Of a DNA stretch of 64,000 nt, positions 1-64,000 are shown one piece after another. Within the stretch, counting starts at the first letter, position 1; the number at the start of each line of letters is the position of its first letter. Location of the stretch: assembly GCF_011764425.1 (NCBI RefSeq), contig NZ_BLPF01000001.1:2285001-2349000 (forward strand), read 5' to 3'. The notes beneath the pieces are model-generated. The model was not told the origin of the DNA. It made no database searches and saw nothing but the letters and a program-made list of their open reading frames with translations. Both the position numbers and the translations under genes were made by a program. This DNA is from Phytohabitans houttuyneae (lineage in GTDB: Bacteria; Actinomycetota; Actinomycetes; Mycobacteriales; Micromonosporaceae).

Positions 1-1
1 C

Positions 2-280
2 AAGTGGTTTCCGATCGACCTGCTCAAAGTGGACCAGTCGTTCGTCGGCGGGGTGGCGGCCAGCGACACCGACCGCGGCATCGTGCGGGCCGTGCTGGCG
101 ATCGCCGACTCGCTGCGCCTCGGCGTGGTGGCCGAGGGCGTGGAGACCGAGGAGCAGCGGGCCGCCCTGCTCGCGCTGGGTTGCCCGCTGGGCCAGGGCA
201 ACCTGCTGTCCCCGCCGCTGACGCCGGACGCGGCCGCCGAGCTACTGGCCGGCGACCGCCACTCGCTCGCCGCCTCCTGA
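2..280 (+). CDS. EAL-domain protein, C-terminal end (partial)
   Basis: Only the last 92 codons are in the window; the reading frame runs in from base 2. The visible part is the end of an EAL (cyclic-di-GMP phosphodiesterase) domain. It has the LLKVDQSFV strand, the VVAEGVET strand with its conserved Glu residues, and the closing LGCPLGQGNLLSPPL loop. Family members hydrolyse c-di-GMP to pGpG, often behind a GGDEF or PAS module, but nothing upstream can be seen, so activity and domain partners are unknown. Its last 39 bases overlap the 3' end of the convergent DUF3291 gene. Confidence 0.85.
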   Translation, partial: KWFPIDLLKVDQSFVGGVAASDTDRGIVRAVLAIADSLRLGVVAEGVETEEQRAALLALGCPLGQGNLLSPPLTPDAAAELLAGDRHSLAAS

Positions 281-754
281 GGCCGAGGGCATCGGGTACG
301 GCTCGCGGAGCGTGAACGCCTCCGGGCCGGGGCCATCGCGGTCGAGCAGCGCCAGCCGCTCGCGCGCCTCCCGCAGCGTCGGCACCGTGCCGGCCGGCAC
401 CCACCACAGCACGAGGTGCGAGCCGAGCGCCTGGTGCGAAAACCACTCCCGGCGGCGGCGCAGCTGCTCCAGGTGGGTGGCGTCGCGGTACGTGAAGTCG
501 CGCAGCGCCTCGACCGACTCCCAGACCGACATGTTCACCATCAGGTCGGGCCCGAACGGGCGCAGGGCGGTGGCGTCGTCCGCACCCTCCCCGACGAGCC
601 GCCACACGAAGCCGGGTGCGGCGTCCGCGCGTGCGTTGATGAGCGCGAGCTCGTCGACGAAGCCCGCCATGGAGGGGTCGTCGAGCGGCGCGCGGGGATA
701 GGCGACGTTGAGCTGGGCCAAGTGATATTCGCTCACGGCCGTACTATAAATCAT
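242..754 (-). CDS. DUF3291 domain-containing protein
   Basis: 170 residues if started at the ATG at 754; a GTG six codons later (736) is an alternative because family members usually begin near SEYHLAQLNV. The residues AQLNVAYPRAPLDDP, the FVWRLVGEG strand and the W-rich WWVPAG segment fit DUF3291, a small monooxygenase-like alpha/beta fold of unknown function. The ATG overlaps the stop of the upstream regulator gene, so the two are probably translationally coupled, and the regulator may respond to whatever this protein handles. It converges on the EAL gene with a 39-bp overlap. Confidence 0.75.
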   Translation of the reverse strand: MIYSTAVSEYHLAQLNVAYPRAPLDDPSMAGFVDELALINARADAAPGFVWRLVGEGADDATALRPFGPDLMVNMSVWESVEALRDFTYRDATHLEQLRRRREWFSHQALGSHLVLWWVPAGTVPTLREARERLALLDRDGPGPEAFTLREPYPMPSASGGGERVAVAGQ

Positions 755-1397
755 CGCTCTTGTTTTTAGAAAGGCTCACGCAGCAGTGGTCCGGCACCGG
801 ATCCAGCCGGGCCGACCAGCCCTCCGCGGCGGCGCCCTCCAGCACTCCCTCGACGAGCGCCAGGTTCATGCCGCAGACCAGCGGCGGGAAGCGCTGGGCG
901 AGCTGGTGGAAGGGGCAGTTGCGCAGGCGTACCAGCGAATCGTCGGTCTCGGGCTGGTAGCCGCGGCCGGCGAGCACCTCGACGGGGTCGGCGCCCACCC
1001 CGGCGGCCGCTCCCGCCTCCCGCCCGCGCCGGCGGGCGACGTCGTAGGCCGCCGCGTCGGCGCCGGCGCGCTCGATGCCCTCGGCGAGCAGCTCGGCGGC
1101 GGACAGGTAGGACCGCGGCGGCACGCTCACGGCACGCTCGCCGGCCGCCCGCCGGTAGAGCTTCGCGGGCCGCCCGGCACCCGGCCCGGAACGCCCGCTC
1201 CGCCGCGCGAACGACACCTCCAGCAGGCCGGCGTCGACGAGCTTGTCGAGATGGAACGCGGCGAGCGTGCGGCCGACCCCGAGTGCCGTGGCGACCTCGT
1301 CCCGCCCCAGCGGCTCGGCGCCGGCCTCGGCCACCACCTGGTACGCCGACCGCCGCACAGGGTCGGTCAGCAGCGCCAACGCCTCTAAATCCTCCAC
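744..1397 (-). CDS. COG2345-type winged-helix regulator with conserved cysteines (SufR-like)
   Basis: 217 residues from a GTG start. Residues 1-80 form an ArsR/MarR-like winged helix (LTDPVRRSAYQVV, GVGRTLAAFHLDKLV, then the GRPAKLYR wing). The C-terminal half has cysteines in NCPF, VCGM and HCCV, the same general layout as Fe-S-binding SufR-type regulators, so a metal or Fe-S sensor is possible. No suf genes are nearby. A TATTGT hexamer sits 6 nt before the GTG, which suggests a leaderless message, and the palindrome ATTGACAAT (1400-1408) overlaps it and could be an autoregulatory site. The DUF3291 gene follows with overlap. Confidence 0.7.
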   Translation of the reverse strand: MEDLEALALLTDPVRRSAYQVVAEAGAEPLGRDEVATALGVGRTLAAFHLDKLVDAGLLEVSFARRSGRSGPGAGRPAKLYRRAAGERAVSVPPRSYLSAAELLAEGIERAGADAAAYDVARRRGREAGAAAGVGADPVEVLAGRGYQPETDDSLVRLRNCPFHQLAQRFPPLVCGMNLALVEGVLEGAAAEGWSARLDPVPDHCCVSLSKNKSDDL

Positions 1398-1435
1398 AAA
1401 TTGACAATAGAGGGTGCGAGGCCCCTTGCGGCAGG

Positions 1436-2130
1436 TCAGGCGTTGGCCGCCGCGGTCGCGAGCAGCCGCGCGAGCTCGTCCGGCCGGGTGAGCATCGGCC
1501 AGTGTCCCGAGTCGATGTCGACGAGGTCGAGGTGCTTGGCCTTGGCCAGCTCGGGCGCGTCACCGCCGTCGATCCATCCGCGCGCCTGCTCCGGCGTGAA
1601 CTCGGGGCACACGACAAGCACCGGCACGTCGTACCGCCGCTCGTCGGTCAGCCGCACCACGCCGCGGGCCACGGCCTCGGGCACCGGGATGGCGGCGGCG
1701 GCGAACCGCTGCCTGGCCTGCTCGTCGAGGTCGGCGGCGTCCGCCCCTCGAACGGGCCCCAGCCGGGAAAGGGCATGGCGCCTGCCTCGATCGGGAGGAA
1801 GTCGGCGTAGACCTCCCCGTCGCCGGACGGGAAGCCGCCGATGAGCGCGACCGTGGCCACCCGCTCGGGCCGTGCGTCGGCGGCCAGCCAGGCCAGCGTG
1901 CAGGCGGCCGAGTGCCCCACCACCATCGGCCTTCCGGACGCCGAGTCGACGGCGGCGAGCACGGCCGCCACCTGGTCGTCGAACGTCGCGGAGCCGGATC
2001 CGTCGCCCTGTCCCGGGAGGGTGAGCGGGATGGGGCGGTGGCCGAGCGGCTCGAGTGCGGAGGCGACACCGTCCCAGGCGGATCCGTCGAGCCAGAGGCC
2101 GGCGATCAAAACAATGTCCATGGCCGTCAC
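1436..2130 (-). CDS. alpha/beta hydrolase (one frameshift in this sequence)
   Basis: The start is at 2130, or at 2121 (MDIVLIAG). The first frame covers the N-terminal half with the nucleophile elbow GHSAAC; the second (1436-1684) covers the C-terminal half, with VLVVCPEF and the likely catalytic His in SGHWPM. The frames join if one base is restored in the G run near 1746-1750, where the text then reads FEGADAADLDEQ. The rejoined protein has about 231 residues, normal for small EstC/salicylate-esterase-like hydrolases. The substrate is unknown. The break is more likely a sequencing error than decay, because both halves are otherwise intact. Confidence 0.75.
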
Positions 2131-2161
2131 GCTAGAACGGGTTCCGGACGTTTCGCTTCCG

Positions 2162-4619
2162 CTACTCGGGACGGAGCTGGGCCAGCGCCTCTTCCAGCTC
2201 GTCGGGCTTGACGAGCACGTCGCGCGCCTTGGAGCCCTCGCTCGGGCCGACGATGCCTCGGGTCTCCATCAGGTCCATCAGGCGGCCCGCCTTGGCGAAG
2301 CCGACCCGCAGCTTGCGCTGCAGCATCGAGGTCGAGCCGAACTGCGAGGTGACGACGAGCTCGATCGCCTGCACGAGCAGGTCGAGGTCGTCGCCGATAT
2401 CCTCGTCGATCTTCTTCTTCGGGTCCTGCACGGGGCCAGCACGTCCGGCCGGAACTCCGGCTCGCGCTGGTCCTTGCAGAACTTCACCACGTCGGTGATC
2501 TCGGACTCGTTGACCCACGCGCCCTGGATGCGGATCGGCTTCGAGGCACCCATCGGCAGGAACAGGCCGTCGCCGCGGCCGATCAGCTTTTCCGCGCCGG
2601 GCTGGTCGAGGATGACCCGCGAGTCGGCCAGCGACGAGGTCGCGAACGCCAGGCGGGACGGCACGTTGGCCTTGATCAGGCCGGTGACGACGTCGACCGA
2701 GGGGCGCTGGGTGGCCAGCACCAGGTGGATGCCGGCAGCGCGGGCCAGCTGGGTGATCCGGACGACCGAGTCCTCCACGTCGCGCGGCGCGACCATCATC
2801 AGGTCCGCCAGCTCGTCGACGATGACCAGCAGGTACGGGTACGGGCGGATCTCCCGCTCGCTGCCCGGCGGCGGCTTGACCTGCCCGCCGCGTACCTTGC
2901 GGTTGTAGTCGTCGATGTGGCGCACGCCGGCGGCGGCCAGGTCGTCGTACCGCATGTCCATCTCGCGGACGACCCAGTCGAGCGAGTCGGCGGCCTTCTT
3001 CGGGTTGGTGATGATCGGCGTGACGAGGTGCGGGATGCCCTCGTACGCGGTCATCTCCACCCGCTTCGGGTCGATCAGGATCAGCCGCACCTCGTCCGGC
3101 GTCGCGCGGGTCAGGATCGAGACGAGCAGCGAGTTGAGGCAGGACGACTTGCCCGCACCGGTCGCGCCGGCGATCAGGATGTGGGGCATCTTCGCCAGGT
3201 TGGCCACCACGTAGCCACCCTCGATGTCCTTGCCGAGCGCCACCAGCATGGGGTGGTGGTCGGACGTGGCGGCGCGGGACCTGAGCACGTCGCCGAGCGC
3301 CACGTCTTCGCGGTCGGAGTTGGGGATCTCCACCCCGACCGCGCTCTTGCCCGGAATCGGGCTGAGGATCCGCACATCGGGGGACTTCACCGCGTACGCG
3401 ATATTGCGCGACAGCTGCGTGATCCGCTCGACCTTGACGCCGTGGCCCAGCTCCACCTCGTACCTGGTGACCGTCGGCCCGCGGGTGAAGCCGGTGACCG
3501 CCGCGTCCACGTCGAACTGCTCGAACACGCCCTGCAGCGCGGCGATGACCTCGTCGTTTGCCTTGCTGCGGCTCTTGGCCGCCGCACCCTGCTTGAGCAG
3601 GTTGGGCGGGGCAGCTTGTAGTCGCCGGCCATGCCGGTGATGGCCAGCTGCTCGGCGCGGGTCGGCGGCGGCGAGTGCTCGGGCGGCTCGACGACCTTGC
3701 GGGCGGCCGGCACCGAGGCCGGTGGCTTGCGGGGCAGGAGCACCGTGTCGTGGACGATCTCCTCCTCGCCCGGCTCCCCGGACTCCTGGGGGTCGTCGGC
3801 CTTGCTCGCCACCCGGCGGCGGCTGCTGGACCGGCGCCGCACCGGCGGGGCCTCTTCCTCCTCTTCCTCCACCTCGTCTTCGTCGTCGGAGGAGGGCGGC
3901 AGCGGCCGGCCGAGGAGCGAGCCGACGAGCAGGCCCAGCCGCTCGGGGACCTTGTTGATCGGGGTAGCCGTGATCACCAGCAGGCCGAAGAGGAGCAGCA
4001 GGACGAGCAGCGGCATCGCCACCCACTCGGTCACCGCCCGCTCGAGCAGGCCGCCCACGCCGGCGCCGATCAGCCCGCCCGCGTAGTCGCGCTGGGCGTT
4101 GTCGATCGGGTCCTGCGCCAGGTGCAGCAGGCCGGCCGCGGACAGGATGAGCGCGGACCAGCCGACCAGGCCGCGGCCGCGGTGCTCAGGGTCGCTCTGC
4201 TCGCGCATGAGGCGGATCGCGGCGACCAGCAGCAGCAGGGGCAGCGCGGCGGCGATGGCGCCGAGGAAGAGCCGCACGGAGTCGGCCACCCGCTCACCGA
4301 CCGGTCCGGCGCCGGAGAACCAGACGGCGACACCGGTCAGGATCGACAGGCCCAGCAGAAGCAGGCCGCCGCCGTCACGGCGGTGCTCGGGGTCCAGCTC
4401 GCGGGCGGTGGCGGCTTGGCGGCCGACGCCCCGGACCAGCCATCCGACGCTGTGTGCGAGGCCCATCCAGACCGCACGGACACCGCGGCCGACCAGAATG
4501 GCCGGGCTGGTCGTCGAGGTGCGGCGCCGGGTGCGGGAGGTCTGCCGGGCGCGACCACTCGCGGCGCGAGCGGTGGACGCGCCGCGCCGCCGACTCGCCT
4601 GGGTCGCGCGGCCAGCCAT
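2162..4619 (-). CDS. ftsK: DNA translocase FtsK/SpoIIIE (two frameshifts in this sequence)
   Basis: FtsK pumps chromosomal DNA through the division septum. About 819 residues when two single-base losses are repaired, one near 3604-3614 and one near 2431-2435, both in G/C runs. From the ATG at 4619 there is a basic, Arg-rich leader, then four membrane segments (about residues 60-220), an acidic run of glutamates, then the RecA-like motor with Walker [10 protein letters not shown] and Walker [14 protein letters not shown]. The gamma winged-helix domain that reads KOPS-type sites is at the end ([22 protein letters not shown]). The gene is expected to be essential or important, so the breaks are probably sequence errors. 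Confidence 0.92.
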
Positions 4620-4767
4620 AGGCCCTAGGATCACACGGTAGCCACAAGGTACGACGGAAGCGCGCCCGGGGTGGCGTGTCATTTTTGGGCGCGGCGCCGG
4701 GCTGGTTGGGGGCCCAGCGGCGGGTTGGCCGGCTCGATCCAGGCGGGACATCTCGCGCCCGGGGGCT

Positions 4768-4796
4768 TTGATCCGGCGTTGGCACCGCCGTCGTAT
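4768..4796 (+). promoter_or_regulatory. possible promoter of the YbjN-Hsp90-TPR cluster
   Basis: TTGATC (4768-4773) is followed after 17 nt by TCGTAT (4791-4796), about 85 nt before the first ybjN-like start. The rest of the 261-bp gap between ftsK and this gene (4620-4880) shows no gene. The match to a vegetative promoter is weak. Confidence 0.25.
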
Positions 4797-4880
4797 CGTG
4801 CCCCGGGGACTTGGGCACCGCTCGCCACGCGGTGAGCGACACCGGAAGACTGCAGCCACATCCGAAGGGACATTTCTCGC

Positions 4881-5318
4881 ATGCCATCCGACGGCGAGGT
4901 GCAGACCCTCGCGCCGCTCACCAACGAGCTGATCGCGCAGGTGTTGAGCGCCCGCGAATACAACTTCGGCACTGACGACGACGGCGATATCGGCGGAATG
5001 TGGGACGACAACCTCATCTGGTTCTTCCGCCGCGGCTCCCAGGGCGAGATGCTCCAGGTGCGCACGCTCGCCGCGACCGAGTTCACCGTCGACGACGTGC
5101 CGCGCCTCTACGCGTTCTGCAACGAGTGGAACCACGACCGCCTGTGGCCGAAGGCGTTCGTCCACGTCAACGACGACGGCACCGTCCGCGTCTTCGGCGA
5201 GGTCACCACCGACCTCGAGCGCGGGGTCTCCCACCACCAGCTCGACCAGCTCATCGGCTGCGGCATCTCGACCGGCTGCCAGCTGGCCGAAGCCGCCGCG
5301 AGTCTGAAGGCACCGTGA
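4881..5318 (+). CDS. YbjN domain-containing protein, first copy
   Basis: 145 residues; ATG preceded by GAAGGGA at a good distance. The whole protein is a YbjN (PF10722-like) domain, a fold resembling type III secretion chaperones: LTNELIAQVL, the DDDGDIGGMWDD turn, the AFCNEWNHDRLWPKAFV helix-strand and the EVTTDLERGV segment. It is the first gene of a cluster with an Hsp90-family ATPase, a TPR protein and a second YbjN protein. Its TGA stop overlaps the GTG of the repeat mini-ORF that follows (GTGA at 5315-5318). YbjN proteins are thought to act as chaperone-like or regulatory factors; the client here is unknown. Confidence 0.85.
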   Translation: MPSDGEVQTLAPLTNELIAQVLSAREYNFGTDDDGDIGGMWDDNLIWFFRRGSQGEMLQVRTLAATEFTVDDVPRLYAFCNEWNHDRLWPKAFVHVNDDGTVRVFGEVTTDLERGVSHHQLDQLIGCGISTGCQLAEAAASLKAP

Positions 5319-5443
5319 GCGAGCGAGTTGGCGCGGCGGCGTCTGGACGGAGCCACCCCGCCGACGAAGTCGGGGTTTCGGGGTGGCGGAGGAAGACGTC
5401 GCCTCCAGCGCCGCACGAGCGAGCGAACCAGGGGGCACAGTGA
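5315..5443 (+). CDS. mini-ORF in repeat unit 1 (42 codons)
   Basis: GTG at 5315 overlaps the TGA of the ybjN gene. The frame reads 42 codons (begins VSERVGAAAS, ends ERANQGAQ) to a TGA at 5441-5443 that overlaps the next GTG. It may be a translated linker that passes ribosomes from ybjN to the Hsp90 gene. No domain is recognised, and the peptide is basic and Pro/Ser-rich. Whether it makes a stable product is unknown. Confidence 0.35.
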   Translation: MSERVGAAASGRSHPADEVGVSGWRRKTSPPAPHERANQGAQ

Positions 5444-5564
5444 GCGAGCGAGTTGGCGCGGCGGCGTCTGGACGGAGCCACCCCGCCGACGAAGTCGGGG
5501 TTTCGGGGTGGCGGAGGAAGACGTCGCCTCCAGCGCCGCACGAGCGAGCGAACCAGGGGGCACA
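5315..5564 (+). repeat. two direct tandem 125-bp units between ybjN and the Hsp90 gene
   Basis: Units 5315-5439 and 5440-5564 read as identical; the first 19 bases of a third copy (GTGAGCGAGCGAGTTGGCG) are the start of the Hsp90 gene itself. Each unit begins with GTGAGCGAG and ends with a GGGGG Shine-Dalgarno-like run just before the next GTG. Each unit therefore carries its own start and ribosome site and ends in a GTGA stop/start overlap. The unit length is not a multiple of three, so each copy shifts the frame, but the stop/start overlap resets it. Confidence 0.95.
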
Positions 5565-5568
5565 GTGA
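5440..5568 (+). CDS. mini-ORF in repeat unit 2 (42 codons)
   Basis: Encodes the same 42-residue peptide as the unit before it. Its TGA (5566-5568) overlaps the GTG start of the Hsp90 gene. The GGGGGC run about 5 nt before the GTG is a Shine-Dalgarno candidate, so re-initiation at the next gene is likely. Confidence 0.35.
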   Translation: MSERVGAAASGRSHPADEVGVSGWRRKTSPPAPHERANQGAQ

Positions 5569-7382
5569 GCGAGCGAGTTGGCGAGCATCGCTTCCAGGTT
5601 GACCTTCGCGGCGTGGTCGACCTGCTCAGCCACCACCTGTACGCGAGCCCGCGCGTCTTCGTACGCGAGCTGTTGCAGAACGGCACCGACGCGATCACCG
5701 CGCGTCGCGCCGCGGACCCGGAGGCCCCGGCCGGCCGCGTGGTCATCGAGCCGCTGCCCGGCGGCGCGCTGCGCGTGACCGACAACGGCATCGGGCTCAC
5801 CGAGGCGGAGGTGCACACGTTCCTGGCCAGCGTCGGGCGCACCTCCAAGCGCGACGACCTGGGCTTCGCCCGGCAGGACTACCTCGGCCAGTTCGGCATC
5901 GGCCTGCTGTCCTGCTTCATGGTCGCGGACGCGATCGAGGTGGTCTCCCGCTCGGCCAAGGGCGGTGACGCGGTCAGCTGGACCGGGTACTCCGACGGCC
6001 GCTACACGGTCGGCACCGCCGAGGCCGCGGAGGTCGGCACGACGGTCACCCTCCGCCCGCGCACCGGCGCGGAGCACTGGCTGACCCCGGCCACCGTGCG
6101 CGAGCTCGCGTCGTCGTACGCCCACCTGCTGGATGTCGAGGTCACCGTCGGTGGCGAGCGGATCACCGAGCCGCAGGCTCCGTGGGAGGTCACCTACGAC
6201 GATCCGGAGGTACGCCGCGCGGCGCTCCTGGAGTACGGCGCGAAGCTGCTCGGCAGCCGCCCGATGGAGGTCATCGACCTCGGCGTGCCCGAGGCGGGGC
6301 TGCGCGGCGTCGGCTTCGTGCTCGCCTCGCCGGCCCAGGTCGGGCAGGGCGGCCACCGCGTGTACCTCAAGCGCATGCTGCTCAGCGAGGACGCGTCCAA
6401 GCTGGTGCCGGAGTGGGCGTTCTTCGTGCGGTGCGTGGTCGACACGAGCATGCTGCGGCCGACCGCGAGCCGCGAGGCGCTGTACGAGGACGATCTGCTC
6501 TCCACGGTGCGCGTCGGGCTCGGCGAGCAGATCCGCACCTGGCTGCTGGACCTGTCGGTCAACGACCCCGACCGGCTGGCCGCGTTCCTGCGCGTGCACC
6601 ACCTGGGCGTCAAGGCGCTCGCGGTGCGCGACGACGAGATGCTCAAGCTCGTCGACGCGTGGCTGCCGTTCGAGACGAGCCGGGGCACGATGCCGCTTCG
6701 GGTCTTCCGCCGCGGGCTGTCGATGATCCGGTACGTGGAGACGGTCGACGAGTTCCGCTCGCTGGCCGCGATCGCCAGTGCCGCCGGCACGCCGGTGGTC
6801 AACGCCGGCTACGCGTACGACACCGAGATCCTGGAGCGACTGTCCAGGGTGGACACCGAGGCGCGGGTGCGCCGCCTCGACCCCGGTGAGCTCGCCGCGC
6901 GGCTGGACCCGCTGCCGCCGGGCCAGGAGGCGCTGGTGGCACCGTTCCTGGAGACCGCGCGGGCGGTGCTGCGCGAGCTGGACTGCGTCCCGCAGATCCG
7001 CCAGTTCGACCCGGTGACGATGCCCGCCCTGTACGTGATGAGCCAGAAGGCGCGCACCCAGGACACCGTGCGGCGCAGCATCGAGGCGGTCGACGAGCTG
7101 TGGTCGGACGTGCTCTCGGCGTTCAACGACGTGACCGTGGAGCACCGGCCGGAGCTGGTCTTCAACTGGCGCCACCCGCTGATCCGGAAGATCACGTCGT
7201 ACCCGCCGGGGCCCGCGCTGCGCCACGCCGTCGAGGCCCTGTACGGGCAGGCGCTGCTGGCCGGCCACCACCCGCTGCGCGCGGTCGACACGGCGGCGCT
7301 GAACCGGTCGTTCCTGGCGTTGCTGGATCGCGCCTTCACCGACATTCCTTCGCTTCCCTCGTCTGATCCGGAGAAGACATGA
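5565..7382 (+). CDS. Hsp90-family chaperone ATPase
   Basis: 605 residues from the GTG at 5565, chosen because it sits in the GTGA junction and because upstream sequence is repeat. The N-terminal GHKL ATPase is clear: FVRELLQNGTDAI (the usual ELxxN helix), VTDNGIGLTEAEV, TSKR and GQFGIGLLSCF. The middle domain has HRVYLKRMLLSED and RPTASREALYEDDLL, which match the HtpG client-binding middle domain. The C-terminal dimerisation part is short and has no MEEVD tail. Clustered with a TPR gene, a typical Hsp90 co-chaperone fold, and two YbjN genes. It is more divergent than E. coli HtpG, so the symbol is left blank. Its stop overlaps the next mini-ORF (ATGA at 7379-7382). Confidence 0.9.
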   Translation: MSERVGEHRFQVDLRGVVDLLSHHLYASPRVFVRELLQNGTDAITARRAADPEAPAGRVVIEPLPGGALRVTDNGIGLTEAEVHTFLASVGRTSKRDDLGFARQDYLGQFGIGLLSCFMVADAIEVVSRSAKGGDAVSWTGYSDGRYTVGTAEAAEVGTTVTLRPRTGAEHWLTPATVRELASSYAHLLDVEVTVGGERITEPQAPWEVTYDDPEVRRAALLEYGAKLLGSRPMEVIDLGVPEAGLRGVGFVLASPAQVGQGGHRVYLKRMLLSEDASKLVPEWAFFVRCVVDTSMLRPTASREALYEDDLLSTVRVGLGEQIRTWLLDLSVNDPDRLAAFLRVHHLGVKALAVRDDEMLKLVDAWLPFETSRGTMPLRVFRRGLSMIRYVETVDEFRSLAAIASAAGTPVVNAGYAYDTEILERLSRVDTEARVRRLDPGELAARLDPLPPGQEALVAPFLETARAVLRELDCVPQIRQFDPVTMPALYVMSQKARTQDTVRRSIEAVDELWSDVLSAFNDVTVEHRPELVFNWRHPLIRKITSYPPGPALRHAVEALYGQALLAGHHPLRAVDTAALNRSFLALLDRAFTDIPSLPSSDPEKT

Positions 7383-7456
7383 GCGAGCTTGCGAGCGAAT
7401 CATCTGACCCAGCGATTCTGTGGCGGCGGACCGCAGGTATAGGGGAGACCGAATGA
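7379..7456 (+). CDS. mini-ORF linker between Hsp90 and TPR genes (25 codons)
   Basis: ATG at 7379 overlaps the Hsp90 TGA. The 25 codons (start MSELASESSD) run to a TGA at 7454-7456 that overlaps the TPR ATG at 7453. Its first bases, ATGAGCGAGCTTGCGAGCGA, resemble the start of the 125-bp units. It thus repeats the same design: a coding linker placed inside an ATGA junction. AGGGGAG (7441-7447) lies before the TPR ATG. Translation is plausible but unproven. Confidence 0.35.
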   Translation: MSELASESSDPAILWRRTAGIGETE

Positions 7457-8628
7457 CCACCACGCATGAGCTGCAGGAAGCCCTCGAAGAGGCGCGTGAC
7501 CTGCCCGACGGCGACGGCAAGATCGCCGAGCTGGAGCGCATCGCGGCGCACGCCGACGCCGCCGGTGACGTGCGGCTGGGCTACGACGCCCGGATCGACC
7601 TGATCGACGCGTACAACAACCACACCGAGCGGTGGCGCATGCTGCCCGCGTTCGGGTGGTGCCTGGCGGCGTACGACCGCGACCCCTCGATGTTCGAGGA
7701 GTGGGACGGCGAGCAGCTGCGCTGGTACCACAAGTGGGCGGTCGCCACGCTGCGCAGCACGCCGCGCGTGGGGCTGGCGCAGACGCAGGCCGCGCTCGAC
7801 GACATGGAGCGGCGCTTCCGGGCCGGCGGGCACAGCATGCAGACCATCTACAACCTCCGTTGCAAGATCGCCGACCACATCGGTGACGAGCCGGAGGCGC
7901 GCAAGTGGTTCGACCTGTGGCGCACCGCCGAGCGGGACGAAAACAGCGACTGCGCCGGCTGCGACCCCTCCCGCCAGGCCGAGCTGCTGGCCGGCTGGGG
8001 CGAGTGGAACGACGCCGTCCAGACCGTCGAGCCCGTGCTCAGCGGCGTGCTGGGCTGTGCCGAGCAGCCGGAGAAGGCGCTCGTCGCGGTGCTCATGCCG
8101 TACCTGAAGCTGGGCCGCTACGAGGAGGCGGCGAAGGCGCACGTGCGGGCGTACCGCCGCCACCGCCACGAGCGCGACGCCTTCTCGTTCCTGCCCGAGC
8201 ACATGCGCTTCTGCGTGCTGACCGGCAACGTCGACCGGGCGGTCGACATCCTCGCCGAGCACCTGAGCTGGCTCGACCGGCCGTACGACGACGCTTCGGC
8301 GATGGAGTTCGCCGCGATCGGCGCGCTGGTGTGCCGGCTGGCCGCTCCGACCGGGCGGATCGTGCACCGGCCGGCTTTCGAGAGCCGTCCCGAGGCCGAC
8401 CTCACGCTGGAGCAGCTCGGCGCCGACCTGGCCGCGCAGGCCCGCGAGATCGCCGGCCAGTTCGACGCCCGCAACGGCACCGACCACCAGTCCCGCCGCA
8501 TGGCGCAGTGGATGTCCGCCGAGCCGATGCTGGAGAGCCTGGAGCTGCCGCCGGACCAGCCCACCCCGTCGTACATGACCGAGCCCGGCCTGCCCCCGAG
8601 GGGCGCGACGAGATCGTGGCGCCGCTGA
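7453..8628 (+). CDS. tetratricopeptide-repeat protein, possible Hsp90 partner
   Basis: 391 residues from ATG 7453 (AGGGGAG 5 nt upstream). Helical TPR-like hairpins run through most of the protein (for example DVRLGYDARIDLIDAYN, KALVAVLMPYLKLGRYEEA and NVDRAVDILAEHLSW). A CxxC pair (DCAGCD, near residue 175) could bind metal. TPR proteins are classical Hsp90 co-chaperones, and this gene directly follows the Hsp90 gene. At the 3' end, adding one C to the CCCCC run at 8593-8597 would fuse this frame to the downstream YbjN domain (PPEGRDEIVAPLS). The separate stop at 8626 may therefore be an artefact, and the true product a TPR-YbjN fusion of about 522 residues. Confidence 0.8.
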   Translation: MTTTHELQEALEEARDLPDGDGKIAELERIAAHADAAGDVRLGYDARIDLIDAYNNHTERWRMLPAFGWCLAAYDRDPSMFEEWDGEQLRWYHKWAVATLRSTPRVGLAQTQAALDDMERRFRAGGHSMQTIYNLRCKIADHIGDEPEARKWFDLWRTAERDENSDCAGCDPSRQAELLAGWGEWNDAVQTVEPVLSGVLGCAEQPEKALVAVLMPYLKLGRYEEAAKAHVRAYRRHRHERDAFSFLPEHMRFCVLTGNVDRAVDILAEHLSWLDRPYDDASAMEFAAIGALVCRLAAPTGRIVHRPAFESRPEADLTLEQLGADLAAQAREIAGQFDARNGTDHQSRRMAQWMSAEPMLESLELPPDQPTPSYMTEPGLPPRGATRSWRR

Positions 8629-9020
8629 GCGTGCAGGGCATCACGGCAGCCCTGGACGACCGCGGCGACCGCTACTACGTCGACGAGGACGGCACCATCG
8701 GCGGGCAGTGGGGCAAGGGCATGGTCACGTTCGACCGGATGGGCGAGCAGGGCGAGATCCTCCACGTGCGCGTGGTGGCTCAGCGCCGCCTGCCGGCCGA
8801 CCGCCTCATGGAGGCGTACGCGTTCTGCAACGCCTGGAACCACGACAAGCTGCTGCCCAAGGCGTACGTGCACGACACCGGCCAAGGCGACCTCATCCTG
8901 GCCGGCGATATCACCACCGACCTGGAGCACGGCGTGGCGGCTCCCCAGCTGGGGGTGCTGCTGCACGCGGCGATCGTTACGAGCGCCCAGTTCGCCGACG
9001 AGGTGGCCGACCTGCCGTAG
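8616..9020 (+). CDS. YbjN domain-containing protein, second copy (or C-terminal domain of the TPR protein)
   Basis: 134 residues if started at GTG 8616, which overlaps the TPR gene's stop. It shares with the first copy the DEDGTIGGQWGKG turn, the YAFCNAWNHDKLLPKAYV segment and ITTDLEHGV, so the two are paralogues bracketing the Hsp90 and TPR genes. No strong ribosome site precedes the GTG (GAGGGG lies 12 nt away), which together with the nearby C run supports a fusion to the TPR protein. The last 44 bases overlap the convergent DUF2784 gene. Confidence 0.75.
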   Translation: MAPLSVQGITAALDDRGDRYYVDEDGTIGGQWGKGMVTFDRMGEQGEILHVRVVAQRRLPADRLMEAYAFCNAWNHDKLLPKAYVHDTGQGDLILAGDITTDLEHGVAAPQLGVLLHAAIVTSAQFADEVADLP

Positions 9021-9408
9021 CCTGCACCACCGCCACGGCGCCGTCCCCGCGGGGGCGGCGCCGTCGCATTACCACCACGAACCCGACCCACGACCCGACG
9101 ACCGCGGTGGCGGCCAGCACCTGCATCAGGGTGGTGAACCGCTCGGGGTAGACGACGCCTTCGATGTACCGGTCGATGAAGCCCCTGGTCAGTCCCGGCT
9201 CCCCCGCCTGCCGGCGGGACCAGTCCTCGGCGTAGGTGAGGGGGCAGGTCAGGCGCGCCGCGATCACCACGAAACCCCACGCCCCGGCGGCCAGGTGCAG
9301 CCAGATGGTGCGCGGCCATCGCCAGGCCAGGAAACCACCCACGACCACATAGGCCACGAACGCGAAGTGCAGCCCGAGGATCGCGGTGGTGAGCACGCGG
9401 TACCCCAC
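8977..9408 (-). CDS. DUF2784 membrane protein
   Basis: 143 residues from a GTG. Three hydrophobic segments (residues about 5-27, 38-58 and 95-118) enclose the family features WRWPRTIWLHL, CPLTYAEDWSRRQAGE and GFIDRYIEGVVYPE. Function is unknown. The C-terminal tail is Arg-rich and is probably extended past the usual family end. It converges on the second YbjN gene with a 44-bp overlap and has no same-strand neighbour close by. Confidence 0.8.
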   Translation of the reverse strand: MGYRVLTTAILGLHFAFVAYVVVGGFLAWRWPRTIWLHLAAGAWGFVVIAARLTCPLTYAEDWSRRQAGEPGLTRGFIDRYIEGVVYPERFTTLMQVLAATAVVGSWVGFVVVMRRRRPRGDGAVAVVQATAGRPPRRRTGRS

Positions 9409-9474
9409 CCGGCCAGCGTATGCCGCCCTTGCGCCGCCGCCCTGGTGTCGCGTACCTAGAAAGATTCAAAGACT

Positions 9475-9509
9475 GGATGCCGGCGCCCCGTACCTGGGCG
9501 CCGGCATCC
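9475..9509. terminator. strong perfect hairpin in the DUF2784-protease gap
   Basis: A perfect 14-bp stem (9475-9488 with 9496-9509) closes a 7-nt loop. On the minus strand it is followed by a T-rich tract (TCTTTGAATCTTTCT), so it may be a second, distal terminator for the protease transcript. The rest of the 290-bp gap 9409-9698 has no gene. Confidence 0.5.
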
Positions 9510-9662
9510 GGCCCGCCCGCTCACCGCCGGCCCGAGATGGCGGTGTACGGGCTCTTTCCGTGACCGCCGCGGCGGCCGAGGAGGCGCGGTCCGCTCGCGG
9601 CGCGCCGCGGGCCCGGCTGGCAGGGGCCGGATGTGCCCGCAGCGCCTTGCTGAGATTCTTGT

Positions 9663-9692
9663 CGCGCCGCCCCCGCGACCGGGGGCGGCGCG
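9663..9692 (-). terminator. hairpin just after the protease stop
   Basis: A 13-bp GC stem (9663-9675 with 9680-9692) around a CGAC loop begins 7 nt after the protease stop. It has no U-tract, as is common for actinomycete terminators. Confidence 0.55.
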
Positions 9693-9698
9693 CCTGGG

Positions 9699-11228
9699 TC
9701 ATGGGGTGGAGAACCCCAACGTGTAGTCACCCGATCCGGTCTTTGACTGCACGCGGTACCGGTAGGTGCCCGCGTCGCCGTTGAAGGTCAGCGTCTCGTC
9801 CGCGTCGGGGCCGGTCGCGCGGGCCACGGTCTGCCAGGCACGGCCGTTCCAGCGCTGGAGGGACAGGTCGAAGTCGGCGCCGTCCGGGCCGTCGAGGCAG
9901 GCGGTCTGGCGCCCGGCGCCGGTGCGGAAGAAGCGGCCGTTCGGCTGGGACTGGCGGGCGCCGGTCCGGCTCAGCGCGCCGGCCACCGCGACCTCCTCGT
10001 CGGCGCACGCGCTGGTCGCCGGGGGCTCGGGCGCGGGCGGTTCGCTGGCCGGCGGGGTGCCGGTCGCGGGCGGTGGGGCCACCTCGCCGGTGGAGGTGAC
10101 GAGGGTCAGCTGGTTGATCTGGAGGATCTCGGCCAGCGGCTGGAAGAACGTGGTGCCGCCCACCGTGCAGTTGCCCGAGCCGCCCGAGGTCACGCCCTGC
10201 GCCTGGTCGCCGGACATCCACGAGCCGCCCGAGTCGCCGGGCTCGGCGCACACGTCGGTGCGGGTCAGGCCGGTCACCGTGCCCTCGGGGTAGTTGACCG
10301 TCGCGTTCTTGGCCTGCACCACGCCGCAGAAGGTGCCGGTCGTGGAGCCGGAGCGGCAGATCGAGGCGCCGACCGGCGCTTCCTCCGCGCCCGCCACGGT
10401 GATCTCGCCGCCGTTGAAGTCGTTGACGACGGGACGCGGCGTCCAGTCACCGTTGACCTCGACCACGCCCCAGTCGTCGCCGGGGAAGGACGACGCCGCG
10501 AACGTGCCCTGCGCCTGCTGGTTGAAGCCCGTCGTCGTGGCACCGACCTGTCCACAGTGGCCGGCGGTCACGAAGCCGCCGACGACCGAGAAGCCGATCG
10601 AGCAGCGGGCGGCGTTGTTGATGAAGAACGGGTCGGCGCCGCGCACGTCGAAGAAGGGTGTCGGAGCCTCCTCCGTCGTCACCACCCGCACGCTGGAGGC
10701 CGGCGCGCCCGCGCCGCTCGCGAACTCGCGGGCCGCCGCCTCGCCGCCCTTGTTGGCGAGCACGACGACGGTGTTGGTGGCGACGTCCACGTACCAGCCG
10801 GGGAGGTTGGGCGTGGCCGCCTCCGAGCTCTGGTCGAGCGCGCGCTTGACCGTGTCGAGGTCGGCGGCGCTGCGGCTGACCACCTTGACCTCGGCGCCAG
10901 CGGCGCGCACCTTGCTGGCGAGCGCGGGGTCGGTCACCGCCACGGTCAGCGTGGTGGCGTCCTTGTTCAGCCAGGCACCGCCCCACGCGTCGGCCGCGGC
11001 GGCCTTGAGCTCGGCGATGGTACGGCCGGCAGCGCGCTCGGACGTCAACCGCGTCCGCGCCTGCGTCTGCGTCAGACCGAGGTCGCGCTGGAGCGCCGAG
11101 AGCATCTCGGGCTCGGGCGCGCCGGGCGCCGCGCCTCTCGTGGTCGCCACCGCCGGGATCGTCACCGCTGCCGCGGCTCCGGCTGTGGCCACCACCAGGC
11201 CTATGGTCAACGCCCGTCTGCGGTCCAT
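9699..11228 (-). CDS. secreted streptogrisin/alpha-lytic-type serine protease
   Basis: 509 residues from ATG 11228, chosen over the codon at 11246 because GGAGG lies 8 nt upstream. An Arg-led signal peptide (about 1-30) is followed by an alpha-lytic-protease-type pro-region (SALQRDLGLTQTQARTRL, then the second pro-repeat) and an S1E catalytic domain from about residue 192. The triad is His224 (TAGHC), Asp in GDDWG (251-252) and Ser333 (GDSGGS), with Cys pairs typical of streptogrisins. A Pro-rich linker (about 395-415) leads to a C-terminal beta-sandwich resembling PPC-type domains (DLSLQRWNG and YRYRVQSKTGSGDYTL). Function: extracellular proteolysis after self-processing. The C-terminal domain may bind substrate or aid export. 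Confidence 0.9.
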   Translation of the reverse strand: MDRRRALTIGLVVATAGAAAAVTIPAVATTRGAAPGAPEPEMLSALQRDLGLTQTQARTRLTSERAAGRTIAELKAAAADAWGGAWLNKDATTLTVAVTDPALASKVRAAGAEVKVVSRSAADLDTVKRALDQSSEAATPNLPGWYVDVATNTVVVLANKGGEAAAREFASGAGAPASSVRVVTTEEAPTPFFDVRGADPFFINNAARCSIGFSVVGGFVTAGHCGQVGATTTGFNQQAQGTFAASSFPGDDWGVVEVNGDWTPRPVVNDFNGGEITVAGAEEAPVGASICRSGSTTGTFCGVVQAKNATVNYPEGTVTGLTRTDVCAEPGDSGGSWMSGDQAQGVTSGGSGNCTVGGTTFFQPLAEILQINQLTLVTSTGEVAPPPATGTPPASEPPAPEPPATSACADEEVAVAGALSRTGARQSQPNGRFFRTGAGRQTACLDGPDGADFDLSLQRWNGRAWQTVARATGPDADETLTFNGDAGTYRYRVQSKTGSGDYTLGFSTP

Positions 11229-11352
11229 CCGCAACACCTCCCACATAGCCGTACTGAACCGGCAAATCGGGGTACGGCCAGAGAGCTAGACGCGGATGAA
11301 TGGGGAGCCGGTGGTGGATCTCACACGGAAACCGGGGAAAGTAGTGAACTGA

Positions 11353-11541
11353 TCACTCTACGCGCTGATGCAGCCAGGCCACGAAAGTGATCCATTGCCG
11401 GGCCGAGAAGATCAGCCGCGGCCCATTCGGATCTTTTCCATCGCGAACCACCACCTCGTCCTTCTTTTGTGCAACTTCCACACACGCATTTGACTCGCAG
11501 TGCGCACTCCTGTGCCATTGAAGGCGTTCGGTGTCTGCCAT
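11353..11541 (-). CDS. DUF397 protein (a)
   Basis: 62 residues from MADTERLQ at 11541; an upstream ATG at 11574 is possible. It contains the DUF397 core: WHRSAHCESNACVEVA, then VVVRDGKDPNGPRLIF and the closing W-helix. DUF397 proteins pair with XRE/DUF5753 regulators, as in the Scr1/Scr2 pairs of Streptomyces, and act in development or as toxin-antitoxin-like couples. It lies downstream of the second DUF397 gene and the XRE gene on the same strand. Confidence 0.8.
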   Translation of the reverse strand: MADTERLQWHRSAHCESNACVEVAQKKDEVVVRDGKDPNGPRLIFSARQWITFVAWLHQRVE

Positions 11542-11652
11542 CACCGACTCCGCTCTATGCAGGGGCATCCTCACGATACGTAATCGTCAGACCGAAAGGA
11601 AGAGGCGGCATCTTCGGCAGGCTCGCCGCTGATGCCGCCCCTCCATCAGGAC

Positions 11653-11850
11653 TCAGTCGAACTGGAAGTCGCCGTCGTGCACACCACCCACGAAGGCGTC
11701 CCACTCAGCCCTGGTGAAGAGCAACGTCGGCCCATCTGGACGCTTCGAGTCGCGGATGGCGATGTCGCGGCCGGACTCGGCCACCTCGACACATGTGTTT
11801 GTGTCGCACCGCCCGCTCTTGCGCCAGACCAGCTCGGCGGTCTGCTCCAT
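11653..11850 (-). CDS. DUF397 protein (b)
   Basis: 65 residues; ATG preceded by GAGGAG. Core residues are VWRKSGRCDTNTCVEVAE and IAIRDSKRPDGPTLLF, ending in a WDAFVGGV helix. It follows the XRE/DUF5753 gene by 96 bp and is the likely cognate partner. The two DUF397 proteins differ clearly in sequence, so they are old paralogues rather than a fresh duplication. Confidence 0.85.
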   Translation of the reverse strand: MEQTAELVWRKSGRCDTNTCVEVAESGRDIAIRDSKRPDGPTLLFTRAEWDAFVGGVHDGDFQFD

Positions 11851-11946
11851 TCGGTTCTCCTCGGATTAGGTAAACAGAGAGTGTGTTACCCCCGGCCACG
11901 GGCGTCCGCGACACTGTTCTCGAGGATTACCGGGGCCGAAGCTTAT

Positions 11947-12834
11947 CTAGCCGCCGCTATATCGCTCGCCGAGCATCTGCTCCGCGCGCGCAGCAATCAG
12001 GCTTGCCGACTCCGATTCGCTCAGCGACTCCTGCCAGAGGTGCTCGAAATAGCCGCGGTGGCGCATAAGCGCTTCGCCAGCGTGCACGACCTCGTCGAGA
12101 AGCAAAGTCTCCCGGTAGAGAACCGCATTTTCCTCATCGCCGAAATCGCAGATGAGAAAGGGGCCGAGCATCGCGACAAGCGCCCCCTTGGCGAACGGCA
12201 CGACGCGAACCCGCACGTCCGGGCGGCTCATGATGGCGAGGAGCTGGCGCAGCTGCTCCGCCATCACCTCGACGCCACCCACGGGGCGGTGCAGGAGGGA
12301 CTCGTCGAAGATGAAGTAGATTTCCGGCGGGTCGGCGCGGTTGAGCAGCTGCTCGCCACGGCGCAGCCGGGTCTCCAGCCGCGCTTCGCGGATGAGCGGG
12401 GCGAGCTCCGGCGCCCAGAAATCGAGCACGGCGCTCGCATACGCCCGAGTCTGGAACGGGCCGTGCACAAGCGTCGGCTGAAAGATGCGAATCGCTGTCG
12501 CTTCTGTCTCAAATTGCAGGAGCTGAAGCATCGGCGCGGTCAGGTGCTCGCGGTAGCGCGGCTCGTCCCACCATCCCCGCTGCCGCGACGAACGGGAGGC
12601 GCGCACCAACTCGTCGATCAGCCCGTCGTCATCGACGCCGAACAACTCCAGTAGCGCGAGCAGATCCGTCTTGGAGACGGTGACATCACCCTTTTCGATG
12701 CGGTTGACCTTGCTCAGCGACCAGTCAAGCTCATCAGCCACGTGCTGTTGGGTGAAACCTCTTGCCTCGCGTGCCGCGCGCAACGCGAGACGAACACGGC
12801 GGCGTGCGACCGCGGGCGGCTCAGGCGACGTCAT
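11947..12834 (-). CDS. XRE-family regulator with DUF5753 domain
   Basis: 295 residues from ATG 12834 (MTSPEPPAVARRRV); the frame stays open further upstream, but the family starts here. A helix-turn-helix occupies about residues 20-75 (GFTQQHVADELDWSLSKVNRIEKG). The DUF5753 domain follows (FQTRAYASAVLDFW and LLHRPVGGVEVMAEQL). Such regulators partner DUF397 proteins in actinomycetes. Two inverted repeats lie just upstream and may be its own operators. Confidence 0.88.
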   Translation of the reverse strand: MTSPEPPAVARRRVRLALRAAREARGFTQQHVADELDWSLSKVNRIEKGDVTVSKTDLLALLELFGVDDDGLIDELVRASRSSRQRGWWDEPRYREHLTAPMLQLLQFETEATAIRIFQPTLVHGPFQTRAYASAVLDFWAPELAPLIREARLETRLRRGEQLLNRADPPEIYFIFDESLLHRPVGGVEVMAEQLRQLLAIMSRPDVRVRVVPFAKGALVAMLGPFLICDFGDEENAVLYRETLLLDEVVHAGEALMRHRGYFEHLWQESLSESESASLIAARAEQMLGERYSGG

Positions 12835-12860
12835 GATCCAACCAGTGAGGTGGAGCAAAC

Positions 12861-12874
12861 CTGCCATGTGGCAG
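12861..12874. promoter_or_regulatory. inverted repeat upstream of the XRE gene
   Basis: CTGCCA-TG-TGGCAG, with perfect 6-bp arms, 27 bp before the XRE start. Its position suits an autoregulatory operator. Confidence 0.35.
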
Positions 12875-12907
12875 ATTGCGGTTCCGCCACAAGACACGAT
12901 GCAGGAC

Positions 12908-12921
12908 GTTACACGTGTCAC
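12908..12921. promoter_or_regulatory. second inverted repeat upstream of the XRE gene
   Basis: GTTACACGTGTCAC, a 14-bp dyad with one mismatched pair. It may be an operator or part of the promoter. No gene was found in 12922-13037. Confidence 0.25.
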
Positions 12922-13037
12922 TTCGGACACGCCAGGACGACACAGACGACTTTGCGGACGGCTAGTGCGCTGACCGCCAACCGTGGACCGGCTTCGCCGG
13001 CCGGGTGAACGTCGATGGCCACCGCACTAGAAAGCGA

Positions 13038-13065
13038 CAGGTGCCGCCAGTATGGGCGGCACCTG
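13038..13065 (-). terminator. hairpin after the membrane-protein gene
   Basis: An 11-bp stem (CAGGTGCCGCC with its complement) around a 6-nt loop, 10 nt after the stop at 13076. On the minus strand it is followed by TCGCTTTCT, giving a reasonable intrinsic terminator. Confidence 0.6.
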
Positions 13066-13075
13066 GCCGAGATCG

Positions 13076-13990
13076 CTATGCGGTTGAGCCCACTCGCTCG
13101 CGGCCAATGCGGACCGCGACCGTGGCGAGTGCGGCTCCGCAGAGCGCGGCCAACGACCAGAGAAAAGCGCTTCCCAGCGTCACCGCCACCGCTCGGTGAT
13201 CACCATCCGGCACCAGTGGCTGGAGCGCGACGGACACGGCGACGAGCATCGCCGGCCCGCTCACCGCGCCGATCACGGGGTGCGGGTCGGCGCGGCGGGC
13301 GGCCCACCAGCCCAGCAGCGCCGCCAGCAGTACGGCGAGTGCCACCAGCCGCACTCCCGGATCGGTGAGCGCCGGCACGGGCACGATGTGGTCCGTGCCC
13401 GGCCGGTGGTGTTCGTACGTGATCACCCCGGCCGCCACCGTGCACCAGATCCAGGCGACCCAGACGACGGCGGATCGACCGGCTCCCGGCCACCGCTGGA
13501 TCGCCAGCGCCATCAGGCCGCCAAGGGCGGCGCCGATCACCACCGCTCGCGCCGCCTCCGCACCGGCGTCGAAGGCTGCCTGTGCCCTGGCCGCGGGCCC
13601 GGTCGCCAATCGCATCGCGGCCAGCGATCCCAGCACGGCCGCCGCCGTGACCAGGTGCCGCCACCGCAGATGCCGCGACAGCGGCGCGGCCACTGCGGCC
13701 CCCACCAGCACGGCACTCGTCGTGCACCAGGCTACGACGATCAACTGCGCCGGCCAGGCCGGGTTGCCGTACGACGCGTCGGTGGCGTGAAACGCCTGCT
13801 CCGGGTAGTAGACCCGGGTCCGCCCAGCCAGCCACAGCTGGGCCGACGCCACCGCGGCGGCCGACAACCCGGCTAGCGCGGCGGCGCCCAGCAGCCTCAC
13901 AGCGCGTGCCAGGCCCTGCTTCGAAAAGCCTTGCCCGGACGGCGACCGACGGCGCCGGATCGCCGCCTGGATCCCGCCTCGCCTCGACAC
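13076..13990 (-). CDS. multi-pass membrane protein, unknown function
   Basis: 304 residues from a GTG. A basic N-terminus is followed by about seven hydrophobic segments (near 30-55, 78-102, 108-128, 140-165, 172-190, 212-232 and 240-300). No catalytic motif is recognised. The second extracytoplasmic stretch has VYYPEQAFHATD. It starts 16 nt after the RNase J stop on the same strand and may be cotranscribed with it, although it is not a known partner. Confidence 0.6.
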   Translation of the reverse strand: MSRRGGIQAAIRRRRSPSGQGFSKQGLARAVRLLGAAALAGLSAAAVASAQLWLAGRTRVYYPEQAFHATDASYGNPAWPAQLIVVAWCTTSAVLVGAAVAAPLSRHLRWRHLVTAAAVLGSLAAMRLATGPAARAQAAFDAGAEAARAVVIGAALGGLMALAIQRWPGAGRSAVVWVAWIWCTVAAGVITYEHHRPGTDHIVPVPALTDPGVRLVALAVLLAALLGWWAARRADPHPVIGAVSGPAMLVAVSVALQPLVPDGDHRAVAVTLGSAFLWSLAALCGAALATVAVRIGRERVGSTA

Positions 13991-14006
13991 ATCTGTTGAG
14001 ACCGGC

Positions 14007-15695
14007 CTAGACCTCGACCACCGTCGGGACGATCATCGGGCGGCGGCGGTAGGCCTCGTTGACCCAGCGGCCGACCACGCGCCGCACGATCTGCTGGAGC
14101 TGGTGCGGGTCGGTGACGCCTTCCAGCGCGGCCCGGTCGAGTGCCTCCGTGATCAGCGGGATGACCGCGTTGAAGGCGGCCGGGTCCTCCGAGAAGCCCT
14201 TGGCCGACACCGTCGGACCGCCCACCACCTTGCCGGTCACCGAGTCGACCACGACCGTCGCCGCGATGAAGCCGCCGTCGCCGAGGATGCGGCGCTCGGT
14301 GAGCAGCGACTCCCCCACGTCGCCGACGGCGAGGCCGTCCACGTACACGTAGCGGCTCTTGACGTGGCCCACGAGCCGCGCACGGCCCTCGACAAGGTCG
14401 ACCACGTCGCCGTCCTCGCACAGGACGACGCGGTCGGCCGGCACCCCCGACTCGATGCCCAGCCGGGCGTGCGCGCGCAGGTGCCGCCACTCTCCGTGTA
14501 CGGGCATGAGGTTGCTCGGCCGCACGACGTTGAGCAGGTAGAGCAGCTCGCCGGCGGGCGAGTGGCCGGAGACGTGCACCTTGGCCACGTCTTTGTGGAT
14601 CACGTTGGCGCCGGCGCGGGAGAGCTGGTTGATCACGCGGTACACGGAGGTCTCGTTGCCCGGCACCAGCGAGCTGGCCAGCACCACCGTGTCGCCCGGC
14701 GCGACCGTGATGTGCCGGTGGTCGCCGATCGCCATGCGGCCCAGCGCGCTCATCGGCTCACCCTGCGAGCCGGTCGACATCAGCACGATCTGGTCCGGCG
14801 GGAGCGTGGTCGCCTCCTCCAGGCCGACCACCAGGCCGCCCGGGATGCGCAGCAGGCCGAGGTCGCGGGCGATGCCCATGTTGCGGACCATGGAGCGGCC
14901 GATGAAGGCCACCTTCCGCTCGTACTCGTACGCCGAGTCGAGCACCTGCTGCACGCGGTGCACGTGCGAGGCGAAGCTGGCCACGATGATCCGGCCGGTG
15001 GCCTTCGCGAAGATCGAGTCGAGCACCGGCCCGATGTCGCGCTCCGGGGTGACGAAGCCCGGGATCTCCGCGTTTGTCGAGTCGGACAGCAGCAGGTCGA
15101 CGCCCTCGGAGCCGAGCCGCGCGAAGCCTGCGAGGTCGGTGATCCGCCCGTCCAGCGGCAGCTGGTCCATCTTGAAGTCACCGGTGTGCAGCACGAGCCC
15201 CGCCGGGGTGCGGATGGCCACCGCGAGCGCGTCCGGGATCGAGTGGTTGACCGCGAAGAACTCGCACTCGAACGGCCCCAGCGGCTCGCGCCGCCCCTCG
15301 CGCACCGTCAGCGTGTACGGCTCGATGCGCCGCTCGGCCAGCTTCGCCTCGACCAATGCGAGCGTGAACTGCGACCCCACCAGCGGGATGTCCGGCTTGT
15401 GCGCGAGCAGGTACGGCACGGCGCCGATGTGGTCCTCGTGGCCGTGGGTGAGCACGATGGCCTGCACGTCTTCGAGCCGGTCGAGGATCGGCGTGAAGTC
15501 GGGCAGGATCAGGTCGACGCCCGGCTGCTCCACGTCGGGGAAGAGCACACCGCAGTCGACGACGAGCAGCTTCCCGTCGTACTCGAACACTGTCATGTTG
15601 CGCCCGATCGCGCCGAGGCCGCCCAGCGGCATCACGCGCAGGCCACCCGCGGGTAGCGGCGGAGGAAACTCCATCTCGGCGTGCGCCCCGGTCAT
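14007..15695 (-). CDS. rnj: ribonuclease J
   Basis: 562 residues from ATG 15695, which overlaps the dapA stop (ATGA). This beta-CASP metallo-beta-lactamase acts as endo- and 5'-3' exoribonuclease in RNA maturation and decay. Visible features are the zinc motif HGHEDH (residues 84-89), HTGDFK, the LLLSDSTNAE block, the beta-CASP motifs (ASFASHVHRVQQVLD and STGSQGEP) and the closing HVSGHSPAGEL and MPVHGEWRHL. Length and order are normal. The dapA-rnj pairing recurs in actinomycetes. Confidence 0.96.
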   Translation of the reverse strand: MTGAHAEMEFPPPLPAGGLRVMPLGGLGAIGRNMTVFEYDGKLLVVDCGVLFPDVEQPGVDLILPDFTPILDRLEDVQAIVLTHGHEDHIGAVPYLLAHKPDIPLVGSQFTLALVEAKLAERRIEPYTLTVREGRREPLGPFECEFFAVNHSIPDALAVAIRTPAGLVLHTGDFKMDQLPLDGRITDLAGFARLGSEGVDLLLSDSTNAEIPGFVTPERDIGPVLDSIFAKATGRIIVASFASHVHRVQQVLDSAYEYERKVAFIGRSMVRNMGIARDLGLLRIPGGLVVGLEEATTLPPDQIVLMSTGSQGEPMSALGRMAIGDHRHITVAPGDTVVLASSLVPGNETSVYRVINQLSRAGANVIHKDVAKVHVSGHSPAGELLYLLNVVRPSNLMPVHGEWRHLRAHARLGIESGVPADRVVLCEDGDVVDLVEGRARLVGHVKSRYVYVDGLAVGDVGESLLTERRILGDGGFIAATVVVDSVTGKVVGGPTVSAKGFSEDPAAFNAVIPLITEALDRAALEGVTDPHQLQQIVRRVVGRWVNEAYRRRPMIVPTVVEV

Positions 15696-16585
15696 AGAGG
15701 AAGCCCCGCGGCCCCGAAGTCTTCGCGCAGCTGCGCCATGTCCGCCTCGGTGGCGTCGACCAGCGGCGAGCGCACCGGACCGGCGGGCATCCCCTTGGCG
15801 GCCAGCGCCCCCTTGACCAGGATCGTGCCGGGGCTGCGGAAGATGCCCGTGAAGATCGGCATGAGGCGCTGGTGCAGGCTGAGCGCGCCCGCGACGTCGC
15901 CCCGCTCGTAGGACTGGATCATCTCCTGGGCGTAAACGCCGCTGAAGTGTGTCGACGTACCGACCAGGCCGACAGCGCCGATCGCGAGCAGTGGGAGCGT
16001 GAGCGCGTCCTCCCCCGAGTAGTACGCCAGGTCGGTGCGCTGGGTGACCCACGACGTCGCGATGAGGTCGCCCTTTGCGTCCTTGACGCCGACGATGCGC
16101 GGATGCTCGGCGAGGCGCACCATCGTCTCGGTCGCGATCGGTATGCCGGCGCGGTGCGGGATGTCATAGACGAGCATGGGCAGGCCGGTCGCGTCGGCCA
16201 CGGCGGTGAAGTGGCGCAGCACGCCGGCCTGCGGCGGCTTGTTGTAGTACGGCGTGACGACCAGCAAGCCGTGCGCGCCCGCCTTTTCCGCTCCGGCCGC
16301 GAGCTCGATCGTGTGTGACGTGTCGTTGGTGCCTACGCCAGCGACCACCTTCGCGCGGTCGCCAACGGCTTCCACCACCGCCCGTATGAGCTGCTCTTTT
16401 TCCCCGTCGGAGGTGGTCGGCGACTCGCCAGTGGTGCCGTTGATCACCAGCGCGTCGTTGGCCTGCTCGTCCACCAGGTAGGTGGCGAGGCGGGCCGCTC
16501 CCTCAACGTCGAGCGAGCCGTCGGCGCGGAACGGGCTCACCATCGCGGTGAGCAACCGCCCGAAGGGTCGGTGGTCGTGCGTCAT
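15692..16585 (-). CDS. dapA: 4-hydroxy-tetrahydrodipicolinate synthase
   Basis: 297 residues from ATG 16585. DapA condenses pyruvate with aspartate semialdehyde in the lysine/diaminopimelate pathway. The TIM-barrel motifs are present: NGTTGES (49-55), Tyr140 in VYDIP and the Schiff-base Lys168 in GVKDAKGD. The stop overlaps the RNase J start by 4 nt, so the two are coupled. dapB is separate, at 28.9-29.6 kb. Confidence 0.96.
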   Translation of the reverse strand: MTHDHRPFGRLLTAMVSPFRADGSLDVEGAARLATYLVDEQANDALVINGTTGESPTTSDGEKEQLIRAVVEAVGDRAKVVAGVGTNDTSHTIELAAGAEKAGAHGLLVVTPYYNKPPQAGVLRHFTAVADATGLPMLVYDIPHRAGIPIATETMVRLAEHPRIVGVKDAKGDLIATSWVTQRTDLAYYSGEDALTLPLLAIGAVGLVGTSTHFSGVYAQEMIQSYERGDVAGALSLHQRLMPIFTGIFRSPGTILVKGALAAKGMPAGPVRSPLVDATEADMAQLREDFGAAGLPL

Positions 16586-16644
16586 GCTTGACAACCTAGC
16601 GGACCCGCCCTGACCGGCCGAAGGGTTACGCCCGGTCGACGGCC

Positions 16645-17397
16645 TTATGACACCTGCGCGTACGGGCTCGACGCGATCTCGGTCCCGTCCGCTAGCCGCG
16701 AGATGGTGAAGTCGGCGAACACGTTGGGTGCGACGCCCTGCAACTGGCGCAGGCACTCGACCGCCAGTGCGCGGATCTCCACGTCGGCGCTCTCGGTCGC
16801 GCGCATCCCGACGAAGTGCCGCCAGGCGCGGTAGTTACCGGTCACCACGATCCGCGTCTCGGTCGCGTTGGGCAGCACGGCGCGGGCGGCCTGGCGGGCC
16901 TGCTTGCGGCGCAGCGTGCCGTTTTCCACGTCGGCGAACTTGCGCTCCAGCCCTTCCAGCAGCTCGTTGTAGGCGCGCAGGCTCGCCTCGGTCGCCTCGG
17001 CGAAGAGCTTGTGCAGCTCGGGGTCGTCGGCGATCACGTCGGGCTCGACCATCGCGGCCTCGCGCTCAGGCACATACCGCTGGGAGAGCTGCGAGTAGGA
17101 GAAGTGGCGGTGCCGGATCAGCTCGTGCGTGAACGAGCGGGACACCCCGGTGAAGTAGAAGGTCACCGAACCGTGCTCCAGCACCGACAGGTGACCCACC
17201 TCGAGGATGTGGGCGAGATAGCCCTCGTTGGTGGCGGTGACGGGGTTGGGCTTTTTCCACGACTGGTAGCAGGCGCGGCCGGCGAACTCGGCGAGCGCCT
17301 GACCCCCATCCGCGTCGGTCGACCACGGCACGTCGTCCGGCGCCTCGAAATGCGTCCAAGCGATGAGTTTGACCTGGGGCGGGACTACTTCCGGCAT
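16645..17397 (-). CDS. thyX: FAD-dependent thymidylate synthase
   Basis: 250 residues from ATG 17397 (MPEVVPPQ). ThyX methylates dUMP using FAD, NADPH and methylene-tetrahydrofolate. The signature RHRX7S is at residues 95-105 ([11 protein letters not shown]). GHLSVLEH and [13 protein letters not shown], the latter in the FAD/dUMP region, are also present. It lies 59 nt upstream of dapA on the same strand and is probably cotranscribed with it. It is divergent from the ribbon-helix-helix gene. Confidence 0.96.
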
Positions 17398-17460
17398 GGC
17401 CGCGAGCCTAGACCACCCCACCGACATCATCAGCACCGCCGTTTCACCACCGCGGCTTGC

Positions 17461-17483
17461 TATGACATCACGATGGTGTCATA
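17461..17483. promoter_or_regulatory. inverted-repeat operator before the ribbon-helix-helix gene
   Basis: TATGACA and TGTCATA form the outer arms of a 23-bp dyad with further inner matches. A second TGACGTCA palindrome (17485-17492) runs into the start codon. A CATAGT hexamer (17480-17485) lies 6 nt before ATG, and no Shine-Dalgarno is visible, so a leaderless promoter overlapped by an autorepressor site is likely. Confidence 0.55.
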
Positions 17484-17491
17484 GTGACGTC

Positions 17492-17968
17492 ATGGACCTG
17501 GCACCGTACCTGGAGTCGCTGCGGCGAGACCTCGCCGCCACCGCCGCACCGGGCGGGCCTGACGTGGCCCGCACGGCTGACCTGCTCACCGGCGCGCTGG
17601 ACGCGTCGATGCGGCTGTGCCTCCTGGAAGTGCTCTCCGACGCGGCGGACGAGATCACCACCAAGCTCCCGGCGGCGACCGTCGAGGTGCGGCTGCGCGG
17701 TGGCCAGGCCGATTTCGTGGTGACGCCGACTGACGTCGCACCCGCACCATCCATGACGCCACCCGAGCCATCCGGTGACGTCGCGCGGATCACCCTGCGC
17801 CTGCCCGAGTCGCTCAAGGACACGGCCGAGCGGGCCGCGGCCGCGGAGGGCGTCTCGGTCAACACCTGGCTGGTCCGCGCCGTGCAGGCCGCCGCGCAGG
17901 GCGGTCCGCCCACTCCACCGACCCGTGGCCCGACCGGCCGCCGGATCACCGGCTACGGCCGCGCCTGA
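17492..17968 (+). CDS. HicB/Arc-like ribbon-helix-helix protein
   Basis: 158 residues from ATG 17492. The N-terminal 75 residues are helical (LAPYLESLRRDLAATA, TADLLTGALDASMRLCLLEVLSDAADEI) and of unknown fold. Residues about 95-135 hold a ribbon-helix-helix: ARITLRLPESLKDTAERAA, then GVSVNTWLVRAVQ. It probably represses its own operon through the dyad at 17461-17483. The DUF4097 gene follows after 11 nt. No HicA toxin is adjacent, so this is a regulator of the downstream adhesin-like gene rather than a plain toxin-antitoxin unit. Confidence 0.75.
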   Translation: MDLAPYLESLRRDLAATAAPGGPDVARTADLLTGALDASMRLCLLEVLSDAADEITTKLPAATVEVRLRGGQADFVVTPTDVAPAPSMTPPEPSGDVARITLRLPESLKDTAERAAAAEGVSVNTWLVRAVQAAAQGGPPTPPTRGPTGRRITGYGRA

Positions 17969-17979
17969 GAGGAGCAGAA

Positions 17980-18786
17980 ATGCCCGAGTTCACGACCCCT
18001 CGACCCGTCACCGCCGTCGTCAAGCTGCCCGGCGGAGCACTGGAGATCACCGCGGAGGAGCGCGACAGCGCCGTGGTCGACGTCCAGCCGTACGACGACC
18101 GTCCCGCCTCGCACGAAGCCGCCGAGCGCACCACCGTCGAGATGCACGGCGACACGCTGACCGTCTCGGCACCCGACGGCGGCTGGCTTGCCCGCCACCC
18201 GGCGGCGCTGCTGATCACGATCCGGGTGCCGCTGGACAGCCGGCTGCGCCTCAAGACCGCCTCCGCCGACGCCGCCTGCCGCGGCCGTTTCTCCGCCGTG
18301 GACGCGACCGGCGCCTCCGGCGACATCTACGTCGAGCACGTCACCGGCGACGCCAAGGTGAAGATCGCCAGCGGCGACGTCACGGCCGGCCGGGTCGACG
18401 GCGAGCTGCAGGTCAGCGGCGCGGCCGGCGACGTCACGGCACAGCACGTCGGCGGCCCGATCGACACGAGCGTGGCCAGCGGCAGCATCGAGATCGGCTC
18501 GGCCGGCGCGGGCGTAAAGGCCAAGACCGCCTCCGGCCACGTCCGGATCGGCGCGGCCCGGCGCGGCACGGTCAAGGTCCGCACCGCGAGCGGCGACGTC
18601 GCGGTCGGCGTGCGCACCGGCACCGGCGTGTGGCTCGACCTCGGCACGCTCTCCGGCCGCACCACGAACGACCTTGACATGACCGGCGGCGACGGCGGCG
18701 GGTCCGGCCACGAGCTGAGCGTCGAGGTCCAGACGGTCAGCGGCGACATCGAAATCAGCCGCGCACCAGCCGAGGCCGCGGCGTGA
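17980..18786 (+). CDS. DUF4097 beta-strand-repeat protein
   Basis: 268 residues; ATG preceded by GAGAGGAGC. Residues 90-260 are a ladder of short repeats with the DUF4097 pattern (TASADAACRG, GASGDIYVEHVTGD, VASGSIEIG, TASGHVRIG, TVSGDIEIS), which build a right-handed beta-helix-like fold. There is no signal peptide, so it is likely cytoplasmic. Its role is unknown. Close linkage to the ribbon-helix-helix regulator is the main clue. Confidence 0.82.
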   Translation: MPEFTTPRPVTAVVKLPGGALEITAEERDSAVVDVQPYDDRPASHEAAERTTVEMHGDTLTVSAPDGGWLARHPAALLITIRVPLDSRLRLKTASADAACRGRFSAVDATGASGDIYVEHVTGDAKVKIASGDVTAGRVDGELQVSGAAGDVTAQHVGGPIDTSVASGSIEIGSAGAGVKAKTASGHVRIGAARRGTVKVRTASGDVAVGVRTGTGVWLDLGTLSGRTTNDLDMTGGDGGGSGHELSVEVQTVSGDIEISRAPAEAAA

Positions 18787-18814
18787 GTGCGCCGCCGCCC
18801 GCCCAGATCCCTTG

Positions 18815-18885
18815 ACAGATCAGGCGAGCTACCGCGATGTCCGCGGTGGTCCGGACCGTTGCTCCCGCGGCCTCACCCTCCGCGG
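18815..18885 (+). repeat. dispersed repeat, copy A
   Basis: This segment matches the reverse complement of 28575-28642 over about 65 bp. A core of 31 bases (18855-18885, from ACCGTTGCTCCC to CTCCGCGG) is identical, and the left part CGAGCTACCGCGATG is also shared. It lies in the convergent gap between the DUF4097 and DUF2752 genes. Confidence 0.85.
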
Positions 18886-18916
18886 TGGCCAAGCCCAGAA
18901 CCAAACCCCGGTCCGC

Positions 18917-19429
18917 CTAGACGTAGAACCAGGTGAACGGGGCCCACGGCAGGTTGCGCAGGATGCTGAAGCCCAGCCACACCGACAGGAACACGCCGAT
19001 CATCGTGGGCGTGATGCGCAGCTTGGGCAGCGTCTTGCCGAAGACCCGCTTGCCGGCCCAGGCCACGTACACATACAGCAGGAACGGCACCGCGAAGATG
19101 AACAGCGCGTGGTGCCGGGCGGCGGCCGGGAGATCGCCGTTAATCATGTACCAGAAGGCGCGGGTGCCGCCGCACCCCGGGCAGTCGAGGCCCGTGGTGA
19201 GCTTGAGCAGGCAGGTCGGTGGCGCGTCGGCCGTCGACTCGGTCGGGTTGGCGATCGTCACGTAGCCGGTCGCGGCCGCCAGGCAGCCGAGCACCGCCAC
19301 GGGGGCCAGCCACCGCGGTGACCGGGCCATCAGGCGGGTCAACCGGCCCGGTGGCGGCGGCACGAAATAGTGCGGGGGCGGCGGCGCGGATGTGGGGTCG
19401 GCCACGCTGGTCACCGGTTCACCGTACAC
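18917..19429 (-). CDS. DUF2752 membrane protein
   Basis: 170 residues from GTG 19429 (or GTG 19414). A Pro-rich N-terminus is followed by membrane segments at about 40-60, 100-125 and 138-160. The DUF2752 signature is the [13 protein letters not shown] motif after CLLKLTTG, a Cys-rich loop of unknown role. The start overlaps the end of the AlkZ-type gene by 11 nt, so they are cotranscribed. Confidence 0.8.
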
Positions 19430-20624
19430 CGAGGGCGCTTTTCAGCTTCAGGTCTCCACCCTCGGGCGGTGCCACCTCGGCGAGGCCCAGCCACCCCGCG
19501 AGCCGGTGCAGCTCGGCAGCGAGCGCCTCGGCGGTCGTGTCGTGGTCGGCGCCCGGCTCCAGCCACGCGGCCGGGATCCGCAGCACGCCGGCCTTGCGGT
19601 CGGCCTTGAGGTCGACGCGCGCGGTGAACCGGTCGCCCTGCAGGAACGGCAGCACGTAGTAGCCGTGGACCCGCTTGTGCGCGGGCGTGTAGATCTCGAT
19701 GCGGTAGGTGAAGTCGAAGAGCCGCTCGGTGCGCGCCCGCTCCCAGACCAGCGGGTCGAACGGGCTGACCAGCGTGTCGCCCCGCACCCAGCGGGGCAGC
19801 TTTGCGTCGGCGTGCAGGTAGGCCGGCTGCCGCCAGCCGCGCACCTCGACCGGGACCAGCACGCCCTCCTCGACGAGCTCGGGGATCGCGGCCCGCGCGC
19901 CGGCCACCGGCAGCCGGAAGTAGTCGCGCAGCTCGAACTCCGCCGCCACGCCCAGCGAGCGGGCGGCCACCGCGACAAGCTCGCGGTATGCCTCGTCGGG
20001 CGTGGGTGTGGGCGCGGCCAGCACCGCGGCCGGCAGCACCCGCTCGGGCAGGTCATACACCCTGGCGAAGCTGCCGTTGCGCCGGGCGGCGACCACCTCG
20101 CCGGCCCAGAAGAGGAACTCCAACGCCCGCTTGACGGACGACCAGTTCCACCCCCAGTTGCCCTTTTCCCGCGGCGCCTCGTGCTCGATCTCGGCGGCGG
20201 TGAGCGGCCCGTTGACCGCGACCTCGTCGCGCACCCACGCGACGAGCGCGGGGTCCTCGTCGGCGATGCGCCGCACGTTTCCCCACGCGTGCGCGGCGGC
20301 CATGCGCCACCGCAGCGCGGGGTGCAGGGCGATGGGGATCAGCGAGGCCTCATGCCCCCAGTACTCGAAAAGCTCCGGGGGTCGCCCGTAGGCCGCACGG
20401 TCGAGCAGTGCCGTCGGGTAGGGCCCCAGCCGGCTGTAGAGCGGGAGGTAGTGGGCGCGCTGAAGCACGTTGACGGAGTCGATCTGGAGCAGGCCGGTGC
20501 GCGACAGCACACGGCGCAGGTGCCGCATCGTCACCGGCCCGGACGGCACCGGGTCGGCGAACCCCTGCGCGGCCAGCGCGATGCGGCGGGCCTGCGCGAT
20601 CGACAAAGACTCTGGAACGGCCAT
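19419..20624 (-). CDS. AlkZ/YcaQ-type winged-helix DNA glycosylase
   Basis: 401 residues from ATG 20624 (MAVPESLS). The family (HTH_42) unhooks DNA interstrand crosslinks and removes alkylated bases. The catalytic QxD/Q motif is seen as QIDSVNV (residues about 47-53). Further family blocks are [46 protein letters not shown] and [10 protein letters not shown]. In Streptomyces such proteins can protect against azinomycin-like agents. No biosynthetic cluster is visible, so this is probably the general-repair version. Confidence 0.85.
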
Positions 20625-20700
20625 CGGGTCGAACGCTAACCCACCGGTACGACATCTCCGCTCCGTGCTCGGACCATCGACGCTTAGTACATGTGTTCGA

Positions 20701-20706
20701 TAGAAT
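20701..20706 (+). promoter_or_regulatory. -10 box of the prim-pol gene
   Basis: TAGAAT, 7 nt before the ATG, with no Shine-Dalgarno between them. This suggests leaderless transcription of the prim-pol gene. The -35 (TCGACG near 20677-20682) is weak. Confidence 0.4.
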
Positions 20707-20713
20707 GTGGCGC

Positions 20714-21540
20714 ATGGAGCCGCTGGAGGGCGCGTTGTGGTACGCGTCAGCGGGCGTGCCCGTCCTCCCCTGCACACCGGCCTCGGCGGTGGCCGCTGCT
20801 CGTGCCGCCGCCCGCACTGCGACCGCCCGGGCAAGCACCCGCGGTGGCACCCGCGCCTGATCACCGCCGGCCTGCACGAGGCCAGCACCGATCCGGAGCG
20901 GGTGCGCCGCTGGTGGGCCGCCTGGCCGGAGGCAAACGTGGGGCTGCGCACCGGCGTCGCCGTTGACGTGTGCGATGTGGACACGCCGGCCGGCCTGCAC
21001 CTGCTGCGCGACCTCATCGGCGACGCGCTGGAGACGCCGCTGGTGCAGACCGGCTCGGGCGGCCTCCACCTGTACTTCGCGGCCAGCGGCGCGCCCAACC
21101 GCGTGCGCCTGCTGCCCGGCGTCGACTGGCGCGGCGAGGGTGGCTACGTGGTCGCCCCACCGTCCACACACGGCAACGGCATGCGCTACCGGTGGATCAG
21201 CCACGGCCCCGCGCCGCCCTGCCCGCCCGCGCTGCTGCGCCTTGTCATCCCGCCACCGCCGCCACCGCCGGCGGTGGTGCGCCGCCCGGGGCGGTATGCG
21301 GCCGCCGCGCTCGACAACGAGGTCACGCGCGTGCGCTTCGCGCAGGTCGGTGAGCGCAACAACACGCTGTACCGCGCCGCGCGCAGCCTCGGCCGGCTGG
21401 TGGCCTCGGGACTGCTCGACCCGTACGACGTGGTGAGCGCGCTGACCCCCGCCGCGCTCGCCGCCGGGCTGGGCTCCGCCGAGACCGCCCGTACCATCCA
21501 CTCGGGCCTGACCGCGGGCCGCGGACGGCGGGTTGCCTGA
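20714..21540 (+). CDS. bifunctional DNA primase/polymerase (prim-pol) domain protein (one frameshift)
   Basis: From ATG 20714 ([19 protein letters not shown]) the frame must shift at the CCCC run 20767-20770, where one C seems missing, and then continues to 21540. The repaired protein has about 275 residues. It shows the AEP prim-pol features: the [17 protein letters not shown] segment, [26 protein letters not shown] and [13 protein letters not shown]. There is no helicase domain, so it is a stand-alone small prim-pol. Such genes usually come from plasmids, integrative elements or phages, but no integrase is visible. Confidence 0.78.
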
Positions 21541-21584
21541 CCTACCGCGAGCGGCCGTTACCCACCTCCGTAGGCTGGTCACTC

Positions 21585-22136
21585 ATGGCCACGGGGTTCG
21601 TCCGGCCGGCCCGTCCCGAGGACGCCGGCGAGATCGCACGCATCCAGCTCTCGACCTGGCGGACGGCGTACCGCAAGGTGCTGCCCGCCCGCGCGCTCGA
21701 CCGGCTCGACGAGGCGTGGATCGCCGAGCAGTGGCGCGCCGCGATCGAGGCGCCGCCGTCGGCGCGGCACCGGGTGCTGGTCGCGTTCGAGCAGGCGGAG
21801 ACCACCTACCTGGTCGGTTTCGCCGCCTCGGGCCCGGCCGACGAGCAGGCGCTGGCCCCCGACGAGCCGCCCTTGGGCGCGGACGTCGCCGCCTTCACCG
21901 ACCTGCTTGTCGAGCCGCGCTGGGGACGCCGCGGCCACGGCAGCCGCCTGCTGGCGGCGAGCGTCGACCTGTGGCGCGAAGACACCCTGGCGACCGCGGT
22001 GGCCTGGGTCTACGACGGCGACCCGGCCACCCGCAAGTTTCTCGGCTCGGCCGGCTGGGAGCCTGACGGCGCCACCCGCGCGCTCGACGTCGACGACCAG
22101 CTCATCCCCCAGCACCGCCTCCACACGAGCCTCTGA
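21585..22136 (+). CDS. GNAT-family N-acetyltransferase
   Basis: 183 residues from ATG 21585. GNAT motifs are visible: FVRPARPEDAGEIARIQ at the start, TYLVGFAASGP, the acetyl-CoA loop LLVEPRWGRRGHGSRLL and the closing ATRKFLGSAGWEPDG. The substrate is unknown. It is 44 nt after the prim-pol gene and converges on the sugar permease genes. Confidence 0.85.
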   Translation: MATGFVRPARPEDAGEIARIQLSTWRTAYRKVLPARALDRLDEAWIAEQWRAAIEAPPSARHRVLVAFEQAETTYLVGFAASGPADEQALAPDEPPLGADVAAFTDLLVEPRWGRRGHGSRLLAASVDLWREDTLATAVAWVYDGDPATRKFLGSAGWEPDGATRALDVDDQLIPQHRLHTSL

Positions 22137-22145
22137 CGAGATCCC

Positions 22146-22982
22146 TCAGCCCTTCTCGGCGCCTTCCGTCGCGCCGCGGACGAAGTAGCGCTGGAAGATC
22201 ACGAAGATGATGGCGACCGGGATCGTGGCCAGCAGGGCCGCGCCGAGCTTCAGCGGGTACTGCGTGCCCGTGCCCAGCGAGCCGCTGACCAGGTCGGCCA
22301 GGCCGCGCGGGAGGGTGAAGAGGTCGGGGTCCTGTACGGCGACGAGGGTGTGCGGAAACTCGTTCCACGAGCCCTGGAACGACAGGATCGTCAGCGTGAT
22401 CAGCGCCGGCCTGGCCATCGGCAGCACCACCGACCAGTACGTGCGGAAGACGCTCGCGCCGTCGATGCGCGCCGCCTCCTCCATGCTGGCCGGCACCGAC
22501 TCGAAGAACTGCTTCATGATGAACACGCCGGCCGCGTCCACGATGATCGGCAGGATCAGCGCCGTGTAGCTGTCGTAGATGCCCAGCTGGTTGAGCACGA
22601 GAAACTTGGGGATCAGCAGCACGACGCCGGGCACCGCCATCACCGCGATGACGCCCGCGAAGATCGCCCGCCGGCCACCGAAGCGCAGGCGGGCCAGCGC
22701 GTAGCCGGCCAGCGAGTCGAAGAACACGCGGCCGACGGTGAGCACGACGGTGACGAGCAGCGAGTTGCCCAGCCAGAGGGGGAAGTTGGTGCCCTCGAAG
22801 ATCCGTTCGAAGCCGGCGAACGAGACCGGGTTGGGCACCGGCGAGAGCGGGTTGTCCGCCGCGTCCGGTTCGGTCTTGAAGGAGTTGGCCAGCTGGATCA
22901 CGAAGGGGTACAGGAAGACCAGCGCGAAGAAGATCAGGATGGAGTACCCGACGAACGTGTTGACGAGCCCGCGCGGCTTCAC
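22146..22982 (-). CDS. carbohydrate ABC transporter permease (MalG-like)
   Basis: 278 residues from GTG 22982, in a GTGA overlap with the upstream permease gene. Six membrane segments are present, and the EAA loop is EEAARIDGASVFRTYWSVVLPMARP. It pairs with the MalF-like permease to form the channel of a CUT1 sugar importer. No ATPase gene is present; actinomycetes often share one MsiK-type ATPase among such systems. Controlled by the LacI gene of the same operon. Confidence 0.92.
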   Translation of the reverse strand: MKPRGLVNTFVGYSILIFFALVFLYPFVIQLANSFKTEPDAADNPLSPVPNPVSFAGFERIFEGTNFPLWLGNSLLVTVVLTVGRVFFDSLAGYALARLRFGGRRAIFAGVIAVMAVPGVVLLIPKFLVLNQLGIYDSYTALILPIIVDAAGVFIMKQFFESVPASMEEAARIDGASVFRTYWSVVLPMARPALITLTILSFQGSWNEFPHTLVAVQDPDLFTLPRGLADLVSGSLGTGTQYPLKLGAALLATIPVAIIFVIFQRYFVRGATEGAEKG

Positions 22983-23989
22983 GACGACCTCCGCTCGCGC
23001 AGCAGCCACCGCTGCAGCAGTGTCATCGCCACGATGATGAGAAACAGCACGAAGGAGATCGCCGCGCCCCGGCCGTACTCGAAGTCCTTGAAAGCCGTGC
23101 GGTACGACAGGAACGCCGGCGTCAGCGTGGTCTTCGCCGGGTTGCCCTGGCTCATCACGTAGATCTGGTCGAAGACCTGCCAGGTGCCGATCAGCCCCAG
23201 GGTGAGCACCAGGAAGAGGGTCGGCCGCAGCATCGGGAGCGTGACGTACCGCAGCCGCTGCCACGAGTTGGCCCCGTCGATGAGGCTTGCCTCCTCCACC
23301 TGCTGCGGCATCTGCTGCAGGGCGGCGAGAAACATCAGCATGAACGTGCCGGACGTGGTCCACACGACCAACGCGATGATCGCGCACATCGCCACGCTCG
23401 GGCCGGAAAGCCAGTCCCACCAGGTGAGGCCCAGCACGCCGTGGTTCGAAAGGGCACCGGGCGCGCTGTTGACGCCCACGGTGTCCAGCAGCAGGTGGAT
23501 GAGGCCGCGCGAGTCGTCGAACCACACCGGCCCGTCGATACCCACCCCGGCGAGCAGCGCGTTGACCGCGCCGGAGTTGGCGAAGATGAACAGGAACACC
23601 ACGCTGATCGCCACCGAGCTGGTGACCGACGGGAAGTAGAACGCGGTGCGGAAGAAGCTCTTGCCCTTGAGCATCCGCTGGTTGACCACGAGCGCGAGGC
23701 CGAGCGCCAGCGCCGTCTGTACCGGCACGACGAGCGCCACGTAGTACAGGTTGTTGCGGATGCTCGTCATGAAGTCCTGGCGGGGCAGGCCGTCCTCAGT
23801 GAACAGCGACGTGTAGTTGTCGCCGCCCACGAAGGGCACACCGGACCGGAACGGGCTGCCTTGCCCGTTCCAGCCGGTCAGGCTCACCCACAGCGCCATC
23901 ACGATGGGCAGCAGCAGGAAGACGCCCAGGATCAGCACCACGGGGGCGACGAAGAGCCACCCCGCCAGGGTTTCGTTGCGCGTTCTCAT
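22979..23989 (-). CDS. sugar ABC transporter permease (MalF-like)
   Basis: 336 residues; ATG 23989 overlaps the stop of the binding-protein gene (ATGA). Six to seven membrane segments are present, with the EAA loop EEASLIDGANSWQRLRYVTLPMLRP. A longer extracytoplasmic loop (residues about 155-200) is typical of MalF-type subunits. The second permease follows with overlap. Confidence 0.92.
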   Translation of the reverse strand: MRTRNETLAGWLFVAPVVLILGVFLLLPIVMALWVSLTGWNGQGSPFRSGVPFVGGDNYTSLFTEDGLPRQDFMTSIRNNLYYVALVVPVQTALALGLALVVNQRMLKGKSFFRTAFYFPSVTSSVAISVVFLFIFANSGAVNALLAGVGIDGPVWFDDSRGLIHLLLDTVGVNSAPGALSNHGVLGLTWWDWLSGPSVAMCAIIALVVWTTSGTFMLMFLAALQQMPQQVEEASLIDGANSWQRLRYVTLPMLRPTLFLVLTLGLIGTWQVFDQIYVMSQGNPAKTTLTPAFLSYRTAFKDFEYGRGAAISFVLFLIIVAMTLLQRWLLRERRSS

Positions 23990-25226
23990 TGCCCAAGTGC
24001 CGACTCGGTGTTCTTCTGCACCCGGGTCAGCAGCGCCTTGGGGTCACCGCTCGCCAGGCCCTGCAGCCCGGTGTCGAAGTCGGCGAGCACGCTGTCCATC
24101 TTGGGCGCGTTGACCGGACCCTGCGCGTAGGCGGCGCCGTCGATGAACGCCTTGTCCGCCGGGTACTCCTGGGTGAACTGGCCGCCGGCGGACTGGCGGG
24201 ACGGCATCACGCCGAACGCCTTGGCGTACGCCATCTGCTGCTCGGCCGTGGTCATCGCCTCGACGAACTTGACCGCCGCGTCCTTGTTCTTGCTCTTCGC
24301 CGCGATGCCCCAGCAGTTGGTGAACGACAGCGTGCCCTGGCCCTTGGGGCCGGCGGGGAGGGGGTGCGCGGTGTACTTCACGTTCGGGAAGTCGGCCTGC
24401 AGCGCTCCCTTGATCCAGTTGCCTTCGATGGTCATCGCCGCCTTGCCCTTGCCGAACGCCTCGCCCGCCCAACCGGCGTCCAGCGCCTTCGGGTACTGGG
24501 CGTACTTGTTCTTCAGCAGCCCCTGGACGTACTGCAGGGCCTGGAGGTTTTCCGGGCTGTCGGCGGTGGCCGTCTTGCCGTCGGCGCTGGTGATCCAGCC
24601 GCCGGCCTGCACCATGAACGCGCCGATGCGGTCACGCGTGTCGCCGAGCGCCAGCGGTACCGTGCCGCTGGTCTTGATCTTCTGGGAGACGGCGGTGAGC
24701 TGGTCCCACGTGGTGGGGATGTCCGCCTCGGTGAGGCCGGCCTTGCTCCACAGGTCGGTGTTGACCACGAGGGCGAGGGTGGAAAAGTCTTTGGGCGCGC
24801 AGTAGAGCTTGCCGTCGTACGTGAACGTGGTGCGCAGGCTCTCGTAGAAGTCGTCCGGGTTACTGATCTTGTCGCCGTACGGCTCCAGCGCGCCCACGCT
24901 CGCGTAGTCGGCGAAGCGGCCGGCGTCCACATAGAACACGTCGGGCGGGCTGTCCCCGCGAACGCCTGGCCGAGCTGCTGGGTCAGGTCCTGCGCCGGCG
25001 TGACGGTGGCGGTGTTGCCGGACGAGCTGGCCCACTTCGCCGCGGCCTCCTGCACGGCGGTGGTCTCGGCCTGCCCGGACGAGCCGATGAGGATCTGCAG
25101 CGAGACCGGCCCGGACTGCTGCTGGGTTTCCGAGGAGTCGTCGTCGAAGCCACTGCCACAAGCGGCGCCGGCCAGCACCGCGCCGGCCGCCATCGCGGCG
25201 AGAACTGTCCTACGTATGGGTTTCAC
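23986..25226 (-). CDS. sugar ABC transporter substrate-binding lipoprotein (one frameshift)
   Basis: Start GTG 25226 (AAGGAG upstream). The first frame holds a lipoprotein signal (RRTVLAAMAAGAVLAGAAC) and the VSLQILIGSSGQAE strand. One base is missing in the CCCC run 24954-24957; the second frame then carries PDVFYVDAGRFADYA, FSTLALVVNTDLWSKAG, WAGEAFGKGKAAMTIEGNW and the C-terminal lobe. The repaired protein has about 413 residues, normal for a CUT1 binding protein (SBP_bac_1). The ligand is unknown, but the neighbouring debranching-type glycosidase suggests a glucose polymer breakdown product or related oligosaccharide. Confidence 0.88.
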
Positions 25227-25237
25227 GTCGGTCTCCT

Positions 25238-26209
25238 TCAGGCTGACTGCCGGATCACGAGGGAAGGTTGGAGGAGCACGGGACGCGGCGCGGTGCCCCC
25301 GTCGAGCACGCCGGCGAGAAGGTCGACACAGCGGGCGGCCGCCTCGGCGAGCGGCTGCGCGACGCTGGTGAGCCCGAGCACGCGGGCGACGGGCGTGTCG
25401 TCGAAGCCGGCGACCGCGACGCCGGGCGGCGCGACCGCGTAGGCTCCGGCGGCCAGCGAGTCGCTCGCGCACACCAGGGCGGTGGGTGGGTCCGATATGG
25501 ACAGCAGGTCGCGAGCGGCCGCCTCGCCCTCGGCCACACCGTCCACTGTGGTGCGGTGGAGGTGGGCCTGCTCGCGCCCGACGGCGCCGGCCCAGCCGGA
25601 GCGGCGGTCGTCGCCGACGCCGGAGCCTTCCGGCCAGCCGATGAAGCCGATCCGCCGGTGTCCGGCCGCGAGCAGGTGCCGCGTGGCGGCGGCGGTGCCG
25701 GCCGCGCCGTCGACGTCGACCCAGGGGTGGCTGTCCTGCGCTCCCCAGGGGCGGCCGAACGTCACGAACGGCACGCCCCGCTCGGCCAGCCACGACGTGC
25801 GCACGTCGCCGTGGTGGGTGCTGGTGAGCACGAAGCCGTCCAGCTCGTACGTGGCGAGCAGGTCGTCGTAGGTGGCGATCTCGGCCTGGTCGTCGGCGGC
25901 GGCGTAGAGCAGGATGCGGTATCCCGCCGGAGCCGCCGCCTCGGTCAGCCCGTGCAGGAAACGGTCGAGGACCGAGCCGTTGATCCCGTCGTGGGTCGGC
26001 TCGATCCGCACGGCCAGCAGGTGCGACCGGCCTGTGCGCATGAGCCGGGCGGCCTGGTTGGCTCGGTAGCCGAGGACGGCGATCGCCTCGCGCACGCGCT
26101 CCCGCGTCTCCTCGCGGACCAGATGCGGGGTGTTGAGCACGTTGGAGACCGTCTGCCGGGACACGTTGGCGTGCGCGGCAACCGTAGCGATCGTCACCTT
26201 ATCGGCCAT
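25238..26209 (-). CDS. LacI-family transcriptional regulator
   Basis: 323 residues from ATG 26209. The N-terminal LacI helix-turn-helix (VTIATVAAHANVSRQTVSNVLN) and hinge (LGYRANQAARLMRTGRS) are followed by a periplasmic-binding-protein-like sensor domain. It is the first gene of the sugar importer operon (binding protein after 11 nt). Two TTGAACGTTCAA-type sites lie upstream, between it and the divergent glycosidase, so it probably controls both sides in response to the imported sugar. Confidence 0.92.
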   Translation of the reverse strand: MADKVTIATVAAHANVSRQTVSNVLNTPHLVREETRERVREAIAVLGYRANQAARLMRTGRSHLLAVRIEPTHDGINGSVLDRFLHGLTEAAAPAGYRILLYAAADDQAEIATYDDLLATYELDGFVLTSTHHGDVRTSWLAERGVPFVTFGRPWGAQDSHPWVDVDGAAGTAAATRHLLAAGHRRIGFIGWPEGSGVGDDRRSGWAGAVGREQAHLHRTTVDGVAEGEAAARDLLSISDPPTALVCASDSLAAGAYAVAPPGVAVAGFDDTPVARVLGLTSVAQPLAEAAARCVDLLAGVLDGGTAPRPVLLQPSLVIRQSA

Positions 26210-26226
26210 TCGTACCTTCTATCCTC

Positions 26227-26238
26227 TTGAACGTTCAA
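26227..26238. promoter_or_regulatory. LacI-type operator 1
   Basis: TTGAACGTTCAA, a perfect 12-bp palindrome with the central CG typical of LacI-family sites, 18 bp upstream of the LacI start. Confidence 0.75.
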
Positions 26239-26255
26239 AGCGGTGTAGGGCATGA

Positions 26256-26268
26256 TTGGATCGTTCAA
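26256..26268. promoter_or_regulatory. LacI-type operator 2
   Basis: TTGGATCGTTCAA, a near copy of operator 1 with one right half-site conserved (CGTTCAA). The centres of the two sites are about 30 bp (three helical turns) apart, between the divergent genes. Confidence 0.5.
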
Positions 26269-26340
26269 GTTTCTGGGTTGTTTCGCACTTTGCTCTGCGC
26301 AGGCCGATCTGTCAAGACTGAGCACAGGAGGTAGCCGCTC

Positions 26341-28338
26341 GTGCCGGATCGCAAGCTGCAACCGCTGCTACACGACCTCGTCACCACGACGGTGGCGCCG
26401 ACGACCGTGCTCAGCGGGGGCGGTGGGCAGGTCAGCGGCACCGGCGTCGAAGGCGTCTTCCACGCCGACACCCGCGTGCTCGCCGAGGCCCGGCTGCTGG
26501 TCGACGGCCGCGAGCCGGACGCGATCGGGCACACGGCGGCCGGGCCGGGCGCCACCCGGTTCGTCTCGCTCGTGCGCTGGCTCGGCACCCGCATCGCCGA
26601 CCCCACCGTGCGGATCGACCGGACCCGCCGGGTGCGGCCGGGCGGCGTGGCCGAGGAGATCGTGGTCTCCTCGACCGCCGACGTGCCCGTCCACGCCACC
26701 GTGACGCTCGACCTGGCCTGCGACCTCGCGCCGATGGACGTGGTCAAGTCCGGCGGCACGGCGGCGCGCCTCGCCCCGGTGGAGCCGCTGGTGTGGCGCG
26801 CCGACGGGGTGACGGTGCGGGTGACCGGCGACGGCGCCGTCGACGCCGAACGCCTCACCTGGAGCGTCGACCTTCCGACCCGCGGGAGCGTCACGCTGCG
26901 CTGGCAGATGGCCGTCGACGATCCACGCGCCATGGTCGCCGCGCCCTCCGGCCCGGTCGAGTGGTCCCGCCCCGAGGTCACCGCCGACGACCACCGCCTG
27001 GTCCGCCTGCTCGACCGCTCGCTCGACGACCTGGCCTCGCTGCGGCTGGCCGATGGCGGCGACACGTACCTGGGCGCGGGCGTGCCCTGGTTTCTCACGC
27101 TCTTCGGGCGGGACAGCATCTGGGCCGCGCGCATGCTGCTCCCGCTCGGCACCGAGCTGGCCGCCGGAACGCTACGGGTGCTCGCCCGGCGGCAGGGCGC
27201 CCGCGAGGACGACCGCTCCGGCGAGGCACCCGGCAAGATCATGCACGAGCTGCGCCGCCACGACACCCGCCACCAGGGCGAGCAGATCGAGCTTCCCGCG
27301 GCGTACTACGGGACTGTCGACGCCACCCCGCTCTGGGTCAGCCTGCTGCACGACGCCTGGCGGTGGGGCATGCCGGCCGAAGAGGTGGCCGCGCTGATCC
27401 CGCACGTCGAGGTGGCACTGGGTTGGCTGGGCACACACACCGACTTCGTGCGCTACGTGGACCGCAGCGGCCGCGGCCTGGCCAACCAGGGCTGGAAGGA
27501 CTCCGGCGACGCGGTGCGCTTCCGCGACGGCCGCCACGCCGAGCCGCCGATCGCGCTGGCCGAGGTGCAGGGCTACACCTACCAGGCGGCCCTGCACGGC
27601 GCCGCGCTGCTGGACGCCTTCGACCGCCCCGGCGCCGACCGCTGGCGTGAGCACGCGGGGGCACTGGCCGAGCGCTTCCGCGCGCGGTACTGGGTGGACG
27701 GTCCACAGGGGACGTACCCGGCGCTGGCGCTGGACCGCGACGGCCGCCCGGTGGACGCGCTGACCAGCAACATCGGGCACCTGCTCGGCACCGGCCTGCT
27801 CACCGCCAAAGAGTCCACGGCGGTGGCCGAGGCACTCGCCTCCCCCGCCCTCTCCGGCGGCTTCGGGTTGCGCACGATGTCCACACAGGACGCCGGATAC
27901 AGCCCGCTGTCGTACCACTGCGGCTCGATCTGGGCACACGACACCGCGATCGTGCTGGCCGGCCTGGCCCGCGAGGGCTTCGGGCCGGCGGCGGCGCGGC
28001 TCGCCGACGGCCTCCTGACGGCCGGCGAGGCGTTCGGCTACCGTCTCCCCGAGCTCTACGGCGGCGACGACCGTACCGACTTCGCCCGCCCGATGCCCTA
28101 CCCCGCCGCCTGCCGCCCGCAAGCCTGGTCCGCGGCGGCCGCTGTCGTCGTGCTGCACGCCGCGCTCGGCATCTACCCCGACATCCCCGCCGGCCGCGTC
28201 ACCCTCCGCCCGTCCCTCCCGCTGGGCGCCGTGCACGCCCGCGGCCTGCAAATCGCCAGCCACAGGGTGGAAGCCTCCGTCGACGCCGCCGGCCACGCCC
28301 GCCTGACCGGCCTCCCAACCAACCTGACAATCCATTAG
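26341..28338 (+). CDS. glycogen-debranching-type glycosidase (amylo-alpha-1,6-glucosidase family)
   Basis: 665 residues from GTG 26341 with AGGAGG upstream. Residues about 10-200 are a glycogen-debranching N-terminal beta domain (GVEGVFHADTRVLAEARL). Residues 225-650 are an (alpha/alpha)6 barrel: PWFLTLFGRDSIWAARML, NQGWKDSGDAV, SNIGHLLGTGLL and WAHDTAIVLAGL. Asp/Glu residues in FGRDS and KDSGD are candidate catalytic or substrate-binding residues. It is divergent from, and probably co-regulated with, the LacI-sugar importer operon. The exact polymer is unknown. Confidence 0.85.
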   Translation: MPDRKLQPLLHDLVTTTVAPTTVLSGGGGQVSGTGVEGVFHADTRVLAEARLLVDGREPDAIGHTAAGPGATRFVSLVRWLGTRIADPTVRIDRTRRVRPGGVAEEIVVSSTADVPVHATVTLDLACDLAPMDVVKSGGTAARLAPVEPLVWRADGVTVRVTGDGAVDAERLTWSVDLPTRGSVTLRWQMAVDDPRAMVAAPSGPVEWSRPEVTADDHRLVRLLDRSLDDLASLRLADGGDTYLGAGVPWFLTLFGRDSIWAARMLLPLGTELAAGTLRVLARRQGAREDDRSGEAPGKIMHELRRHDTRHQGEQIELPAAYYGTVDATPLWVSLLHDAWRWGMPAEEVAALIPHVEVALGWLGTHTDFVRYVDRSGRGLANQGWKDSGDAVRFRDGRHAEPPIALAEVQGYTYQAALHGAALLDAFDRPGADRWREHAGALAERFRARYWVDGPQGTYPALALDRDGRPVDALTSNIGHLLGTGLLTAKESTAVAEALASPALSGGFGLRTMSTQDAGYSPLSYHCGSIWAHDTAIVLAGLAREGFGPAAARLADGLLTAGEAFGYRLPELYGGDDRTDFARPMPYPAACRPQAWSAAAAVVVLHAALGIYPDIPAGRVTLRPSLPLGAVHARGLQIASHRVEASVDAAGHARLTGLPTNLTIH

Positions 28339-28339
28339 C

Positions 28340-28642
28340 GGGCTACCGCGACGTCCGCGGTGTTCCGGTCGCTCAGCTTGTTTTGATCAAGGCTGTGGTC
28401 TGCTCTTTCTCGACAGGTGGCGAGCAAGGGCCGGGTTCGTGGCGCTGCTGCGGCGCAGCCACCGAACGAAGCTCGGCCGGTGATCCCGGCCGTTGTGGAG
28501 CGCCCGGGTGCGGCCAAGACCGTGATCAACCCGACGTCAGAGGCGGCCGCAGGCCCCGGGGTAAGGCTCGGGGGCCGCGGAGGGTGAGGCCGCGGGAGCA
28601 ACGGTCTGGACCACGACGGGCATCGCGGTAGCTCGGATCTGT
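28340..28642. mobile_element. MITE-like element with inverted ends (dispersed repeat, copy B)
   Basis: The 348-bp gap 28339-28686 has no intact gene. Its left end (28340-28368, GGGCTACCGCGACGTCCGCGG...) matches the reverse complement of its right end (near 28610-28635) with few mismatches, and 28575-28642 also matches copy A at 18815-18885. Inside are a 7-bp hairpin (28474-28492, CGGCCGG/CCGGCCG) and imperfect inverted TTGATCA segments. No transposase gene and no clear target duplication were seen, so a non-autonomous element or REP-like family is the best reading. Confidence 0.55.
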
Positions 28643-28686
28643 TTTGGGTTGCCCTCACAAGAGCGCCGACGGCCCTGGGTGCGTGC

Positions 28687-28859
28687 TCAGGAGGCGGAGG
28701 CGACCTTCCACAGATGGCCGTCGGGGTCGGCCAGCGACGACGAGCCCTCGCGAGGGTGAGCAGCGCAAACCGGGGATGTCCTGCGTTACCGTCCCGCCCG
28801 GGCCGTCGGCGTAGAAGGTCTTCGCCCGCCGCGCATGATCGTGGTTACCGCGAACGACA

Positions 28860-28860
<1 letters not shown>
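28687..28860 (-). pseudogene. decayed VOC/glyoxalase-family gene
   Basis: The ATG (28860) overlaps the dapB stop (TGATG). In shifting frames one reads MSFAVTTI, RRAKTFYADG, FALLTLARA and finally LADPDGHLWKVASAS with a stop at 28687. These are the start, first-strand and last-strand motifs of a VOC protein. About half the normal length is missing, and at least three frame changes are needed, so unlike the single-base breaks elsewhere this is a true remnant. Confidence 0.6.
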
Positions 28861-29651
<791 letters not shown>

Positions 29652-30563
29652 TCACGCGAAGAAGGCCGCCAGCTCACGGTCGCGTGCCGCGCGCTCGGTG
29701 GACTCGGTCGGGTACGGCATGTGTCCGGCGCTGAGCACGTAGAGCCGCTTCGGGCCGGCGAGGGCGTGGTAGACGGCGAACTGCCCGATCGGCGGTACGG
29801 CCGGGTCGCGGCGGGCCACCGAGACGAACGTCGGGATGCGGATGCGGGTCGCGGCGGTCGCGGCGTCGAAGTAGCCGAGCACGTCGCGTACCTGCGGCTC
29901 GCGCGCCACCAGCCGCCGCACCGCCTCTCCGCTCCCGGTGCAGGGCACGGCCAGCCGCAGCGGGTGGTGGCCGAAGCTGGGCAGGTAGAAGTGGGCGCGG
30001 CGGAAGCGGTCGTCCCACGGCAGGGCCAGCGCGCCGATGCCGCCACCGAAGCTGCCGCCGTTGTAGTCCAGCCGCTCGATGCCCGGAAACCGCTCCAGCA
30101 GCACCGAGGCCGAGCGCCACACGTCGGCGGCGCAGAAGCGGTGCACGTACGTCTGGCGCGAGCCGATGCCGTGCAGCACGTGCTCGGCGGTCACCGGCGG
30201 GATCGTGGGTGACAGGCTGCGCGGCAGTCCCGGCGCACACGGGAAGATCTTCGCGGCCGAGGGCGCCGGCGCGTACTCGTCGGGGCCGTCCGGGCGGCCC
30301 TGGTAGCCGTGGCTCACCACCATGCCGTGGGTCACGTCGGTGGTCCGCGGGTACGTGAGCCAGGCGAACGCCCGCTCGCCTGTGGACGAGTCGAACGTCA
30401 GCTCTTCGACCCGCCGGCCGAGGCGGGCGTCGTCGTACCGCCGGTGGACCCGCCAGCACAGTGGCGGTGTGGTCAGTTCCTCGCGCGTGGCGCGCCAGAA
30501 CGCGTCGAAGTCGGCAGGCTCTGGCGGTGGTGCGGGAGGCTCGGGGAGGGGCCCGTCGCTCAT
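29652..30563 (-). CDS. acetylxylan-esterase (AXE1/BS cephalosporin deacetylase) family hydrolase
   Basis: 303 residues. N-terminal PADFDAFWRATREEL is typical of the family. The nucleophile motif is GGSFGGG (near residue 170), the likely acid Asp is in SVARRDPAVPP and the His in SAGHMPYP. The oxyanion region is MVVSHGYQGR. Such enzymes remove O-acetyl groups from xylo-oligosaccharides or related esters. No signal peptide is seen, so it is probably intracellular. It ends 30 nt before the dapB start on the same strand. Confidence 0.82.
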   Translation of the reverse strand: MSDGPLPEPPAPPPEPADFDAFWRATREELTTPPLCWRVHRRYDDARLGRRVEELTFDSSTGERAFAWLTYPRTTDVTHGMVVSHGYQGRPDGPDEYAPAPSAAKIFPCAPGLPRSLSPTIPPVTAEHVLHGIGSRQTYVHRFCAADVWRSASVLLERFPGIERLDYNGGSFGGGIGALALPWDDRFRRAHFYLPSFGHHPLRLAVPCTGSGEAVRRLVAREPQVRDVLGYFDAATAATRIRIPTFVSVARRDPAVPPIGQFAVYHALAGPKRLYVLSAGHMPYPTESTERAARDRELAAFFA

Positions 30564-30602
30564 CGCGATCTATGGTGCCGCCCCGCCACGAGTGGGCTCA
30601 AG

Positions 30603-30630
30603 GCCCTGATAGATAGACCACGATCAGGGC
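30603..30630 (-). terminator. hairpin after the M16 peptidase gene
   Basis: GCCCTGAT and ATCAGGGC form an 8-bp stem with a 12-nt loop, 12 nt after the stop at 30643. No U-tract follows. Confidence 0.4.
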
Positions 30631-30642
30631 ACCAAAATGCCC

Positions 30643-31899
30643 CTATACCGGCCCAATAACCGCCAGCGAGGTGGGTCGGGTCAGCAGATCGGTGGCAAGT
30701 GAGTTCACCTGGTCGAGGGTCACGGCGTCGACGCGGGCGAGCAGCTCGTCGACGGAAAGCACCCCGCCGTACAGCAGCTCGCCCTTGGCCAGCCGGCTCA
30801 TCCGCGAGCCGGTGTCCTCAAGGCCCAGCACGTACGACCCCTTGGACATGCCCTTGCCGCGGGCCAGCTCCGCCTCGGTGAAGCCCTTCGCCGCCACCTC
30901 CGCCAGCTCGGCCCGGGTCAGCTCCAGCACCTCGTCGACCTTGCCCGGCGCGCAGCCGGCGTAGACCGCGAAGAGGCCGGTGTCCGCGTACTGGCTGGAG
31001 TACGAGTAGACCGAGTACGCCAGGCCACGCTTTTCCCGGATCTCCTGGAACAGGCGGCTGGACATGCCGCCGCCGAGCACGTTGTTGAGCACGCCGAGCG
31101 CGAACCGCCGCTCGTCGAGCCGCCCGATGCCGGGGCAGCCGAGCACGAGGTGCGCCTGCTCGGTGTCCTTACCGCGTACCACGGTGTCCGGCGCCTGTGT
31201 CGGGACGGCGGCCACCGGCCGCAGCGGCGACGGCGTGCCCCCACCGGCCAGGTCGAGGTTGCTCCGCACCAGCTCGACCACGACGTCGTGGTCGAGGTTG
31301 CCGGCGGCGGCGACCACAATGGACGGTGCCAGGTACCGGTCGTGGTAGAAGCCCTCGATCTGCGCGCGGGTCATCGGCGCGATCGTCTCGGCGGTGCCGG
31401 AGATCAGCCGGCCCAGCGGGTGCGCGCCGTAGACGGCCTCGGCGAAGACGTCGTGCACCTCGTCGCCGGGCTCGTCGTCGTGCATGGCGATCTCTTCGAG
31501 GATCACGCCGCGCTCGGTCTCCACGTCGGCCGCATCCAGCACCGAGTGGGAGACCAGGTCGCACATCACGTCGATGGCGAGCGGCAGGTCCTCGTCGAGG
31601 ACCCGCGCGTAGTAGCAGGTGTACTCCTTGGTGGTGAACGCGTTGGTCTCGCCGCCCACCGCCTCGATCTGGGCCGAGATGTCCAGCGCGCTGCGCCGCT
31701 CGGTGCCCTTGAAGAGCAGGTGCTCCAGGAAGTGCGACACGCCGGCCTGCTCGGGTGCCTCGTCGCGGGAGCCGATGCCGACCCACACGCCGAACGAGAC
31801 GCTCCGCATCGACGGGATCGCCTCGGTCAGCACCCTAAGGCCCGAGGGCAGCACGGTACGTCGTACCGTACTGCCCCCGTCCCTGTTGTCCAGCGTCAT
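30643..31899 (-). CDS. M16-family zinc metallopeptidase
   Basis: 418 residues; ATG 31899 overlaps the pnp stop (TGATG). The inverted zinc motif HFLEH (about 56-60), with the downstream Glu in the EIAMHDDEPGDEV region, marks the active N-terminal half. The C-terminal half carries the YSVYSYSSQYADTG strand and the R/Y pair. This gene regularly follows pnp in actinomycetes and is related to PqqL/mitochondrial processing peptidase. The target is unknown. Confidence 0.92.
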   Translation of the reverse strand: MTLDNRDGGSTVRRTVLPSGLRVLTEAIPSMRSVSFGVWVGIGSRDEAPEQAGVSHFLEHLLFKGTERRSALDISAQIEAVGGETNAFTTKEYTCYYARVLDEDLPLAIDVMCDLVSHSVLDAADVETERGVILEEIAMHDDEPGDEVHDVFAEAVYGAHPLGRLISGTAETIAPMTRAQIEGFYHDRYLAPSIVVAAAGNLDHDVVVELVRSNLDLAGGGTPSPLRPVAAVPTQAPDTVVRGKDTEQAHLVLGCPGIGRLDERRFALGVLNNVLGGGMSSRLFQEIREKRGLAYSVYSYSSQYADTGLFAVYAGCAPGKVDEVLELTRAELAEVAAKGFTEAELARGKGMSKGSYVLGLEDTGSRMSRLAKGELLYGGVLSVDELLARVDAVTLDQVNSLATDLLTRPTSLAVIGPV

Positions 31900-34253
31900 C
31901 AGCGGCGGTGCCGGCGCCGGCGTGGGCCGCCTTCGCTGTCGCCCTCACCCTCGCGCTCGCCGCGGCTCGGGCCACGGTCGCCGCCGTCGCGGTCACCGCG
32001 GTCGCGCGGACCCCGGTCGCCACCGCGAGCCGGCGGCCGGTCGCCACCGTCGGCCTCGGCCGGGGCCTCTTCGCCCTCGGCGCGCACCTTGTCCAGGTAG
32101 ATCTTGCCGCGCTGGTCGATGTCGGCGATCTGCACCTCGACCTTGTCACCGACGTTGAGGTAGTCCTCGACCTTTTCGACCCGCTTGCCGTTGCCCACCT
32201 TGGAGATGTGCAGCAGGCCGTCGCGGCCGGGCAGCAGCGAGATGAACGCGCCGAACGCGGCCGTCTTCACCACCGTGCCGAGGAACTTGTCGCCCACCTT
32301 GGGCAGCGTCGGGTTGGCGATCGCGTTGATCCGCTCGACGGCGGCCTCGGCCGAGGGGCCGTTGGTCGCGCCGACGTAGATCGTGCCGTCGTCCTCGATG
32401 GAGATCTCGGCGCCGGTCTCGTCCTGGATCGCGTTGATCGTCTGGCCCTTCGGCCCGATCACCATGCCGATCTTGTCAACCGGGATCTTGACGGTGGTGA
32501 CCCGCGGCGCGTACTCGGACATCGTGGCCGGCGCCTCGATGGCCTCCTGCATCACGTCGAGGATCGTCTGCCGCGCGTCGTGGGCCTGCTGCAGCGCGGC
32601 GGCAAGCACGTCGGACGGGATGCCGTCGAGCTTGGTGTCGAGCTGGAGCGCGGTCACGAACTCCCGCGTGCCGGCGACCTTGAAGTCCATGTCGCCGTAC
32701 GCGTCCTCGGCGCCGAGGATGTCGGTGAGGCTCACGTACTGCGTCTTGCCCTCGACCTCGTCCGAGATCAGACCCATCGCGATGCCCGCGACCGGCGCCT
32801 TGAGCGGCACGCCGGCGGACAGCAGCGACATGGTCGAGGCGCAGACCGAACCCATCGAGGTCGAACCGTTGGACCCGAGGGCCTCGGAGACCTGGCGGAT
32901 CGCGTACGGGAACTCCTCGCGGCTGGGCAGCACCGGGATCAGCGCCCGCTCGGCCAGCGCGCCGTGGCCGATCTCGCGGCGCTTGGGGGCGCCGACGCGG
33001 CCGGTCTCACCCGTCGAGTACGGCGGGAAGTTGTAGTTGTGCATGTAGCGCTTGTGCTTTTCCGGCGACAGCGTGTCGAGCTGCTGCTCCATGCGGAGCA
33101 TGTTGAGCGTGGTGACGCCGAGGATCTGCGTCTCGCCCCGCTCGAACAGCGCCGAGCCGTGCACCCGAGGCAGCACCTCGGTCTCGGCGGTCAGCGGCCG
33201 GATGTCGCGCGGGCCGCGGCCGTCGATGCGCACCTGGTCGCGGAGCACGCGGGTGCGCACCTCCGACTTGACCAGCGAGCGGAACGCCGGGGAGATCTCC
33301 TTCTCCCGGCCTTCGTACTGCGGGGCGACGACCTCGAACGCCTTGTCCTTGATGCGGTCGAGGGCCTCCTCGCGCTCCGCCTTGCCGGCGATCTTCAGCG
33401 CTTCGGTGACCTCACCGCGGACCGCGCTGGAGACCGTCTCGAAGACGTCGTCCTGGTAGTCGAGGAAGACCGGGAACTCGGCGACCGGCTTGGCGGCCGA
33501 CTCGGCGATCTCGCTCTGCGCGCGGCACAGCTCGCGGATCGCCGGCTTGGACGCCTCGAGGCCACCCGCGACGACCTCTTCGGTCGGGGCGGTGCCGCCA
33601 GCCGCGACAAGGCCGACCGTGTGCTCGGTGGCCTCCGCCTCGACCATCATGATCGCGACGTCGCCGTCGGGCAGGACCCGGCCGGCGACGACCATGTCGA
33701 ACGTGGCCCGCGCCAGCTCCTCGTGGGTCGGGAACGCCACCCACTGGCCGTCGACGTGCGCCATCCGCGTAGCACCGATCGGGCCGGAGAACGGCAGGCC
33801 GGAGAGCTTGGTGGACAGCGAGGCGGCGTTGATCGCCACCACGTCGTACGGGTGGGCCGGGTCGAGCGCCAGGACCGTCTCGACGACCTGGACCTCGTTG
33901 CGCAGGCCCTTGACGAAGCTCGGGCGCAGCGGCCGGTCGATCAGGCGGCACGTGAGGATCGCGTCCTCGCTGGGCCGGCCCTCGCGCCGGAAGAACGAGC
34001 CGGGGATCCGACCCGCCGCGTACATGCGCTCTTCGACGTCGACCGTCAGCGGGAAGAAGTCGTACTGCTCCTTCGGCTGCTTGCTCGCGGTCGTCGCGGA
34101 GAGGACGACGGTGTCGCCGAGCTGGGCGATCACCGAGCCGGCGGCCTGCTTGGCCAGCCGGCCGGTGGAGAAGGTGATCTCACGGGTGCCGAACGACCCG
34201 TTGTCGATCACTGCGGTGCTTTTCTGGTTGCCGAGGCTGTTGTGCTCGGTCAT
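31899..34253 (-). CDS. pnp: polyribonucleotide nucleotidyltransferase (PNPase)
   Basis: 784 residues from ATG 34253 ([10 protein letters not shown]). A phosphorolytic 3'-5' exoribonuclease; in Streptomyces it also adds 3' tails. Order: first RNase PH domain ([18 protein letters not shown]), helical domain, second RNase PH domain with [15 protein letters not shown] and [15 protein letters not shown], then KH ([12 protein letters not shown]) and S1 ([30 protein letters not shown]). The C-terminus is an Arg/Gly/Asp-rich tail of about 60 residues, possibly an RNA-contact region. rpsO lies upstream. Confidence 0.97.
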
Positions 34254-34413
34254 GTTCTGGACGCACTCCTCTTCGATCGTGGGGGCCACAACCGTGGGAG
34301 CTGCTCAGACGGGCCGGTCTTCGATCGAAGCGCCCGGGGCCGGCGTGCGGCGGCCCGGGGGCCACTACCGAGGACCGGTGCGTCGATCCGCTCCCGGGCC
34401 CCTCTTGTGGTGA

Positions 34414-34435
34414 GGGAGCGACTCGCGCCGCTCCC
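34414..34435 (-). terminator. hairpin between rpsO and pnp
   Basis: GGGAGCG and CGCTCCC form a 7-bp stem around 8 nt, 9 nt after the rpsO stop. It may be a processing site or attenuator in the 190-bp rpsO-pnp gap, which otherwise has no gene. Confidence 0.4.
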
Positions 34436-34443
34436 CCGTCAGT

Positions 34444-34713
34444 TCACCGCCGCAAACCGAGCCGTTCGATGATCGACCGGTAGCGGTTGATGTCCTTCTT
34501 CGCCATGTAGTTCAGGAGGCGGCGGCGACGACCCACCAGAAGCAGCAGACCACGACGGCTGTGGTGGTCGTGCTTGTGCACCTTGAGGTGCTCGGTGAGC
34601 TCGGCGATCCGCTTGGTGAGCACCGCGACCTGCACTTCCGGGGAACCGGTGTCCCCCTCGACAGTCGCGTACTCTTCCCTGATCTTGGCCTTTGCTTGCT
34701 GGTCGAGCGCCAT
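34444..34713 (-). CDS. rpsO: 30S ribosomal protein S15
   Basis: 89 residues from ATG 34713 (MALDQQAK). S15 binds the central domain of 16S rRNA. The full family sequence is present: [31 protein letters not shown] and [12 protein letters not shown]. Length is exact for the family. It sits between ribF and pnp, the common rpsO-pnp order. Confidence 0.97.
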
Positions 34714-34824
34714 TTTCTCCCTGTTCTGTGGGCTTGTCCCAGTCCGGGCCCGCGGCGTCGTGCAGGCACACCGAACAGAACGTCGTAACACGACGTCCCG
34801 GTAACACTACCAGCCCGTGGGACG

Positions 34825-35751
34825 CTACTTGCGGAGCAGTGTCCGGGTCTGGGCCACATCCTCCTTGATCTGGGCAATCAAGGGCTCGACCCCGTCGTAC
34901 TTCACCTGGCCGCGCAGGTTGGCGACAAGATCAAGGCCGAGGCGCTCGCCGTAGAGGTCGCCGTCGAAGTCCAGGATGTGCGCCTCCACCCGCCGGTCCT
35001 CACCCGAAAAGGTGGGGTTGGTGCCGACCGAGGCCGCGGCCGGCAGGCGCTCACTGCCGCGGATCACCCATCCGGCGTACACGCCGTCGGCCGGCACCGC
35101 CGTGTGAGTGCCGGTGAGGAAGTTGGCGGTGGGGAAGCCGAGCTGGCGGCCACGCTGGTCGCCCCGGACGATCACACCCTCCACCCGGTGCGGGCGGCCG
35201 AGCGCCTCGGCGGCCGCGGCCACGTCGCCGGCGGCCACGCAGGCCCGGATGTAGGTCGAGGAGAAGACCGTGTGACCGCTGGCCACGAGCGGCGAGTCCT
35301 CCACCGCGAAGCCCCACCGGCGGCCCAGCTCGCGCAGCAGCGCCCCGTCGCCGGCCGCCTTGTGGCCGAAGCGGAAGTTGTCACCCACGACGACCGCGGC
35401 CGCGTGCAGGTGCTCCACAAGCACGTCGTGGACGAACGCCTCGGGCGAGAGCCGGGAGAACTCCAGCGTGAACGGCACCACGCACAGCACGTCGACGTCC
35501 AGCTCGGCGATCAGCTCCGCCTTGCGCCGCGGCTCGGTGAGCACCGCGGGGTGGGTGCCCGGCCGGACCACCTCGGACGGGTGCGGGTCGAAGGTCAACA
35601 CCACCGCCTGGAGGCCGGCCTCACGGGCCCGCTTCACCGCGTGCCCGATGGTCGCCTGGTGTCCCCTGTGGACACCGTCGAACACGCCGATCGTGACCAC
35701 CGAACGCCCGAACCCGCTGGGCACCGCGTTGTACCCCCGCCACCTCTCCAT
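34825..35751 (-). CDS. ribF: bifunctional riboflavin kinase/FAD synthetase
   Basis: 308 residues from ATG 35751. Makes FMN then FAD. The N-terminal nucleotidyltransferase has GVFDGVHRGHQ and VVGDNFRFGHKAAGD. The C-terminal riboflavin kinase has GDQRGRQLGFPTAN and the closing VEAHILDFDGDLYG. It lies upstream of rpsO. In many actinomycetes truB is next to ribF; here the NACHT gene separates them. Confidence 0.95.
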   Translation of the reverse strand: MERWRGYNAVPSGFGRSVVTIGVFDGVHRGHQATIGHAVKRAREAGLQAVVLTFDPHPSEVVRPGTHPAVLTEPRRKAELIAELDVDVLCVVPFTLEFSRLSPEAFVHDVLVEHLHAAAVVVGDNFRFGHKAAGDGALLRELGRRWGFAVEDSPLVASGHTVFSSTYIRACVAAGDVAAAAEALGRPHRVEGVIVRGDQRGRQLGFPTANFLTGTHTAVPADGVYAGWVIRGSERLPAAASVGTNPTFSGEDRRVEAHILDFDGDLYGERLGLDLVANLRGQVKYDGVEPLIAQIKEDVAQTRTLLRK

Positions 35752-35825
35752 GCCGACAGCTTAGGCCGGATGGTGCCGCCACCAGCGCGTGTGCGTCATC
35801 ACTGTGTCTGTGGCACCCTCGGCGC

Positions 35826-38822
35826 GTGCCCGGTCTTGAGCTTGCCGCGATTTCCCTCGGCGCGGCGGTGGCGCGAGCCGCCTGCGGCGTCTGGCTCGGC
35901 GACCACCGGATGGCGGCCGAAGGCGGCGCCAGCGTGATCGACCAGGCGGCCGAGCGGCTGACCAGCGCCCGCGAGCGGCGCCGCTTCCACCGCATCTGGG
36001 AGGAGGCCGCCGAGCTGGTCGCCGAGCGCCTGCTCGCCCTCCGGGAGCTGCGCGACCTGCCGCCCAACGAGCAGGAGGCGGCGATCCTGGCCGTGCGCGA
36101 GACGTTCGAGAAGGCCGCGCTCACCGAGGAGGACCTGTTCAAGCAGGACCTCGACGCCGGCTACCTGGACCGCTACCTGCGCGCCCAGGATCCCGGGCGA
36201 CCGGTCCGCGCGGGGCTCGCGGAGGGCGCGGTACGGCTGTACGACCTGGTGCTGCGCGAGTGCGCGGCGTACGCGATCGAGGCCGCGCACGCCTTGCCCG
36301 GCGCCGGGCTCGCCGGGATGGCCGAGCTGCTGCGCCGCGACCGTCAGATCCTCGACGAGATCGGCGCCGTGCTGGAGCGCCTGCCCGAGCGGCGCGGACC
36401 GCACGACTTCGAGCGCGACTACTGCCAGCTCGTGGCCAACCGGCTCGACCAGGTGGAGTTCTTCGGCGTGACGCTCTCCGAGTCCAGCCGGCGCTACCCG
36501 CTCTCGGTCGCGTACCTCAGCCTGACCGCGCGGGCCGCGCGGGCGCCGGACGACCTGCTCGCCGCCGACCAGGTCGAGCGGGTACTGGCCCGGTCCGACC
36601 GGCTCTTCATCCGCGGCCAGGCCGGCACCGGCAAGACCACGCTGCTGCACTGGATCGCCGTGCACAGCGCCCGTGACTCCTTTCCGGACCGGCTCGCCGC
36701 CTGGAACGGCACCGTGCCGTTCTTCCTGCCCCTGCGCCGGTACGTCTCCTCCGAGCTGCCCGGGCCCGAGGCGTTCCTGCAGGAGGTCGGCCGGCACATC
36801 GCGCTGGAAATGGCGCCGGGCTGGGTGCATCGGCAGCTGCGCACCGGCCGCGCGATCGTGCTGCTCGACGGCGTGGACGAGCTGGCCGAGACCCGCCGAG
36901 ACGAGGTCAAGCGCTGGCTGACCGACCTCATCGCCGCGTTTCCGCGGGCCCGCTACGTGGTCACCTCCAGGCCGGCGGCGACGCCCGAGGACTGGCTGGC
37001 CGCGGCCGGCTTCCTGGCCGCGGAGCTCGAGCCGATGACCCCCACGCAGGTACGGGCGTTCACGCACCGCTGGCACGAGGCGATCCGCAGCGGATGCACC
37101 ACCGAGCCGGAGCGCGCCGAGGTCGTCGAGCAGGAGGAAGGGCTGCTCAACGCCCTCGACCACCACCGGCACCTGCGCCAGCTCGCCGGGTACCCGCTGC
37201 TGTGCGCGCTCCTCTGCGCCCTGCACCGGGACCGGCGCGGTCAGCTGCCCGGCAACCGCATGGAGCTGTACGAGATCGCGCTGCACATGCTCCTGGAGCG
37301 GCGCGACCGGGAACGCCGGGTCGAGACCCAGCCGGTGGTCGGGCGCACCGAGCAGATGCTGCTGCTCAGCGACCTCGCGTACTGGCTGATCCGCAACGGC
37401 TGGTCGGACGCCGCGCGGGCCGACGCGATCGACCGGCTGGCCGCGAAGCTGCGGGCGATGCCCCAGGTCAAGGCCGAGCCGGCGCAGGTCTACCGGGTCC
37501 TGCTGGAGCGCACCGGCCTGCTGCGCGAGCAGGTCGAGGGCCGGGTGGACTTCGTGCACCGCTCGTTCGAGGAGTACCTCGCCGCCAAGCAGGCGGTCGA
37601 CGAGGGCGACTTCGGCGTGCTGCAGGCGCACGCGCACGAGTCGCAGTGGCACGAGGTCGTGGTCATGGCCGCCGGTCACGCGAGCGCCGCGGGCCGGGAG
37701 GCGCTGCTCGGCGGCCTGCTGGCACGCGGTCGCGACCGCCAGACCCCGCGCGCCCACCGCGACCTGCTGAGCCTTGTCGCGCTCGCCTGCCTGGAGACCT
37801 CGCCGGAGCGCTCCCCCGAGCTGGAACAGAACATCCGCGACGCCACCGCCAAGCTTGTGCCGCCGCAGGGCGAGGCGGCGGCGCGGGCGCTCGGTCGCGC
37901 CGGACCGTTCGCGATCGACCTGCTGATGGCGTCCGTGCCCAACAACGAGTACGCCGAGGTGCTCACGATCGAGGCGGTACGCGAGTCCGGCGACCCGGCC
38001 GCGCTCCCGCTCCTGGCCCGCTTCGGCCCCGACACGCGGCACAGCGTCGTGGACGCGCTCGTGCGGGCCTGGCCGCACTTCGACCCGCAGGAGTACGCCG
38101 CACGCGTCCTGGCCGACTCACCGCTGCACGCCGGGGAGCTGACCGTCAACGACGCGCGCCTGCTGCCCGCACTGCGCTGGCTGCGCCGGCTGACCCACCT
38201 GACGGTGGCCACGGCATCGCCGGACGGGGTGGCCTTCGTCCGCGACCTGCCGGCCCTGCGGGCGCTGGAGGTCGCCGCGGCACCGGGACCGCTGGACCTT
38301 GCGCCCCTCGCCGGCCTGGCCGACCTCACGACGCTGGTCGTGGCCGGCGACGTGACGAACGTGCGCGTGCTGACCGAGCTGCCGCTGCGTGAGCTGGCGA
38401 TCGGCGCGCCCGGCTTCTACCGCCTCGGCGGTGCCGAGCTGGCCGCGCTGCAGATGCTCACGCTCTACCACGTCGCCTCCGTCCAGCCGCTCGGCGCCGC
38501 GGTGCTGCCCGCGTTGACCCGGCTCGACCTCCACCTCGCGGACGGCTGGTCCGAGGAGGCGCTTCCGGTACCGGCGCGCCTGGACCGGCTCGCCCTGCAC
38601 TTCGCGACCCCGCCGAACCTGCGCGCCCTTCGTGCGGTAACCGGCCCGGTGCTGGCCCTGCACCACCACGGCCGCGGACCGCTCGACCTCAGTGAGCTGG
38701 CCGGACGGGAAAACGTACGGGTGCACCTCTACCGCCGCAGCGCCGAGGTGCTCGGTGAGGCGACGCTCGGCGCGGGCAGCCTGGTGCGCAGCGCCTGGGA
38801 AGACGGCGTTACGAGCCGGTGA
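35826..38822 (+). CDS. NACHT-domain STAND NTPase with leucine-rich C-terminus
   Basis: 998 residues from GTG 35826; no clear ribosome site. Residues 1-230 are a helical N-terminal region of the type found before bacterial NACHT modules. The NACHT core has Walker A GQAGTGKTTLL (from residue 264), Walker B VLLDGVDEL (about 346-353) and the sensor YVVTSRPAA, followed by winged-helix and helical parts (FVHRSFEEYLAAKQAV). Residues about 640-760 look HEAT-like, and 770-960 form degenerate leucine-rich repeats (LRALEVAAAPGPLDLAPLAGLADLT). Bacterial NACHT proteins include anti-phage sensors. No effector domain is recognised. Its 3' end overlaps truB. Confidence 0.88.
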   Translation: MPGLELAAISLGAAVARAACGVWLGDHRMAAEGGASVIDQAAERLTSARERRRFHRIWEEAAELVAERLLALRELRDLPPNEQEAAILAVRETFEKAALTEEDLFKQDLDAGYLDRYLRAQDPGRPVRAGLAEGAVRLYDLVLRECAAYAIEAAHALPGAGLAGMAELLRRDRQILDEIGAVLERLPERRGPHDFERDYCQLVANRLDQVEFFGVTLSESSRRYPLSVAYLSLTARAARAPDDLLAADQVERVLARSDRLFIRGQAGTGKTTLLHWIAVHSARDSFPDRLAAWNGTVPFFLPLRRYVSSELPGPEAFLQEVGRHIALEMAPGWVHRQLRTGRAIVLLDGVDELAETRRDEVKRWLTDLIAAFPRARYVVTSRPAATPEDWLAAAGFLAAELEPMTPTQVRAFTHRWHEAIRSGCTTEPERAEVVEQEEGLLNALDHHRHLRQLAGYPLLCALLCALHRDRRGQLPGNRMELYEIALHMLLERRDRERRVETQPVVGRTEQMLLLSDLAYWLIRNGWSDAARADAIDRLAAKLRAMPQVKAEPAQVYRVLLERTGLLREQVEGRVDFVHRSFEEYLAAKQAVDEGDFGVLQAHAHESQWHEVVVMAAGHASAAGREALLGGLLARGRDRQTPRAHRDLLSLVALACLETSPERSPELEQNIRDATAKLVPPQGEAAARALGRAGPFAIDLLMASVPNNEYAEVLTIEAVRESGDPAALPLLARFGPDTRHSVVDALVRAWPHFDPQEYAARVLADSPLHAGELTVNDARLLPALRWLRRLTHLTVATASPDGVAFVRDLPALRALEVAAAPGPLDLAPLAGLADLTTLVVAGDVTNVRVLTELPLRELAIGAPGFYRLGGAELAALQMLTLYHVASVQPLGAAVLPALTRLDLHLADGWSEEALPVPARLDRLALHFATPPNLRALRAVTGPVLALHHHGRGPLDLSELAGRENVRVHLYRRSAEVLGEATLGAGSLVRSAWEDGVTSR

Positions 38823-39693
38823 AGACCACCTCGGGGCGGGCGCGGCCCTCGCGTTCCCGCACGATCGCGAGCAGCGCGCCGTCCGGGGCGAAGACGGCGT
38901 AAGGGCCCTCGATCCCGGCCCGGTCCAGCGGCCCGCCGTGCGACAGCGTCTTCGCCTCGTCCACAGTGGCCTCCCGCGCCGTGAAGAACCGGCGGGCGGC
39001 GTCCGCGAGGGGCAGGTTGACCACCTCGGGTGCGACCTTCTCCAGCTCCTCCAATGTGGAGGACTCGGCGAGCGTGAAGCCGCCCACCGCGGTGCGCCGC
39101 AGCGCGGTCAGGTGCCCGCCCACCCCCAGGCCGGCGCCGAGGTCGCGGGCGATCGCCCGCACGTACGTGCCGGAGGAGCACGCCACCTCCACGTCGACGT
39201 CGACCAGGTCGGGAGCCGGCCGCCGGATCGCCAGGAGGTCGAGGCGCGAGATGGTCACCGGTCGGGCGGCGAGCGTGACCTGCTCGCCTTCGCGCACCCG
39301 CTTGTACGCCCGCTTGCCGTCGATCTTGATCGCACTGACCGCGCTCGGCACCTGCTCGATCTCGCCGGTGAGCGCGGCCAGCCCGCCGCGGATCGCGTCG
39401 TCGGTGACGTCGCCGGCGGGAGTGGTGGCCACGACCTCGCCTTCGGCGTCGTCGGTGACCGTGGTCTGCCCGAGCCGGATCGTGCCGGTGTAGCCCTTTG
39501 TCGAGCCGATCACGAACGTCAGCAGGCGCGTCGCCTTGCCCACGCCGATGACCAGCACGCCGGTCGCCATCGGGTCGAGCGTGCCGCCGTGCCCGACCCG
39601 CCGGGTGCGGGCCAGCCGCCGCACGCGGGCGACCACGTCGTGCGACGTCATGCCGCCGGCCTTGTCCACGATCACCAGACCGTCCACACTCAC
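38809..39693 (-). CDS. truB: tRNA pseudouridine(55) synthase
   Basis: 294 residues from GTG 39693 (VSVDGLVIVDKAG). TruB makes pseudouridine 55 in the tRNA T-loop. The catalytic Asp40 lies in GGTLDPMATGVL; other motifs are STKGYTGTIRLG, VSAIKIDGKRAYKR, SSGTYVRAIARDLG and HLTALRRTAVGGF. The extra C-terminal domain is the actinobacterial type. The gene converges on the NACHT gene with 14 bp of overlap. Confidence 0.95.
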   Translation of the reverse strand: MSVDGLVIVDKAGGMTSHDVVARVRRLARTRRVGHGGTLDPMATGVLVIGVGKATRLLTFVIGSTKGYTGTIRLGQTTVTDDAEGEVVATTPAGDVTDDAIRGGLAALTGEIEQVPSAVSAIKIDGKRAYKRVREGEQVTLAARPVTISRLDLLAIRRPAPDLVDVDVEVACSSGTYVRAIARDLGAGLGVGGHLTALRRTAVGGFTLAESSTLEELEKVAPEVVNLPLADAARRFFTAREATVDEAKTLSHGGPLDRAGIEGPYAVFAPDGALLAIVREREGRARPEVVFTGS

Positions 39694-39728
39694 GGCCGCC
39701 AGCCTGCCAGACGGCGCCGCGGCCGGGC

Positions 39729-41030
39729 TCAGCGCACCGCGCCGACCACCGCCCACGCGCCGGAACGCATCCGCGCCAGCAAGGTGACCAGGCGCAACAC
39801 GATGAAGAGGGACAGCCCGGCCCAGATGCCGCCCAGCCCGGCGTCCAGCGCGTAGGCGAGCCACACCACCGGCAGGAAGCCGCCCAGCGCGGCCAGGATC
39901 GTGACGTTGCGCAGGTAGCGGGCGTCGCCGGCGCCGATGAGCACGCCGTCGAGGGCGTACACGACGCCGGCCAGCGGCAGCAGCGCGACGAACCACGGCC
40001 ACGCCACCATCGCCTGGTCGTGTACCGCCGGGTCGTTGCTGAACCAGCCCGGCACCACACCCGCGCCGGCCCCGATCACCACCGCGAAGCCGGCGCCGCA
40101 CACGCCGCCGATCAGCGCGATCCGCTTCCCCAGGTCGCGCGCCTCGCGGTCGTGCCCGGCACCCAGCGCGGCGCCGACCAGCGACTGCGCGGCGATCGCC
40201 ACCGCATCGAGCGCGAGCGCGCAGAAGAACCACAGCTGCACGGTGATCTGGTGCGCCGCGACCACCGCGGTGCCGAAGCGGGCGGCCACCGCGGTCGCGG
40301 ACAGGAAACACGCCTGGAACGCCGAGCCGCGGATCAGCAGGTCGCGGCCGAGCACGAGCTGCTGGCCGATCACCGCGGGGCGCGGGCGCAGCGGCACCCG
40401 CTCGGCGACGAGAGCCCGCGCGAACAGCACGCCGGCGAGGGTCTGCGCCACCACGTTCGCAACGGCTGACCCGGTCAGGCCGAGGCCCGCCGGGTACACG
40501 AGGATCGGGCAGAGCACGGCGGAGAGCACGTTGGCGCCGAGCACGTAGAACAGCGGACGCCGGGTGTCCTGCACGCCGCGCATCCAGCCGTTGCCGGCGG
40601 CGGCGAGGAGCAGGCCCGGCGCGCCCAGCGCCGCGATCCGCAGCCAGTCCGCGGCGGCACCGGCCACCTCCGAGTCACCGCCGCCGAGGGCTCGGGCCAG
40701 CGGGCCGGCCGACACCTGCGCGACAACCGCCAGGGCGAGCCCGACGCCGAACGCGAGCCACGACGCCTGTACCCCCTCGGCCACCGCCGCGGCACGGTCG
40801 CCGGCACCGAAGCGGCGGGCGGAGCGGCCGGTCGTGCCGTAGGCCATCACCGTGCCGAGCCACGCGGCCACCGACATCACGGTGCCGCCGATCGCGACCG
40901 CGGCCAGCGGGACGCTGCCCAGGTGGCCCACGACCGCGGTGTCGACGAGCACGTAGAGCGGCTCGGCGGCAAGCACGATCAGCGCGGGCCAGGCGAGGGC
41001 GGCGATGCGGCGCAGGGAGTACGGAGCCAT
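39729..41030 (-). CDS. MATE-family efflux transporter (DinF-like)
   Basis: 433 residues from ATG 41030 (MAPYSLRRIAALAWP); an ATG at 41048 is possible. About twelve membrane segments in two related halves: VLVDTAVVGHLGSVPLAAVAIG in the first and ALDAVAIAAQSLVGAALGAGHD in the second. MATE proteins export cationic drugs or metabolites using Na+ or H+. It lies 35 nt upstream of truB. Confidence 0.9.
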   Translation of the reverse strand: MAPYSLRRIAALAWPALIVLAAEPLYVLVDTAVVGHLGSVPLAAVAIGGTVMSVAAWLGTVMAYGTTGRSARRFGAGDRAAAVAEGVQASWLAFGVGLALAVVAQVSAGPLARALGGGDSEVAGAAADWLRIAALGAPGLLLAAAGNGWMRGVQDTRRPLFYVLGANVLSAVLCPILVYPAGLGLTGSAVANVVAQTLAGVLFARALVAERVPLRPRPAVIGQQLVLGRDLLIRGSAFQACFLSATAVAARFGTAVVAAHQITVQLWFFCALALDAVAIAAQSLVGAALGAGHDREARDLGKRIALIGGVCGAGFAVVIGAGAGVVPGWFSNDPAVHDQAMVAWPWFVALLPLAGVVYALDGVLIGAGDARYLRNVTILAALGGFLPVVWLAYALDAGLGGIWAGLSLFIVLRLVTLLARMRSGAWAVVGAVR

Positions 41031-41071
41031 CGCCCGCCATCCTGACACCCGTCGCGTAATGACCGCAACGT

Positions 41072-41494
41072 CTAGTGGTGCTTACCTCGGACGAGCGAGC
41101 GCGGCTCACCGTGTGCGGCGATGTCGGCGCGCGTGGTCTCGATGAGCTCGCGGGACAGGCGCCAGCCGGCGACCTGCTCGGCGAACCGGACGCCCGACGT
41201 GCGGGCGACGACAGTCCAGGGCATGCCGAATCCCACGCGCAACAAGGTGACGATCGGCAGCAGCAGGAGCAGGATGAGCCACTCGGCCACGAAGACGGCG
41301 GCCACGAGGATGACCGGCAGGATGACCACCAGAACGGCGACGCCGATGGCGATCAGCAGCCCGATGGGCTCGTCACCGGTGATACCGGGCACGTCAGGGA
41401 AGCTGCTCTTGCCCATGTCACGGCCGCGGGGCCGCCAGGGCAACCAGCGCCGGCCGACCCACCACCGCCGGCCGTCAGGGCCTTCGATCCGCAT
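41072..41494 (-). CDS. small membrane protein, unknown function
   Basis: 140 residues from ATG 41494 (MRIEGPDGRRWWVGRRW); an ATG at 41518 is also possible. After a basic Trp-rich N-terminus there are two adjacent hydrophobic segments (GLLIAIGVAVLVVILPVILVA and FVAEWLILLLLLPIVTLL, about 45-85), then a soluble helix (EQVAGWRLSRELIETTRADI). It resembles small actinobacterial membrane proteins without assigned function. 41 nt upstream of the MATE gene. Confidence 0.6.
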   Translation of the reverse strand: MRIEGPDGRRWWVGRRWLPWRPRGRDMGKSSFPDVPGITGDEPIGLLIAIGVAVLVVILPVILVAAVFVAEWLILLLLLPIVTLLRVGFGMPWTVVARTSGVRFAEQVAGWRLSRELIETTRADIAAHGEPRSLVRGKHH

Positions 41495-41535
41495 GCCCTC
41501 GAATGGTGCCAAGGGCATTCAAGCGGGGTGACTGT

Positions 41536-41625
41536 CTACTGGCGCGTGTCCATGGAGGTCTGCAGGGCGCGGCGGGCCTGCTCGCGCTCGTCTTCGGTGC
41601 TCTGCGGCTTGGGCTTGGAAGCCAT
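41536..41625 (-). CDS. possible small protein of 29 residues
   Basis: ATG 41625 has AAGGA about 10 nt upstream. The peptide MASKPKPQSTEDEREQARRA and its tail are highly charged and predicted helical. Its composition is unlike random GC-rich sequence, but coding is not proven. Confidence 0.4.
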   Translation of the reverse strand: MASKPKPQSTEDEREQARRALQTSMDTRQ

Positions 41626-41917
41626 GGGAAAGGGTCCTTCCAGGGCGTGTGCGGCACGCGACTGCGCGCGCCCACACGTGCGGGCGGTCGTGCGGTGCGC
41701 CGAGACAGCCCTCCGGGATCGCCGGAACGGCAGTGGCGCGAGCCCGGGTCGGTCTGACCCTGGAGGCAAACACCGGTCGTGCGCGGCGATGGTTGAAACG
41801 GCACGCGCGAGCCGGTACGCAACGTCAACCAAGTTAGCGTTAAGTCAGATGAACGCGCGCTAGGTTCCCGGGATACGGACGGGTAGCAGCAGGAAACGCT
41901 GAGTTGCCGGAGCAGGC
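41626..41917. other. 292-bp gap without a supported gene
   Basis: Between the small ORF and nrnA. No protein, RNA or repeat is recognised. A TTGACG hexamer on the minus strand near 41824 could be part of a promoter for the small genes downstream. Confidence 0.4.
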
Positions 41918-42970
41918 TCACAGCTCCGCGCGGATGGCCCCGATCACGTCCTCCACCGAACCCCGTCCGGTGAAGCCCGCCGCCAGCCGGTGCCCACCGC
42001 CGCCCAGCGCCACCGCCACCCGGCTCACGTCGACAGCGCCCTTGCTGCGCATCGAGACCGCCCACTCGGCCGGGCCGACCTGCTTGATCACACAGCTCAC
42101 GTCGGCCTCGGCGGCGCACCGTACGGAGTCGATGAGCGCCTCCAGCACGTACGCCTTCTGGCCGTGGCGAGCAAGGTCGTCCAGCGTCGCGTACGTCCAC
42201 ACGAGCCCCACCCCGCCGGCCGCGTCGGGCTCGAGCTGGGCGCGCTGCAGCACGTCGCCGTAGAGCCGCACCGCGCCGAACGGCCGGGTGTCGAAGATCC
42301 GCCGGGAGATGTCGCCGGGGCTGATGCCGGTCGCGAGCAGCCGCGCCGCCATCTCGTGTACCGCCGGGGTGGTCATGTCGAAGCGGAACGAGCCGGTGTC
42401 GGTGGCCAGCGCCACGTACAGGCACTGGGCGATCTCCGCGTCGAGCGGCACCTCCAGGCGGCTGAGCAGTCCTTCCGCCACCACCGAGGTGGCCGCGGCA
42501 CCCGGGTCGACCAGGTGGATGCCACCGAACCGGGTGTTGGACGCGTGGTGGTCGAGCACCACCGCCGTGCCCGCCGTCTGGAGCCGGTCGACGAGCGCGC
42601 CGAGCCGCGAGGCGCTGGCCGCGTCGAAGCAGATGAACAGGTCGGGCGCCGGGTGCGCCGCGTCGGCCGGCACCAGCAGGTCGAGGCCGGGCAGCCAGCG
42701 GAACGGCTCGGGCACCTCGGGCGGCCCGCCGTAGCCACCGGTGGGGGATCCCTGGGTCGCGCCCGGGAACGTCGCCTGCAGCTGGGTGATCCCCAGCCGC
42801 CGCAACCCCAGCGCCGTGCCGAGCATGCTGCCCAGCGCGTCGCCGTCCGGGTTGACGTGGCAGACCAGCAGCACCGTGCCGCCCGCGGGCACGCCGTGCA
42901 CGGCGGCCACGGCCGCGGCCCAGTCAGCGGCGGTCGGCTCGGCGGCCGCCACTTCCACCACGGAGGTCAC
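41918..42970 (-). CDS. nrnA: DHH/DHHA1 phosphoesterase (NrnA-type oligoribonuclease/pAp phosphatase)
   Basis: 350 residues from ATG 42970, overlapping the rbfA stop (ATGA). Degrades nanoRNAs and 3'-phosphoadenosine 5'-phosphate. The metal motifs are HVNPDGDALGS, FDAASASR and LDHHASN; the DHHA1 part ends with GGGGHRLAAGF. The rbfA-nrnA pairing is conserved. Confidence 0.93.
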   Translation of the reverse strand: MTSVVEVAAAEPTAADWAAAVAAVHGVPAGGTVLLVCHVNPDGDALGSMLGTALGLRRLGITQLQATFPGATQGSPTGGYGGPPEVPEPFRWLPGLDLLVPADAAHPAPDLFICFDAASASRLGALVDRLQTAGTAVVLDHHASNTRFGGIHLVDPGAAATSVVAEGLLSRLEVPLDAEIAQCLYVALATDTGSFRFDMTTPAVHEMAARLLATGISPGDISRRIFDTRPFGAVRLYGDVLQRAQLEPDAAGGVGLVWTYATLDDLARHGQKAYVLEALIDSVRCAAEADVSCVIKQVGPAEWAVSMRSKGAVDVSRVAVALGGGGHRLAAGFTGRGSVEDVIGAIRAEL

Positions 42971-43452
42971 GGTCGGTCCCGCGGATCGTCCGCGGCCTCG
43001 TCCGGCTCGTCGGCCTCGTCTGCCTCGTCCTCATCGGACTCTTCCTTGTACGGGTTGGACTCCCCCGCGTACTCCGCGCCGGCCGCGATCCGCTGCACCT
43101 CGGCGTCCGCCGTGCGCGCCTGGGCGAGCAGGTCGTCGATGTGCTTGGCGTGGTCCTGCACGTCGTCGTGGATGAACGTGAGGGTCGGCGAGTGGCGCAG
43201 CCCCATCGCCTTGCCCACCGTGCTGCGCACGAGGCCCTTGGCGCTGTCGAGGGCGGCCGCCGTGCCCGCCTGCGCGGCGGCGTCACCGAGCACGGTGTAG
43301 AAGACCGTGGCGTCGCGCAGGTCAGCGGTGATCCGGGCATCGGTGATGGTGATCATGCCGAGGCGAGGATCCTTGATCTGGGTGCGCACCACCGACGCCA
43401 CCAGCTCCCGCACCCGCTCCGCGTGCCGGCGTACCTTGGCCGGGTCCGTCAT
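42967..43452 (-). CDS. rbfA: 30S ribosome-binding factor A
   Basis: 161 residues from ATG 43452 (MTDPAKVRRHAERV). A KH-type factor for late 30S maturation: VRTQIKDPRLGMITITDARI and SPTLTFIHDDVQDHAKHIDDLL. The C-terminal 40 residues are strongly acidic, an actinobacterial extension. Coupled to nrnA. Confidence 0.95.
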   Translation of the reverse strand: MTDPAKVRRHAERVRELVASVVRTQIKDPRLGMITITDARITADLRDATVFYTVLGDAAAQAGTAAALDSAKGLVRSTVGKAMGLRHSPTLTFIHDDVQDHAKHIDDLLAQARTADAEVQRIAAGAEYAGESNPYKEESDEDEADEADEPDEAADDPRDRP

Positions 43453-43547
43453 CTCGCCACCTCCGGAAGCTCCATTTGCGCGCACCCGGCCTGGCGGCCG
43501 GAGACACCCGCCAACCCCTGCACATTACCCGTGTGAGCAGCTCAAAA

Positions 43548-43841
43548 TCAGTCCTCGTCGCCGTGTAGCCGGCGCCTCACGGACAGCAGTTCGATCTCCG
43601 GGCGCCCGGCGATGAGCCGCTCGCAGGAGTCGAGCACCTCGCTCACGTGGCCGGCGTCGGCGGCGACCGCGGCCACCCCGATCTCCGCCCGCCCGTGCCG
43701 GTCGAGCGCGCCCACCTCGGCCGCGGAGACCTCGAACTTGCGCAGCGCGGCGACGATCGGCCGCACGTAGGAGCGCTTGGCCTTCAACGAACGTGAGTCC
43801 CCCGGCAGGAGCACGTCAAACACAGCGGTTCCGGTATACAC
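43548..43841 (-). CDS. DUF503 protein (YlxP-like)
   Basis: 97 residues from GTG 43841; the frame extends upstream, but the family begins at this VYTGTAVFDVLLPGDSRSLK segment. Also SYVRPIVAALRKFEVSAAEV and an ISREL-like final strand. YlxP proteins occur between infB and rbfA in many genomes, as here, and are linked to translation or ribosome assembly without a defined activity. Confidence 0.88.
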   Translation of the reverse strand: MYTGTAVFDVLLPGDSRSLKAKRSYVRPIVAALRKFEVSAAEVGALDRHGRAEIGVAAVAADAGHVSEVLDSCERLIAGRPEIELLSVRRRLHGDED

Positions 43842-43870
43842 GCGCAGAGAACTTACTGGGCGGACGCGAA

Positions 43871-43900
43871 GCGCCCCGCCGGCGGGTGCCGGCGGGGCGC
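43871..43900 (-). terminator. hairpin between infB and the DUF503 gene
   Basis: A perfect 13-bp GC stem (43871-43883 with 43888-43900) and a 4-nt loop, 16 nt after the infB stop. No U-tract. It may terminate or attenuate transcription inside the cluster. Confidence 0.5.
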
Positions 43901-43916
43901 CTGTCACACGTTCGCG

Positions 43917-46946
<3,030 letters not shown>

Positions 46947-47052
46947 TGCACTCCTCACTCCGAGGTCGTGCGGGCGGCACCCGCGCGACCTCACTCCTGC
47001 ACTTGAAGCCTGGTCATTTCAGCGACTTCATCGTGTGCTCATGTCGGTCGTC

Positions 47053-47373
47053 CTACCTTGCTCTTTGCGACCCCCGACCGGTCTGATGACCGGTCGTAGT
47101 GGCTACCGCACGGATGTGCTCGGCCAGCGAACCGCTGTCCAGGACACCGGTGACTCGCAACGCACGCCCGAAAGCGCGACGCCGCTCCGCCAGCGCGAAG
47201 CAAGCCGGATCAGGATGCAGGTGAGCTCCCCGACCCGGCAGTCTACGGCCCGGATCCGCCATGAGGCTGTGGCCAGCCTCACTGGGAACCGCGACAACCC
47301 GCAGCAAATCGGTGGCCAGTGTCCGCTGCCGGCAACCCACGCAGGTGCGCACCGGCCGCGCACGCCGTACCAA
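47053..47373 (-). CDS. ylxR: YlxR (DUF448) RNA-binding protein
   Basis: 106 residues from TTG 47373. Key residues RTCVGCRQ, LLRVVA and PGRGAHLHPDPACFALAERRRAF match YlxR, recently linked to RNase P modulation (RnpM) in firmicutes. Located between nusA and infB, the conserved order. The C-terminus has a basic tail. Confidence 0.9.
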   Translation of the reverse strand: MVRRARPVRTCVGCRQRTLATDLLRVVAVPSEAGHSLMADPGRRLPGRGAHLHPDPACFALAERRRAFGRALRVTGVLDSGSLAEHIRAVATTTGHQTGRGSQRAR

Positions 47374-47387
47374 CAGAGAGTCTACCC

Positions 47388-48421
47388 CTACGCCTCGGCG
47401 ACCGCGCCGCCCGGCTCGGTCGCATGATCGCCCCCGGCGGGGCGCGCCGGCTCGTTGTCGGGGCGGATGTCGATCCGCCAGCCGGTGAGGCGCGCTGCCA
47501 GCCGGGCGTTCTGTCCTTCCCGGCCGATCGCGAGGGAGAGCTGGAAGTCCGGCACGGTCACCCGGGCGGTGCGCGTAGCGGCGTCGATGACCTCCACACG
47601 CAGCGCCTTCGCGGGCGAGAGCGCGTTGCCGACGAAGTGCGCGGGGTCTTCCGACCAGTCAATGATGTCGATCTTTTCGCCGTGCAGCTCGCTCATCACC
47701 GCCCGGACCCGCTGGCCCATCGGGCCGATGCAGGCGCCCTTGGCGTTGACACCGGACGCGGCCGAGCGCACGGCGATCTTGGTGCGGTGACCCGCCTCGC
47801 GGGCAATCGCGGCGATCTCCACCGTGCCGTCGGCGATCTCCGGCACCTCCAGCGCGAAGAGCTTCTTCACGAGGTTGGGGTGCGACCGGGACAGCGTGAT
47901 CTGCGGGCCGCGGAAGCCCTTGGCCACGTGCACGACCACGCAGCGGATCCGCTGGCCGTGCGCGTAGATCTCACCGGGCACCTGCTCGGAGTGCGGCAGT
48001 ACCGCCTCCAGCTTGCCCAGGTCGACGGTGACGATGCCCTTCTCCGAGCGGGCCTCGTGCGCCTGGACCACACCGGTCACCAGGTCGCCGTCGCGCCCGA
48101 CGTACTCACCGAAGTGCACCTCGTCCGTGGCCTCGCGCAGCCGCTGCAGGATGACCTGCTTGGCGGTCATCGCGGCGATGCGGCCGAAGTCGTGGGGGTG
48201 TCGTCCCACTCGCGCACCACGGTGCCGTCCGAGTCCAGCTCCTGCGCGTACACGAGCGCGGCGCCGGTCTTCCGGTCGATCTCCACCCGCGCGTGCGCCT
48301 CGGCACCCTCCGTGTGGCGGTACGCGGTCAGCAGCGCGGTCTCGATCGCCGCGAGGATCGTGTCGAACGGGATCTCCCGCTCCCGCTCGAGGGCGCGCAG
48401 CGCCGCGAGGTCGATGTTCAC
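47388..48421 (-). CDS. nusA: transcription termination/antitermination factor NusA (one frameshift)
   Basis: ATG 48421 overlaps the rimP stop (ATGA). The first frame carries [20 protein letters not shown] and reads through [14 protein letters not shown]; one base is missing in the GGGGG run 48194-48198; the second frame continues with [19 protein letters not shown], the S1 domain ([18 protein letters not shown]) and both KH domains ([14 protein letters not shown] and [19 protein letters not shown]). The repaired length is about 344 residues, normal for actinobacteria. As nusA is essential, the break is almost certainly a sequence error. Confidence 0.93.
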
Positions 48422-49020
48422 CTCTCCTCGTCCTCCTCGTCGATCTCGTCGTCCTCATCCGCACCCTCGACCTCGCCCCAGTGGGTGAACTCCAGCTGCA
48501 CCCGGCCGGGCCCGAGGTCGGCGTGGGCCACCTCCTGGACGGTGCCGTCGACGTCGAGCGTTACGCCCTCGTCGCCGGCGGACTTGATCCGCGCGGTGAC
48601 CTGACGGCCGGCCGCGCTCACCTTGACAAGCCGCCCCACGTTGCGCCGCCAATGGCGGGGCAGGGTCAGCGGGCGGTCCACGCCGCGCGAGCTGATCTCC
48701 AGCTCGTACTCGCCGGGCAGCAGGTCTCCCTCGGCCTCCTCGGCCGCGTCGAGCGCCGCCGAGATGGCCCGCGAGACGTCGGCGATGTCGTCGAGGCTGA
48801 CGCCCCGATCGCCGTCGATCGTCACCCGGACCACGTGCCGGCGCCCGGCCCGGGAGACCGCCAGGTCCTCCAGGTCGTAACCGGCGCCGGCCACCACCGG
48901 CCGCACCACGGCGTCGACCCGTTCCTTGGACACCCGCGGCTGCGGGCTCCGCTCCCCCGCCGGCGGGCGGCGGCGGCCGTCGGGGCTCCGGGGTGGAGTG
49001 GTGCGACCACGCTGAGTCAT
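48418..49020 (-). CDS. rimP: ribosome maturation factor RimP
   Basis: 200 residues from ATG 49020 (AGAGGTG upstream). Acts in 30S maturation. Features: [55 protein letters not shown], the SH3-like C-terminal domain and a very acidic tail. A basic, Pro-rich leader of about 30 residues precedes the family domain. First gene of the rimP-nusA-ylxR-infB run. Confidence 0.93.
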
Positions 49021-49255
49021 CAGGCGCACCTCTCTCCGTCACTCGGGCCACCCGGTCAGACCCTTTCGGGCCTGGTTAGGCGGCCATGCCTCCTTGCCAC
49101 CGGACCAAAGAGCGTCCGGTGGCTGCGCAGAGCGTAACGCGCCGGAGCGCTTTGGGGACCGCCGCCGCACCGACCTTCCACCCCCGGTCACCCACCGCGG
49201 GGGTTTCCGGGAGTGGGGTAACCGGCCGCTGGCGGGCGTACGGCAGACTTTGGCC

Positions 49256-49759
49256 GTGCGGAGCAGGCTTGAAGATCTACAGCCGTCCCGCCGCGGAGTG
49301 CTGGCCGCGGCGGTGGGGGCCGTCGCGCTGTACCCGATCTCGGGGTGCGGCCTCTTCGGCGACGAAGAGGACAAGGCGCAACCCCCGGCACCGGACCCGC
49401 TCGCTCCGCTGCTCGCCGAGGCGCTGTCCCTCGCCGGCCAGCACGAGGCCGCGATAGCCGCGTTTCCGGTGCTCGCCGGCCGGCTGGCGCCGGTCGCCGA
49501 GGCACACCGGGAGCACGCGGCCGCGCTGTTCAAGGTGATCAAGGCGCCGCGGCCAACCCCGTCCACCTCCCCGGACGCCTCCGCCAGCCCTTCGGCACCG
49601 GCCGGCGACGCGAAGAGCACGCTCGCCGCGCTGCGCAGCGCCGAGCAGAAGGGTCAGAAGTCGGCAGCGCAGGCCTGCCAGTCCGCGCCCGCCGACCGGG
49701 CCGCCCTGCTCGGCTCGATCGCGGCGGCCCGCGCGACACACCTGGAGGTGGTCCGATGA
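49256..49759 (+). CDS. Tat-like lipoprotein, unknown function
   Basis: 167 residues from GTG 49256, probably leaderless (no ribosome site; CAGACT nearby). The N-terminus has a twin-Arg SRRGVLAAA and a lipobox ending PISGC. The mature part is helical with a Pro/Ser-rich insertion (TPSTSPDASASPSAP). It overlaps the next gene by ATGA. The pair is probably a secreted or membrane-anchored unit. No family domain is recognised, although the helices resemble the DUF4439 partner (SLAGQHEAAIAAFPVLAG). Confidence 0.65.
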   Translation: MRSRLEDLQPSRRGVLAAAVGAVALYPISGCGLFGDEEDKAQPPAPDPLAPLLAEALSLAGQHEAAIAAFPVLAGRLAPVAEAHREHAAALFKVIKAPRPTPSTSPDASASPSAPAGDAKSTLAALRSAEQKGQKSAAQACQSAPADRAALLGSIAAARATHLEVVR

Positions 49760-50181
49760 GCTCCGAGGCACTGGCCACCGCGCTCGACGCCGAGCACGCC
49801 GCGATCTTCGCGTACGGGCCGATCGGAGTCCGCCTCGACACCGCGTCGGCCGCCGACGCCCGGCAGGCCGAGGCCACGCACCGCGCCCGCCGGGACGCGC
49901 TGGTGCTGCGGCTGACCGCGCTCGGGACGACACCACCGCCCGCGGCACCGAGCTACACGCTGCCGTACCCGGTCACCGACCGGGCCGCCGCGCTCAAGCT
50001 GGCCACCGAGATCGAGGAGCGCACCGCCGCGGTGTGGCGGGCGGCCCTGCCGGAGACCACCGAGGACGACCGGGCCAGCGCCCTCGCCGCGCTCACCGAC
50101 TGCGCGGTCCGGGCCACCCGCTGGCGGCGCCGCGCCGGGATCAGCCCGGCGACGGTCCCCTTCCCCGGCCGGGTGACCTGA
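49756..50181 (+). CDS. DUF4439 ferritin-like protein
   Basis: 141 residues; ATG 49756 in a 4-nt overlap with the lipoprotein gene. The start LATALDAEHAAIFAYGPIG is the DUF4439 helix with Glu/His residues that could bind metal, followed by three further helices (DARQAEATHRARRDALVLRL, LKLATEIEERTAAVWRAALP). No signal peptide. The function of the pair is unknown; a four-helix metal-binding or oxidative-stress role is an inference from the fold. Confidence 0.8.
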   Translation: MSSEALATALDAEHAAIFAYGPIGVRLDTASAADARQAEATHRARRDALVLRLTALGTTPPPAAPSYTLPYPVTDRAAALKLATEIEERTAAVWRAALPETTEDDRASALAALTDCAVRATRWRRRAGISPATVPFPGRVT

Positions 50182-50204
50182 CCTCGGGGGTCTTGCCCAC
50201 TCCA

Positions 50205-50226
50205 TACCGAGTATGCATACTCGGTA
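50205..50226. promoter_or_regulatory. perfect 22-bp palindrome operator of the padR gene
   Basis: TACCGAGTATGCATACTCGGTA ends 3 nt before the padR ATG and covers the -10 region (CATACT at 50215-50220, TTGCCC 16 nt upstream). No ribosome site remains, so the message is probably leaderless and self-repressed. Confidence 0.8.
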
Positions 50227-50229
50227 GCC

Positions 50230-50825
50230 ATGTCCATCCGTCACGGTCTCCTGGCGCTGCTCGAGCGCGGCCCTATGTACGGCTACCAGCTCCGCGCCGC
50301 TTTCGAAGAGTCGACCGGCACCACGTGGCCGCTGAACATCGGGCAGGTCTACACGACCCTGTCCCGGCTGGAACGGGACGGCCTGGTGCGCCCGCTGCCG
50401 GAAAACGACGGGGGCAGCGGCCGTACGAGATCACCGATCCGGGCCGGACCGAGCTGGCGCAGTGGTTCGCCACGCCGATCAGCCGTACCGACCGGCCACG
50501 TGACGAGCTGGCGATCAAGCTCGCGCTGGCGCTCACCACGCCCGGCGTCGACGTACGCGCGGTGGTGCAGACCCAGCGGACCGCCACGATGCGGGCGCTG
50601 CAGGAGTACACCCGCCTCAAGACCCGCGACAGCGACGCCGCCGACCTGCCGTGGCGGCTCGTGCTCGACGCGATGATCTTCCAGGCCGAGGCGGAGATCC
50701 GGTGGCTGGACCACTGCGAGGCGAGCCTCATGCGCTATCCGCCACCAGCGCCGAAGCCACCATCCACCAAGCCCTCCCCGGCCGACCGGCTCGATCCCGA
50801 CCACAGCGAGGTGACATCGTCATGA
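50230..50825 (+). CDS. PadR-family transcriptional regulator (one frameshift)
   Basis: ATG 50230. The first frame holds the winged helix (HGLLALLERGPMYGYQL, GQVYTTLSRLERDGLV) and runs to LPENDGG; one base is missing in the GGGGG run 50410-50414; the second frame continues RPYEITDPGRTELAQWFATP and the C-terminal helices. The repaired length is about 198 residues, a PadR-s2/AphA-type. It probably represses its operon through the 22-bp palindrome. The stop overlaps the ABC gene (ATGA), so it senses a compound exported by that transporter. Confidence 0.88.
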
Positions 50826-51535
50826 TCCTCGAACTGCGCGACGTGCACCGCACCCACGGCAGCGGCGCGGCGGCGGTACACGCGCTGCGCGGCGTCACGC
50901 TCGGCCTGCGCCCCGGCGAGCTGATGGCCGTCATGGGCCCCTCCGGCTCCGGCAAGTCCACGCTGCTCAACCTCGCCGGCGGCCTCGACCGCCCCACCGA
51001 GGGCGGCGTGTACGTCGAGGGCAAGCTCCTCGGCGAGCTCTCCAAGCGGCAGCTTGCCGCGCTGCGCCGCCGCTCGGTCGGCTACGTCTTCCAGGACCTC
51101 AACCTGCTGCCCAGCCTCACCGCCGCGGAAAACGTCGCGCTGCCGCTGGAGCTGGACGGGATGAGCGTGCGCAAGTCCCGCCGCCTCGCCGCGGCCGCCC
51201 TGGACGAGGTGGGCCTCGGCGACCTCGGCCCCCGCTTCCCCGACGACATGTCCGGCGGCCAGCAGCAGCGGGTGGCGATCGCCCGCGCGCTTGTCGGCGA
51301 CCGCCGCCTCGTACTGGCCGACGAGCCCACCGGCGCGCTCGACTCGCAGACCGGCGAGGCCGTGCTGCGGCTGCTGCGGGCGCGGGTCGACGCGGGCGCC
51401 GCCGGCGTGCTGGTGACACACGAGGCGCGGCACGCCGGCTGGGCCGACCGGGTGGTCTTCCTGCGCGACGGCGTCGTCGTGGACACCTCCGGTCCGCTCG
51501 CCCAGCCCGAGGAGCTGCTGGAGCCGGTTCCGTGA
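50822..51535 (+). CDS. ABC transporter ATP-binding protein (MacB/LolD type)
   Basis: 237 residues. Walker A GPSGSGKSTLL, Q-loop VFQDLNLLPSL, signature MSGGQQQR and Walker B LVLADEPTGALDS are present, with an H-loop VTHEARH. The MacB/FtsE-type ATPase works with the permease in the next gene, which starts in a GTGA overlap. Confidence 0.94.
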   Translation: MILELRDVHRTHGSGAAAVHALRGVTLGLRPGELMAVMGPSGSGKSTLLNLAGGLDRPTEGGVYVEGKLLGELSKRQLAALRRRSVGYVFQDLNLLPSLTAAENVALPLELDGMSVRKSRRLAAAALDEVGLGDLGPRFPDDMSGGQQQRVAIARALVGDRRLVLADEPTGALDSQTGEAVLRLLRARVDAGAAGVLVTHEARHAGWADRVVFLRDGVVVDTSGPLAQPEELLEPVP

Positions 51536-54272
51536 ACTCCTGGCTGACCGCGCTGCGCATCGCGCGGCGCGAAGCGCGCCGGGCCAAGGGCCGCTCGGCG
51601 CTGGTGATCGCGATGATCGCGCTGCCGGTGCTGGCGCTGACGTTCGCCGCGGCGTCGTACGACATGTTCAAGCTGCGACCGGGCGAGCGGGCGGACCGCG
51701 AGATGGGCACCGCCGACGCCCGGCTGCTGTGGGAGTACGACGGCGCCGTCGCGCAGGACCCGCGCGGCGACGGATGGAGCGCCGAAGGTGACCCGCACCA
51801 GACGGCCCGTACCGAGCAGGAGATCCTGGCCGCGCTGCCCGCCGGCAGCCGGATCATCCGCTCGCTGGAGAGCTACACCGAGCTGCGCACCGCCAGCGGC
51901 ATCGGCACCCTCAACTCCCGCGGGATCGACGTGCGCGACCCGCTCGCCGCCGGCCTCGTCGACCTCCTCGACGGCCGGGCACCGGCGAACGCCGGCGAGG
52001 TCGCCATCAACGCGGCAGCCGCCGACCGGCTCGGCGCGGGCATCGGCGACACGATCCAGAGCGCCGACCGCGCGAAGTCCTGGACGGTCACCGGGCTTGT
52101 CGAGCTTCCCGCCTCCCTGTCGGAAAACGTCGTCTTCCTCCCCGACGCCATACCCGGCGGCGGCGCCATGTCCTCGGGCAGCGGCACCGGCTGGCTCTGG
52201 GACGCACCCGGCCCGGTCAGCTGGGGCGAGGTCAAGCAGCTCAACGCGCGGGGCATGGTCGTCTTCTCCCGCGACGTGTTCCTGCATCCGCCGCCGGCCT
52301 CGGAGACGCCCGAGATGTTCCGCTCCTCGGGTGTGGACGCCGAGGCGATCGGGATCGGCGGCCTTGTCGCCGGCCTGGCGATCCTGGAGATCGTGCTGCT
52401 GGCCGGGCCGGCCTTCGCGGTGGGCGCGCGCCGCCGCCGGCGCGACCTCGGCCTTGTCGCCGCCAATGGGGTACCCCGGCACACCTGCGCCGCATCGTGC
52501 TCGCCGACGGCATCGTGCTGGGCACGCTCGGCGCCGCCGCGGGCCTGGTGATCGGCGTGGTGGCCGCGTTCCTCAGCCGCCCGCTGGTCGAGCTGTACCT
52601 GGTCAACTACCGGGCCGGCGGCTACCGCGTGTTTCCGCTCGCGCTCGCCGGCATCGCCGCGCTGGCCGTCGGCACCGGGCTGCTCGCCGCGATCGTGCCA
52701 GCGTTCACCGCGGCCCGCGGCGACGTCGTCGCGGCCCTGACCGGGCGGCGCGGCAGCATCCGCTCGCGCAAGCGCTGGCTGGTCGCCGGCCTCGCGCTGG
52801 CCGGGATCGGCGCGACCGCGACGTTCATCGGCGCCCGCGGCACGGACATCAACCTCGTGCTGGCCGGCCTCATCGTCGGCGAGATCGGCCTGGTGCTCTG
52901 CACGCCGGCCCTGGTGGGGCTCTTGGCGCGGTTCGGCCGGATCCTGCCGCTGGCGCCGCGCATCGCGCTGCGCGACACCGCCCGCAACCGGGCGGCCTCG
53001 GCGCCGGCCATCGCCGCGGTGATGGCGGCCGTGGCGGGCAGCGTCGCGCTCGGTGTGGTGCTCACCGCCGACCAGGAGCGCAACGACGCCAACTACCTGG
53101 CCGGCCTGCCCACCGGAAACGCGCTCATTCAGGTCCAGTACGGCCATCCCTCGGCGGAACCGGGAACGCCGCAGCGGGTGCCGGACATGGATCGCATGGC
53201 GAGCCTCGTCCGCAACACGTTCCCCGTCGTGTCCACGGTCCCGATCAACGAGATCGCCTGCCCCGCCGGCACACCGGATGAGGTCTACTGTGGACTCAAC
53301 CCGCGCATGCCCCCGGAGCGGGTGTGCCCGTACGCCGAGATGGCCGGCTCGCTCAGCGCCGCCGACCAGCGCAAGGCCCGCCAGGACCCGCGCTGCGCGC
53401 AGACCTCCGGCTGGTCCAGCGTCGGGTACGGCGCGTCGGTCGCCACGCCGGACGCGCTGCCTGGGCTGACCGGCGCGACCGGCGACGACCTGGCCAAGGC
53501 CCGCGAGACCCTGGCCGCGGGCGGAGTGGTGGTCAGCGACCCGCGCCTGATCGTCAACGGCAAGATCACCCTGGAGATCTACGACGCGCGGCAGGGGGAC
53601 GGCACCACCACGCCGCAGGAGCGCGACAAGATCCCCACCCTCGTGGTACCCGCGCACGTGGTCACCACCGGCCTGCCGGCGCACGGCGCGGTGATCTTCT
53701 CCAGCGGCGCGGTCGCCGCGGCCAAGTTCGTCGAGCGCCCGGCCGGCCTCGTGGTCTCCAACAGCCGGACGCCCACCCGGGCCGAGGAGGACCGGCTCAC
53801 AGCCGTGCTGCGTGAGCTGGACCAGGCGCTGTACGTGTCGGTGGAGCGCGGCCCGTACCGCAACTCCGACCCGACGCTGCTGATCCTCGCCGCGGCGGCC
53901 GGGGTGATCACGCTCGGCGCGGCCGGCATCGCCACCGGCCTGGCCGCCGCCGACGGCCGCTCCGACCTGGCCACGCTCGCGGCGGTCGGCGCGAGTCCGG
54001 GGGTACGGCGCAGGCTGTCGCTGAGCCAGTCGGGGGTGATCGCCGGGCTCGGTACGGTGCTGGGGGTGGCCGCCGGGCTCGGCGTCTCCGCCGCCGTGCT
54101 CTACGCCTACAACCAGGCCGGTGCCGACCGGTGGCCGGTCGAGCCGTCGTACCCGGTGGATGTGCCGTGGAGCAGCCTCGCGGTCGTCGGCGTGGTGCCG
54201 CTCGTGGCGATGCTCGGCGCCGGCCTGCTCACCCGCTCCCGGCTGCCGATCGAGGCCCGGCGCGCCACCTGA
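51532..54272 (+). CDS. ABC transporter permease, FtsX/MacB type (one frameshift)
   Basis: GTG 51532 to 54272, about 914 residues when one base is restored in the GGGG run 52468-52471 (text then reads LVAANGGTPAHLRRIVLADG). There are two FtsX-like blocks: an N-terminal membrane helix (LVIAMIALPVLALTFAAAS), a large extracytoplasmic domain, a central membrane cluster (about 280-450), a second outer domain with Cys residues, and a last cluster (LLILAAAAGVITLGAAGIATG onwards). It probably exports a peptide or antibiotic or senses the envelope. The two-block layout is common in actinobacteria. Confidence 0.9.
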
Positions 54273-54306
54273 CCCGGTAGCTCCCGGACTCGTGCCACAG
54301 ATACGT

Positions 54307-54332
54307 CCGGCGGGCCCACCCGGGCCCGCCGG
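54307..54332 (+). terminator. hairpin after the ABC operon
   Basis: CCGGCGGGCCC pairs with GGGCCCGCCGG (11 bp) around ACCC, 34 nt after the permease stop. No U-tract. Confidence 0.55.
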
Positions 54333-54416
54333 CCGGCACGATCGTCCGTATGAAGCGATGGGCCGGACCAACCAGGTGAACTTAGCGCTACCAAACGAAC
54401 ACGGTGATGACGGAGA

Positions 54417-55139
54417 ATGATCGCCGTGGCGGAGCCGAACCCGTATCTCGCGAATCCCCGCTGGGTCGTCGCGGAACAGGTGGCCGACGCGGCCCGGCGC
54501 CGATATCCGGCCGGTGTGCTGGCGATCGGCGTGCACGGGTCACTGGCACACGGCGACGACACCGAGACCAGCGACGTCGACATGGTCGTGGTCACCTACA
54601 AGGCGGGAGCCGGGCCGCGGCCGGTGACCCGCCGGGTGGACGGGATCCTCGTCGACCTGGGCGTGGTGGCCGCCGACGAGTACCTGCAGCACGCCCGAAC
54701 CCTGTCCACGTCGTGGCCGGTGGCCGCGGACCGGTACGTCACGACGCGCGCCATCTACGACCCGAACGGGTGGCTGGAGCGCCTCCGCGACACCCACCTC
54801 GGCCGGCTGGCGGAGGCCAAGTCGCTGGAGTTCACGACGCTCGCGCGCGAGGCGTGGTGCCGGGCCTCCTCAGCGCACGCGCGGGCGGTGCGGCTCACCC
54901 AGTGGTACGAGACGGACTCCGCGATGCTGATGATCGGCGAGGCGCGCCTGTCCGCGTCGATGGTGGTGGGGCTGCTGACCCGCACGTACTTTCGCAACAG
55001 CGCCGACGCGGTCAAGCGCACCGGCCTGGCCGGCGTCGACATGACCGAGCTCGGCATGATCCTGCGCGACCAGGCCAAGGAGCTGGCCAACCGCGGCCGC
55101 CCCGTGGACGCGACGGTGAGCCAGATCTTCGACGCGTGA
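54417..55139 (+). CDS. nucleotidyltransferase-fold protein (kanamycin-nucleotidyltransferase-like)
   Basis: 240 residues; ATG with ACGGAGA just upstream. The N-terminal Pol-beta fold is marked by GVHGSLAHGDDTETSDVDMVV (the GS..D.D metal motif) and the third acidic strand ILVDLGVV. The C-terminal helices (VVGLLTRTYFRNSADAVKR) resemble KNTase C-terminal domains. It could modify an aminoglycoside or another small molecule; resistance is not demonstrated by sequence. Confidence 0.75.
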   Translation: MIAVAEPNPYLANPRWVVAEQVADAARRRYPAGVLAIGVHGSLAHGDDTETSDVDMVVVTYKAGAGPRPVTRRVDGILVDLGVVAADEYLQHARTLSTSWPVAADRYVTTRAIYDPNGWLERLRDTHLGRLAEAKSLEFTTLAREAWCRASSAHARAVRLTQWYETDSAMLMIGEARLSASMVVGLLTRTYFRNSADAVKRTGLAGVDMTELGMILRDQAKELANRGRPVDATVSQIFDA

Positions 55140-55853
55140 TCAGGCCGCGTTGACGCCGATCAGGCTGCCGATCACGTAGGTGGCTCCGGCCGCCGCCGCG
55201 CCGAGCAGCAGCTGCCGCAGCCCGCTGCCCCACCACGACCGGTTGGTGAAGCGGGCGACGAGCGCGCCGGCCACGAAGAGCCCCACGCCGCCGACGCCGA
55301 GCGCCAGCCACAGCTGCTCGAAGCCGAGCAGGTACGTGACCAGCGGCACCAGGGCACCGACCGAGAAGCACACGAACGAGGAGACGGCCGCGGTCCACGG
55401 GCTGGGGCGCTCGTCCGGGTCGACGCCGAGCTCCTCGCGGGCGTGCACCCGCAGCGCCTCCTCCGGGTTGCGCTGCAGGACGGCGGCCACCTCCTCGGCC
55501 AGCTCCCGCGGCAGGCCCCGGGCGGTCCAGGTCTGCACCAGCTCGTGCGCCTCCGCCTCCGGAAACCGCTCCAGCTCCCGCCGCTCCTTGGCGACCTCGG
55601 CGGCCACCTGCTCGTTCTGGGTGCGCACGCTCGTGTACTCGCCGAGACCCATCGAGATCGCGCCGGCCACCAGCCCGGCCACGCCGGTGAGGACGATGCT
55701 TCGCGCGGAGACCCCGCCGCCGCCGACGCCGGCGATCAGCGCGATGTTGGTGACCAGGCCGTCCATCGCGCCGAACACGGCCGGGCGCAGCCAGCCGCCG
55801 GAGACGTCGGCGTGGTGGTCCGGGTTGAGCGCGGCCGGCGTGTCCCCGGTCAC
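55140..55853 (-). CDS. VIT1/CCC1-family metal transporter
   Basis: 237 residues from GTG 55853, in a GTGA overlap with map. The first two membrane helices ([20 protein letters not shown] and [21 protein letters not shown]) carry the Asp, Met, Gly and Glu residues of the family. An acidic cytoplasmic helical stretch ([20 protein letters not shown]) may bind metal. Three more membrane segments follow. Likely exports or stores Fe2+/Mn2+. Confidence 0.88.
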
Positions 55854-56710
55854 GGCAGGGTCAGGATCTCGTACCCGTCGTCGGTCACCACGATCGTGTG
55901 CTCGAACTGGGCGGTCCACTTCAGATCCTTGGTGACGACCGTCCAGCCGTCCCGCCACATCGTGTACTCGTGGGTGCCCAACGTGATCATCGGCTCGATG
56001 GTGAACGTCATGCCCGGCTCCATGACCACGTCGAGCTGCGGGTTGTCGTAGTGCGGCACGTACAGGCCACTGTGGAACGACTCGCCGATGCCGTGCCCGG
56101 TGAAGTCGCGCACCACGCCGTACCCGAAGCGGCGCGCGTATGCCTCGATGACCCGGCCCACCGCGTTGAGCGGGCGGCCCGGCGCGACCGCCCGGATGCC
56201 CCGCATCATCGCCTCGTGGGTGCGCTCGACGAGCAGCCGCGCCTCCTCGGACACCTCGCCCACCAGGAATGTGGCGTCGGTGTCGCCGTGCACACCGCCG
56301 ATGAACGCGGTCACGTCGACGTTGATGATGTCGCCGTCTTCGAGCACGGTGCTGTCCGGGATGCCGTGGCAGATCACCTCGTTGAGGCTTGTGCAGCACG
56401 ACTTCGGGAAGCCTTTGTAGCCGAGCGTCGAGGGGTAGGCGCCGTGGTCGCAGAGGAACTCGTGCACGACCTTGTCGATCTCGTCGGTGGTGACGCCCGG
56501 CTTGCACTGCTCACCGGCGAGCTGCGTCGCCTGCGCGGCGAGCCGGCCGGCGATCCGCATCTTGTCGATCGTCTCGGGTGTCTGCACGTGCGAGCCGCGC
56601 CACTCCTTGGGCCGCTTCTTCCCCACGTACTCCGGGCGGGGAATGCTGGCGGGCACCTGGCGCCACGGCGAGATCTGTCCTGGCACGAGTGGGGCACGTA
56701 CGGCGCTCAT
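55850..56710 (-). CDS. map: type I methionyl aminopeptidase
   Basis: 286 residues from ATG 56710. Removes N-terminal Met. Metal ligands and motifs: [19 protein letters not shown] (Asp pair), the His in [13 protein letters not shown], and the Glu in FTIEPMI and QFEHTIVV. The N-terminal extension with [13 protein letters not shown] is the actinobacterial long form. Coupled to the VIT gene downstream. Confidence 0.95.
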
Positions 56711-56741
56711 GGCCTCCACCCTAACGCCGGGCGTGGCCGCC

Positions 56742-57452
56742 TTATCGGAACGCCATCTTGCGGGCGTTGGCCGCCTGCACGAAGGCGTCGAAGACCCGGA
56801 AGTCGTCGGTGTCCTCGGGGTGCCACTGCACGCCGAGCACGAACGTGCGGCTCGGGTCCTCGACCACCTCGACGAGGTCGTCGTCGGGGCACCAGCCGAC
56901 CGGGGTGAGCCCGCCCGGGTCCCGCACGCCCTGGTGGTGGTACGAGTTGACGGTCACCTCGCCGCCGAGGATGCCGTGCGCGCGCGAGCCCGGCAGCAGG
57001 CGCACCGGGTGGTGGCCGAACTTGGGGCCGCTGAGGGGCCGGTGACCATCGTGTCCGAGCACGTCGGGCAGGTGCTGGTGCAGCCGCCCGCCGTACGCCA
57101 CGGCCATCAGCTGCATGCCCCGGCACACGCCGAGCACGGGCACGTCGGCGGCGAGCGCCGCGCGGAGCAGGAGCAGCTCGGCCCCGTCGCGCTGCGGCTT
57201 GACCTTGGTGGTCGGATGGGGTGCCTCGCCGTAGAGGGCGGGGTCGACGTCCGAGCCGCCGGTGAACATGATCCCGTCGATGCCGTCCAACACGTCGGAG
57301 TCGGGTGCGTCCGGCGTGATCAGGACCGCCCGACCGCCGCTCTCGTGGATGGCGTGCACGTACGACATCGGCAGCACCGCGGAGAACGTGTCATTGAGCC
57401 CGAAGCGCGCATCCTCGCCGTACGTGGTCAAACCAATCAGCGGCCGCCCCAT
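56742..57452 (-). CDS. gamma-glutamyl-gamma-aminobutyrate hydrolase family protein (copy 1)
   Basis: 236 residues from ATG 57452. A class-I glutamine-amidotransferase fold: [15 protein letters not shown], nucleophile Cys in LGVCRGMQL, and the His/Glu pair in [12 protein letters not shown]. Related to PuuD, which releases glutamate from gamma-glutamylated amines. It ends the minus-strand amine operon. Similar in sequence to copy 2 (HLPDVxGHDxHRP, NSYHHQGV), from which it is 10 nt away. Confidence 0.88.
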
Positions 57453-57462
57453 ACGGATCAAC

Positions 57463-58134
57463 TTAGCGCGAGGCGTCCACCAACGCCCGGAACGGCCGGA
57501 TGTCCCCATCCGCCTCGGGATGCCACTGGACGCCCAGCAGGAAGGGGCGGGCCGGGTCCTCGATCGCCTCGATCGTGCCGTCGTCTGCCCAGCCGGTGAC
57601 CGTGAGCCGCCCCGGGTCGGCGACGCCCTGGTGGTGGTAGGAGTTGACCTCGCCGTCGCCGTCCATGATCCGGTCGACGAGGCTACCCGGGACGAAGCGG
57701 GCGCCGTGCGAGCCGTACTGACCGAGGGCGGGGCGGTGCTTGTCGTGGCCCACGACGTCGGGCAGGTGCTGGTGCAGCCGCCCGCCGTGCGCCACCGCGA
57801 GCAGCTGCATCCCCCGGCACACGCCCAGGATCGGCAGGTCGGCGCCGGCCAGCGCGAACTCCCCCGCGTCGCGCTCGGGCCGGCTGTCGGTGCGCGGGTG
57901 GGCCTCGGCTCCGTACCGGGAGGCGTCGATGTCCGGCCCGCCGGCCAGCACGAGCCCGTCGAGCACGCGCAGGATCTCGGCGCCGTCCGGGTCCGGTGGG
58001 ATGACGATCGCCCGCCCGCCGGCCTCCTCGACCGCGCGCACATAGGTGTACGGCAGGAGAGCGGCCGGCACGTCGTGCCACACGCCCCAGGCGGCGGGCT
58101 CGACGTACGAGGTGATACCGATGATCGGCCGCAT
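57463..58134 (-). CDS. gamma-glutamyl-gamma-aminobutyrate hydrolase family protein (copy 2)
   Basis: 223 residues from ATG 58134. Same fold and residues as copy 1: LAGGPDIDASRYG, Cys in [20 protein letters not shown], and GVQWHPEADGD. The divergence is large, so the pair is an old tandem duplication, probably with different amine acceptors. 16 nt after the SDR gene. Confidence 0.88.
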   Translation of the reverse strand: MRPIIGITSYVEPAAWGVWHDVPAALLPYTYVRAVEEAGGRAIVIPPDPDGAEILRVLDGLVLAGGPDIDASRYGAEAHPRTDSRPERDAGEFALAGADLPILGVCRGMQLLAVAHGGRLHQHLPDVVGHDKHRPALGQYGSHGARFVPGSLVDRIMDGDGEVNSYHHQGVADPGRLTVTGWADDGTIEAIEDPARPFLLGVQWHPEADGDIRPFRALVDASR

Positions 58135-58150
58135 CAAGATTGTTTCTACC

Positions 58151-58924
58151 CTAGATCGGCGTCACGTACGCCCCGGTGATGCCGCCATCGACCACAAACT
58201 GGGACGCTGTGACGAACGACGCGTCGTCGCTGGCCAGAAACGCGACCGCGGCGGCGATCTCCTCGGGCTGGGCGAAGCGCCCCATCGGCACGTGCACCAG
58301 GCGCCGGGCGGCCCGCTTCGGGTCCTTGGCGAACAGCTCCATCAGCATCGGCGTGGCGACCGGCCCGGGGCACAGCGCGTTGACCCGGATCCCCTCGCGG
58401 GCGAACTGCACGCCCAGCTCGCGGCTCATCGCGAGCACGCCGCCCTTGCTCGCCGTGTACGCGATCTGGCTGGTCGCCGCGCCCATCAGCGCGACGAACG
58501 AGGCGGTGTTGATGATCGAGCCCTTGCCCTGGCGCTGCATGTGCGGGATGGCGTACTTGCAGCACAGGTACACGCTCGTGGTGTTGACCCGGATCACCCG
58601 CTCCCACGCCTCCAGCCCGGTGACCAGGATCGAGTCGTCGTCCGGCGGCGAGATGCCGGCGTTGTTGAACGCGATGTCCACCCGCCCGTGCCGCGCCGCC
58701 ACGCCGTCGAAGAGGGCCCGCACGGCCGCCTCGTCGGTCACGTCACAGGCGACGAACTCACCCGCCACCTCCCCGGCGACCGCCTTGCCGGAGTCTTCGT
58801 CGACGTCGACGCAGACCACAAGCGCACCCTCGGCGTGCAACCGCCGGGCGGTGGCCAGCCCGATCCCGCTGCCAGCTCCGGTCACCACCGCGACACGGTC
58901 GGCCAGACGCTCCACGCCTACCAC
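58151..58924 (-). CDS. short-chain dehydrogenase/reductase
   Basis: 257 residues from GTG 58924 (or GTG 58915). Rossmann loop TGAGSGIG (15-22), NNAG, catalytic Ser in INTASF and YTASK. The NAD preference is supported by Asp at the end of the second strand (VCVDVDED). It sits between the aldehyde dehydrogenase and the two gamma-glutamyl hydrolases. In a gamma-glutamylethanolamine-type pathway it could oxidise the alcohol to the aldehyde; this is an inference from order. Confidence 0.88.
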   Translation of the reverse strand: MVGVERLADRVAVVTGAGSGIGLATARRLHAEGALVVCVDVDEDSGKAVAGEVAGEFVACDVTDEAAVRALFDGVAARHGRVDIAFNNAGISPPDDDSILVTGLEAWERVIRVNTTSVYLCCKYAIPHMQRQGKGSIINTASFVALMGAATSQIAYTASKGGVLAMSRELGVQFAREGIRVNALCPGPVATPMLMELFAKDPKRAARRLVHVPMGRFAQPEEIAAAVAFLASDDASFVTASQFVVDGGITGAYVTPI

Positions 58925-58997
58925 GCTCCGCCCCTCGGCGCTCGTCCGCCGTCGTGGCCGAGGCCCTTAGCCTCAGGACTCCCGCTCATATCACTCC

Positions 58998-60352
58998 CTA
59001 AGCCGCGATAAAGACATTTTTCACATCGGTGAACGCGTGCAACGCGTCAGGGCCCAGCTCACGCCCGAGGCCGGACTGCTTCATGCCGCCGAACGGGGTC
59101 CAGTAGCGCACCGAGGAGTTGGAGTTGACGCTCAGGTTGCCGGACTCGACGCCCCGCGCGACCCGGATGGCCCGCCCCACGTCGCGGGTCCAGATCGAGC
59201 CGGACAGCCCGTACTCGGTGTCGTTGGCCAGCCGGATCGCGTCGTCCTCGGTGTCGAAGGCCAGCACCGACACGACCGGGCCGAAGATCTCCTCCCGCCA
59301 GTGCCGCTCGGCCGGCGAGTCGGCCAGCAGGACGGTCGGCGGGTACCAGTAGCCCTCCCCGTCCGGCGCGGAGCCGCTGAAGGCCACCTTCGCACCGTCT
59401 ACATAGGAGGAGACAGTGGCCCGCTGCCCGGCCGAGATGAGCGGGCCCATCTGCGCGGTCTCGAGCGCCGGATCCTCCACCCGGAAGGCGCGCACCGCGG
59501 GCTCCAGCAGCGCCAGGAACTCCTCGTACACCGAGCGCTGGACCAGGATCCGCGACCGTGCGCAGCAGTCCTGGCCGGCGTTGTCGAACACCGCGGCCGG
59601 CGCGGCGGCGGCCGCGGCCGCGAGATCGGCGTCCGCGAAGACCAGGTTGGCGCTCTTGCCACCGAGCTCGAGCGTCACCCGCTTGACCTGCTCCGCGCAG
59701 CCCGCCATGATCCGCTTGCCCACCTCGGTGGACCCGGTGAAGCACACCTTGCGCACCGCCGGGTGGGTCACGAACCGCTCCCCCACGACCGAGCCCTTGC
59801 CGGGTACGACCGTGAGGACGCCCTCCGGCAGGCCCGCCGAAAGCGCCAGCTCGCCGAGGCGCATGGCGGTCAGCGGGGTCAGCTCGGCCGGCTTGAGCAC
59901 CACCGTGTTGCCGGCGGCCAGCGCGGGCGCGAAGCCCCAGCCGGCGATCGGCATCGGGAAGTTCCACGGGACGATCACGCCGACCACGCCCAGCGGCTCG
60001 TGGAACGTCACGTCGAGCCCGCCCGGCACCGGGATCTGGTGCCCGGTCAGCCGCTCCGGTGCGCCCGCGTAGTAGTCGAGCACGTCGCGGACGTTGCCCG
60101 CCTCCCAGCGGGCATTGCCGATCGTGTGGCCGGCGCTGGTCACCTCCAGCTGGGCCAGCTCCTCCAGATGCGCGTCGACCTCCGCGGCGAAGCGCCGCAG
60201 CAGCCGGGACCGGTCGCCGGGCGAGACCTGGCGCCAGGAGTCGAACGCCCCCTCGAGCGCTCGATGGCGGCGTCGGTCTCCTCGGTCGATGACGACGGAA
60301 CCGTCGCCACGACCTGCCCGGTCGCCGGGTTGTGCACATCTGTCGTCGTCAC
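58998..60352 (-). CDS. aldehyde dehydrogenase (one frameshift)
   Basis: GTG 60352, in a GTGA overlap with the glutamine-synthetase-like gene. The first frame reads VTTTDVHNPATGQVVATV to AAIERS; one base is missing near the CCCCC run at 60247-60251; the second frame gives the rest. About 451 residues when repaired. Catalytic Cys lies in NAGQDCCARSR and the general base Glu in TLELGGKSANLVF; PWNFPMPIAGWGFAPALAAGN and FTGSTEVGKRI line the NAD site. It probably oxidises a gamma-glutamylated amino-aldehyde to the acid (PuuC-like role). Confidence 0.9.
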
Positions 60353-61749
60353 AGCCGTTCGAACCCCCGGTACAGCTCCCAATCCGTTACCGCGGCGTCG
60401 AAGGCGGCCAGCTCGACCCGCGCGTTGTTGGCGTAGTGGGCGACCACGTCGTCCCCGAACGCCTCGCGCGCGACCGCGGAAGTTTCCCACAGCTCAACCG
60501 CGTCGCGCAGTGACGCCGGCACCCGAGGGGCGTCCGCGTCCTCGTAGGCGTTGCCGCTGTACGCCCCTTCGAGGGCCAGCTCGTTTTCGATGCCGTGCAC
60601 CGCACCGGCGACGAGCGCGGCGATGGCCAGGTACGGGTTGACGTCCGCGCCCGGCACCCGGTTTTCCACGCGCAGCGAGTGGCCGCCGTGTCCCACCAGG
60701 CGCAGCGCGCAGGTGCGGTTGTCGGTGCCCCAGCGCACGGCCGTGGGAGCGAACGAGCCGGGCTGGTACCGCTTGTAGGAGTTGATGTTCGGAGCGTAGA
60801 AGAGGCTCAGCTCGCGCATCGTGGCCAGCAGCCCGGCGATGGCCCGCTCACCAACAGCGGAAAGATGCGCCCTCCCGCCGCTCCCGGCCGCTGGGCCTGA
60901 CCCGTCGCCGACCATCGCCGCGCCACCCGCGGAGGTACGCAGCGAGAAGTGGATATGGCAGGAGTTGCCCTCGCGCTGGTTGGGCTTCGCCATGAAGGTG
61001 ATCGACATCCCCTCCTGGGCGGCGATCTCCTTGGCCCCGTTTTTGTAGATGACGTGGTTGTCCGCGCAGGTGAGCGCGGACGCGTACCGGAACGCGATCT
61101 CGTGCTGTCCCAGGTTGCACTCGCCCTTGGCGCTTTCCGGCACCAGCCCCGCGCCGGCCATGTCGTTGCGGATGCGGCGCAGCAGCGGCTCGACCCGGGC
61201 CGTGCCGAGCAGCGAGTAGTCGATGTTGTATAGGTTGGCCGGGTTCAGGTCGCGGTAGCCGCGCCGCCACGCGTCCTCGTACGAGTCGCGGTAGAGCACG
61301 AACTCGAGCTCGGTGCCGGCGTACGCGCTCAGCCCGTGCGCGGCCAGCCGGTCGAGCTGGCGGCGCAGGATCTGCCGCGGGGAGGCCAGCACCTCGCCGG
61401 AGCCGTCGAGCCACTGCAGGTCGGCCAGCAGCATCGCGGTGCCCGGCTGCCACGGCACCCGGCGCAGCGTGGAAAGGTCGGGCGCCATCGCGAAGTCCCC
61501 GTATCCCCGCTCCCACGAGGACATGGCATATCCGTCCACTGTGTTCATGTCGACGTCGACGGCGAGCAGGTAGTTGCACCCTTCGCTGCCGTGCGCGACC
61601 ACCTCGTCGAGGAAGTAGCGGGCGTGGAACCGCTTGCCCTGCAACCGCCCCTGCATGTCGGTGAGCGCGAGCACGACCGTGTCGATCTGACCGGAATCCA
61701 CCGCCACGCGGAGCTCCTCCAGCGAGAGTGCTGGCCTGCCTGCCGTCAT
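60349..61749 (-). CDS. glutamine-synthetase-like gamma-glutamyl ligase (GlnA3/GlnA4/PuuA type)
   Basis: 466 residues from ATG 61749 with CGGAGG upstream. The GS fold is complete: DMQGRLQGKRF, AGTELEFVLY, AKGECNLGQHEIAF, NSCHIHFSL, NINSYKRYQPGSFAP, NRTCALRLVGHG and ENRVPGADVNPY. It lacks the Tyr-adenylylation segment of true GlnA. Family members ligate glutamate to putrescine, other polyamines or ethanolamine, the first step in their breakdown. Position between a FadR-type regulator and an aldehyde dehydrogenase supports this. Confidence 0.9.
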   Translation of the reverse strand: MTAGRPALSLEELRVAVDSGQIDTVVLALTDMQGRLQGKRFHARYFLDEVVAHGSEGCNYLLAVDVDMNTVDGYAMSSWERGYGDFAMAPDLSTLRRVPWQPGTAMLLADLQWLDGSGEVLASPRQILRRQLDRLAAHGLSAYAGTELEFVLYRDSYEDAWRRGYRDLNPANLYNIDYSLLGTARVEPLLRRIRNDMAGAGLVPESAKGECNLGQHEIAFRYASALTCADNHVIYKNGAKEIAAQEGMSITFMAKPNQREGNSCHIHFSLRTSAGGAAMVGDGSGPAAGSGGRAHLSAVGERAIAGLLATMRELSLFYAPNINSYKRYQPGSFAPTAVRWGTDNRTCALRLVGHGGHSLRVENRVPGADVNPYLAIAALVAGAVHGIENELALEGAYSGNAYEDADAPRVPASLRDAVELWETSAVAREAFGDDVVAHYANNARVELAAFDAAVTDWELYRGFERL

Positions 61750-61773
61750 GAGAGCGCCTCCGGAAAAGGTTCG

Positions 61774-61784
61774 TAGTAATACCA
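61774..61784. promoter_or_regulatory. FadR/GntR-type operator before the GS-like gene
   Basis: On the minus strand TGGTATTACTA matches the FadR-subfamily consensus TNGTNNNACNA exactly. It lies 25 bp before the ATG, between the regulator stop and the enzyme genes, and overlaps a possible -10 (TATTAC). Confidence 0.65.
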
Positions 61785-61787
61785 ATA

Positions 61788-62609
61788 TCAGGTCAGGAGC
61801 CCCAGCAACAGCTCCGCCGTACCGTCGCAGTGCTCTTCCATGAGCGAGCGCGCGCCGGCCGGGTCTCCGGCGAGGATCGCGTCGACGATGCGGCTGTGCT
61901 GGTCGTCGGAGTGGTCCAGGTTGCGCTTGATGACCGGGATGGCGGCGAGCAGCCGGTCCAGCGTGAGCTGGACATCGGCGACCGCGGCCGCCAGCGACGG
62001 GCTGCCGCTGGCCCCGGCGATCGCCAGGTGCAGGCGCGAGTCGGCCACGCGCCGCGTGCCCGGTTCGCGGTCGCGGGAGGCGGTCAGGCACGCCACGAGG
62101 TGCTGCCGCTCGGCGGCGGAGAGGGCGCGGCTGGCGGCCAGCCCGGCCCCGCCCGGCTCCACCACCCGCCGGAAGTCCAGCGCGTCGTGCAGCGTGTCGC
62201 CCATCTCGCGGGCGAGGTCGGCCGCGGCGCCCCGGCGAGCCAGCGGCGTGACGCTCGCCGCCGGCACCGCCTTGCGGCCGGGCCTGCCCCGCGGCTGGGC
62301 CGGCGGCCGTCCCGCCCGGGAGACGACGAACGTGCCGCCGGTGCGCCCGCGCCGGGACTCCAGGTAGCCGGCCTCCCGGAGCGCGCGAATCGCCTCGCGG
62401 AGCGTGACCCGGCTGACCTGGAGCTTTTCGGCGAGCTCGCGCTCGGCCGGCAGCCGCTCTCCCTCAGCCACCAGCCCGAGCTTGATCGCCTGGGCCAGCC
62501 GGGACACCGTGATCTCGAACGCGTTGCCGCCGCGCACGGGTCGCCACAGGGGCATGGCTGTGCTGCTGAACTCCTGTCCCGGCAGCGAGGTGACCCCGTC
62601 GCTCGGCAT
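61788..62609 (-). CDS. GntR-family regulator, FadR subfamily (FCD domain)
   Basis: 273 residues. The winged helix lies at about 28-98 (VSRLAQAIKLGLVAEGERLPAERELAEKLQVSRVTLREAIRAL, then GYLESRRGRTGGTFV). A basic Pro/Arg-rich linker precedes an FCD all-helical ligand domain with Asp/His residues (FRRVVEPGGAGLA, DSRLHLAIAGASG, DQHSRIVDAI) that usually bind a metal. It probably controls the amine operon through the TNGTNNNACNA site. 3 nt after the permease gene. Confidence 0.92.
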   Translation of the reverse strand: MPSDGVTSLPGQEFSSTAMPLWRPVRGGNAFEITVSRLAQAIKLGLVAEGERLPAERELAEKLQVSRVTLREAIRALREAGYLESRRGRTGGTFVVSRAGRPPAQPRGRPGRKAVPAASVTPLARRGAAADLAREMGDTLHDALDFRRVVEPGGAGLAASRALSAAERQHLVACLTASRDREPGTRRVADSRLHLAIAGASGSPSLAAAVADVQLTLDRLLAAIPVIKRNLDHSDDQHSRIVDAILAGDPAGARSLMEEHCDGTAELLLGLLT

Positions 62610-62612
62610 CGA

Positions 62613-64000
62613 TCACCCCTCAGTGCTAGCCGCCTCGACCTCTGCCTCGTCGATCGTACGGCGCGGTCCGGTGAACCATTTGCGGGCCGAGGCGTACCAC
62701 CAGACCGCCACGAGCAGCAGCAGGCCGCCGACCGCGATCGGCGCGTAGTTCACCGACGACCAGCTGAAGTCGTCGTTGCCGGGCACGCCCGCCGGGACGA
62801 TCGGCATGATGAAGTACAGGCAGATCACGGCGATCTCGATGACCGCGATCCAGCCGAGCACCTTGTACTTGCGGCCCAGCGTCCACGGCCCGGGCACGAA
62901 GCGGTCGCCCATCCGCAGGCGCAGCGCGATCGGGATGAGGAACGCGAGGTAGAGGCCGATGACCGCGACCGAGACGACCGCGTAGAACGCGACCGGGATG
63001 CCGGCCGGGCTCTTGTACAGCGCCGGCAGGGTGAGGATCAGGCCGGCGACGGTCGCGCCGATGATGGCGTTGACCGGCGTACCGTTCCGGTCCACCTTGG
63101 ACCACAGCCGCCAGCCCGGCACGGCGCGGTCGCGGCTGAAGGCGTACGTCATCCGGGACATGCTCGTCACGCAGCTCATGCCGCAGAAGAACTGGCCGAT
63201 CGTGGAGATGATGATGACGGCCTTGAAGAAGAATGGCGTGAGCGCGCTTTCGAAGATGGCGCCGGAGAAGCCGCCGGCCTCGTTTATGGCGTCCACATTG
63301 GTCGCCGCGAACAGGAACGACAGCAGCAGGATCCAGCCGCCGATCGCGGAGTAGAAGATGGACCGCCAGAGCCCCTTCGCGGCCGCGGTCGAGGCACCCT
63401 TGGTCTCCTCGGACACGTGCGCGCAGGCGTCGAAGCCGGTGATCGTGTACTGGGTGAGCAGGAAGCCCAGCGGCAGGATGTAGAACCAGAACGTCAGCCC
63501 GTTGTTGTCGCCGCCGGCGAAGCCCGAGTTGTTGAACTTCTCGGTGAAGACGAACTGCATGCTCTGGTGGTTGTCCGGCACGAAGACGAGGATCAGCACG
63601 ACCGCCGCGGCGCCGACCACGTGCCACCACACCGAGACGTTCTGCAGGATGTCGATGATCTGGTGGCCGAAGATGTTGATGATGCCGTGCAGCGTCAGGA
63701 TGATGACGAAGAGCAGGAAGGCCTGGTTGAGCGTGCCGGCCCAGCCTTCGAACAGCGCCGAGAGGGTCAGGTTCAGGAAGGTGGCACAGCCGTAGTCGAC
63801 CGACGCGGTGACCGCGACCAGGCCGATCAGGTTGAGCCACCCGGTGAACCAGCCGTGCACCGGCTTGCCCATCTTCGAGGCCCACCAGTAGATGCCGCCC
63901 GCTGTCGGGTACGCCGACACGAGCTCGGACATGCAGAAACCGATGATCAGGATGAACAGCGAGATGAGCGGCCAGCCCCAGCTGATAGCGACCGGGCCGC
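62613..64000 (-). CDS. APC-superfamily amino acid/amine permease (5' end outside window)
   Basis: At least 462 residues are visible; the start lies beyond base 64000. About eleven membrane segments remain: AISWGWPLISLFILIIGFC, the MSELVSAYPTAGGIYWWAS helix with its unwound glycine-rich part, and later WVLLLSFLF- and YLAFLIPIAL-type helices. The bulky GGIYWWA motif resembles the BAT1/GabP branch. It probably imports the amine or amino acid used by the downstream gamma-glutamyl pathway. Confidence 0.9.
   Translation of the reverse strand, partial: GPVAISWGWPLISLFILIIGFCMSELVSAYPTAGGIYWWASKMGKPVHGWFTGWLNLIGLVAVTASVDYGCATFLNLTLSALFEGWAGTLNQAFLLFVIILTLHGIINIFGHQIIDILQNVSVWWHVVGAAAVVLILVFVPDNHQSMQFVFTEKFNNSGFAGGDNNGLTFWFYILPLGFLLTQYTITGFDACAHVSEETKGASTAAAKGLWRSIFYSAIGGWILLLSFLFAATNVDAINEAGGFSGAIFESALTPFFFKAVIIISTIGQFFCGMSCVTSMSRMTYAFSRDRAVPGWRLWSKVDRNGTPVNAIIGATVAGLILTLPALYKSPAGIPVAFYAVVSVAVIGLYLAFLIPIALRLRMGDRFVPGPWTLGRKYKVLGWIAVIEIAVICLYFIMPIVPAGVPGNDDFSWSSVNYAPIAVGGLLLLVAVWWYASARKWFTGPRRTIDEAEVEAASTEG

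Follow-up and report, generated by a model that had tools for sequence, protein, structure and literature searches.

The ybjN–HSP90 junction

What is a tandem pair of 125-bp units doing between the stop codon of one gene and the start codon of the next, and how did it come to be there? This question is raised by the junction of a ybjN-family gene with an HSP90 family gene in the 64,000-nucleotide stretch of Phytohabitans houttuyneae DNA that we analysed (hereafter the window; features are collected in Table 1). An initial annotation placed the units inside a GTGA that would normally be shared by the two genes, and suggested a selfish or regulatory repeat adapted to such sites. TRF reports a tandem repeat at 5309–5583 (period 125, 2.2 copies, 99% matches), and both units are 100% identical to the query unit; profile matches bear out the proposed gene identities, YbjN (PF10722) upstream and HSP90 (NF010683) downstream. 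Each unit has the layout that had been described: GTG plus 41 codons, closed by a TGA (stop at unit base 127) lying within the GTGA that follows, with its own GGGGG at unit bases 117–121, where the family consensus is GGAGG. Each copy does shift the frame by two bases (125 = 2 mod 3). What had been overlooked is a 19-bp partial third unit at the Hsp90 start: the N-terminus of this protein, MSERVGEHRF, includes residues encoded by the partial unit, and in sister species the start lies, by eye, nearer to EHRF, i.e., without the extra N-terminal residues.

Searching Rfam with window positions 4600–6200 (E up to 5) gave three matches, each of which fell short of the gathering score, and not one overlapped a unit; a known RNA family was rejected on this basis. 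Elsewhere in the window, there is a second YbjN-like stretch just downstream of the Hsp90 region (approximately 8640–9020; ORF list, by eye), and a dense, GC-rich tandem-repeat tract at 45836–46130 (periods 6 to 45 bp; TRF).

Table 1. Features of the ybjN–HSP90 junction, in window positions
Feature	Position	Strand	Basis
ybjN-family gene (gene A)	4881..5318	+	ORF list; PF10722, E 7.1e-27
TGA stop of ybjN gene	5316–5318	+	inside GTGA of unit 1
Repeat unit 1, 125 bp	5315..5439	+	TRF, blastn
Repeat unit 2, 125 bp, identical to unit 1	5440..5564	+	TRF, blastn
Partial third unit, 19 bp, opens Hsp90 gene	5565..5583	+	100% over unit bases 1–19
Mini-ORF of unit 1, 42 codons; TGA within GTGA opening unit 2	5315..5443	+	
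Mini-ORF of unit 2, 42 codons; TGA within GTGA opening Hsp90	5440..5568	+	
Unit 1 long hairpin, unit bases 1–115; three tandem G.A/A.G mismatch blocks in outer stem	5315..5429	+	fold + covariation
Unit 2 long hairpin	5440..5554	+	fold + covariation
Unit 1 GGGGG ribosome-site-like run, outside hairpin	5431..5435	+	sequence, alignment
Unit 2 GGGGG ribosome-site-like run	5556..5560	+	sequence, alignment
HSP90 family protein gene (gene B), 605 aa; GTG start overlaps mini-ORF stop	5565..7382	+	NF010683, E 2.5e-233

The unit belongs to a dispersed family

The unit is not confined to this locus. In the host genome (11.34 Mb, five contigs, genus Phytohabitans), blastn found at least 43 matches, at least 26 of them near full length, the window copies counted in; both are lower bounds, 40 of 151 candidates having been scored. 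With so many matches, the best of which outside the window has an E value of 3.4e-54, the repeat is not a chance occurrence. Identity to the window unit reaches 97% among near-full-length copies at separate loci. A covariance model recovered at least 33 matches in the same genome (150 of 29717 candidates scored), and all six Phytohabitans genomes searched carry the family. Across the Micromonosporaceae, 21 of 121 genomes, in 11 of 44 genera, contain a covariance-model match at E <= 0.001, several of these 21 being weak (E near 1e-3); in one other genus the matches are short versions of about 38 nt. Tandem arrays of variable copy number, up to four units, were also seen. Carriage by plasmids or phages was rejected: blastn against a plasmid collection and a phage collection gave no match in either.

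The family includes collapsed versions, of 29 nt (L110, P. maris) and about 38 nt (L210–L215, from the other genus), that keep the start, the ribosome-site run and the next start; these could have arisen by deletion between the two GAGCGAGCGA direct repeats. At another locus (L030, 2078–2277) a unit carries about 73 bp extra, and the ends of this insert are inverted (GAACCT...AGGTTC); it is perhaps a nested element.

Copies occupy stop/start junctions that are empty in sister species

The position of the family relative to genes was analysed in 71 sequences: 30 host loci, 40 from three other genomes (G001, G002 and G005) and the window. Fifteen that lacked either end were dropped (L012, L017, L031, L032, L033, L035–L038, L064, L080, L094, L096, L099 and L103), leaving 56 arrays with both ends intact; 'coding' denotes an open frame of >=80 codons with GC3 >=0.8, and 1401 DTGA sites outside the elements at the same loci served as controls. 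An upstream coding frame stops exactly on the unit's TGA in 41 of the 56 arrays, as compared with 84 of the 1401 controls (6.0%). A gene start coincides with the consensus unit end in 41/56 arrays (582/1401 controls, 41.5%), or in 47/56 when a 17-nt slack is allowed (617/1401 controls). Both features occur together in 29/56 arrays exactly and in 34/56 with slack, against 44/1401 and 46/1401 controls (3.1–3.3%), and at least one of them in 53/56 and 54/56, against 622/1401 and 655/1401; two arrays, L021 and L024, show neither. It is the upstream and joint comparisons that carry weight here: the downstream one is weak on its own, since 41.5% of controls pass it. The proposal that copies lie at stop/start junctions, and not at random positions, is supported by these 56 arrays.

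The copies have one orientation, sense, ahead of genes. G003 and G004 contribute eight distinct copies of greater divergence (a count that excludes L042 and L063); six of these have the upstream frame and five a downstream start within 20 nt. The junction word also varies: the two sides differ, one being ATGA and one GTGA, at L011, L014, L019, L029, L030, L065, L072, L077, L090 and L098, among others, and ATGA is on both sides at L199 and L220. Bearing in mind that a gene start is present at 13 of the 15 arrays for which no upstream frame qualified, what is targeted may in fact be the start codon and not the overlap.

Sister species hold the junctions in their unoccupied state. We selected 12 loci (the window and 11 of the 30 host loci, picked for clear genes on both sides), used the start of gene B as the query against five sister genomes with 40 candidates scored per genome, and read 45 orthologous junctions; four further relatives were non-orthologous. 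In 32 of the 45, genes A and B share an exact, insert-free 4-nt overlap, GTGA or ATGA. Six are filled (L067, L109, L110, L124, L138 and L151), and the remaining seven comprise other spacers (L106, L139, L140 and L147), a GTAATG arrangement (L112) and two that the script did not assign (L114 and L123). At least one empty 4-nt overlap was found for 11 of the 12 loci, L016 being the exception; for L029, two of the three relatives come from a single genome, and one or both of these must be paralogues. These empty sites show insertion into the stop/start overlap. At the window locus itself, the expectation that the ybjN stop and the Hsp90 start normally share GTGA is borne out by G003 and G004, in which the junction is a plain, insert-free 4-nt overlap; the insert is absent from G005 too, in G002 one unit is accompanied by a 29-nt remnant, and the spacer of G001 is a different one, of 58 bp.

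The reading frame is kept, not the peptide

We followed each frame through 75 units whose ends are near-complete: frame 1 reaches the unit end without a stop in 72, frame 2 in five and frame 3 in 57, and in 54 of the 75 the mini-ORF stops exactly on the next DTGA. The openness of frame 3 in so many units counts against the reading proposed below. Counting in-frame stops within bases 4–115 of 56 units gives 2/56 for frame 1, 27/56 for frame 2 and 14/56 for frame 3. In four arrays of G005 (L064, L074, L076 and L078), the inner units are fused without GTGA, and the frame spans two to four units before it reaches a DTGA.

Unit length is 2 mod 3 in 60/75 cases (125, 116, 122, 119, 128 and 131), as it is for a 62-nt version (G002, L138) and for the 29-nt remnant. 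The other 15 lengths include 118, 121, 123, 124 and 126, as well as 117 and 108, at which the end-finder halted inside fused arrays. Together with units that are out of frame with the next start (e.g., an internal unit of L018, and L023, L024, L026, L079 and L096), these exceptions indicate that perfect coupling is not required everywhere.

Entropy is equal at codon positions 1, 2 and 3 (0.214, 0.215 and 0.222). When unpaired positions alone are considered, the values are 0.149, 0.426 and 0.205, a profile unlike that of protein-coding sequence. A functional peptide was rejected because variability is the same across the three codon positions; given also the paucity of stops in frame 1, it is the frame that is kept, and the peptide is not conserved.

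A covarying hairpin on the sense strand

The 56 aligned units yield a single hairpin, bases 1–115, with the ribosome site outside it. Pairing holds in 98.5% of 2179 cells. Nine pairs are changed on both sides, which amounts to 55 compensatory cells versus 14.4 in shuffles (0/500 as high); relatedness of the copies inflates such counts, and a slid-partner control, which gives 0 or 1 double-changed pair, keeps that relatedness but is biased towards a structure that was itself obtained from these sequences. The fold of a single unit is less distinctive, at z -2.3 only, with 5 of 200 shuffles equally good. That the sense strand carries the structure follows from the excess of G.T cells over A.C cells, 168 versus 7; two near-constant G.T pairs account for 105 of the 168, and the remainder is 63 versus 7. 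The outer stem consists of 2-bp blocks parted by three tandem G.A/A.G mismatches, which are kept in 54–56 of the 56 units. In two of the three copies that start with ATGA, the base paired with base 1 is likewise changed, C becoming T.

The unit ends pair with each other only through the 2-bp blocks between G.A mismatches, and both bear the direct repeat GAGCGAGCGA. Comparing the bases to the left of the first and last DTGA in 54 cases, we found agreement above permutation at -1, -2 and -3 (25, 36 and 20 of 54; p = 0.0004, with 13.7 expected, 0.0024 and 0.02), in a test that kept a few misplaced right ends (L022, L024 and L087) and left shared descent of the copies uncorrected. At -4 to -6, agreement above the permuted level was not seen. 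A target duplication of fixed length is not supported, the agreement being limited to -1 to -3; it is compatible with target duplications that vary in length, or with insertion guided by homology. A consensus scan found no promoter (sigma-70-type consensus only) and no terminator, and a role as either was rejected on that scan.

A probable mobile spacer that ribosomes may cross

We consider it very likely that the unit is a mobile, ribosome-transparent hairpin that rides in translationally coupled junctions. It would be a non-autonomous repeat whose family spread across Phytohabitans and its relatives by insertion at the DTGA that forms a gene's start codon and, usually, the previous gene's stop. 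The left-end (D)TGA provides both a stop for the upstream gene and a new GTG reading frame; that frame passes through the long hairpin stop-free, and after it come a ribosome site of the GGAGG type and another DTGA, which serves as mini-ORF stop and downstream start. Ribosomes that finish gene A should thereby initiate again on the mini-ORF and be handed on to gene B, and for this reason one insertion, or several in tandem, would cost the operon little. Translation of the mini-ORF and its coupling to gene B are predictions from this arrangement; the hairpin may be the form that is recognised during mobilisation, and maintenance of the family is probably selfish. As to the initial choice of 'selfish or regulatory', the selfish option is favoured because there is no codon-position constraint, no promoter or terminator pattern in the consensus scan, and an empty counterpart of 11 of the 12 loci in one or more sister species; the element may still have some regulatory side effect.

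A fixed regulatory RNA element, an attenuator or translational switch that tunes gene B relative to gene A, would account for a strong, covarying sense-strand hairpin inside a presumed mRNA and for copies being sense-oriented ahead of genes. We judge it quite unlikely: fixation sits poorly with those 11 loci and with tandem copy number that varies, the consensus scan showed no terminator pattern, and a mobile element can likewise need a hairpin, for its mobilisation. Annotation of the neighbouring genes covered those in the window, and a common theme among the neighbours at other loci is conceivable. It is also unlikely, if a little less so, that the copies owe their spread chiefly to GTGAGCG micro-homologies, through gene conversion or template switching and with no dedicated enzyme. 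Units begin GTGAGCG, as do many downstream genes, and the flank agreement beside DTGA that is most significant at -1 would be in keeping with such a process; that agreement equally fits target-site duplication, and the 26 near-full-length copies at separate loci, with identities of up to 97%, suggest an efficient process.

The conserved mismatches of the hairpin, the favouring of one strand and the DTGA at the left junction recall REP/RAYT-type or IS200/IS605-type elements, which a Y1 transposase moves as single-stranded DNA. Such a mobiliser appears highly improbable here and was not supported by the PF01797 searches of 21 + 10 genomes: at E <= 0.001, and with a sensitivity such that this protein family was found in 5 of 14 control genomes, the domain was detected in 1 of 21 genomes, which belongs to another family, and in none of the six Phytohabitans; 10 other hairpin-carrying genomes, seven taken from the inner-motif search and three from the covariance-model search, gave one short match, covering 40 of 121 positions and just over the cut-off. 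There is also the prospect that the two window copies, being 100% identical, are an assembly artefact of a single copy. This is very unlikely, and even if true would leave the family-level result unaffected: tandem arrays as such are real, because non-identical ones of up to four units exist elsewhere, in the host genome (L018) and in G005, a 10.1-Mb genome in a single contig.

An inner motif shared beyond the family

When 397 genomes of the order were scanned for the inner motif TCTGGACTGAG...GAGGGAAGA, which encloses a variable loop, eight had it, host included, from three families, with up to 46 copies in one genome; the reversed control of the motif has no occurrence in these 397 genomes. 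In two other families (L234–L262), the hairpins that carry it have different outer stems and loops, and many have their right end near ACAG (by eye). Among 25 such loci of these two families (two overlap), a qualifying gene start lies within 100 nt downstream in six, three of them DTGA, and a qualifying gene end lies within 80 nt upstream in four. Within the Micromonosporaceae, the motif hairpins L205, L208, L209 and L222 have no qualifying gene boundary. From the scarcity of gene boundaries at the 25 loci, the preference for junctions would seem to be a specialised trait within the Micromonosporaceae. A further match to the inner motif, perhaps by chance, lies in a 167-kb contig of a viral catalogue (L264, 614–665), where it adjoins a pentapeptide-repeat-like coding sequence (by eye).

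We tentatively entertain a wider reading, possible rather than probable, in which these hairpins form an order-wide superfamily of mobile elements defined by the inner motif. One Micromonosporaceae branch would have become ribosome-transparent and start-codon-targeting, supplying stop, start, ribosome site and open frame, and would be moved by a non-Y1 mechanism, perhaps guided by pairing of its own end with the target DTGA, or via an RNA form; mycobacterial interspersed repetitive units (MIRUs) would be a second branch, convergent or distantly related.

Implications

The empty sites demonstrate that mycobacteria are not alone in having elements that shelter in translationally coupled junctions. 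The 4-nt overlap seems to offer a refuge in actinobacterial genomes that are dense with genes, and an element can adjust to it by turning into a translatable spacer. The many young copies and empty sites in these soil bacteria offer a tractable system for studying how MIRUs move. There are also consequences for annotation: part of the Hsp90 start described here comes from the repeat, and a mini-ORF at such a junction is more likely a spacer than a gene.

Comparison with known systems

REP elements are dispersed, non-autonomous hairpin repeats with many copies per genome. The Phytohabitans family resembles them in being dispersed in many copies and in conserving its hairpin as a structure; it differs in that no Y1 transposase was found in the six Phytohabitans genomes, and in that its copies, which carry an ORF and a ribosome site, are placed between genes at junctions and all face the same way. 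MITEs are short, non-autonomous and dispersed, and so is the Phytohabitans repeat. What may separate it from DDE-type MITEs is the nature of its ends, an imperfect inverted repeat with conserved G.A mismatches and the direct repeat GAGCGAGCGA, and flank agreement beyond DTGA that is partial (-1 to -3 only), with no target duplication of fixed length seen.

The closest parallel is with MIRUs, which were reportedly described by Supply and colleagues in 1997. DTGA is the MIRU target word and, to our knowledge, the mechanism by which MIRUs move is not settled. A 2025 review portrays MIRUs as seemingly mobile, inserting at start codons, with an internal ORF that is coupled downstream at -4 nt (PMC12548453). 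They are further described as forming tandem arrays with units of 77 bp and 53 bp (PMC2453075), and as restricted to M. leprae and the M. tuberculosis complex (PMC4213456). Set against these descriptions, the Phytohabitans repeat likewise sits at a start codon or DTGA, with a 4-nt overlap with the downstream gene and predicted coupling; it has an open frame through the unit (open in 72/75, stopping on the next DTGA in 54/75); it forms tandem arrays of variable copy number; and 77 and 53 are both 2 mod 3, as are 60 of 75 Phytohabitans unit lengths. It differs from those accounts in unit length, 125 bp versus 77 or 53 bp, and in belonging to another genus and family, and it may further be set apart from MIRUs by its long covarying hairpin with tandem G.A mismatches. 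Our covariance model gave one match, inside a 912-codon open frame, in 60 genomes of the genus taken to be Mycobacterium; in the open-access literature we found nothing on such a family outside mycobacteria. By comparison of descriptions, then, we would call the Phytohabitans family MIRU-like, and not a MIRU: the design, a start-codon insert whose ORF is coupled to the downstream gene, is one already described for MIRUs, and here it is apparently built on another sequence.
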